Assembly (NCBI GenBank): GCA_023473395.1
Contig: JAMCYO010000032.1
Location: 1 to 38,624 of the forward strand
Length of the DNA stretch: 38,624 nt
Source: Candidatus Martarchaeota archaeon
GTDB lineage: Archaea; Micrarchaeota; Micrarchaeia; Micrarchaeales; Micrarchaeaceae
Direction: 5' to 3'
The translations under genes and the position numbers were made by a program. Within the stretch, counting starts at the first letter, position 1. Every line of letters begins with the position of its first letter. The notes under the pieces are model-generated. The model saw only the letters and a list, made by a program, of their open reading frames with translations, did no database searches and was not told the origin of the DNA. Of the stretch, positions 1 to 38,624 are shown one piece after another.

Positions 1-1
1 G

Positions 2-349
2 GCAGGGGCCGATGCGATATTTGTAGAGGCCTTGGAGGCGAAGGAGGAATTCGCCGAATGCGCAAAAAAGATAAAAGCCCCGCTTCTGGCCAACATGACA
101 GAGTATGGAAAAAGCCCGCTTATGTCTGCTAAGGAACTGGAAGCCATAGGGTATAAGATCGTCATATTTCCGTTGACGGCATTCAGGGCGTCGTTAAGAG
201 CTATTGAAGAGGTGTATAGGGATTTATACGCTGAAAAATCGCAGAGGAACATGCTCGGCCGCATAATGACGCGCGAAAGGTTTTATGAGACAATAGGCTA
301 TGACGAATACGAAAAAGAGGACAACGAAATATCAAGAAAAAGCGATTGA
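2..349 (+). CDS. prpB: Methylisocitrate lyase / PEP mutase family protein, 3' part
   Basis: The reading frame is open from the first bases, so the N-terminal part lies outside the window; about 115 C-terminal residues are visible. The text resembles the C-terminal half of PrpB-type isocitrate lyase superfamily enzymes: GADAIFVEAL on a barrel strand, then KAPLLANMTEYGKSP, then GYKIVIFPLTAFRAS, a pattern typical of methylisocitrate lyases and carboxyphosphonoenolpyruvate mutases. PrpB splits 2-methylisocitrate to pyruvate and succinate in the methylcitrate cycle, in the cytoplasm. The Mg-binding and catalytic loop (KKCGH in the family) is not in view, so the exact reaction cannot be settled. 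The gene converges with the alpha/beta hydrolase gene, with only two bases between the stop codons. Confidence 0.8.
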   Translation, partial: AGADAIFVEALEAKEEFAECAKKIKAPLLANMTEYGKSPLMSAKELEAIGYKIVIFPLTAFRASLRAIEEVYRDLYAEKSQRNMLGRIMTRERFYETIGYDEYEKEDNEISRKSD

Positions 350-351
350 AA

Positions 352-1125
352 TTACTGGTTTGTTATAAACTTGTTTAGGTAATGGCTGAAGCTCTTCGTG
401 TTTTCATACATTGGGCAATGCTTGCTCTTTTTTATTATGACAAGCTTCGATCCCTTGAGTTTCTTGTTCAGGCCCCTCAATTCGCTTATGCTCCTGTTCT
501 TGTCGTGGACGCCAAATATTAGAAGGGTGCTACATCCTATCTCCTTGAGCCTGCCTTCGAGCCTTATCCTCATTATCGCCCTTAGCGTACCTATTACAGA
601 GCTCTTGCTCATTTTTAACCCTTCATGGGTAAACCTATCGAGCTCTTTTTTGCTTATGCTGTCGAAGAGGCTTGCAACTACCCGTATGACCAGGGATTTA
701 TAATCGCGGTTTGCTTCCTTTACCCACAATGGGACCAACCTTGAAGGCTTCTCCGCCGAATCCACTACAACAAGCTTATTAACAAAGCGCTTGTGCCTGA
801 TTGCCATATACATCGCCACTTGGCCACCCATAGAGTGGCCCACAACTATGGCATGCTTCAGACCCAGTTTCTTTGCAGCCCGGTAAACCTCATCGGCAAG
901 TGTTGGAAGGCCGTATCCATTTTCAGGCTTGCTTGAATTGCCGAAACCTTTAAGGTCAAAAGCAACAGCTCCGAATCCTTTAGGCAGTAGCTTGGCATAC
1001 CTTTCCAATATAAGTGACGAGCCGGCCCATCCGTGCAATAGCACAATAGACTCTGCACCCAAAGTGCCGTAGATGCGGCAATACAACTTTGTATTGCCGC
1101 CGATGTCCACGTATACGCCTTTCAT
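352..1125 (-). CDS. Alpha/beta hydrolase fold protein
   Basis: A 257-residue alpha/beta hydrolase. The oxyanion loop HGWAGS lies near residue 31, the nucleophile elbow GHSMGG puts the catalytic Ser near residue 98, an acidic candidate lies in FGVHDKN, and the C-terminal His is in SKHCPMYE. Family members hydrolyse esters or related bonds; the substrate cannot be read from sequence. There is no signal peptide, so it is probably cytoplasmic. I chose the ATG at 1125, one base after the TGA of the upstream MFS gene (1127-1129). An in-frame ATG at 1149 would overlap that gene by 23 bases. The tight junction suggests co-transcription with the transporter, so the two may serve uptake and hydrolysis of one compound (inference). 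Confidence 0.82.
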   Translation of the reverse strand: MKGVYVDIGGNTKLYCRIYGTLGAESIVLLHGWAGSSLILERYAKLLPKGFGAVAFDLKGFGNSSKPENGYGLPTLADEVYRAAKKLGLKHAIVVGHSMGGQVAMYMAIRHKRFVNKLVVVDSAEKPSRLVPLWVKEANRDYKSLVIRVVASLFDSISKKELDRFTHEGLKMSKSSVIGTLRAIMRIRLEGRLKEIGCSTLLIFGVHDKNRSISELRGLNKKLKGSKLVIIKKSKHCPMYENTKSFSHYLNKFITNQ

Positions 1126-1126
1126 T

Positions 1127-2497
1127 TCACATGTTGGAGATTTCCTCAAGGTGCATCTTTGAGCTCTTCGGGCCTATCAGCAGTATGTCGGCTATTACTA
1201 TTGCTATCAGGATGAATATTCCTATGAAGGTAACCAACAGGCCATGGCTAATCACCAAAGCCACCATGAAAAGCGGCACCGTTGCTGAGGCAAGTGCGTT
1301 TATGGACTGGCCAAGGCCGGTTGCGCTTCCCCTGAGCTTTGTCGGAAATATCTCAGCCTGGTACTGGTGGAAGAAGTTGCTCATGTTCCAGAACGAGAAC
1401 TGTATGAAGAACCCTAAGGCCAACATCAGGTAAAGGTTCGAGGTCACAGCAAACAGCAATCCCAATATTCCTGCAATGAAGATGAACATCACTATTCCGA
1501 ACTTCCTTTCTATCCTGTCGATTATTGGTATGTTGAATATGCTTCCGATTACAAATCCAGAGAATATTACCATTGAGAACAGTATGGACGATGTTATTGT
1601 ATAACCTTTGTCCACGAAGAAAAGCGGTACCAAGACGTTGAATGTGAACGCTGCGCCGCTTTGGGCATATTGGAATATTATTATCATTAGTGTCCTAAGC
1701 CTGAGCTTTTTGGAGAACAAAGCGCCCCATCCGACCCTCTTGTTTGGCACTACTGGAGTAGTTTTGGTTATTGGAGGCAGTTTCCTAAGGTGGTTATATT
1801 TCATGACCCTCTTTTCTATTTCCTCGGTCTCCTCTTCCGCCTGTTTCTTCTTGCCCACGCCCTCAAGCCATCTTGGCGATTCGACGATCTTGCGCCTAAG
1901 TATCCACATTATTGCGGAACCTATTGCGACTATTATTAATGTGAGCCTCCAGCTGAGGTCAAGATTGAATCCGGACAACCCGTACATCACTAAAGCAGCA
2001 ACAGGTGCGCCAATGACTGCAATCGTATACACGAGCGCTAGCCTAGCCCCCCTGGAATTCTTTGGCATAACTTCGCTCACATAGGTATCGGCTATGCCCA
2101 ATTCAGGCCCTACGCCTATGCCTATTATAAACATGAATATTGAGACCAATATATAGTTTGGCATTATCGCAGCAAGAAGGCTTGCTATCGCGACAATACC
2201 GAGATTGACGAAATATATGAACCTTCTGCCTTTGGTGTCTGCCAATCTGCCAAGGGCTAACGTGCCAATCAACATTCCCAAATAGAATGATGTTGGTATT
2301 ATTAGCGTTCCGACGACCGCGCTCAACCCAAGCGCGTGTTCAACGAGAACGGCCAATGAACCCTGACCGAATATCATGAACAAAGCGAAAAATTCACCGC
2401 CTGCAATGAGAAGCAGAAACTTAAGATGGAACCTGCTGAAAGGCAATCTGTCTAGCCTATCCCCTACATTAGTTTCCTTTTTGGAATGCAACGCCAT
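1127..2497 (-). CDS. MFS transporter
   Basis: A 456-residue membrane protein with about 12 hydrophobic spans and the MFS loop 2-3 signature GRLADTKGRR. The middle loop is charged (KKKQAEEETEEIEKRV), as in the sugar porter and metabolite:H+ symporter branches. The family uses proton or ion gradients to move small solutes; the substrate is unknown. The start ATG at 2497 follows an archaeal TATA-like tract (around 2533-2541 on the minus strand) at a distance that gives a leaderless or very short leader. It is the first gene of a probable two-gene unit with the alpha/beta hydrolase. The residues after the start are hydrophilic for about 20 positions before the first span. Confidence 0.85.
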   Translation of the reverse strand: MALHSKKETNVGDRLDRLPFSRFHLKFLLLIAGGEFFALFMIFGQGSLAVLVEHALGLSAVVGTLIIPTSFYLGMLIGTLALGRLADTKGRRFIYFVNLGIVAIASLLAAIMPNYILVSIFMFIIGIGVGPELGIADTYVSEVMPKNSRGARLALVYTIAVIGAPVAALVMYGLSGFNLDLSWRLTLIIVAIGSAIMWILRRKIVESPRWLEGVGKKKQAEEETEEIEKRVMKYNHLRKLPPITKTTPVVPNKRVGWGALFSKKLRLRTLMIIIFQYAQSGAAFTFNVLVPLFFVDKGYTITSSILFSMVIFSGFVIGSIFNIPIIDRIERKFGIVMFIFIAGILGLLFAVTSNLYLMLALGFFIQFSFWNMSNFFHQYQAEIFPTKLRGSATGLGQSINALASATVPLFMVALVISHGLLVTFIGIFILIAIVIADILLIGPKSSKMHLEEISNM

Positions 2498-2593
2498 TCA
2501 ACCACTTAAACTTAATTGTATCGGTTGATTTAAATACTTATCTAATCAAAAGCCAGGGAAAATTTAATATACATAGCGAACAAAACCAATATT
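2498..2593. promoter_or_regulatory. Divergent promoter region, MFS gene / secreted protein gene
   Basis: A 96-base AT-rich spacer between divergent genes. On the minus strand a TATA-like GTATTTAAAT lies around 2533-2542, about 35-45 bases from the MFS start. On the plus strand AATTTAATATAC at about 2562-2573 lies 21-32 bases before the ATG at 2594, which implies a leaderless transcript. No clear operator was seen. Confidence 0.55.
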
Positions 2594-3601
2594 ATGCATG
2601 GAAAAGCAGCGCTTTTCGCAATAGTGATTTTTACTTTTGCCTTTGGAATTTCATACGCGTCTTATTATCCAAACGCAAACCTTACAGGCGGTTTTTACAA
2701 CGGCTCTGAGGTAGAGTATGTTTATACTGGCAATTATACCTGCTATCCCGCCTTGGCAACTTCGAATTCTAGCCTCGCCCAAGTGGCGAATTCGTATCCA
2801 TGCTATTCTGGGATTCAGACTGCACAATCGCAGGCACTCCCTGACTGGCAGATTATCCCAGCATATGCAGGCATAAGCATCTTTGGCAAAAACTCTTCAG
2901 GCGGAATGCCAAAGTACCGCAATGCAACAGTCTATGTAAACTGCGGCGCAGGAAACAGCACGTCAATGTGCGATTCCGATCCAGAATATGGATATTCGCC
3001 AGAGTTTGCTGCAATAGAAAGAACTTTGAACATTACAAGCTTTGAAGGAAAGCCTTTTGGCGTTATGCCCTTGCCTGCCCATTCGCACATAGTAAACAAC
3101 ACGTTTAACGGGGACCCAATACCTTGGTATGTAATTGATGTTTACGTTTTTGACCCGAATATAATGCCAAACGCAACAACTGGAAGATGTTCCCAGATTG
3201 TAAGCTCCAATGTTTCAGACCCTACCGCAAATTGCCTTACTTCCGCAAATGCCGTAGAACTTGCAGCAGGTACATACGACAACGCAACTGCAAACGCAAA
3301 CGCGGACAATCCGGTTTGGATTGCTTTAGGCAGCCCTAAAACCGAGGTTTACATACCAGGTTATGGGAATAACACGCGTTTTGGCTTGCCCAACACCAAT
3401 GTCGTAGTTCCGTTTGCAGTTAAAGCAGTAGATTTTTATTCTAATTCGTCGTTAGCCAAGAAAATAACCACTACGACCATAGTAACCAAACCCAAGATGG
3501 AAAATACATTTGGATACGGTGCTGCGTTAGTGATTGCAATCGCAATTGCGGTTGCTATTCTATACAAAATGCGTATAAGCAAGTATAAGCAAAAGCAGTG
3601 A
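2594..3601 (+). CDS. Secreted, C-terminally anchored surface protein of unknown function
   Basis: A 335-residue protein with an N-terminal Sec-type signal sequence (hydrophobic residues 5-22) and a C-terminal transmembrane segment (GYGAALVIAIAIAVAILY) followed by a basic tail. The likely topology is an extracellular domain held by a C-terminal anchor. The ectodomain has many N-x-S/T sequons and several Cys (for example NYTCYP and YPCYSG near the N-terminus), consistent with archaeal N-glycosylation and disulfides. I recognise no enzymatic motif. The start fits a TATA box about 25 bases upstream, giving leaderless mRNA. It stands alone between a divergent MFS gene and the XRE-CBS gene. The function is unknown; a surface-layer or binding role is only a guess. 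Confidence 0.75.
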   Translation: MHGKAALFAIVIFTFAFGISYASYYPNANLTGGFYNGSEVEYVYTGNYTCYPALATSNSSLAQVANSYPCYSGIQTAQSQALPDWQIIPAYAGISIFGKNSSGGMPKYRNATVYVNCGAGNSTSMCDSDPEYGYSPEFAAIERTLNITSFEGKPFGVMPLPAHSHIVNNTFNGDPIPWYVIDVYVFDPNIMPNATTGRCSQIVSSNVSDPTANCLTSANAVELAAGTYDNATANANADNPVWIALGSPKTEVYIPGYGNNTRFGLPNTNVVVPFAVKAVDFYSNSSLAKKITTTTIVTKPKMENTFGYGAALVIAIAIAVAILYKMRISKYKQKQ

Positions 3602-3726
3602 CGTAGTGTTATTTCCAGCAGTATGGAAAAACCCATAGGAACCGTTAATGGATTTGCTGTAATCATTTTAAAGATTAAACTTTCTAATATTGATATTATA
3701 TGCTGTAAAGCTGCAAAGTAGATATT

Positions 3727-4251
3727 ATGCACGAATTTCCACCGCTCGAATCCATAAAGGTAAGGCGCAAAAGATTGGGATTGACACAGCAATTCGTTGC
3801 CAAGCATACTGGGATAAGCCAATCGTTGTTGGCGAAAATAGAAATGGGCAAGGTAAAACCCAATTATGAAATAGCCAAACGCATTTTTGAGAATCTGGAT
3901 GCAATGGAAAATTCAGATTCCAAGAAAGCGGTCGACGTTATGAACAAGAAGGTTATAATGCTCAAGCCTGAAGACACGGTTTCCAAAGCCGTGAATCTGG
4001 CGTTAAGGCATGGAATATCGCAATTTCCAGTGGAGCAAAACGGCAGCATTATTGGCACAATAACCACTTCTGACCTTTTAGATGCAGGCAAAAAAGACAA
4101 GATTGGAAAATACATATCGCCTGCCATGCCAACGGTAGGCAAAAGCATGCCGGCTTCGACAATAAGAATCATGTTGAAAAACAATGCTGCAGTGCTCGTA
4201 ATGGATTCCGGAAAGGTTATGGGAATCATAACCGCTGAAGAGCTTTTATGA
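3727..4251 (+). CDS. XRE-type HTH plus CBS-pair transcriptional regulator
   Basis: A 174-residue two-domain protein. Residues 8-60 form a lambda-repressor-like helix-turn-helix (RRKRLGLTQQFVAKHTGISQ and an adjoining IEMGKVKPNYE). Residues 68-174 form a tandem CBS (Bateman) module, recognisable by VSKAVNLALRHGISQFPVE, GTITTSDLL and VMGIITAEELL. HTH-CBS fusions occur widely in archaea; CBS pairs usually bind adenine nucleotides or S-adenosyl compounds, so a ligand-responsive repressor is the likely role, with unknown targets. The ATG at 3727 follows a TATA-like GATATTATAT (around 3691-3700) at leaderless distance. A hairpin overlaps its stop region and a structured spacer follows. Confidence 0.85.
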   Translation: MHEFPPLESIKVRRKRLGLTQQFVAKHTGISQSLLAKIEMGKVKPNYEIAKRIFENLDAMENSDSKKAVDVMNKKVIMLKPEDTVSKAVNLALRHGISQFPVEQNGSIIGTITTSDLLDAGKKDKIGKYISPAMPTVGKSMPASTIRIMLKNNAAVLVMDSGKVMGIITAEELL

Positions 4252-4499
4252 GAGTGCTTTGCAGCAGGAAGGCCCTAGCTGCATAAAGGAATAAGCGCCT
4301 TCATTGGTCACGGCAGCCTGCCGAAAGGCCGCTGCCGTGCGCAACAATAAAGTTAAATCCACCCGAGGATAACGTTTCGTTTGCATGGTTGGCATTCGGT
4401 TAATGCATGCCACTGGCAAACGCAACAAGTAGATTATTCTTGAAATATTATATAATATACAACCCTTACAACGTCAATTGTCAAATGCCGTAGAAATTT
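4252..4499. other. Structured, gene-poor spacer with three hairpins
   Basis: Three inverted repeats lie in about 170 bases. Hairpin A (4260-4283) has arms TGCAGCAGG and CCT-A-GCTGCA with a 5-base loop. Hairpin B (4309-4339) has perfect 9-base arms CACGGCAGC/GCTGCCGTG, and its top can form GCC-GAAA-GGC with a GNRA tetraloop. Hairpin C (about 4378-4422) has outer arms CGTTTGC/GCAAACG and inner arms TGGCAT/ATGCCA. Hairpins B and C are each followed by the same octamer CGCAACAA (4340-4347 and 4421-4428). An AT-rich palindromic tract (about 4443-4459) could serve as a TATA box on either strand. No convincing protein gene is present. A non-coding RNA is possible but unproven. Confidence 0.4.
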
Positions 4500-4994
4500 T
4501 CACTGCTCTATGCCCCCACGCCTCAGGTACTTTCTTAAGGTATCTGCTTCGCTATCACTAAGGTTCACTATGTTCGAGCGTTCCAGATTATCAACCATCT
4601 CCTTGTCGGCTTTTGCGAGCGTGTCCATTAGCCTGCTTATCTGTTTTATGTCCCCAAGATGCTCGGGCTTTTCCGATTCGCCGTCAAGATACTCGAGCAA
4701 CTGCTCTATGTCATTATGCCTTAGGGCCCTAAAGCTTTTGTTTTCCAAGAATGGGCCAACGGCCTTGCAGAACTTATCGACATCGCCCTTGGCTATGTCT
4801 GTATAAAGTACGTATATGTCGTCGTATTGTGTAATACGAGGATCGTCATTTATAATTGCATCATAAAGCTTTTTTATGGTATCATTATGCTTCCCGCTAA
4901 CCAGTTTATATTTTAAAAAGTCCAAGTTATACCTTTCTATTTCGCTAAGCATCTCTTTTATGGTTACTTTTACGTTACTTCCTTTTTTTACCAT
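4500..4994 (-). CDS. Hypothetical helical protein
   Basis: A 164-residue, charged, probably all-alpha cytoplasmic protein; I do not recognise a family. It has neither signal peptide nor membrane span. Repeated short helical segments rich in Leu, Asp and Lys (IKEMLSEIERYNLDFLKYKL, HNDIEQLLEYLDG, SRLMDTLAKADKEMVDNLE) hint at a helical-bundle or repeat fold. I chose the ATG at 4994; an in-frame GTG at 5003 is the alternative and would suit a leaderless transcript from the TATA-like AATAAATATATGG at about 5022-5034 (minus strand). It is divergent from the HEAT-like gene, and both belong to a run of unrecognised helical proteins up to 7688. Confidence 0.65.
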   Translation of the reverse strand: MVKKGSNVKVTIKEMLSEIERYNLDFLKYKLVSGKHNDTIKKLYDAIINDDPRITQYDDIYVLYTDIAKGDVDKFCKAVGPFLENKSFRALRHNDIEQLLEYLDGESEKPEHLGDIKQISRLMDTLAKADKEMVDNLERSNIVNLSDSEADTLRKYLRRGGIEQ

Positions 4995-5110
4995 GAAAAC
5001 CACAAATAGTTATTGCGCTTTTCCATATATTTATTATTTTCCGTAGCTGAAGCTCGGGTAAAAAACAAACCTATTTATATTATATAAAACGCTTTTCTAA
5101 GGTGCGCATA
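4995..5110. promoter_or_regulatory. Divergent promoter between two hypothetical genes
   Basis: A TATA-like AAATATATGG on the minus strand (about 5022-5031) serves the 4994 gene, and CTATTTATATTATATAAAA (5071-5089) serves the plus-strand gene. AAGGTG at 5099-5104 lies six bases before the ATG at 5111, which fixes that start over the GTG at 5102, itself part of the Shine-Dalgarno. Confidence 0.6.
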
Positions 5111-6346
5111 ATGGTGCCTTGGATGACCACAAAAAGAGTAGATATGGCTGACTATAAGATGAAAGCTTCTACTTTAAGCAAAATAAAGGAAATAGGCCTT
5201 GTAAATTACTTTGACGAAAAGTGGGAAGGAGAATTAAGATTCAACAGCTACAGGGAAGTATCAGACTTTGTAATCGAAACGGCATTGAATGGGGATGACA
5301 GCCTGTTCCATGATGCGGTTATGGCTGCCAAGGCGATAATTTACGAAAGTAAAGGCAACCCAGAAGCAAGGCATGTCAAATCAACGGCTGGAAAGCTTGC
5401 AGCGGAATACGGGAACTGGAGGGGTATGGCATTTGGCCTTTCGGTAATATCCGAAAGCTTTTCGCACGAAGAAAAATCTGAATACTCCGAATACTCTAAA
5501 CATGTGCTCCTGAATTTTGGAGCAATTGGCGAATTCAGAGATGTTATAAGGGACTCCGCAGTCGCAATAGTATTTGAAACAGGGAATTCGCATGACAGGC
5601 AGGAATACAGCCAGTTTTTGCTCTCGTCATCGGAAATGACAAAATACAACGCCTTGGATATGCTTAACCCTAGGTTTCCAAGCGACGCGCTTACCTTAAT
5701 GGAGTTATGCGGCGATGAAAGCGCATTTGTCAGAAGTTCTGCTTCTTCAATGCTCCTGAATTGGATACCGAAGATGGGGAGAAAGCCGCTCGATGCTATT
5801 TCGGACAAACTTTTGGAGCTGTTCAAAGAACAGGAATTGAGCAGAAAGGATAGCAAACCCCACACCAGCCTTACTAGTATAGAAAAGTCGGTCCTGGCAA
5901 TGGCTTTATACGCATCCGACGAGGCACTTTCAGGGTATTCGGAGCTGCCAGTTATGTTAATGCATGAACGGGACAAGGATGCACAGGCTTTGGGCTATTT
6001 GCTACTTTCAAGGTTAGAGGCGAGAAATCCTAAAGGTTTAGATGGGCTTGCAGCCGTGCCAATGCTTGATTTTGATGTTTATTGCTCCGCACAAAGACTG
6101 GAATGCGAAAGTTTAGGCATGCCTTTCAGCCTGACTGACGCGTACAAAAATTATATAGAAGGCATTAGGGCGTACTATTCTGCGGGTTATATTAGCGAAC
6201 CCGAATACCAAAAAGCCCTAGATCTCGAAAAAGAAGTGGTTAGCAAAGAAAAAAACGCGATGGAGAATGCGAGGATGATATTGGGATTGTTTATGCGTGG
6301 CGATAATAAGAACTACAAAAGCGATTTTCATGAAAACGAAAAATAA
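5111..6346 (+). CDS. Hypothetical HEAT-like helical protein
   Basis: A 411-residue soluble protein I do not recognise. The middle reads like successive paired helices (KYNALDMLNPRFPSDALTLM, ESAFVRSSASSMLLNWIPKM, IEKSVLAMALYASDEALSGY, AQALGYLLLSRLEARNPKGL), as in HEAT-type scaffolds, although no family signature is strong. The C-terminus is lysine- and glutamate-rich. There is no signal peptide, so it is cytoplasmic. The start at ATG 5111 has an AAGGTG Shine-Dalgarno six bases upstream. The end overlaps the start of the next gene by 17 bases if that starts at 6330, suggesting one operon. A role as a protein-protein interaction scaffold is inference from fold type only. Confidence 0.7.
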   Translation: MVPWMTTKRVDMADYKMKASTLSKIKEIGLVNYFDEKWEGELRFNSYREVSDFVIETALNGDDSLFHDAVMAAKAIIYESKGNPEARHVKSTAGKLAAEYGNWRGMAFGLSVISESFSHEEKSEYSEYSKHVLLNFGAIGEFRDVIRDSAVAIVFETGNSHDRQEYSQFLLSSSEMTKYNALDMLNPRFPSDALTLMELCGDESAFVRSSASSMLLNWIPKMGRKPLDAISDKLLELFKEQELSRKDSKPHTSLTSIEKSVLAMALYASDEALSGYSELPVMLMHERDKDAQALGYLLLSRLEARNPKGLDGLAAVPMLDFDVYCSAQRLECESLGMPFSLTDAYKNYIEGIRAYYSAGYISEPEYQKALDLEKEVVSKEKNAMENARMILGLFMRGDNKNYKSDFHENEK

Positions 6347-6893
6347 TGATGCTGCTACAGTGCAGTTACGCAGGGAATATATATCCGGGTTTGAAGACCA
6401 TGAAAGGGCTATTGAAGTTGCGGATGCAATATTCAAGAATTCCATAAGGGTTGTTGGGGAGTTTAAGGAAAAAGCGACCAAGATTGCAAGCAATAAAAAA
6501 GACCCGGTAAGGGCATACTGGTCGATACTTAGGCTAGAGGCACAGGCGTATAAAAAGGCGAACAGCTCAAACTTCAAGCTGCTTGAAAAAAGCAATGTTA
6601 TGCCGCATTCGGAACTGAGGCATTTGCTTTTTTCCAGCATGGAGTACAAGGCATCTATGCTTAACGACAGGCTTTACCTGATGCATGAAGTGGACTTCCA
6701 GGCAAGATTTAATGCGATTAAGTCCATTTCCGATTCCGCGCGCAAAATGAACGAGAAACTTTTGGAAACTGTTTCTGGGCATGCACACGAAAGCGGTTAC
6801 GCGCAGGCCATAGCATCGGAATACGAGTATAGAGAGCTTATCAAGGGAATAGATTCAATCAAGGGTGACTTGATTTCCAGGATTAGGCGTTAA
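6330..6893 (+). CDS. Hypothetical helical protein
   Basis: A 187-residue protein, strongly charged and predicted helical throughout (for example DHERAIEVADAIFKNSIRVV and ARKMNEKLLETVSGHAHESG), possibly coiled-coil. I do not recognise a family. There is no signal or membrane segment. I placed the start at ATG 6330, overlapping the upstream gene by 17 bases. A GTG at 6297 would extend it by 11 residues and overlap by 50 bases. It lacks a clear Shine-Dalgarno, so it may depend on translational coupling. It converges with the gene at 6918-7688, 24 bases away. Confidence 0.65.
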   Translation: MKTKNNDAATVQLRREYISGFEDHERAIEVADAIFKNSIRVVGEFKEKATKIASNKKDPVRAYWSILRLEAQAYKKANSSNFKLLEKSNVMPHSELRHLLFSSMEYKASMLNDRLYLMHEVDFQARFNAIKSISDSARKMNEKLLETVSGHAHESGYAQAIASEYEYRELIKGIDSIKGDLISRIRR

Positions 6894-6917
6894 TGGCTGT
6901 AGCTGCGGGATTATAGG

Positions 6918-7688
6918 CTACTTATCGTTGTTTCTAACCATTTTGCCAATTATGAAATAGTGCAAGGCTAGCATGCGGTTCATGGCAATCTTTTCGCTTT
7001 CTATGTCCTCTTTTCCCAGTTCTTCCCTGGTAAGCAGGGCTATATTATGCCACTCGCCTTTCTTCGATCCTGTTGAAGCCTTGTAACAGGAGTTGACGAA
7101 TTCGTGGAAGCGCTTCCGTTCCATGAGCCCGTAATTGGAAATCAGGCTCGTATAAAGCTCTACCGGAAGCCTGTCGAGAGTTAATGGCTCTTCTACAATC
7201 CCCCCCTTCCTCTTTAGGATTTCCGGGATTATAAAAGTATTTGAGGCAATCATGTTGAGCAGCTCTATTGACTTGGATGCATACTTGGGATCTTCCATTA
7301 GCTTTTCTGCCAGTTTGAAATCCATATCGAGAAGGTTTTTGCTCTTGCCTTCTATACTGTACTTGCTGCCTATGTCATCGGATACGTCAACGGTTGCCAC
7401 AATGCCAACCAGGATGCTTGCAATATTCTTCTCCATTTTCTTTTTTACATTGGAATTAGCGCCGTAGGTTGCTATGATATCATTGCCTTTTTTCAAAAGC
7501 TTTTCAAGCCTAGGGTCGTTTATAAAATCGACCATGCTATTTTTGATTGTAGGGGTTTCGGAATAAAATTTAAGCAGACTGTTAATGTATCTCCCCGGCT
7601 TCTTAAAAATCAGGCCATAGCGTTCGCTGAGCTCTGCGAGCCTATTTTGGGGATAATCGGAATTGCGCGGCTCCTTATCCTTTTCCAT
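6918..7688 (-). CDS. Hypothetical helical protein
   Basis: A 256-residue soluble protein, unrecognised. It is mostly helical, with a basic patch (SNVKKKMEKNIASILVG) and acidic stretches, and has no signal or transmembrane segment. The start ATG at 7688 follows GCATAAATATTATT (about 7705-7718 on the minus strand) at leaderless distance. It closes a block of four unrecognised helical proteins (4500-7688) arranged as minus, plus, plus, minus. Whether they act together cannot be told; the two plus-strand genes overlap but the flanking ones have their own promoters. Confidence 0.68.
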   Translation of the reverse strand: MEKDKEPRNSDYPQNRLAELSERYGLIFKKPGRYINSLLKFYSETPTIKNSMVDFINDPRLEKLLKKGNDIIATYGANSNVKKKMEKNIASILVGIVATVDVSDDIGSKYSIEGKSKNLLDMDFKLAEKLMEDPKYASKSIELLNMIASNTFIIPEILKRKGGIVEEPLTLDRLPVELYTSLISNYGLMERKRFHEFVNSCYKASTGSKKGEWHNIALLTREELGKEDIESEKIAMNRMLALHYFIIGKMVRNNDK

Positions 7689-7784
7689 GATAGTAATTAT
7701 GTTTTAATAATATTTATGCATGCCGCATTATGGTTATATTCGTGTGAACATAGTAGAATTTACCTAAAAGGAATTTGCCGAAAA

Positions 7785-7802
7785 GGATTAATCAGTTAAT
7801 CC
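7785..7802. promoter_or_regulatory. Perfect 7-base inverted repeat, candidate operator
   Basis: GGATTAA-TCAG-TTAATCC: perfect arms around a 4-base spacer, ending 21 bases before the ATG at 7824. The upstream TATA-like GGTTATATTC (about 7732-7741) would place the repeat in the 5' leader, so it could act as an operator or as a small RNA hairpin. No matching copy was noticed elsewhere in the window. Confidence 0.4.
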
Positions 7803-7823
7803 ACAAATAGCATATGTGATTGA

Positions 7824-8489
7824 ATGGTTGACTTCAAATGGTTGGGGCATGCGGCATGGCTGATAGACTTTGGAACCGTCAAGGTTGCCATAGACCCTTT
7901 TCTGGACAGCAATCCCTCTTCGTCGATGAAAAGCTCCGAAATCGAAGGGATAGGCTATGTCTTCGTAACGCATAACCACTTCGACCATATGGGAGACGCA
8001 GTAAAGATAGCGAATGCAAACAATGCTAAGCTTGTGGCGGTTTTCGAGACTGCCGAAGAAGCCAAGAAATCGGGGCTTAGGGAGGAGCTCGCCGTAGGCA
8101 TGAATGTCGGCACATATGCAAATCTTGGCAAGGTTGAGGCAGCGCTTACTTATGCGCTGCACAGCGGCAACGCCTCCGGAGTTGTAATAAGGTGCAATGG
8201 CACGGTGGTTTACCATGCTGGAGATACCGGGCTTTTTGGTGACATGAAGCTTATAGGCGAGATGTACAGGCCCGATGTTGCAATGCTGCCCATAGGAGGG
8301 TTTTTCACAATGGGGCCGAAGGAGGCTGCTACGGCTGCGGAGTGGCTCGGGGCAAAGGTTGTTTTGCCTATGCACTTCAACACGTTCCCAGCAATAAAAC
8401 AAAACCCTGAAGAGCTTAAGGAAATGCTTGAGGGCAAGGCGGAAGTGCCAATAATGAAGCCTGGAGACACGTATTCTTTTAACAAGTGA
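7824..8489 (+). CDS. UPF0173-type metal-dependent hydrolase (metallo-beta-lactamase fold)
   Basis: A 221-residue protein, the usual length for the UPF0173/UlaG-like branch of the metallo-beta-lactamase fold. The metal motif THNHFDHMGD lies near residues 50-59. Further metal or active-site candidates are the His in YALHSGNASG, the Asp in YHAGDTGLFGD and the His in LPMHFNTFP. The enzyme is cytoplasmic and probably uses two divalent metals; family members hydrolyse phosphoester or lactone-like bonds, and the substrate is unknown. The start MVDFKWLGHAAWLI is typical of the family. A palindrome precedes it. It converges with the GT-C-like gene (29 bases between them). Confidence 0.88.
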   Translation: MVDFKWLGHAAWLIDFGTVKVAIDPFLDSNPSSSMKSSEIEGIGYVFVTHNHFDHMGDAVKIANANNAKLVAVFETAEEAKKSGLREELAVGMNVGTYANLGKVEAALTYALHSGNASGVVIRCNGTVVYHAGDTGLFGDMKLIGEMYRPDVAMLPIGGFFTMGPKEAATAAEWLGAKVVLPMHFNTFPAIKQNPEELKEMLEGKAEVPIMKPGDTYSFNK

Positions 8490-8518
8490 CAAGGCGGGAT
8501 TTGAAGGTTTGCAATCGC

Positions 8519-10177
8519 TTAGCCTTTGGAATAAACCGATATGTTTTCATTGCCATACGCATGCACTATGCCGTCATATTCAAGCAGATTGAACTTCTTT
8601 AGCCGTGGCGGGATCACAAAAGGCCCTGCTGCCACGCGAAGGCCGCATTCTTCTGCAAAGCTGCTGTTTGATTCAGTGATGATAAAATCCACAGAAGCCG
8701 CAGTGGTGCAGTTTGGGTAGAGCCCGTTGAAATACGCTGGTTTCGCATTTGAATACAGGCCGATACGTATGAGATCGTAGCTCGTAGCGAAACTTGCATT
8801 ACTTAAACCGTTTACAAATGAAATCCCTTGCATTAGTGGATAAAACGAAGCGTATTCTGACATCCCTACAAAATAAATTGAATATGAAGCCTGCAGTGCG
8901 AGGAGCAGAAATATGGCAATAAATGCGTAGAGAAAAGCCTTGCTATGGCGCTTTGCCCTTGATAGGCTCTCGGCACCTAGGCCCACCATCAGAGCAAGGG
9001 CTGGAGCGAGTATCAACGAATACCTTAACTGGGGGGCTATCAATATGTATTTGTGTATGCTCATTGTGCCGAAAATCAGATATACTAGAGTTATTGAGAA
9101 CCATACCGCGGGCAGCGATATCTTCCTGTCTCCCATGGCGAAGGCCAGAATCGCAGCTGCAATTGCAAGATATGCGAGCCATGAATACTGGAAATCCTGC
9201 ATTCTGTGCGGCACATGGCCATAGCTAGGGAGCAGATAAGAAGCAATGGATGAATTTCCCGAATAAAAAACAGGGAAAATCGAATTTATGTACGTGGAAA
9301 AAGTATTGCTAAGTGGCGTACCATACCATATGCTCTGGCTATACCACGAACTGTCTAAAGAAAATTGGAGTATCGGGCTTGCCCCAAGCGCGACATTGAA
9401 AAGCATAATTAGCATAACCCCCATTGCAATCCCTACGATAAAACCCATGGGAAGAACGTAATCCCTTCTGCGCAGTGCGGAATAGGATACGACGGCGAAT
9501 ATTGGGAGCAGCATTATCAGCTGCTCTGCCGTTATTAAAAACCCAAGCGACGTCACGAAAGAGGCAAAAAATATTAGTATAAATGAGCTATTTTTGCCCT
9601 TAGAGGTATACGCGGCATAGGTAGCATACATTGCCATAGTTGCCAAAAAGGCCATCGGCACCGCGTCCCCAACGGTAGACGCTCCCGTAACCGCAATCGG
9701 CATCACCGCATATGTGGCGGCAGCCATTATTCCGGATATGTTTCCAGAAAGCTTTTTACCGAAGAAAAACAGCAATATTATAGTGCCGATGAAACATAAT
9801 TCCCCGAATACAGTGCTTGCGAATATCGTCCTGCCAAAGATATAATAGAAAAGCGAGATTCCGACATTCATTATGTATTTCTGCCCTATCACGCCATTAT
9901 AAGGCAATGAGGCAATATTGCCATTGTATACCGACATTGAAAGGGCGGTGTATGTGTAAGAATCGGTAGTGTATTCGCTGGGGCCGTAGAAAAAGGCGTA
10001 GCTTAGAAAAACACCTATGATTACCACAACAGTTAGCAGAACGAACCATTTAATTTCAGCCCGGCCAAATGCGTTTTTGGGCTTTGTTGCAGTGGTGCCA
10101 CGGTATTTTTTACGCGATCTCAGATAATCACTTCCGCAAACGGGTTGAAGGCGCTCAGGCTTCGGCCACTTCGGCAA
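8519..10177 (-). CDS. GT-C-type membrane glycosyltransferase (PMT/ArnT-like), putative
   Basis: A polytopic membrane protein of up to 552 residues with about 11-13 hydrophobic spans and a C-terminal extracellular portion of about 100 residues. After the first span a loop holds SEYTTDSYTYTAL; an acidic residue here is the hallmark of GT-C glycosyltransferases such as the PMT/GT39 family, which use lipid-phosphate-linked sugars on the outer face of the membrane. Protein N- or O-glycosylation would fit the sequon-rich surface proteins nearby (inference). The start is uncertain. The TTG at 10177 overlaps the HerA-like gene by 23 bases, and no internal ATG lies before the first span. The basic N-terminus is cytoplasmic. 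It is probably co-transcribed with the ATPase gene. Confidence 0.65.
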   Translation of the reverse strand: MPKWPKPERLQPVCGSDYLRSRKKYRGTTATKPKNAFGRAEIKWFVLLTVVVIIGVFLSYAFFYGPSEYTTDSYTYTALSMSVYNGNIASLPYNGVIGQKYIMNVGISLFYYIFGRTIFASTVFGELCFIGTIILLFFFGKKLSGNISGIMAAATYAVMPIAVTGASTVGDAVPMAFLATMAMYATYAAYTSKGKNSSFILIFFASFVTSLGFLITAEQLIMLLPIFAVVSYSALRRRDYVLPMGFIVGIAMGVMLIMLFNVALGASPILQFSLDSSWYSQSIWYGTPLSNTFSTYINSIFPVFYSGNSSIASYLLPSYGHVPHRMQDFQYSWLAYLAIAAAILAFAMGDRKISLPAVWFSITLVYLIFGTMSIHKYILIAPQLRYSLILAPALALMVGLGAESLSRAKRHSKAFLYAFIAIFLLLALQASYSIYFVGMSEYASFYPLMQGISFVNGLSNASFATSYDLIRIGLYSNAKPAYFNGLYPNCTTAASVDFIITESNSSFAEECGLRVAAGPFVIPPRLKKFNLLEYDGIVHAYGNENISVYSKG

Positions 10178-11750
10178 ACAATGCGGCTTTTTCTTCCCTT
10201 AGTGTCATTGGATTGAACACTGAGACCTTTACCCTGTTGCCTTTCCTAAGCTTGACCTTGTAAAACGGTATGTAAAAAACGTCATACGACTCCAATCTGC
10301 AACCCGGATAGTTTAATTCCACAGCAGTTGCGAGCAGCTTTTCGTTCGGATCAAGAACGACTGCTTTTTCGTATGCGGGTGCGTCCAATGTTTGGGGCAG
10401 CTTTTCGCGGCTTTTCCTTATTGGATGTACGGCGTAGTTTTTACCGTCGAACCCGACCATACCCTTGCGCTCCAATCCCATCAAAATCTTTTCGGCTTGC
10501 TCCAAGCTTAAGCCCAATTCCTTGGATATTTTTGTGGCATCGGCATGCTTGAGCCTCCTCAAGCGCTCCAGGAGCGCTACCTCGCGTGCGTCCGGAGGGC
10601 GAACCTCTTTCGGGGCGTGGGCAAGCACCTTTATGCTTTTATTTATGGCTACCTCCCTCATGCTGTTGTCATAGACCCGGTCTATCTCGTAGTATTCAGT
10701 GCCACGCCCCCGCGGCACCATTATCCTGGCCGCAATGAAAGGCACATAAACCGGAAGTATGTCTTCTATCGAATACCTGCCGAAGCTGACAAGCCTTAGC
10801 GGGCCTTTCGTGCCTTGGAGCCTTTGTTCCAGCTCTTCCGGCGCATACGCTCCGCTTATGACGCTCAACTTTTCCGTAGGCCCAGAAACCGCAGGCTTTC
10901 GATGGGTATTTTGGACAGCAGCGGGCTTCATGCTCCCAGCCCCCTGGCCCTTAATGCTGGCTATTATGGAATCCAGACTCACATCGTTTGTGTCATCATA
11001 GTTTAAAACAGGGGTGCTGCCAGAATGCGCGACGCTCCTAGGTTTTACCTTGAATACCTCATCCCTGCCCAGGCCGAAAGGAAGGAATTCCCCGGTCGAT
11101 AGCTTGGCGACCTCTTCCATGCGCTTCCTGTTCTCAAGCAATATGCTTATGCTGTCGAAATCGTTTTCTATCGTTAGCCTTCCGATGAAGCCGTATGAGC
11201 ACTGCGCGAGAACGTTCTTGCTTATGTTTGCAGGCCTCTGCGTGGCCACCAGCAGGCCTATGCCTCGCTTCCTGCCGCGCACGCTTACCTCCTCTATGAC
11301 ATTTATCTTGTTCTTGACAATTTGGGGAACGAACTTGTCTGCCTCTTCTATTATTATCAGATACGGGCTCCTCAAATCCTCTTCAACAGTGTAAAGCGCC
11401 TTTATTGCGGAGTATACCGCCTGCTGCTGGTCTATGGCTTCGGAAACGTCCATCACTACAGGTTTTTTCGCTTGTATGCTCTGCCTGAACAACAGCTTAT
11501 AATCGGTATCTATACCAAGGTTTGCCTCGGGGCCATTTCCTACGACAATCAGGTTGAAGGCCTTGCCTAGATTGGTATATTCCCCTTCGGTATCGATTAT
11601 TAGGAACGGAAGGTGCGCCCTTGCTAGCTCCTCTGCCAAAACGCCTATGAGGAACGATTTACCGGAGCCGCTCTGCCCTATGACGCAGCACCTGCCAGTC
11701 ATTACCTTTTGGGCGTCTATGTCAAACCCTTCGGAGATATTGATTTGCAT
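10155..11750 (-). CDS. HerA-like (DUF87) ATPase with C-terminal winged helix
   Basis: A 531-residue P-loop ATPase of the HerA/FtsK superfamily. Walker A GQSGSGKS is near residues 26-33, the Walker B region is LIIIEEADKF, and an arginine-finger/sensor region RGRKRGIGLLVATQRPANIS follows. Such proteins form hexamers that translocate on DNA, often with the nuclease NurA in end resection. The HAS-barrel that precedes the P-loop in canonical HerA is missing here: the P-loop begins about 25 residues in. Instead the C-terminal half holds a winged-helix-like segment (HADATKISKELGLSLEQAEK) and a final beta-rich domain. A TATA-like CTTATTTAATATT (about 11770-11782) suggests leaderless mRNA. No nurA is in the window, so role and partner are open. 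Confidence 0.8.
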   Translation of the reverse strand: MQINISEGFDIDAQKVMTGRCCVIGQSGSGKSFLIGVLAEELARAHLPFLIIDTEGEYTNLGKAFNLIVVGNGPEANLGIDTDYKLLFRQSIQAKKPVVMDVSEAIDQQQAVYSAIKALYTVEEDLRSPYLIIIEEADKFVPQIVKNKINVIEEVSVRGRKRGIGLLVATQRPANISKNVLAQCSYGFIGRLTIENDFDSISILLENRKRMEEVAKLSTGEFLPFGLGRDEVFKVKPRSVAHSGSTPVLNYDDTNDVSLDSIIASIKGQGAGSMKPAAVQNTHRKPAVSGPTEKLSVISGAYAPEELEQRLQGTKGPLRLVSFGRYSIEDILPVYVPFIAARIMVPRGRGTEYYEIDRVYDNSMREVAINKSIKVLAHAPKEVRPPDAREVALLERLRRLKHADATKISKELGLSLEQAEKILMGLERKGMVGFDGKNYAVHPIRKSREKLPQTLDAPAYEKAVVLDPNEKLLATAVELNYPGCRLESYDVFYIPFYKVKLRKGNRVKVSVFNPMTLREEKAALFAEVAEA

Positions 11751-11792
11751 CGTTTTATTATGGCTCCAAATATTAAATAAGATTAAGCCTGC

Positions 11793-12605
11793 TTAGCTGC
11801 TTATGAAGTTTGCAGTTAGGGCAGAAGGTGATTTTAGGGATATCTGCGTCTGTATCGCATTCGCGTTCGCTATGCTGGAGTTGGGAGACTCCAATATCCA
11901 TTCGTTGAACTGGTACCCATTGGGCGTTATCGCGTATATTGTGTAATTCCCCTGCTCCAATGGCACAGTAACCTCGTTGCTATAGCTTATCCCGTCAATC
12001 ACTATTCTGGCTATGCTTGGCTGGGCGTATAGCGAAAGATTTATCAGCTTCGCTGCCCCTGGAGAAATTTCCTGGATGGAAGTTCCCGTTGAGGTATACG
12101 GGCCCGAGCACGATTTTCCGCTGCAGGTATAGTAGCTTACCTTAAACGTGTCGCTTACGCTGCTGTACATCTTAGGCTCTACCGGCCCGTATATGTCGGC
12201 GTAGCATATTACTTCGGTGCCTGGATGGGCAATCTGCGGACCGCAGCTTCCTGTGCTGTTCAGGACGCCGGACTGCCCGACGTTCAAGGTAGTAACGTTG
12301 AACGGGTCCTTCGTGAAGTTAAGCGTTACGCCGAGGTTGTTAGTGAATATCAAGGTAAACTTTATGGGTTCGCCGGAATTAATAGCAGGAGCAAGATATG
12401 TATGTTGGCAGAGCATTAAAGGTTCGATATTGCAACTGGAGCCAAGGTATTGTGCCGGGGAAAAAGGGCCGGTCATGGCAAAAACGAGCGCAACTACCAT
12501 CGCTATCAGGATTATCGCCCATGAATATACGCTGAGCATTTCTATTGCCGATTGGGCGCGCGCCTTTATGAAGGCTATCGAATGTAAACCCTTGGTTTTT
12601 CGCAT
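11793..12605 (-). CDS. Class III signal peptide (pilin-like) surface protein
   Basis: A 270-residue protein whose N-terminus has a basic stretch, then RAQSAIEMLSVYSWAIILIA, the archaeal prepilin pattern: a cleavage site before QSA-I-E and a hydrophobic helix that packs into a pilus core. Prepilin peptidase (EppA/PibD type) would process it. The ectodomain has several Cys (SSCNIEP, MLCQHTY, YYTCSGKSC) and sequons. It ends with a small beta-domain containing GYQFNEWIL and ALTANF, resembling PEGA or InlB-type repeats. A TATA-like GGTATAAATAAT at 12629-12640 (minus strand) gives a very short leader. It may be a pilus subunit or pilus-associated adhesin. Confidence 0.78.
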   Translation of the reverse strand: MRKTKGLHSIAFIKARAQSAIEMLSVYSWAIILIAMVVALVFAMTGPFSPAQYLGSSCNIEPLMLCQHTYLAPAINSGEPIKFTLIFTNNLGVTLNFTKDPFNVTTLNVGQSGVLNSTGSCGPQIAHPGTEVICYADIYGPVEPKMYSSVSDTFKVSYYTCSGKSCSGPYTSTGTSIQEISPGAAKLINLSLYAQPSIARIVIDGISYSNEVTVPLEQGNYTIYAITPNGYQFNEWILESPNSSIANANAIQTQISLKSPSALTANFISS

Positions 12606-12736
12606 CGATATACTGCTTGAATCAGCAATTATTTATACCTGACATGCTACCAAAGGCGATGGATAGAGGATTAGTTAGACCGGCAGCGCAAAGCATAAAT
12701 ATAAAAAAAGGCTTAATAAGGAATGAAGGTGGTGCG
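12606..12736. promoter_or_regulatory. Divergent promoter, pilin-like gene / zinc-ribbon gene
   Basis: TATA-like GGTATAAATAAT (minus strand, 12629-12640) serves the pilin-like gene. CATAAATATAAA (about 12694-12705, plus strand) serves the zinc-ribbon gene, whose ATG at 12737 is preceded by AAGGTGGTG. In-frame upstream start codons for the small gene (from 12617) lie before this TATA box and are therefore unlikely to be used. Confidence 0.55.
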
Positions 12737-12946
12737 ATGAGCAAAACAGAAAAGGGCACTAAGAAGAAGACAAAAGCGGAACTCAAGGCAAGGATAAAAA
12801 AGAGGTACAGGTCTACCGACGCGCACAAGGAACTATATTCTAAGGAGTATCACGAAGTGAAATACTCTAAGGAGCACATATGCCCCATCTGCGGAAGCAG
12901 GATCGATGAGAACGGGATGTGCGCCTGCGGCGCAGGGGATTCATAA
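12737..12946 (+). CDS. Small basic zinc-ribbon protein
   Basis: A 69-residue protein, unrecognised beyond its architecture: a Lys/Arg-rich N-terminal half (KKKTKAELKARIKKRYRS) and a C-terminal Cys4 knuckle, CPICGSRIDENGMCACG, ending in an acidic tail. The four Cys fit a zinc ribbon, and the charge suggests nucleic-acid or ribosome binding (inference). The start ATG has a GGTGG-type Shine-Dalgarno directly upstream and a TATA box about 30 bases before that. No partner genes are evident; the next gene on this strand starts 62 bases later. Confidence 0.72.
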   Translation: MSKTEKGTKKKTKAELKARIKKRYRSTDAHKELYSKEYHEVKYSKEHICPICGSRIDENGMCACGAGDS

Positions 12947-13008
12947 TCCCGGCGCAAGCCGCGCATGCTTATGCCAAGATATTTAGCCTTTATAAGGCAT
13001 AGGTATGT

Positions 13009-13422
13009 GTGGAACGCCCAAAGATTCGCACTGAAATAATCAACCAGATAACCGGAGCCGGCAATACCTTGGAAGACAGGTATTGGCTGCTTGTGAACTC
13101 AAGGCTATCCGTTGACGAACTGGCAGAGGTTGCTATGCATACAGAACTGCCGACGTTATCGTGCAAGGCTTTTTCTATGATAAAAGATGAGGGGCTAAGG
13201 TGCGAATTGCTCGGAAGGATATTTGACGAAAAAACCCATGGAAACCTTGAACTGATAACCCGCGAAGCTGTTTCTGGAATAGAGGACAAGGGATTGCTTT
13301 GGGACCTGTATACACGCAAGAGCACTCCTCTCAGGGTAAAGGCGTATTTGGAAGACGAGATAAACGGCAGATGGAAAGACGCGCCAAAAATATCCGAAAT
13401 AATACGCGTCGAAAAAAAGTGA
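13009..13422 (+). CDS. Hypothetical helical protein
   Basis: A 137-residue soluble protein I do not recognise. It reads as alternating amphipathic helices (LEDRYWLLVNSRLSVDELAE, LLGRIFDEKTHGNLELITRE, GLLWDLYTRKSTPLRVKAYL), perhaps HEAT-like. The start is a GTG at 13009; an overlapping ATG at 13005 is in another frame and stops quickly. TATTTAGCCTTTATAAGG (about 12979-12996) may contain the promoter. It converges with the ribA-like gene. Confidence 0.6.
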   Translation: MERPKIRTEIINQITGAGNTLEDRYWLLVNSRLSVDELAEVAMHTELPTLSCKAFSMIKDEGLRCELLGRIFDEKTHGNLELITREAVSGIEDKGLLWDLYTRKSTPLRVKAYLEDEINGRWKDAPKISEIIRVEKK

Positions 13423-13440
13423 AGTTGTAGGTTTACTGCT

Positions 13441-16965
<3,525 letters not shown>

Positions 16966-17147
16966 TTTTTCACCGAATACTTTTTGATTCCAAAACCTCT
17001 AATACCTTATCATCAAGAGATACGTTTCAGCTACAAGGCACTCACTTGAATTCGCGCTGGCAGGGTTCCACAGACGGATATTATAAAAGAAAAGTATAGA
17101 TATTTGGACGCACACCAAAGAAAGCAAATCTTAAAACGGTGTCGTTA

Positions 17148-17702
17148 ATGGAGCATAAGAAATTGCATAAGAATGAAAGGCATGTCGTCCACTCAACAGC
17201 TACGGTTTACGCTTCGGAGGCGTTGATAAAAGAGTTTGAATTTTATAAGGAGTACGGCATAGTCACTACCGAGGTTCACAAATCGGCTTTAAACGATGCT
17301 ATTGAATTAATGAAAAAGGACAGCGATAGGATAGCATCTTTCTTGAAAGGTGACACCTTCGAAATAGGTGATCCGGAACCGAAAACCGAAGAAGATTACA
17401 ATAATCAATCCACTGCGGCACTGTTTTTCAGGCTACTAAGGGCCAACAACGTAGAAATGAAACCTGAAAATATATACAACATAGTAAACTTTTCTTTAGA
17501 GTATTTGGAATCGAATGCAAAACGTATATATTATAGTTGGGTCAAGATTACCAGAAGCGCGATGCTGCGATCATATTTTGAAAACCTGGCTTCTGGCAGA
17601 AAGGATGTATCGCAAGAGATAGCTTTTGAATCCGCAAGGCTCGAGGGATTCAAGAGGGATATAAAAATACTGTTCAGGATGGAAAAAGAAGGAAGCGATT
17701 GA
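17148..17702 (+). CDS. Hypothetical protein
   Basis: A 184-residue soluble protein without a recognised family. It is helical and charged, with a central acidic linker (FEIGDPEPKTEEDYNNQST) that separates two halves; the second half contains two long helices ending RLEGFKRDIKILFRMEKEG. There is no signal peptide or membrane span. The ATG at 17148 is preceded by GGTG (17138-17141) six bases upstream; the GTG at 17139 overlaps that motif and is rejected. The TATA-like GATATTATAAAAG lies near 17078-17090. It converges with the coxG-like gene (24 bases between them). Confidence 0.65.
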   Translation: MEHKKLHKNERHVVHSTATVYASEALIKEFEFYKEYGIVTTEVHKSALNDAIELMKKDSDRIASFLKGDTFEIGDPEPKTEEDYNNQSTAALFFRLLRANNVEMKPENIYNIVNFSLEYLESNAKRIYYSWVKITRSAMLRSYFENLASGRKDVSQEIAFESARLEGFKRDIKILFRMEKEGSD

Positions 17703-17725
17703 CAAGTATAGGTCTTGTACGAAAC

Positions 17726-18157
17726 TCACGACACCTTCTTTAAGCCGTCAATCACTTCTGTTATAAATTTATCAGCTGCGCTTTTTATCATGTTATTGCC
17801 CATCGCAGCGGCTATTCCGCCGACGTTTACATCAGCGTCCCACGAGACCGAGGAGGCATTTTTGCCGGCTTCTTTCAGTTCGAATTTGGATAGGAAATCT
17901 ATCGATGTGCCTGCGCCGCTTCCCACCCCTTTAAGTTCTACATGATCTATCTTAGGGGTGCCCAAGACGCGTATTTTAACATTGAACTTGCCTTTTATGA
18001 AGGAGTAGCCGACCATCACCACCATTTTGACCCAGTCTCCTTCTTTTTCATAGCTTTGAATCCCTGGAACAAGCTTGGCGATTTCCTCGGGATTGGAGAG
18101 TATTTTATATAATTTTTCCCTGTCCATGCCTATGGTGGAATTACCCTGTAATTTCAT
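17726..18157 (-). CDS. coxG: CoxG-like SRPBCC protein
   Basis: A 143-residue protein of the CoxG/SRPBCC fold: MKLQGNSTIGMDREKLYKIL, then the family-like NPEEIAKLVPGIQSYEKEGD, and the C-terminal amphipathic helix with GGIAAAMGNNMIKSAADKFI. In aerobic CO oxidisers CoxG helps attach CO dehydrogenase to the membrane; related proteins bind hydrophobic ligands. The start ATG at 18157 has AGGTG a few bases upstream, and an in-frame ATG at 18211 lies in or before the promoter. It is divergent from the coxMSL-like operon with TATA boxes for both directions in the 134-base spacer, which supports a shared pathway. It lacks the long C-terminal tail of some CoxG proteins. Confidence 0.78.
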   Translation of the reverse strand: MKLQGNSTIGMDREKLYKILSNPEEIAKLVPGIQSYEKEGDWVKMVVMVGYSFIKGKFNVKIRVLGTPKIDHVELKGVGSGAGTSIDFLSKFELKEAGKNASSVSWDADVNVGGIAAAMGNNMIKSAADKFITEVIDGLKKVS

Positions 18158-18291
18158 GAAAGCACCTAGTCCGTTGATTAGTGTACATGCAAAAGATAAA
18201 TATGGGCCCAATAATTCCGTTTATAATTATACAAGCAGAAGTTTTAACGGCTTAAATATATTATTTGCCAAAGCTAAGTGGGGTTGTCAAG
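18158..18291. promoter_or_regulatory. Divergent promoter of coxG-like and coxMSL-like genes
   Basis: On the minus strand CCATATTTATC (about 18197-18207) lies some 40-50 bases before the coxG ATG, which has its own AGGTG. On the plus strand CTTAAATATATTA (18251-18263) lies about 28-40 bases before the ATG at 18292, so that transcript should start at or just before the codon. GGGCCC at about 18205-18210 is a 6-base palindrome near the middle. Confidence 0.55.
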
Positions 18292-19161
18292 ATGCTTCCT
18301 AAAAGTTTCGATTACGTTGCTCCGGAAAGCCTTGAAGAGGCAATAAAGATAATCTCTTCTGATCCATATTCAAGAGTGCTTGCTGGGGGTCAGTCGCTCA
18401 TCCCGATGATGAAACTTAGGCTAGCCTCCCCCGGACGTTTGGTTGACATATCTAAGATAAAGTCGCTCTCGGGGGTTTCGGAATCCAAGGAATCCCTAAA
18501 TATTGGCGCTATGGAAAGGGTCGCGGAATTGGCAGACAGCCAAAAGGTAAAGAAAATGGTGCCCGCATTGCATGATGCGGCATCAGAAATAGCTGACGTA
18601 CAAATAAGGAACATGGGAACGCTTGGCGGAAATATTTCAAACGCAGACCCGAGCAATGACATGCCAGTCGTAGCCCTCGGATGTGGTGCTAAAATGTTGA
18701 TAAAAGGCAAATCCGGGGAGCGGGAGGAGCCTTCTGATTCTTTTTTCTTGGGCCCGTATACCACAAAGCTTGAACAGGGTGATATACTTGTTCGCATCGA
18801 TTTCCCATTGAATGGCAAGGGTTCGGGTAGCGCCTACTCTAGAGTAAACAGAAGGGTGGGTGATTACGCATTGGCGTCTTGCTGCGCTATGTTAAAACTC
18901 GATGAGAAAGGATTGTGCATTGGAGCACGGATAGCAGTATCTGGCCCTGAAAAGGCTGTAAGAGTTGAAATGGCTGAAAAGCTCATTATAGGGAAAACCG
19001 TTTCAAAAGAGTTGTTTGCGAGAGCCGGAAAGTCAGCTAGCGAATCGATTTCCGTCGAAGACAGCTATTACGCCTCAGCCGAAATAAAGCGCATGGCAAT
19101 AGCCCACGCCGCAAGTGAAGCGCTTGAAAAGGCGTATGCACGGGCAAAGAGCAACAGGTGA
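18292..19161 (+). CDS. coxM: Molybdenum hydroxylase FAD-binding subunit (CoxM/CutM-like)
   Basis: A 289-residue protein with the FAD-binding motifs of the xanthine oxidase family medium subunit: AGGQSLIPMMKLRLASPG near residues 32-49 and IRNMGTLGGNISNADPSNDM near residues 103-122. The C-terminal part (YSRVNRRVGDYALASCCAML) matches the CO dehydrogenase flavoprotein C-terminal domain. It relays electrons from the Fe-S subunit to an acceptor. I chose the ATG at 18292 because the TATA box at 18251-18263 leaves no room for the in-frame TTG at 18265. It is first in an M-S-L operon; the next gene starts six bases after its stop and its TGA overlaps that gene's Shine-Dalgarno (AGGTGA). Confidence 0.9.
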   Translation: MLPKSFDYVAPESLEEAIKIISSDPYSRVLAGGQSLIPMMKLRLASPGRLVDISKIKSLSGVSESKESLNIGAMERVAELADSQKVKKMVPALHDAASEIADVQIRNMGTLGGNISNADPSNDMPVVALGCGAKMLIKGKSGEREEPSDSFFLGPYTTKLEQGDILVRIDFPLNGKGSGSAYSRVNRRVGDYALASCCAMLKLDEKGLCIGARIAVSGPEKAVRVEMAEKLIIGKTVSKELFARAGKSASESISVEDSYYASAEIKRMAIAHAASEALEKAYARAKSNR

Positions 19162-19166
19162 AAAAC

Positions 19167-19649
19167 ATGGAAGCAATGAATGTTAAGATAACGATAAACG
19201 GGAAAGAACATTCGGCAAAAGTGGAAACAAGGCAGCTTTTGGTGCATTTCATAAGGGAAAGTGCTGGCCTTACAGGTACGCACGTAGGCTGCGATACCAG
19301 CAATTGTGGGGCATGCACAGTGCTGCTTGACGGCAAACCAGTAAAGTCGTGCACTGTACTAAGCGCACAGGCAAATGGCAAGGAGGTCACCACCATAGAA
19401 GGCTTAGGCAGCATCAAGGGCATGGACAAACTCCAAAAGGCGTTCATAAAGCACGACGGATTGCAATGCGGTTTCTGCACCCCTGGAATGATAATGGAAG
19501 CGCATTACTTGCTTAAGAAAAATCCGAATGCAAGCGAGGAAGAGATAAGGTCCGGAATCGACGGGAATCTATGCAGGTGCACCGGCTATGTGGGTATAAT
19601 CGAAGCCATAAAAAGCGTGCAGAATGGTGCTGATAATGGAAAGGCTTGA
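19167..19649 (+). CDS. coxS: Molybdenum hydroxylase 2Fe-2S subunit (CoxS/CutS-like)
   Basis: A 160-residue protein of usual family length. The N-terminal plant-type ferredoxin domain has GCDTSNCGACTVLLDGK plus a later Cys (KSCTV). The C-terminal four-helix 2Fe-2S domain has QCGFCTPGMIM and GNLCRCTGYVGIIEAI. All eight cluster ligands are visible. It carries electrons from the molybdenum site to FAD. ATG 19167 follows AGGTGA (19156-19161) by five bases; a GTG at 19158 sits inside that motif. The stop lies 14 bases downstream of the coxL start, so the genes overlap. Confidence 0.93.
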   Translation: MEAMNVKITINGKEHSAKVETRQLLVHFIRESAGLTGTHVGCDTSNCGACTVLLDGKPVKSCTVLSAQANGKEVTTIEGLGSIKGMDKLQKAFIKHDGLQCGFCTPGMIMEAHYLLKKNPNASEEEIRSGIDGNLCRCTGYVGIIEAIKSVQNGADNGKA

Positions 19650-21642
19650 ACGTTTTGTAAGGGGAATGGGACAGTACGTGGACGACATAAAGGTTGAGCA
19701 TCCGCTTTACATGGCAGTCGTAAGAAGCCCTTATGCAAGGGCAAAACTCATCAATGTCAAAGGCGGAGTCTCGGCAGCGGATTTTGACGCAAAACTTGCT
19801 TCTGTAGGCGAAGGAGCGCAGGGGCGCGATTCAAACCCTGCGGCGCACCCGATATTTGCAAAAGGATTTGTTAATTACGTAGGGCAACCTGTTGCTGCGG
19901 TTTTCGACGAAGACAGATATAAGGCAGAAGACCAGTTGGAAAGCGTGGATGTGGATTATGAGCCTTTGCAACCGGTTGTTAGCCCAGAAGCCGCGATAGA
20001 TTTTGAACCAATACACGAAGGAATGAAAAGCAACATAATAAGCGATAGATATCTGGGAAAGGATTTTGCCGACGGCGCTGAAATAGTCTTGGAAGACAGG
20101 CTCGAAAACCACAGGATAGCGACCAATGCGATAGAGACAAGGGGCATCCTTGCGGATTTTACAGAAGGAAGGCTTATTGTCCACGTTTCAACGCAATCTG
20201 TTTTCAGCATAAAACGCGGGCTTGCAGGCACGCTTGGGCTTCCAGAAGAAAAAATAAGGGTAATACAGGCAGATACGGGAGGGGGCTTTGGCCTTAAAGG
20301 AGGGCTACAGCCAGAACACGTCATAGCAGCTTACGCCGCCATGAAATACAAAAGGCCGGTAAAATGGATAGAGACAAGAATAGAGCATCTTATGGCAGCC
20401 AACCAAGGCAGGGGTGCAATAGGAAAAATGAGGCTTTATGCAAACAATTCCGGAAAGATACTAGGAATAAAAGGCACAATAATAGTCGATGCGGGAGCAT
20501 ACGCAGAGGGATTGGCAGGGTTTGCGCCTGGATTCATAGCGCATCAACTAACTGAACAATACGGAATAAAAAATGGATATGTTAGGGCCATGAGCGTACT
20601 TACCAACAAGGCCCCGTACGGGCCGTACAGGGGAGCTGGAAGGCCGGAGGCTGCGTTTTTCATGGAGCGCATGGTAGACATGCTTGCGGACAGGCTTGGT
20701 ATGGACGACGCCGAAATACGCCTGCTTAACTCCACCGATAAACCATTTACATCGCCTTTTGGCATGCACATAGAAGCCTCAAAGCCGTTTATGGAAAAGG
20801 CGCTCGAGGCGCTTGATTACAGAAAAATGAAAAAAAGCAAAGCTGGCATAGGCTTCTTCGTACTGGTTCCAGGGGCAGCACCTGGCGAAGGCGTGAGACT
20901 GGCAGTAAAGGATAAAAAGCTCCATGTCTGGCTGGGAAGCAATCAGCATGGACAAGGGCACGACTTTTTTATAAAGAAGCTCGTCAAAGAGGAGCTTGGC
21001 ATTGGCGAAAACGAGATGGTAATCGAAGTGCCTGATACAGACAATATACGTTCCGGAATAGGGACTTGGGGAAGCAGATCGGCAATGGTGGGCGGCTCGG
21101 CATTGGTGGATGCTGCAAGGCATATTAAAGATGAGGTAAAACGCAAGAACGGCAAATATTCTAAGGCGCTCCTTCTTCATGGCAATTATGATTATTTTGA
21201 ATTTTACAAGTTCGATGGCGAAATAAACTCGTTCGGGGCCAACCTTGCAGTTGCTGGAATTGGGCCGGTTAACGAAGTCAGGGCGCTTGAAGTTCGTGCG
21301 TTTTATGATGTGGGAAGGGCCTTGAGCAAGGAAATGGTAAAAGCGCAAATAGAGGGAGGAATGATACAGGGGGCAGGCCAGTTTATAGGCGAAGGGGTTA
21401 TATACGACGAAAACGGGCAGCTTTTAACCGCCAGCATATCGAATGCTGGAGTTATGCGTGCGACGAAAGCGCCAAAATGTGTTGTCAAGATAATCGAAAA
21501 TCCTTCGGATCTCCCTGACAAGGCAAAAGGGCTTGGGGAAGCCCCCACAATTGGCACTCCTATAGCGTTGATTCGCTCGCTGGAACACATAAGCGGTAAG
21601 CGCTTTAGCACTACTCCAGTAAGGCCAGAGGACCTCATTTGA
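19636..21642 (+). CDS. coxL: Molybdenum hydroxylase large subunit (CoxL/CutL-like, form II-like motif)
   Basis: A 668-residue molybdopterin-binding subunit, shorter than the roughly 770-810 residues usual for CoxL. Cofactor motifs are present: GGGFGLKGG, the loop NQHGQGHDFF, and the active-site Glu in GLGEAPTIGTP near residue 632. The active-site loop near residue 330 reads PYGPYRGAGRPEA. True form I CO dehydrogenases carry AYxCSFR, while the form II group carries AYRGAGR, so this protein sides with form II, whose substrates are uncertain (aldehydes, purines or other heterocycles). I chose ATG 19636, preceded by GGTG with six bases between; ATG 19624 is the alternative. No molybdenum-cofactor insertion gene (xdhC/coxD/coxF) is in the window. 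Confidence 0.9.
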   Translation: MERLERFVRGMGQYVDDIKVEHPLYMAVVRSPYARAKLINVKGGVSAADFDAKLASVGEGAQGRDSNPAAHPIFAKGFVNYVGQPVAAVFDEDRYKAEDQLESVDVDYEPLQPVVSPEAAIDFEPIHEGMKSNIISDRYLGKDFADGAEIVLEDRLENHRIATNAIETRGILADFTEGRLIVHVSTQSVFSIKRGLAGTLGLPEEKIRVIQADTGGGFGLKGGLQPEHVIAAYAAMKYKRPVKWIETRIEHLMAANQGRGAIGKMRLYANNSGKILGIKGTIIVDAGAYAEGLAGFAPGFIAHQLTEQYGIKNGYVRAMSVLTNKAPYGPYRGAGRPEAAFFMERMVDMLADRLGMDDAEIRLLNSTDKPFTSPFGMHIEASKPFMEKALEALDYRKMKKSKAGIGFFVLVPGAAPGEGVRLAVKDKKLHVWLGSNQHGQGHDFFIKKLVKEELGIGENEMVIEVPDTDNIRSGIGTWGSRSAMVGGSALVDAARHIKDEVKRKNGKYSKALLLHGNYDYFEFYKFDGEINSFGANLAVAGIGPVNEVRALEVRAFYDVGRALSKEMVKAQIEGGMIQGAGQFIGEGVIYDENGQLLTASISNAGVMRATKAPKCVVKIIENPSDLPDKAKGLGEAPTIGTPIALIRSLEHISGKRFSTTPVRPEDLI

Positions 21643-21898
21643 TTTGACAATTGTTGGCTTTTTTTAGCTTTTTTATTTCTAGGTTTTTGAAAAAGATAAC
21701 GCCTTATAGAATAAGGCCAAGGATTCCTATTTTGTATTCATAAAAAAATAAATACGAAATATAAAGCGAAGCATAAAAACATGTTTTTAATAAATCGGAT
21801 GCGTGAAAATAGATGGGATTAAAGCTTTTGAAAAAAAACGAAATAAAAAGCGAACCAATTCAGAAAGCATATAAATATTATAAAAAGAAATTATCCGT
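21643..21898. promoter_or_regulatory. Terminator-like T tracts, small hairpin and TATA box
   Basis: A 256-base AT-rich spacer. T-rich runs at about 21658-21680 could end the cox-like transcript. A 7-base perfect inverted repeat GCCTTAT-AGA-ATAAGGC lies at 21701-21717. A TATA box CATATAAATATT at 21868-21879 lies 20-31 bases before the ATG at 21899, implying leaderless mRNA for the sensor gene. I see no gene here; the only start at 21780 opens 13 codons. Confidence 0.5.
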
Positions 21899-23452
21899 AT
21901 GTCAAAGTATGGTAAGACCAAGTCAGAAATGTTGCGCCTTATAAGTCAGCGCAAGGACACGCTCAGTGCTATAAGCGCTGAGCTAAACCTTGCGCCTTCT
22001 ACCGTAAGCAAGCATCTCGACGAACTACAAGAGCTTGGAGCCATAAGGCTGGTGGAAAGCGAATACGCTAAAAAATGGAAGCATTACAGGATAAATTCCG
22101 ATTTTGAAGGCGAGTTCCCGGAAACCATTGCAGCGAAAATAAACTACAGCAGAAGCCAAAAGCCCAAATACGCCTTTGCAGGTTTTCTGATTATAGCTGC
22201 AATAGCTGGTCTGCTCGCCTTTATGTTTTTCAATGCAGGTTCGAATAGCACTGTTCCGGTTGCTATAACCGACCCGCCATATCTCCCAGCCGGAACCACT
22301 TCCGTAAGCGTAAATTATTCATCGATAGTCTTGAATTACAGCTATAGGAGTAAAAATTATACAGCAATAATAAACGCCAGCGGCGCGCTGAACGTCACGA
22401 AGTTGGTAAACGTCACAAAGGTCATAGCGCTTGCAGACATAAGGAAAGGATCTAAGATAACCGGTATTTCAATAAATATAAGCTCTGGAGAAATAACCAT
22501 AAACAATTCGACTTACAATCTAACCATACCAATAAAGCACTTCTACACACCCGTAGTAAGCAATGCAACGGTAAATTCTTCCACATCGGTACTTATAGAG
22601 CTATCGAGCATAGTTGTTCCATATTTCTCGCCTGGCTCCCAAAGTCCAGAATCGTTTGCATTCGTCCCTAAGTTTTCAGGAATGACCGGACCTGGGATGC
22701 AATATATGGAATTTGTAAAGGGCGACCAGGCCGGCGGCATGAAGTATATAGGGAACATGACGTTTCCCATAAACAATTATTGGAAGAGGCCGGGAATGCC
22801 TTTCAACCAGCAGCCGAGCATCAAGATAGAAAATGTTTCTACGCGCGACTCGAATGGCACCTCCGGATTTAATGTCGTAGTAAAGAATACAGGGAACTCT
22901 ACATTAAACGTAAGCGGCATAGCCATACTTTCTTGCAATGCGCAGGATTTAATGGAAAGAAACACAGACATCATAGGGCGTAATGGAAACTTTGGATCCG
23001 GAGGCAGGTTTTACAGCATTAAAAACGGCACGCTCACGATAAACATGACAAACATTAGTGCTGGAACTTCCAGACCATTTTTTGAGAACATAAGCGTCAA
23101 CGGATCAAAAGGCATAAGGAGGGTAGTCGTAATTGATAACGTAGGAAAACCAGATATGTTTAATATGGACGGACAGATGCAAACGCCATTCTTAGGGATA
23201 GCGTTTGGAGTACTGAACAATGGGACCTTGGATAATTCTTATTGGTACATGCCAATGCTTGGAAACGGCTATGCAATTGCGCCTGGGAAAAATTTCAGGT
23301 TAGAATATAGTTCTAATTCGAGTTCCTTGCAAGGAAAGGTGCTATATAATATAACATCAAGCCCGGATTATAGGATAATTGTCATGAGCTCGAACGGGAT
23401 GCTGCTTTACGATTCGAATTCAAGCTCGCCGGACTGCGATAAAATGCCGTGA
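21899..23452 (+). CDS. Membrane-anchored winged-helix regulator with large extracellular domain
   Basis: A 517-residue protein. Residues 5-65 are an ArsR/MarR-like winged helix (TLSAISAELNLAPSTVSKHL, then ELGAIRLVESEYAKKWKHYR). A single transmembrane helix follows near residues 92-113 (FAGFLIIAAIAGLLAFMFF). The rest, about 400 residues, should be outside: Asn-Ser-Thr-rich with many sequons, starting PVAITDPPYLPAGTTSVSVN, reminiscent of DUF4382 beta-sandwich domains. Such a topology suits a one-component receptor in which extracellular state alters DNA binding (inference). The TATA box gives leaderless mRNA. It heads an operon with an ABC ATPase four bases downstream, so it probably controls, or senses cargo of, the transporter. 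Confidence 0.75.
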   Translation: MSKYGKTKSEMLRLISQRKDTLSAISAELNLAPSTVSKHLDELQELGAIRLVESEYAKKWKHYRINSDFEGEFPETIAAKINYSRSQKPKYAFAGFLIIAAIAGLLAFMFFNAGSNSTVPVAITDPPYLPAGTTSVSVNYSSIVLNYSYRSKNYTAIINASGALNVTKLVNVTKVIALADIRKGSKITGISINISSGEITINNSTYNLTIPIKHFYTPVVSNATVNSSTSVLIELSSIVVPYFSPGSQSPESFAFVPKFSGMTGPGMQYMEFVKGDQAGGMKYIGNMTFPINNYWKRPGMPFNQQPSIKIENVSTRDSNGTSGFNVVVKNTGNSTLNVSGIAILSCNAQDLMERNTDIIGRNGNFGSGGRFYSIKNGTLTINMTNISAGTSRPFFENISVNGSKGIRRVVVIDNVGKPDMFNMDGQMQTPFLGIAFGVLNNGTLDNSYWYMPMLGNGYAIAPGKNFRLEYSSNSSSLQGKVLYNITSSPDYRIIVMSSNGMLLYDSNSSSPDCDKMP

Positions 23453-23456
23453 TACG

Positions 23457-24188
23457 ATGGTACAAAAAAACTCTGAGACTGTGATAAGTTTTGATAATGT
23501 CCAAAAGGTGTACTCAAACAAGTCGGGCATGACTTATGTTGCATTGAGAGGAATAAGCTTCGAGATAAAAAGAGGGGAATTCGTAGCAATAATGGGACCT
23601 TCTGGCTCAGGGAAGACAACAGTATTGGATTTGATAGGCACGCTTGACAGCCCTACTGCCGGGACAATAACCATATCTGGGAAAAGGGTTACCGAAATGA
23701 GCAATTCCGAGCTTGCTACGTTGAGAAACGAGGAGATAGGGTTTGTTTTCCAGTCATATAACTTAGTTCCATACCTCTCAGCAATTCAGAACGTAACGTT
23801 GCCCACGCTGGTATCAAAAAGGCGCGGTGAAGAAGTGATGCGCACCGCTGCGAAGCTCCTTGAAGAGGTTGGATTAGCGGGAAAGTTCGAAAAGAAGCCA
23901 AACGAATTGAGCGGAGGCGAACAGCAGAGGGTTGCTGTAGTAAGAGCATTAATCAACAACCCAAAAATTTTGCTTGCCGACGAACCGACAGGAAACCTTG
24001 ATACAAAATCGGCAATTGCCGTACTGCAGATACTGGCAAGGGTAAACAGGGAATACGGCACCACGATAGTGTTAAGCACTCACGACCCTGAAGTCGGAAT
24101 ATTCGCCAAGAGAAGGATCTTTATAAGAGACGGGATCATAACCAAGGAGAACATGATGCAAAAGCTTAGCGAAACAAAAAAACTTTGA
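23457..24188 (+). CDS. ABC transporter ATPase, MacB/LolD type
   Basis: A 243-residue nucleotide-binding subunit: Walker A GPSGSGKTT near residues 45-53, Q-loop VFQSYNLVPYLSA, signature LSGGEQQRVAVVRAL, Walker B ILLADEPTGNLD, and switch His in LSTHDPEV. The NLVP and TGNLD wording is typical of the MacB/LolD/FtsE-like branch, which drives mechanotransmission or extrusion rather than uptake. It works with the permease at 25941-27275; the surface protein gene lies between. The ATG starts four bases after the regulator's stop. The C-terminal 15 residues are a charged tail. Confidence 0.92.
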   Translation: MVQKNSETVISFDNVQKVYSNKSGMTYVALRGISFEIKRGEFVAIMGPSGSGKTTVLDLIGTLDSPTAGTITISGKRVTEMSNSELATLRNEEIGFVFQSYNLVPYLSAIQNVTLPTLVSKRRGEEVMRTAAKLLEEVGLAGKFEKKPNELSGGEQQRVAVVRALINNPKILLADEPTGNLDTKSAIAVLQILARVNREYGTTIVLSTHDPEVGIFAKRRIFIRDGIITKENMMQKLSETKKL

Positions 24189-24227
24189 TTGCATTTATAT
24201 GATGTATAATGAAACGATGTGGTAAAA

Positions 24228-25916
24228 ATGAAGAGATATATGTTAATCGGCGCCCTGGGCTTTCTGCTTATGACGTTTATGTTTGGAGTAACTTCGGCTT
24301 CCCCTACCAACGCATCGTGCGTAAACCCGAATACAATAACGAGTTTCAATATAGTGGGAGTTAAATGGGGCTTGCCGCAATCGCAGAACGCGAACATAGG
24401 TTCCAACCAGTCCAATGAAGTGAGCAGTATTGCAGCCGGGCCTGGGCAAAAAGGAGTTCCGATAACGATAACAGTTGATAACAATAACAACTGCGAACTT
24501 GTCGACGTTCAAGCGAAAATGCCGTTGGATTCGTACTTTACAACGACAAATGGTTCGTCTACTGCGGTTGACTCGATACAGAGCGTTCAGCCTTTTTCGT
24601 TCTTCAATGTGGTTTACTATCTAGACATCGCGAACAACACACCGGTTGGCCCTTATGGGGGAGAATATGAAACTCTAAACCTTTACTGGAACTATACGAA
24701 TAGCAATGAGGGTTATGAATACTCGAGGAGCTTTTTGATACCGATGAAGGGTTCGGACAACCTTTATTTTAATACCTCCCAGCAGCTGATTGCAGGTAAG
24801 ATTTCTAATATATCGATAAGCGTGAGAAATGAGGGTACAGGGTATGCTTATTCGATACAGCCTTCTGTAGCTTCTAGTTCAAGCATAAGCCAGGCAGGGC
24901 GGGCGACAAGCATAAGCGTGCTTATCCCTAATGCAACAGGGAAAGTGACCATACCTGTTTACGTTTCCCCGTCTGAGGCAGGGTCAACAATCCCAGTAAC
25001 GTTCGACATTGACTACCTCAACGCATACGGCTACAATGTGACGCAGCCGGTCACATTCGGCATGTATGCAGTGCCTGCACCGAACAAGGTTTCCATTGGA
25101 ATGTCGTCCAATGAGATAACCATAGGGCAGCTCCAGAATGATTCGATAATGATATACAACAATGCAAGCTCTTCTATCTCGAATGTTTCCGTCACGTTAA
25201 CTGCCGCATCGCCATTGACGCTTATAGGCAGCGACGGGTATTATACAATAGGGTCAATAGCTTCAGGCAAAAGCGCGGCCATTCCAGTTGAACTGTACAT
25301 AACTTCGTCCACTGACGTGGCTACTTTGGAAGCCCAGCTAAGCTATGTGCTTGACGGCCAGGAGTATTCGGTGACGCGTTCCTTGAGCCTGCTCTCGCCA
25401 GGGTATGTTAACATAACGAACACCGGCACTACGCAGCTGCCTGCTACGGCAGAACCTGGTTCTGTTGTCTCGTTGACCGGAACGCTTCTTAATACCGGAT
25501 CCATATCCGCTAGCGCGGTAACGTTGATTGCGCACAACGAGTCGGGCATATCGGTTTTGGGGGACAATTCAACGTTCCTCGGCAGCATTGGCACATATTC
25601 GCCAACCGCTTTTACTGTGAGCCTGACATTGGGAAAGAGCATAAAACCCGGTACGTATGAAGTGCCGATAACCTTGGATTACATAAACAACCTCAACCAA
25701 AAGGAAAGCGAAAACATTGAAATGCCTTTGATAGTATCCTCGTCAAGCACGAGCGGATTCTCCGCAAGCGCTTATGGCTCGGCCATAGCAAAGTACAGGA
25801 GGGGCTCGGGCTCAGGCCTGCTTTATGCGATAATAGCAGTGATTGCAATAGCCGTAGTTGGTGGTTTCTTTTACAAAAGGCGCAGCCACAGGAAGGCGAA
25901 GAAGCAGTCTAAATAA
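24228..25916 (+). CDS. COG1361-like S-layer/CARDB repeat surface protein
   Basis: A 562-residue protein with a Sec signal (MKRYMLIGALGFLLMTFMFG), a long extracellular part of repeated Ig-like domains, and a C-terminal transmembrane helix (LLYAIIAVIAIAVVGGFFYK) with a basic tail. Phrases such as ISNISISVRNEGTGYAYSI and GSVVSLTGTLLNTGSISASA are the recurrent text of COG1361/CARDB domains, common in archaeal surface proteins encoded beside MacB-type transporters. Sequons are abundant. It may be an adaptor that takes cargo from the permease or a tethered binding protein (inference). The ATG at 24228 has GTGGT four bases upstream; the GTG at 24219 lies within that motif. Confidence 0.78.
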   Translation: MKRYMLIGALGFLLMTFMFGVTSASPTNASCVNPNTITSFNIVGVKWGLPQSQNANIGSNQSNEVSSIAAGPGQKGVPITITVDNNNNCELVDVQAKMPLDSYFTTTNGSSTAVDSIQSVQPFSFFNVVYYLDIANNTPVGPYGGEYETLNLYWNYTNSNEGYEYSRSFLIPMKGSDNLYFNTSQQLIAGKISNISISVRNEGTGYAYSIQPSVASSSSISQAGRATSISVLIPNATGKVTIPVYVSPSEAGSTIPVTFDIDYLNAYGYNVTQPVTFGMYAVPAPNKVSIGMSSNEITIGQLQNDSIMIYNNASSSISNVSVTLTAASPLTLIGSDGYYTIGSIASGKSAAIPVELYITSSTDVATLEAQLSYVLDGQEYSVTRSLSLLSPGYVNITNTGTTQLPATAEPGSVVSLTGTLLNTGSISASAVTLIAHNESGISVLGDNSTFLGSIGTYSPTAFTVSLTLGKSIKPGTYEVPITLDYINNLNQKESENIEMPLIVSSSSTSGFSASAYGSAIAKYRRGSGSGLLYAIIAVIAIAVVGGFFYKRRSHRKAKKQSK

Positions 25917-25940
25917 AGGCAAACGGTTGATGGTGCACTT

Positions 25941-27275
25941 ATGAATCCGAAAGACGTGTTGAAGCTAAGCATACAGGGCATGTCCCAGCGCAAGCTTCGC
26001 ACCGGGCTCACTGTGCTTACCGTAATGATAGGAGTAGCAACAATAATTGCCCTTATATCGCTTGTCACTGGAGTAACGGCAAGCATAACGCAGTCCCTGG
26101 ACACCATAGGCCCTACCACAATATACATGTCGGCTTCAGGCCCTGACGGGTTTTTCACGGATGCGCAGATAAGCGAAATAGAATCACTGCCGAATGTTAG
26201 CTCTGTTATACCAATACTCAGGTTTTCGGCGAACATAACTACTAGCACCGGTTCGAGTTCCGAAACTGTGCTTGGCATAGAGAATTCTAGCCTTGCTTCG
26301 GTACTGGGCAAACTGAACATAGCGGAAGGCGTTCCTTACAACGATTCTGGAAACAACCAGGCGCTGCTTGGTTACAGCATAGCTAACCCCACAACAGGTT
26401 CAGCGCCAAACATAGAATTGGACCAGCCGCTTTACCTTTCAAATGTAAGGGCCGCTACTGGGACTAAGACTGTGCCCATAGTGCCCACTGGTATATTGGG
26501 GGATTACGGAACCTCTTTCTTCGTGGACCCTGATACTACAATATTCATGCCGCTTACCGAGGCTGAAAGCATAATCAACAAATATTCCTACAACGTTCTT
26601 GTAATAAAAGCTTCGAGCTTGAATTCTACGTCGGCGCTCACAACAGTTCTTGATGATATATTTGGCAACAGCGCCATAATACTTTCAGTGCAAAGCATAA
26701 CCTCGACTGTGTCGTCCATAACCGGAACATTGGGATTGCTGCTTGGGTCTATAGGCGGAATATCGTTGATAGTGGCTGGAATAGGCATACTTAGCATAAT
26801 GATGGTATCCGTTTCTGAAAGGACAAAGGAAATAGGAATACTTAAGTCAATAGGCTTCAAACAGCGCGATATAATGCTGCTTTTCCTTTCCGAAGCAATC
26901 ATGATAGGGGTAATAGGCGGCGCCGTAGGAATGGTCGCTGGAGCAGGCGGATCGTATATATTGCCTGCGGCGCTGTCGCACAGCTCGGGCTCAACCGGAT
27001 TTTCTTCAAGCAGCGCCACAACGCATTCCGGGTTCTCAGGGGCGGGAAGATTTGGTTCGGGGGGCGCAGCGGGCGGCGGATTTGGGGGAAGCGCTGGATT
27101 TGGCGGTGCCGCCGGAGGGGCTTCAAGCGCTTCCGTGAGCTTCAGCCCGGTAATAACCGTGCAAACGCTGTTATTGGCATTCGGAATAGCCATATTGATA
27201 AGCATAGCTGCCGGGCTTTACCCTGCGTGGAGGGCCTCGAAGGTCGACCCGATAATGGCTTTAAGGAGCGAATAA
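25941..27275 (+). CDS. ABC transporter permease, MacB/FtsX family
   Basis: A 444-residue permease with MacB topology: one membrane span near residues 22-45 (TGLTVLTVMIGVATIIALIS), a large extracellular core domain (about residues 50-255), then three spans. The cytoplasmic coupling motif VSERTKEIGILKSIGFKQRD lies between spans 2 and 3, and the terminal PAWRASKVDPIMALRSE is typical. It pairs with the ATPase at 23457-24188. Oddly, between spans 3 and 4 it has an insertion of about 50 residues made almost only of Gly, Ser, Ala and Phe (residues about 346-398). GGTG lies six bases before the ATG. It is the last gene of the operon. Confidence 0.9.
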   Translation: MNPKDVLKLSIQGMSQRKLRTGLTVLTVMIGVATIIALISLVTGVTASITQSLDTIGPTTIYMSASGPDGFFTDAQISEIESLPNVSSVIPILRFSANITTSTGSSSETVLGIENSSLASVLGKLNIAEGVPYNDSGNNQALLGYSIANPTTGSAPNIELDQPLYLSNVRAATGTKTVPIVPTGILGDYGTSFFVDPDTTIFMPLTEAESIINKYSYNVLVIKASSLNSTSALTTVLDDIFGNSAIILSVQSITSTVSSITGTLGLLLGSIGGISLIVAGIGILSIMMVSVSERTKEIGILKSIGFKQRDIMLLFLSEAIMIGVIGGAVGMVAGAGGSYILPAALSHSSGSTGFSSSSATTHSGFSGAGRFGSGGAAGGGFGGSAGFGGAAGGASSASVSFSPVITVQTLLLAFGIAILISIAAGLYPAWRASKVDPIMALRSE

Positions 27276-27282
27276 GCGTATT

Positions 27283-27588
27283 TCAGCTTTTAGCCACAAC
27301 AAGGTTTGCAGATATGGCGCACGCGCCCATCATATACGCCTCTTTTGCATTGCAATTCAATAGGCAGCTTAGGTCGACATAGAGAGTATTGGAATCCTTG
27401 AAAGAATAGCTTCCCATCCTGTCTTCAGGATTTGCCCTTGAATAGGATTCCAAAAACTTCCCATGGGGAAGATAGTTTATATATATTACATCGCAATGCT
27501 TGCCGCACGACTTTTCGAAGCCTTTCCTAAAACTCTTTAAATTATTCAATGCCTTTTTAATGTCGAAACTTGTATCGTTTTCTACCAT
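27283..27588 (-). CDS. Hypothetical protein
   Basis: A 101-residue soluble protein, unrecognised. It has four Cys (EKSCGKHCDVIYI; later DLSCLLNC), which might bind metal or form disulfides, and a mixed alpha/beta pattern. There is no signal peptide. The TATA-like GGTAAATATAAAG (minus strand, near 27618-27630) lies about 30-42 bases before the ATG at 27588, so it likely has its own promoter. It converges with the permease operon, with seven bases between the stop codons. Confidence 0.6.
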   Translation of the reverse strand: MVENDTSFDIKKALNNLKSFRKGFEKSCGKHCDVIYINYLPHGKFLESYSRANPEDRMGSYSFKDSNTLYVDLSCLLNCNAKEAYMMGACAISANLVVAKS

Positions 27589-27698
27589 AGCATCAATAAT
27601 ACCGCAGCTTACTTTATATTTACCGTTTTCTGTCTGATTGGAATGCCATGGCAGTAAGGGGCAATGCGTAAATAGGCCGTTTAAACGCCTTTCACAAG

Positions 27699-28424
27699 CT
27701 ATTTAAGCCCATAGGGCTTCCTCAGCTGGCTTAAGAGCTTGGCCATGCTCTTGTGGCCCAGGCTTATTGTAACGATGGCGAATATCGGAAGGCCTATGAG
27801 CCCTGCCAGATGCACCAGGCTTATGTTGAGATATGAATATATCAGGATTAGCGCAATTGCAAGGAAACCGAGCCTTATGTTCATTAGGTATGCCATGCGC
27901 TTAAGGCTTCCGCGCATCTTGGGCTGGTCCAAGGCCCTCGCTTTGGTATAGTAATAGATTTCCAAAAACATGAAAACAGCGACAAAAAGGCACATGTCAA
28001 AGCCTATTATAGAGGTGCCAGTGGCTACCTTTAGCTTTATATCAACGAATTTGGAAAAGTAAAGGTACGACATTATAGAGGCCATATAAGTAGATATTAC
28101 CGCAGAGAGGAATACGTATTCCATCCTTATCGCGCCATTTGTCACCTTTTTTAGGTACCCGAAATAGTAGCCAGCGCCCCATATTAGCAATGCAACAACA
28201 AGGAAATTCGACACGATGCCTATGAAAATTCCGCCCTGCGATGCGGCAAGAAGGCAGTTTTCCAATGGATTAAATGGCGCCGTGGCAAGCAGAAACGAAT
28301 TGTTCAGGTTTGGATTAGCGCAACTGCCCTCGAAAATGGCAACTATGAAGTATATAGACATGAAAATGAGCGCGTATTTTGCACCGGTTGCTGCGTAGGC
28401 GAAACCGTTTGCTTTCTTTCCCAT
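27699..28424 (-). CDS. Polytopic membrane protein of unknown function
   Basis: A 241-residue integral membrane protein with about six hydrophobic spans (roughly residues 15-32, 62-84, 101-122, 135-155, 183-200, 203-222) and a Lys/Arg-rich cytoplasmic loop (TKARALDQPKMRGSLKRMAY). Two or three Cys lie in the first outside loop (GSCANPN, LENCLL). No transporter or enzyme motif was recognised. GGTG lies six bases before the ATG at 28424. It is divergent from the gene at 28508 with an AT-rich shared promoter. A palindromic CGTTTAAACG (27678-27687) just past the stop may be a weak terminator hairpin. Confidence 0.68.
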   Translation of the reverse strand: MGKKANGFAYAATGAKYALIFMSIYFIVAIFEGSCANPNLNNSFLLATAPFNPLENCLLAASQGGIFIGIVSNFLVVALLIWGAGYYFGYLKKVTNGAIRMEYVFLSAVISTYMASIMSYLYFSKFVDIKLKVATGTSIIGFDMCLFVAVFMFLEIYYYTKARALDQPKMRGSLKRMAYLMNIRLGFLAIALILIYSYLNISLVHLAGLIGLPIFAIVTISLGHKSMAKLLSQLRKPYGLK

Positions 28425-28507
28425 TTTTGCACCAAAAAGCTGTACAAAAGGATTTTATTGCAAAAATATAAATAATAAAAAAAGGAGTATTGACTCTTGG
28501 CATTTGC
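28425..28507. promoter_or_regulatory. Compact divergent promoter
   Basis: The 83-base spacer holds AAAAATATAAATAATAAAA (about 28462-28480), which reads as a TATA box on both strands. It lies about 30-45 bases from each start (ATG 28424 on minus with GGTG; ATG 28508 on plus without one). Overlapping TATA boxes would make the two genes compete for initiation. Confidence 0.5.
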
Positions 28508-28975
28508 ATGAACATGGAATTTACATCTATGGGCCCCTATTTCTGGATGGAGAATTATTTTGACGAAAGCTTGGCTTCAGAGCTTGCAGTAGAAAAGGCA
28601 ATATACGATTCGATAGCCAATGACTCAGATTTTAGAATATTCGCAATAGGACTATATGCTAAGGACTTGGACAGGCTTTCATCGGTATTAAAGGATGTTG
28701 TATCGTTTGAATCCGTAAGGGTGTTTTCCGATTCGGTCACTCTTGCAAAAAACGCATCAGAGCTTGGCGATTACGCTACGATCGAAAAAGATGCCAGAAT
28801 GTCGGTGCTCATAACTAAAGGGCTTGGCTCCGCCGATCAGGAAGGCGCGATCTTAATACGCTCGTTTAGGAGGGCCGAAGGGTTGCTTGAATTAAGGGAG
28901 GGTTTGTTCAGAGCGTTAAGGGAGGATAAGGTTAACAGGCCTGGCAAATCGCACGAAAGGACAGAGAATATGTAA
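28508..28975 (+). CDS. Hypothetical protein
   Basis: A 155-residue soluble alpha/beta protein, unrecognised. Alternating strands and helices (FRIFAIGLYAKDLDRLSSVL, SVLITKGLGSADQEGAIL) suggest a compact fold, perhaps Rossmann-like, but no nucleotide-binding loop is evident. The C-terminal tail is basic (REDKVNRPGKSHER). Starts considered: TTG 28490, ATG 28508, ATG 28514. I prefer 28508 because transcription from the TATA tract should begin around 28494 and no Shine-Dalgarno is well spaced for the TTG. Confidence 0.6.
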   Translation: MNMEFTSMGPYFWMENYFDESLASELAVEKAIYDSIANDSDFRIFAIGLYAKDLDRLSSVLKDVVSFESVRVFSDSVTLAKNASELGDYATIEKDARMSVLITKGLGSADQEGAILIRSFRRAEGLLELREGLFRALREDKVNRPGKSHERTENM

Positions 28976-29115
28976 AATATGTCGTAGCTAACAAATGATT
29001 TTTAACAAAACCGCAACGCATAATACCGAATGTTCCGCTCATACCGCTTTACAATTGGAATAGTCAAGTATTTTATTAGTTTTTATTTATTGTATAAATA
29101 AGAGGGTGCAAGATA

Positions 29116-31062
29116 TTGATTAATGCAAAACAAACTTATAAGAAAGCCCAATCCGCAATGGAATACCTGATAACGTACGGTTGGGCAATACTGATTATCG
29201 CAGTGGTAATATCGCTTCTTTACCTCTACATTGCGGTTCCCAAAGTCATCGTTCCTTCTACGTGCAGTTTCGTGACTGGCGCGGTATGCCAAGACCTCAT
29301 ATTCGGCACCAACACAACCACGCACGCAACCGAACTTGGTTTATTCATAACAAATTCAAGAAAGTATCCGGTATATGACCCCATGATTTATGCAAGCATA
29401 AACGGGAAGAATACCTCTGCCGTTGCGTGCAAACCATCGTTCGTATTGGCAGGAGGTTCCATAATATGCGTGCTACCCACTTCCGTGACTTCCACATTGG
29501 GGCAGTTCTTCTCGGGTGGGGTATACCTCAACGTTTCGTACTGCGGCCTTGCGCCAAATCCGAATTCGCCATCGTCATGCGCAACTGCTCCAAAAGAGAC
29601 ATACGCTGGAACCTATAGCGCGCACGCTGAACCACTTGTTTCGCCTAGTTATACAATAACGCTTTCGGTTCAAAATTCAACACAGCCATCTAACAACGCC
29701 AAGGACAAACTCACCGCAAGGGTTACCCTTCTGGGTTACCCGCAAAGCGGCGCAACCGTGAATTTCACCGCAACGTTTACAAAGAACGGTACCAACGCAA
29801 TACCTCCCTATTCGTTCCAGAGCCAGTATGTTACCACTGGAACGAATGGTGAGGCCGTTGATTACATATGGGGGACAAAGGTTGCCAATGTTACAGTAAC
29901 AGCAAATTATGCAGGGCTGAACGCGTCTAAGACAATAAACTTCGTCGCGGTAGTTCCTGTTTATTTCGCGATATCCAACATACCATCAAACCTGCAGAGT
30001 TCTACATCCGACATAGCGACAATAGACGGAGTCGGGTATTCGTATTCGCAACTTACAAAAAAGCCGACGTCCTTCGAGTTCGGGTGCAACACTACGCACA
30101 CCTACGACTTCAATCCGATAATATACAACTCCTCAGGTACAAGATACGTATTCCAGAGCGTTTCAATAAACGGTTTCAGCTCCACTTCAAACTCTGGAAG
30201 CGTTACTGTCTCAACGTGCAAGACGCAGAACTTCACGGTAGACTACCTTCCGCAGTACGAACTGTATGAAGTTCCTTCGCCTTCCATCGGGGGCAGCGTA
30301 TCCCCAGGAACCTCCTGGTATTATCCATCCAGCAGCGTTACGATATCCGAAACGCCAAACACCACAGGAGATTACATATTCGTAGACTGGACATGCAACG
30401 GCACCGGATGCTATTCCGGAACGGACACTAGCACCTCATTGACGGTAAACAATCCTATAAACGAGACTGCGATATTCAGCAGCACAACCACATCGACATC
30501 AACCACGTCAACATCAACGACAACGTCAACCACTTCTACCTCTACATCAACAACTTCTACATCCACATCAACCACGTCAACATCAACGACTACATCGACA
30601 TCTTCAACAACTTCAACTACGACGTCTTCTACAACATCGACAACAACATCCACAACGTCAACATCCACGACTACATCTACCACTTCTACATCCACATCAA
30701 CCACGTCAACATCAACGACAACGTCGACATCTTCAACGACATCGTCAACGACTTCATCTACAACATCGACGACAACGTCAACAACAACGTCCACAACAAC
30801 TTCAACAACAACGTCAACAACAACATCGACATCTACAATATTGATAGAATCGTGCCTTGAATCTACTGGGTATGGTGGTGTTGGAGTGTGGGAGTATTAT
30901 ACAGATACCAACTGCGGATCCAGCACACCTTATTGTACAGCATATTCTGAAACATATTCATGTAGTTCAGACAATAACATTGGCGGTGGAAACGGTTGTA
31001 CTGCAATATCTCCAGGGCAAGTGCCAAAGGGAGTTACCTCGAGCGGAACGTGTGAGACCTAA
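29116..31062 (+). CDS. Pilin-leader surface protein with Ser/Thr stalk and Cys-rich tip
   Basis: A 648-residue protein. It starts at TTG 29116 with GAGGGTG eight bases upstream; no in-frame ATG precedes the leader. Residues 8-38 are a class III signal peptide (KKAQSAMEYLITYGWAILII) for prepilin peptidase. Then come a Cys-containing domain, an Ig-like Big_1-type domain (about residues 175-280), and an InlB-type repeat (PSIGGSVSPGTSWYYPSSSV). After these lies a stalk of about 120 residues made only of Ser and Thr (30481-30840), and a 72-residue tip with six Cys. The stalk is probably heavily O-glycosylated, lifting the tip from a pilus or the membrane. It is followed directly by two propeller genes. 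A pilus-tip adhesin is the likely role (inference). Confidence 0.8.
   Translation: MINAKQTYKKAQSAMEYLITYGWAILIIAVVISLLYLYIAVPKVIVPSTCSFVTGAVCQDLIFGTNTTTHATELGLFITNSRKYPVYDPMIYASINGKNTSAVACKPSFVLAGGSIICVLPTSVTSTLGQFFSGGVYLNVSYCGLAPNPNSPSSCATAPKETYAGTYSAHAEPLVSPSYTITLSVQNSTQPSNNAKDKLTARVTLLGYPQSGATVNFTATFTKNGTNAIPPYSFQSQYVTTGTNGEAVDYIWGTKVANVTVTANYAGLNASKTINFVAVVPVYFAISNIPSNLQSSTSDIATIDGVGYSYSQLTKKPTSFEFGCNTTHTYDFNPIIYNSSGTRYVFQSVSINGFSSTSNSGSVTVSTCKTQNFTVDYLPQYELYEVPSPSIGGSVSPGTSWYYPSSSVTISETPNTTGDYIFVDWTCNGTGCYSGTDTSTSLTVNNPINETAIFSSTTTSTSTTSTSTTTSTTSTSTSTTSTSTSTTSTSTTTSTSSTTSTTTSSTTSTTTSTTSTSTTTSTTSTSTSTTSTSTTTSTSSTTSSTTSSTTSTTTSTTTSTTTSTTTSTTTSTSTILIESCLESTGYGGVGVWEYYTDTNCGSSTPYCTAYSETYSCSSDNNIGGGNGCTAISPGQVPKGVTSSGTCET
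30481..30840 (+). repeat. Low-complexity (ACN/TCN)n tract encoding a Ser/Thr stalk
   Basis: About 360 bases read only as Thr and Ser codons. A longer-period repeat is visible inside: the segment beginning ACTTCTACATCCACATCAAC at 30553 recurs at 30682, a spacing of 129 bases (43 codons), with near-identical sequence for about 58 bases. In-frame tandem duplication explains the growth of the stalk, and length variation between strains is expected. Confidence 0.85.
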
Positions 31063-32343
31063 ATGACCGATATCAATAACCTAAACGGAACGGATGCAAC
31101 AAACGGATCCACACAGGGAGAAACGGCAAACGCGCAAAGCAAACCGGAAGAGCCTAAAATTGAAATTCAAGCAGGAGCTATAAATCCTGATTCGCAAATT
31201 AAAGATTTAAAAAGAATACATGCACACTACCTGTTTGCGATAATAGCAGTTATAGTTGCAGTAACAGTTATGTATGCAGCCTATTCTGTATACCAAAATG
31301 CACATATAAGCAGTGTACATAATGTGACTTCCACCATAACACAAACAAATACAAGCACAAGCAACATTGATGCATATATATATTGTGTGGGGAGTAGGGC
31401 GTATACCCCAAATAACCTAAGTTATTATGCACCGATATATACAAATGGCTCAGTAGGGAATTGGTTAAAGACGACGAATTACCCATATTTTGGATATGGA
31501 TTGGATTGTTTTAGCAATGCAGGATACGTTTACTGCTTGCCGGCAGGCCAGGCAAATAATACTGAAAATAAAAATTTAAATTTGGCATATTATGCCAAGC
31601 TTTCAAGAAATGGCATTGGGAATTGGTCAGAGACGACGAATTACCCTATACCGTTATCTGGGGCCTTGTGCTACCCCTATAAAAACAGAGTTTATTGTGT
31701 TGGTGATGAAAGCAGCGTAGCAAAGAATCAAGTTTATTATGCCAACCTATCTGCAAATGGCATAGGGAACTGGATACAGACAACTTCGTACCCTATACCA
31801 TTTTATGCAGCTAGGTGCGTTGCTTATGACAATTATATGTATTGCATAGGCGATGGTTACCATAATTCGTCAATCTCAAGCGAAAGCTATTATATGCGTC
31901 AGGTAAGATTTGCTAGGATATTGCCTAATGGAAGCATAGGAAACTGGACTGAGACTACCGATTATCCGCTGCCACTTAGCGGGTCTGGATGCTTGCCTTA
32001 TGGCGGTTACATTTACTGCATAGGACCAGCAGTAAACAAATTAGCTACAGATACCTATTATGCGAAGATACTGCCAAACGGGAGCATAGGAAACTGGGCT
32101 AAGTCGGTAAATTACCCGATAGGATTTTTCGGTTCTATATGTACCGAGAACAACGGATTCATGTACTGCATAGGCGACGGCGAGACAGTGTTTGTAAATG
32201 GAACGATATCAAAAAGTTATTTCCCTTATGCAAATCAATCCTATTACGCCAAAATGACCACGAACGGATTTGTAAATTGGACAAGTATAACTAAGTACCC
32301 AATACCGTTTGCTTACTCTTCGTGTGTTGTTAACAATATATGA
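31063..32343 (+). CDS. Membrane-anchored Kelch-like beta-propeller protein
   Basis: A 426-residue protein: a hydrophilic cytoplasmic N-terminus, one transmembrane helix near residues 54-78 (YLFAIIAVIVAVTVMYAAYS), then an extracellular region of six repeats of 45-65 residues. Each repeat carries a GNWxxTTxYP segment (GNWSETTNYPIP, GNWIQTTSYPIP, GNWTETTDYPLP) followed by a Tyr-Cys-(Ile/Val)-Gly strand (VYCVG, MYCIG, IYCIG), the rhythm of Kelch-type propeller blades. Paired Cys in each blade suggest disulfides, and sequons are frequent. The ATG follows the stop of the stalk-protein gene without a gap (TAAATG), so translation is coupled. It probably binds a ligand or partner at the cell surface. 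Confidence 0.78.
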   Translation: MTDINNLNGTDATNGSTQGETANAQSKPEEPKIEIQAGAINPDSQIKDLKRIHAHYLFAIIAVIVAVTVMYAAYSVYQNAHISSVHNVTSTITQTNTSTSNIDAYIYCVGSRAYTPNNLSYYAPIYTNGSVGNWLKTTNYPYFGYGLDCFSNAGYVYCLPAGQANNTENKNLNLAYYAKLSRNGIGNWSETTNYPIPLSGALCYPYKNRVYCVGDESSVAKNQVYYANLSANGIGNWIQTTSYPIPFYAARCVAYDNYMYCIGDGYHNSSISSESYYMRQVRFARILPNGSIGNWTETTDYPLPLSGSGCLPYGGYIYCIGPAVNKLATDTYYAKILPNGSIGNWAKSVNYPIGFFGSICTENNGFMYCIGDGETVFVNGTISKSYFPYANQSYYAKMTTNGFVNWTSITKYPIPFAYSSCVVNNI

Positions 32344-32347
32344 TTTT

Positions 32348-33889
32348 ATGCCAAAAAAAATAAAAAGGATTAAAAGAGCAAAAAACGGTTATAGAATATT
32401 TTATATAGCAGCAACTGTAATAGCCGTATTGTTTTTTGTATCAATCTTCTACAACGGTTTTTCCATTAATGCCAGTGTTGACTCTTGCCCTATGGCAATT
32501 CGCAATTTAAATGTATATGGATATCTATCGGGCACTTTTAGGGGTTTGTACTTAAATGGCACGCAGAACAGCAATTTCCAATTCGAATATGATGCATGCC
32601 ATTTATATTATATCGATGGAAGTATAGGCAATTTTACATACCATACGGCAGGATTAACTTCAAATGCCTCAGTCTTGGGTCCGGTAACCCCTTATGCAGG
32701 TATGCTTTTTGTTCCGCTTTCTTCCCCATCCCCAAATTATACGTATGCAGCTAAAGCAGTAAATAATAAGACGTTTTGGGGCGGGATTTTGGCGCTTAAC
32801 CTAACAACTGGAAAACAGGTTTGGGTTAAAATATTTCCAGACCAAATAATGACACAGCCATTAACGGCCAAAGGACTGGTATATGTTGGTTTAGGAAATG
32901 GATACGGTTCATATTATAATGAGACATTTAAAGATGGTAAATTTGTCGGACTTTCAGGCTTGAATGGCGTAGTAGCACTAAATACCACTACGGGAAAAAT
33001 CGTCTGGTACGACCCAACGATAGTGTCGCATATGCCATCTTTTGTATATTATAACAACACTTTAATTGTAGTTCCAGGGGCAGGGGCAGGTAAAGATTCA
33101 ATATTCCTGTATGCCCTCAACGCTTCGTCTGGAAAAGTAAAATGGAAGTTATTCATAGGTGGTTATTCTGCAATGTCGTCCCCAGTATTTGCAGGTGGAA
33201 ACATATATTTTGGTACGGGGGAGGTAGGTAATTATCCAGAATTTTCCGGAAATAATTCCACAAACTTATTAACATACAACGACACATTTTTTGCAGTAAA
33301 TCTCAGCACTAGAAGCGTCATATGGTCGCACAAGTTTAATTCTAACGACGGAACGCAGGATAGCTCGCCTATATATTATAACGGAATCGTGGTAACTGGA
33401 TTCGATCCGCTCAACAGTTCGGCGGCTCCAAGCAACATTCCTGCAAACGTGGTAATAAATGTAAATCTGGCCGCATTCAACGCAAAAAATGGCAGCTTGC
33501 TTTGGACTTTTTATGAAGGCGCCGGTTTTCAAAACCAGTATATAAACCTTCCACCGCTTACCGCTTATGACGGAGTCGTTTATAGCGATACGGTGAGCGT
33601 CGGTAAGCTTTGGGCCGTAAATTTAACAACAGGTAAAGGGCTATGGTCCTTCAATACTGGAAAGGAATCGGGTAATGTCAATATATACGGTAGCCATATA
33701 TACGTAAGCAACATGAACGGAACCCTTTTTGTACTCGACTTAAACGGTACCCTTTATAAAAAAATTAATATTGGGATTGGAGGAGGCCCTGAAAATCTTC
33801 TTTTTATGGGAAAGAATATTTTGATTTATGGCATTGGCAATAGCGTTGAATCAATTCCAGTAAGCAAACTTCTTAATTTGTCAAGCTAA
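32348..33889 (+). CDS. Membrane-anchored PQQ-like beta-propeller protein
   Basis: A 513-residue protein with a very basic N-terminus (MPKKIKRIKRAKNGYRIFYI), one transmembrane helix near residues 19-38, and an extracellular propeller. The repeat unit A-x-N-x-x-(T/S)-G-x-x-x-W appears six or seven times (ALNLTTGKQVWVK, ALNTTTGKIVWYD, ALNASSGKVKWK, AFNAKNGSLLWTF, AVNLTTGKGLWSF), as in PQQ-binding-like/BamB families. Such propellers may be quinoenzymes or purely structural; I see no dehydrogenase motif, so structural or binding is likelier. I chose ATG 32348, four bases after the upstream stop. It is the third gene of the surface locus and is AT-richer than the genes downstream. Confidence 0.78.
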   Translation: MPKKIKRIKRAKNGYRIFYIAATVIAVLFFVSIFYNGFSINASVDSCPMAIRNLNVYGYLSGTFRGLYLNGTQNSNFQFEYDACHLYYIDGSIGNFTYHTAGLTSNASVLGPVTPYAGMLFVPLSSPSPNYTYAAKAVNNKTFWGGILALNLTTGKQVWVKIFPDQIMTQPLTAKGLVYVGLGNGYGSYYNETFKDGKFVGLSGLNGVVALNTTTGKIVWYDPTIVSHMPSFVYYNNTLIVVPGAGAGKDSIFLYALNASSGKVKWKLFIGGYSAMSSPVFAGGNIYFGTGEVGNYPEFSGNNSTNLLTYNDTFFAVNLSTRSVIWSHKFNSNDGTQDSSPIYYNGIVVTGFDPLNSSAAPSNIPANVVINVNLAAFNAKNGSLLWTFYEGAGFQNQYINLPPLTAYDGVVYSDTVSVGKLWAVNLTTGKGLWSFNTGKESGNVNIYGSHIYVSNMNGTLFVLDLNGTLYKKINIGIGGGPENLLFMGKNILIYGIGNSVESIPVSKLLNLSS

Positions 33890-34129
33890 AAAGGTTTGGC
33901 AGTAACAATTGGCACTGCTTATAATGGGTTTGGTTCTAGTCAAGACCTGTACAAAAGCAATATATACTTGAACCGGAGTTAAAAATCGTGAGTGATGTGT
34001 ACCAATCACAAAAGCAGTAGGGCAGTTAACGCGTTGCAGTAATGTATACGCTCTTGTTTTTAACCTTTTCAATCTGAATATTAGCAGTGTTGTTTCTACC
34101 TGTTTTGCTACTTACAATGGGATGGTTTT
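33890..34129. other. Spacer before serS without a recognised gene
   Basis: 240 bases. A TATA-like CAATATATACTTG lies at about 33958-33970, which would start a transcript near 33990 and leave a leader of about 140 bases before serS. Short inverted repeats are present (GCAGT/ACTGC at 33909-33928; GTGA/TCAC around 33989-34010) but none is a convincing terminator, riboswitch or RNA gene. GGGATGG lies just before the serS ATG. Confidence 0.35.
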
Positions 34130-35434
34130 ATGATAACGACGAAATATGTGAGGGATCATATACAAGAGATACGGGCTTCCTTGGAGAGGAGGAAAAGCGA
34201 TTACCCTATAGACGAATTGCTTAAGCTTGATGAGCAATGGAGGGCAAATAAGACAGAACTGCAGGGTCTGCAGGCTAGAAGGAACAAAACCAGCCTTGAG
34301 ATTTCAAAGATAAAGAAGGGGGGAGGCAATGCAGACGATAAAATAAAGGAGATAGCATCCGCCAAGGAGAAAATGCAGAGTCTTGAGAACGAGATATCCG
34401 AAATGGAAAAGAAGATTGAAAACCTGTTGCTAAACATGCCGAACACGCTCCACGAGAGCGTACCCTACGGGCTTAGCGATGATGACAACCTTGAAATAAG
34501 GAAATGGGGCGACGCCAGCAAGAAGCTTGAATTCGGCCACGAGGATATACTTACAAAGATGGGGCTCATAGACATAGAACGCGCTGCCAAGATATCCGGT
34601 GCAAGGTTCTACTACTTGAGGGGAGACATAGCTATGCTGGAACAGGCCCTCATAAGTTTTGCCCTTGATGAGCTGGTAAAAAAAGGCTATACTGCCATAG
34701 CGCCGCCGCTTATGATGAAGAGGGAGTATTACAAGGGAGTCACGGCGCTTGGGGATTTCGAGGAACAGCTCTACAGGGTCACGGATCCAGCCGATGTAAA
34801 CGACGTGAAGGATTATGAGCACATGGAAGAGGACCTTTACATGATTTCCACAGCCGAACACCCCATGGCTGCAATGCACGCCGGCGAAGTGTTCAGCTCA
34901 AAGGAGCTTCCGATAAAATATGTGGGCATAAGCCCTGCTTTCAGGAGGGAAGCCGGCTCGCACGGCAAGGATTCGAAGGGAATCTTCAGGGTGCACCAGT
35001 TCTACAAGGTAGAACAGTTCATATTCTGCAAGCCGGAGGAATCCTGGGGCTATTACAAGGAGCTGCTTGCCAATTCCGAGGAGCTTGTGCAAAAGCTAGG
35101 AATACCATATCATGTAGTAGATATATGCACCGGAGACATAGGCGTAGTGGCCGCGAAGAAGAACGACATAGAGGCTTACATGCCAGGGCAGGGCAAATAC
35201 AGGGAGATAGTATCGTGCTCGAACTGCACCGACTGGCAAAGCTTGAGGCTCGATATAAAATACGATGAGAAGGGGGAGAGAAGATACGTGCATACGCTCA
35301 ACAGCACAGCTATAGCCATTTCCAGGATGATAGTCGCGATAGTGGAGAACTATTACAACGGCGATGGGACCATAACCATACCCAAGGTATTGGTTCCGTA
35401 CATGCACAAGGATAGGATAGGCTCCAAGGATTAG
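34130..35434 (+). CDS. serS: Seryl-tRNA synthetase
   Basis: A 434-residue class II aminoacyl-tRNA synthetase of the common (bacterial-type) SerRS, not the methanogenic type. The N-terminal coiled-coil tRNA-binding arm occupies residues 1-110 (KSDYPIDELLKLDEQWRANK; EKMQSLENEISEMEKKIENL). The class II core follows: ISTAEHPMAAMHAGE (serine and ATP site), motif 2 in SPAFRREAGSHGKDSKGIFR, and motif 3 in GDGTITIPKVLVPYM. It charges tRNA-Ser in the cytoplasm. All expected motifs are present and the length is normal. It is followed by a hairpin terminator candidate and the release factor gene. AGG, AAG and ATA codons dominate here, unlike in the preceding surface genes. Confidence 0.95.
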   Translation: MITTKYVRDHIQEIRASLERRKSDYPIDELLKLDEQWRANKTELQGLQARRNKTSLEISKIKKGGGNADDKIKEIASAKEKMQSLENEISEMEKKIENLLLNMPNTLHESVPYGLSDDDNLEIRKWGDASKKLEFGHEDILTKMGLIDIERAAKISGARFYYLRGDIAMLEQALISFALDELVKKGYTAIAPPLMMKREYYKGVTALGDFEEQLYRVTDPADVNDVKDYEHMEEDLYMISTAEHPMAAMHAGEVFSSKELPIKYVGISPAFRREAGSHGKDSKGIFRVHQFYKVEQFIFCKPEESWGYYKELLANSEELVQKLGIPYHVVDICTGDIGVVAAKKNDIEAYMPGQGKYREIVSCSNCTDWQSLRLDIKYDEKGERRYVHTLNSTAIAISRMIVAIVENYYNGDGTITIPKVLVPYMHKDRIGSKD

Positions 35435-35480
35435 TATTTTATTGTTTGGGGAAGAATAATCCTTGCCTATTGCGGCTTTT

Positions 35481-35505
35481 GCCTTTGAAAAAGGGCTTTT
35501 GTTTT
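35481..35505 (+). terminator. GNRA-capped hairpin with T-rich tail after serS
   Basis: GCCTTT-GAAA-AAGGGC (35481-35496) forms a 6-base stem, including one G-U pair, with a GAAA tetraloop, followed by TTTTGTTTT (35497-35505). It sits 47 bases past the serS stop and 23 bases before the aRF1 start, so it may end or attenuate the serS transcript. Confidence 0.45.
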
Positions 35506-35527
35506 CGAAAGTTCAACAGTGTAAGAT

Positions 35528-36724
35528 ATGAAAGATGAATACAAGATAAAGAAGGAGCTCAAAAGGCTCGCCTCGATAAAAGGCTCGGGGACTGAGCTAA
35601 TAAGCGTATACATACCGCCGGGCTTCCCGATAAGCGATGAAGTAGCGAAGCTCAGGGACGAGCATGGCCAAGCTTCTAACATAAAGTCCAAGACCACAAG
35701 GCTGAACGTCCAAGGCGCACTCGAAAAGATTATGCAGTACCTTAAGCTTTACAAGATGCCGCCGGAGAAGGGATTGGCGATATTCTGCGGGAATATAAGC
35801 AACGAGCAGTCCAAGCCCGACATAGAGCTTTTCTCAATGGAGCCCCCTGAGCCGATAAAAGTCAACATATACAGGTGCGATTCCACGTTCCTGCTTGAGC
35901 CGATACAGCGCATGATGGAAACGACCGACAAATATGCGGTTGTGATAATGGACGGAAGCGACGCCACAGTGGGCGTGCTTTCAGGGTCGCAGTTCATTGT
36001 GGACAAGAAGCTCAGGTCCTTCGCCCACCAAAAGGTGCACAAGGGAGGCCAGTCTGCAGCAAGGTATGACAGGGCACGAGAGGAGAGCATAGACGATTAT
36101 TACAAGGCAGTCGCCGAGGCCATAAACGACTTATTCATAAAGCACGAGTTCAAGCTGAAGGGGCTTATCGTTGGAGGCCCTGGCCCGGCAAAGGAGGACT
36201 TCGTAAAGTCAAAGAACCTGAACTACCAGATAAAGGTCGTAGGGGTTTTCAACACCGGCTATACGGACGAAAATGCAGGATTCAGGGAGCTGCTTGAGCA
36301 GGCCAAGGACGTTCTTTCGGAGCAGCAGGCGATACAGGAACAGAAGATAATGGGAAGGTTCCTTAGCGAGATATCGCGAAACGGGCTTGCGACTAATGGC
36401 TACGAAAAGGTCAAAAAGGCGCTGCAGTCCAACAATGTGGCCATGCTGATAGTGAGCGAGGACCTTGAACTCTACTCCGTGCATTACAAGTGCAACACCT
36501 GTGGCACAGAGTTCGACGCGCTCGAACAGGGTAACCAACGGCAGATAAAGCACAGCGACGGAGGCAACCTTTCCATAGTGGAGGAACACGACGCAGTGGA
36601 GGAACTCGTGGACATGGCCGACAAGCTCGGCGTCCAGATATCTTTCATATCATCCGAGAGCCAATATGGCAAGGAGCTGCTTTTGGGGTTTGGAGGGATT
36701 GCGGCGCTCCTAAGATATAGATGA
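35528..36724 (+). CDS. prf1: Peptide chain release factor aRF1
   Basis: A 398-residue archaeal/eukaryotic-type class I release factor. Domain 1 carries NIKS in ASNIKSKTTR for stop-codon reading. Domain 2 carries the catalytic GGQ in KVHKGGQSAARYDRAREE for peptidyl-tRNA hydrolysis. Domain 3 ends with a zinc-knuckle-like CNTCGTEF and GFGGIAALLRYR. It recognises all three stop codons and works with aEF1A-type GTPase and ABCE1 in termination and recycling. The length is close to the usual archaeal 405-420. This gene is strong evidence that the source is archaeal. Confidence 0.95.
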   Translation: MKDEYKIKKELKRLASIKGSGTELISVYIPPGFPISDEVAKLRDEHGQASNIKSKTTRLNVQGALEKIMQYLKLYKMPPEKGLAIFCGNISNEQSKPDIELFSMEPPEPIKVNIYRCDSTFLLEPIQRMMETTDKYAVVIMDGSDATVGVLSGSQFIVDKKLRSFAHQKVHKGGQSAARYDRAREESIDDYYKAVAEAINDLFIKHEFKLKGLIVGGPGPAKEDFVKSKNLNYQIKVVGVFNTGYTDENAGFRELLEQAKDVLSEQQAIQEQKIMGRFLSEISRNGLATNGYEKVKKALQSNNVAMLIVSEDLELYSVHYKCNTCGTEFDALEQGNQRQIKHSDGGNLSIVEEHDAVEELVDMADKLGVQISFISSESQYGKELLLGFGGIAALLRYR

Positions 36725-36798
36725 TTGGGCAAAAACACGCAAATTAAAAAACCAAAAGGAAGAGAACTTGTTTTTAATGTTTTAAAAAATTTAAATAT

Positions 36799-36939
36799 TC
36801 AGTTTTTGTTGTCGGCCCAGACTATGCTGTAGACATTCTCCCGTTCCTTGACTATCGCTACCGGCCTTGCGTTCTTTGAATCCTTTTCCAGAAACTTGTC
36901 AAGTTTCCTGTATTTCATGTTTTTTACAAAGTTTAGCAT
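36799..36939 (-). CDS. Small protein (46 residues), last gene of small-protein operon
   Basis: A 46-codon frame with a clear Shine-Dalgarno: AGGTG lies five bases before the ATG at 36939. The protein is basic and mostly helical at the start (MLNFVKNMKYRKLDKFLEKD), then strand-like with NVYSIVWADNKN at the end. No family is recognised. It lies 18 bases after the stop of the 45-residue gene and has the codon style of neighbouring real genes (AGG for Arg, ATA for Ile), which supports translation. The function is unknown. Confidence 0.6.
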   Translation of the reverse strand: MLNFVKNMKYRKLDKFLEKDSKNARPVAIVKERENVYSIVWADNKN

Positions 36940-36957
36940 ATTTACACCTGTTGGCAA

Positions 36958-37095
36958 TCATGCCTTCATGGACATGTATTTCCTGAATATCTTCATCTGC
37001 AGCCTTTCCATATCCTCGCGTATTTCCGGGTCCTCTTCTATTATTTTCATGACCGAACCCTTTATCCCTGATCCTAATATGCTTGGCATCTTCAT
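36958..37095 (-). CDS. Small protein (45 residues), coupled to upstream RAM-like gene
   Basis: A 45-codon frame whose ATG (37093-37095) overlaps the TGA of the upstream gene as ATGA, a standard translational-coupling arrangement. The product is helical and charged (KGSVMKIIEEDPEIREDMER, then LQMKIFRKYMSMKA), probably a single helical hairpin. No family is recognised. The overlap and the common codon style argue that it is real. Confidence 0.6.
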   Translation of the reverse strand: MKMPSILGSGIKGSVMKIIEEDPEIREDMERLQMKIFRKYMSMKA

Positions 37096-37394
37096 TTTAA
37101 GACCCTCTGTATCATTGCGGCGCTGACAAATTTTCCATACGAAGGGCCGACTATCTTAGGTATTTTGCTCTCTACCTTGCTGTAGGAATCATCTGAGAAT
37201 ATCGCAGTCACGTTGTATCCCAACGTCCCGGACTTTATATTGACTTCCTTTATGCATTCCATCTTCATAAGCTTTGAGGCGAGATCCTCTGCGCTTGTGT
37301 TATCTTCAGGTTTTATGAAGAAGAAATTGTGCGAAGTATTTCCATACCTCCTTGAATCACGTACACTATCCTTAGGGGTTTTATTTCCATTCAT
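37092..37394 (-). CDS. Stand-alone RAM/AsnC-C-terminal-like small protein, putative
   Basis: A 100-residue protein. After a polar N-terminal tail of about 20 residues, the pattern reads beta-alpha-beta-beta-alpha-beta: NFFFIKP, SAEDLASKLMKMECI, KEVNIKSG, GYNVTAIFSDD, YSKVESKIPKIVG, GKFVSAAMIQRVL. This is the ferredoxin-like order of the AsnC/Lrp ligand-binding (RAM) domain, here without a DNA-binding half; the assignment is from secondary-structure reading, not from a motif. AGGTG lies six bases before the ATG at 37394; a GTG at 37403 sits in that motif. The divergent Lrp-like regulator makes a regulatory link plausible. Confidence 0.65.
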   Translation of the reverse strand: MNGNKTPKDSVRDSRRYGNTSHNFFFIKPEDNTSAEDLASKLMKMECIKEVNIKSGTLGYNVTAIFSDDSYSKVESKIPKIVGPSYGKFVSAAMIQRVLK

Positions 37395-37606
37395 TATATG
37401 CACCTGTAGACTTCAAGAACATGAAGTGCCCTCATTGGCACATACTTATTGAAAAAAGAAGAAAAATTAGAAAAAAGGGTTAGGAATGGGGAATTATTAT
37501 TTTTATTTGAATTTCTAGTTAGGGTGGGAAGCCAGAGGGTATGGTTGGTGGGGTAAAACTCGGGATAAGAAAAATCATAAGTTTTGCTTTCGGATTTTTC
37601 TATCAT
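37394..37606 (-). CDS. Possible 70-residue small protein heading the operon
   Basis: A 70-codon frame starting at ATG 37606, with AGGGGGT six bases upstream and a TATA-like TATTTATACT (minus strand, 37645-37654) about 40 bases upstream, so a transcript should start near 37623. Its TAA overlaps the next ATG (TAATG). The protein is polar and Phe/Asn/Ser-rich (NSNKNNNSPFLTLFSNFSSF), with no recognised domain. Composition is unlike its neighbours, so this stretch might instead be an untranslated leader. Signals favour translation; sequence content does not. Confidence 0.4.
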   Translation of the reverse strand: MIEKSESKTYDFSYPEFYPTNHTLWLPTLTRNSNKNNNSPFLTLFSNFSSFFNKYVPMRALHVLEVYRCI

Positions 37607-37825
37607 TTTATTACCCCCTGGCTCGATAAATACTATGTACTTAAAAGTATAAATACCATTCGGGATATTTTAGACTATTTAAAATATATAATACTAAAAA
37701 CTTTAAGCAAAAATTCATAAATTTGTAATTTTAGGATTATTTATATCAATAAAAACCAAAAATAGTAAGAAATAAATATATTTAAGGATGTTTTATATAC
37801 TGTGATTAAAAACAAAAAGGCCAAT
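37607..37825. promoter_or_regulatory. AT-rich divergent promoter, small-protein operon / Lrp-like gene
   Basis: 219 very AT-rich bases. The minus-strand TATA-like TATTTATACT (37645-37654) faces the small-protein operon. On the plus strand AAATAAATATATTTAA (about 37769-37784) and TTTATATAC (37792-37800) face the Lrp-like gene. The first would suit leaderless translation from GTG 37802, the second from ATG 37826. The long A/T runs in between could hold binding sites for the adjacent regulator. Confidence 0.5.
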
Positions 37826-38624
37826 ATGCCTGCCAGGGTGGCCGAGCTTGTCGAAAGGCTAAGGAGGGCCTCGAAGCACAACATAGAGGTAAAAAGGATC
37901 GGCAACGGGTATTATGTATACGAATACATGTTCAAGAACGACAATGGCAGGCAGAAGAAGCTCTCGTTCTACCTCGGGAAATCCGACAGCGAAGGAAACT
38001 TCAGTGAGGGCAGGCACAGGTTCCTCAAGACGCGCTCGAGGAGCCTTGACGAATACCTTGAATCGTCGGAGAGGGGCGAAAGGCCCGAAAGCGTGAACGA
38101 GCTCATATATCCAGACGACATAGACAAGGAGATTCTGAAGAAAATAAGCATGGACTCGAAGGCGTCTGCGTATTCGATAAGCAAGGCACTCGGCATAAGC
38201 CCAAACACCGTTGCATACAGGATAAAGAAGCTCGAGAGGCTTTACGGGATAAAGTACACAATAGAGCTAAGGCCAGGCACATTCGGCTTCGAGAGGTATT
38301 TCATAACCATAAGGTTCATACGTGGCAAACCCTCGCAGGATGAGCTGCAAAAGCTTTTTGCCGCAGAGCCCAGGATACAGTTCGTTGCCGCGCTTAGCGG
38401 GTATTACAGCATGCTGATATACCTGCTCGCCGAAAACAACGTTACGCTTGAAAACATAATCTACAAGCTCAGGAGCAGCAGCGTCTTCGGCTCGTGCACC
38501 TCCATATGGAACATAGGCTATACTTCGGAATCCGAGACGTGGTACGTGCCATTTAGGGATGACTTCTTCGAATTGCTCAGGGAGAAGGTCTGGCACAGGA
38601 CCAGGGAAAACCCAAGGAGGAACG
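37826..38624 (+). CDS. Lrp/AsnC-family regulator with extra N-terminal module, 3' truncated by window
   Basis: 266 residues are visible and the frame is still open at the window end. Residues 1-75 hold a small domain with NGYYVYEYMFKNDNGRQKKL and FYLGKSD, similar in style to the N-terminal module of some archaeal transposases and DNA-binding proteins. Residues about 95-150 are an AsnC-type helix-turn-helix (DDIDKEILKKISMDS, SAYSISKALGISPNTVAYRI). From residue 155 a RAM-like region follows (FERYFITIRFIRGKPSQDEL, VAALSGYYSMLIYLLAENNV). Lrp proteins bind DNA as oligomers and sense amino acids or similar ligands. ATG 37826 was chosen; an in-frame GTG at 37802 is possible. Confidence 0.75.
   Translation, partial: MPARVAELVERLRRASKHNIEVKRIGNGYYVYEYMFKNDNGRQKKLSFYLGKSDSEGNFSEGRHRFLKTRSRSLDEYLESSERGERPESVNELIYPDDIDKEILKKISMDSKASAYSISKALGISPNTVAYRIKKLERLYGIKYTIELRPGTFGFERYFITIRFIRGKPSQDELQKLFAAEPRIQFVAALSGYYSMLIYLLAENNVTLENIIYKLRSSSVFGSCTSIWNIGYTSESETWYVPFRDDFFELLREKVWHRTRENPRRN

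Follow-up and report, generated by a model that had tools for sequence, protein, structure and literature searches.

The window, a 38,624-nt stretch of DNA that constitutes contig C23 of its source genome, derives from a Micrarchaeum-type archaeon whose genome is in 41 contigs and 79.5% complete; the genus takes in Ca. Micrarchaeum and Ca. Mancarchaeum genomes. Close to the right-hand end of the window, the minus strand carries a TATA box (ATTTATAC, ~37647..37654) followed by frames of 70 codons (37394..37606), 100 codons (37092..37394), 45 codons (36958..37095) and 46 codons (36799..36939). All four lie where an earlier note on this DNA had placed them, as do the TAATG and ATGA joints and the 18-base gap, and SD-like sequences (GGGGG, AGGTG, GAGGG and AGGTG, respectively) are found ~5-7 nt before their starts. 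Divergent from these frames, on the plus strand, is a gene for an Lrp-like regulator, denoted REG (37802..38624), that is cut by the contig end. The earlier note had read the minus-strand frames as an operon of three to four small proteins. This was borne out for the 100-, 45- and 46-codon frames, denoted RAM, m1 and m2, which the sequence comparisons mark as true genes, far beyond chance, but not for the 70-codon frame, which is probably part of a structured 5´ leader rather than a protein gene.

The 100-aa protein had been likened to a RAM domain lacking the DNA-binding half, and the predicted fold agrees. The AlphaFold2 model (mean pLDDT 70.6) has the order beta-alpha-beta-beta-alpha-beta, and its best Foldseek match in the PDB was the stand-alone RAM protein DM1 (2e1a; E 1.4e-3, TM 0.70 on the target); Lrp proteins featured prominently in the matches that followed. 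Similarly, a profile of the RAM family, which comprises ~100 loci, matched DM1 and Lrp proteins best when compared with the PDB (E 0.0018-0.01). A Pfam search with RAM gave no match over the cut-off, and RAM and REG are weakly related to each other (profile comparison E 0.022, probability 2%). The dN/dS of RAM was 0.01-0.15 (NG86, close pairs). We also noted G-rich sequences ahead of cassette RAM genes across the order, with GGTGGG before 16/65 and GGGG before 18/65 as opposed to 0/129 and 1/129 for other long genes at the loci of the genus, though the counts at RAM are inflated by the choice of RAM starts according to the best SD.

The 45- and 46-codon frames, also counted as proteins in the earlier reading, evolve under strong purifying selection, with dN/dS in close pairs of 0.03-0.13 for m1 and 0.05-0.15 for m2 (NG86). 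The m1 protein (45 aa) is probably helical, carries a DPEIREQxERLQ motif, is kept in Micrarchaeum cassettes and has a 44% identical paralogue. For m2 (46 aa), which has a 48% identical paralogue and the motif RPV...Y/W..VWADE, the model shows a helix plus a beta-hairpin (mean pLDDT 73, pTM 0.32). Known relatives of m1 and m2 were not found in family searches, and 55 of the 57 matches to the m2 family are no more than 500 nt away from RAM, on the same strand. The m2 protein belongs to a new family met almost only beside RAM.

The divergent gene had been assigned to an Lrp/AsnC regulator with both an HTH and a RAM domain. Both are present, but the description was incomplete. The AsnC-type HTH was recognized by Pfam (PF13404, HTH_AsnC, 33.8 bits against a cut-off of 27), and the REG family profile matches the HTH and RAM of Lrp structures in the PDB (E 5.5e-15), while Pfam AsnC_trans_reg scored 15.1 bits, under its cut-off of 25. 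Only ~60% of REG is visible in the window, since the frames of its relatives extend to ~440-550 aa, typically ~460 aa. In these full-length relatives, a second HTH was detected (hhalign E 8.9e-6), giving the order N-terminal domain of ~100 aa, HTH, RAM, second HTH and then a region without an assigned family. The profiles thus identify REG as a tandem double-Lrp protein, not a single HTH-RAM module of ~150 aa. The gene for a paralogous REG, on contig C36 of the same genome, contains a 20-bp tandem duplication that shifts the frame (L002 2742-2790), which reflects either an assembly error or a pseudogene.

That paralogue belongs to a second cassette, found in a DNA search of the source genome itself, in which REG is again divergent and RAM, m1 and m2 are 44%, 44% and 48% identical to those of the window, in unchanged order. 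The expectation that the gene order would be kept in related genomes held for this cassette and genus-wide. Using a two-sequence RAM profile, we found the RAM family in 76/100 relatives, which include Ca. Micrarchaeum sp. A_DKE (G002; complete genome, 989,838 bp), and REG was present in 83/100. A divergent REG lies within 900 nt at 74/100 collected RAM loci; several of the other 26 end at contig ends. An extended RAM profile matched 126 of 301 genomes from across the phylum, and all but two of these belong to this order. TATA boxes equivalent to that of the window are also located upstream of the leaders in relatives. Within the genus there are two operon types, RAM-m1-m2 and m2'-RAM-third ORF, while outside it m1 and m2 are replaced or joined by zinc-finger-like mini-proteins, or by an m2-like protein in which helix and hairpin have changed places; in L091 and L093, for example, small ORFs 3´ of RAM resemble a reversed m2, with a hairpin and then a GLFSRILGIF-like helix.

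The surroundings of the cassettes were also informative. In several genomes the aRF1 gene adjoins the window-type cassette (window 35528-36724; L074 8570-9775), and the C36-type cassette adjoins the gene for ribosomal protein S13; because of these neighbours, we regard both copies as old, stable loci. RAM has expanded to 5-9 copies in single genomes (G053 L132-L134, G084, G088). No REG was found within the 3-kb loci of G053 (L132-L134), and there were 12 REG matches in G088. A viral, plasmid or defence origin was considered and set aside; PHROGs and PADLOC matches were weak, and searches of viral contigs, phages and plasmids gave no RAM match. In the open-access literature searched, we found no description of the cassette; most subscription papers fall outside that search.

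A reading of the 70-codon frame as a protein gene was rejected on its substitution pattern. In close pairs where the dS of RAM is 0.4-1.0, the dS of this frame is 0-0.17 with dN/dS of ~0.5-1.5; for L065-L068, for instance, the leader dS is 0.07 and the RAM dS is 0.88. The near-zero dS, together with these dN/dS values, indicates that the leader is conserved as nucleic acid. Comparison of the window with more distant orthologous leaders gave dN/dS of 0.34-0.41, values that can also be obtained from a conserved nucleotide element. Additionally, the frame has no counterpart protein in the C36 cassette and is missing or different in other lineages.

The leader instead is predicted to form a hairpin (37529..37624, minus strand) in which the G-rich arm GAGCCAGGGGGTA (37624-37612), which holds an SD, pairs with the C-rich arm TACCCTCTGGCTT (37541-37529) ~90 nt further on. 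The common order is a TATA box, an initiator-like CATAATA, a G-rich arm with SD and start codon, and a C-rich arm ~80-120 nt downstream. The folding z-score was -4.4 for the window and ranged from -1.8 to -4.5 among the leaders folded. Order-wide, a long-range stem at p<=0.05 was detected in 34/70 leaders (18 at the minimum p) compared with 7/187 upstream regions of other genes, leaving about half of the leaders with no significant stem. The arm sequences differ completely between lineages, with no sequence-conserved aptamer core, and Rfam gave no match over threshold for the leader. CCCACC is enriched in the leaders (35/70 versus 13.5 expected). Pairing of the C-rich motif with the RAM SD was examined and rejected, as the cognate duplexes were no better than shuffled or non-cognate ones (z +0.12 and +0.23).

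A comparison of REG with its operon revealed a modest distance correlation between REG and RAM: true pairings correlate with r 0.339 as against 0.264 for within-genome swaps (sd 0.021; 0/2000 permutations). Simple co-divergence of REG and RAM holds only in part, since some operons have changed their REG partner in the course of evolution, and the histories of REG and the operon are partly decoupled. For L070 and L076, REG is 82% but RAM only 42% identical, while for L077 and L079, which belong to one genome, RAM is 95% but REG only 26% identical. The block common to such loci extends from approximately the transcription start to the operon end, which means that the operon is exchanged together with its leader, as a single unit. 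Instances of copying or exchange between REG loci (L070/L076; L077/L079; L066/L067/L069) include shared blocks at L066 2078-2854, against L067 and L069, and at L077 7765-8563, against L079, with block ends that match the transcription unit.

On the other side of REG, we detected glycine-rich micro-ORFs, which the window does not show because REG is cut by the contig end. In Micrarchaeum, REG is followed downstream by an element of 75-110 bp whose copies are mostly 80-95% identical, although the REG genes next to them are far less similar. Read on the strand opposite to REG, this element contains TTTAAA, GGTGAT and a micro-ORF, for example MMGGAGGH (L070 6552-6578; G002:C1 ~648,551-648,577), MGGGGGQ or MKGGPNGGR. 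There are 22 copies of the element in seven genus genomes, mostly beside REG; a few others lie close to the end of a contig or next to what remains of REG or RAM. Micro-ORFs of the same kind are found in other genera, either alone or in arrays with as many as seven members, and most are preceded by an SD of their own. Arrays opposite REG (L204 377-600 (-), L095 5780-6122 (+), L094, L090, L069, L225 and L230) have 2-7 units, mostly 40-105 bp apart; there are seven micro-ORFs in a row in L095 and five at a pitch of ~45 bp in L204. In the 16-kb loci, 33/34 matches are located at the 3´ end of REG, on the strand opposite to it. When the unchanged rule was applied to an independent set of 40 further REG loci, micro-ORFs were detected at 13, with 20 antisense and 0 sense matches. 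In the 2.28 Mb of strand sequence scanned, to which the absence of arrays elsewhere refers, clusters of at least two were confined to the 3´ side of REG, apart from L197, where the element copy has no REG within its 3 kb. The 47 unique micro-ORFs have a mode of 7 codons and 61% glycine in frame 0; the two other frames have 1% and 4%. Since frame 0 was selected for glycine, it is these two frames, and which codons are used, that carry the information.

Starting from what was observed, namely the gene arrangement, purifying selection, a RAM-like fold, a conserved stem in the leader and micro-ORFs clustered at REG, we propose as our best reading, about as likely as not, that the locus is a self-contained, multi-copy autoregulatory cassette of the order holding Micrarchaeum, with RAM as the partner of REG. 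REG stands between two short-gene units, the RAM/m2/mini-protein operon 5´ of it, across the shared promoter region, and, in many loci, the convergent micro-ORFs at its 3´ end. REG would quite probably bind to the promoter region between itself and the operon and regulate both of them. RAM, which the earlier note suggested may join or titrate the regulator, could plausibly oligomerise with REG through the RAM modules of the latter and in this way feed back on it, by analogy with DM1, which can form a hetero-octamer with FL11 (PMC2995911). With comparable plausibility, the leader hairpin may restrain translation starting at the 5´ end of the operon transcript for as long as it stays closed. We suggest only tentatively that the micro-ORFs are translated and that the peptides, or their translation, might feed into REG. 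An improbable extension is a peptide signalling module, intracellular or cell-to-cell, in which the glycine-rich hexa- to decapeptides made by the micro-ORF arrays would be the cognate ligands of the REG RAM modules, variable residues would give paralogue specificity and the RAM/m2 operon would serve as output and feedback.

These elements have counterparts in known systems. The 100-aa protein, with its RAM fold and no HTH, is like archaeal stand-alone RAM proteins such as DM1 of Pyrococcus horikoshii and STS042; unlike in DM1/FL11, however, RAM here has a constant place in a divergent cassette, together with mini-proteins, a structured leader and a tandem-Lrp regulator that belongs to the cassette. 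REG resembles Lrp/AsnC (feast/famine) regulators in having an AsnC-type HTH followed by RAM and a divergent target gene, an organisation known for archaeal Lrp genes (PMC2995911), but differs in its size of ~460 aa, its second HTH half, its N-terminal domain and a target operon of only very small proteins. The micro-ORFs, at ~7 codons, are as short as mccA of microcin C, a 7-codon gene encoding MRTGNAN (PMC6495379), but they are glycine-rich and occur in arrays beside a regulator. Microcin C-like maturation was discarded as an explanation, as no MccB/ThiF-type adenylyltransferase scored over the cut-off in 8 genus genomes (controls positive, 12/14).

Other explanations for individual parts of the cassette need to be weighed. 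The leader arms might be DNA operators for REG or RAM rather than an RNA hairpin. The arms coincide in part with the place where transcription presumably starts and differ from cassette to cassette, and paralogue-specific sites would explain why their sequences differ; order-wide symmetric scoring also gave about equal numbers of GU and AC mismatches (29 versus 24), so that the wobble asymmetry seen in the aligned genus does not carry over as proof of RNA. Yet in the 12 aligned Micrarchaeum leaders, where 96.5% of cells pair, the wobble changes are all G-U compatible and none are A-C, and one change is two-sided (L072). Tested against shuffles of the 3´ letters, the pair count of these 12 leaders was not significant, because the pairs barely vary there. 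The folding z-scores, the SD and following start codon in the 5´ arm, and the fact that the homologous block of otherwise unrelated cassettes starts at approximately the transcription start and includes the arms also speak against operators. We consequently hold this explanation to be rather unlikely and favour, without taking it as proven, a stem that acts as RNA.

A similarly low likelihood is given to a function of RAM, m1 and m2 that is unrelated to REG, for example in a metabolite-binding or a ribosome-associated complex, with REG as a mere local repressor. The re-pairing of operon and REG types, the lack of known relatives for m1 and m2 and RAM loci without a nearby REG, such as those of G053, would fit such a function. 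Against it, the divergent REG is kept at nearly three quarters of the RAM loci, no enzyme or transporter was found consistently attached to the collected RAM loci, and the modelled RAM-like fold points to an Lrp-type assembly. Still more doubtful is the idea that the micro-ORFs are untranslated and that GG-rich DNA or RNA, for instance G-quadruplexes, was selected. Although 45 of the 66 distinct micro-ORFs hold four GG runs, 21 do not, the SD-to-ATG spacing is 5-6 nt in 54/66, third codon positions vary most (38/27/65 for the three positions) and serine codons of both the AGY and the TCN type are used.

The novelty lies in how the parts are assembled and in the leader and micro-ORFs, the two larger proteins being from known families. 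The cassette is found in most sampled genomes of the order, with several copies in some. Its mini-proteins are of the kind that gene callers tend to miss, and its leader hairpin keeps its form while its sequence is free. If translated, the micro-ORFs would rank with the smallest known genes, and their arrays would, to our knowledge, be the first of their kind. Ca. Micrarchaeum harzensis A_DKE is a cultured carrier with a complete genome, which makes these ideas directly testable. Such work could account for some of the many unknown genes of these tiny, host-dependent archaea.
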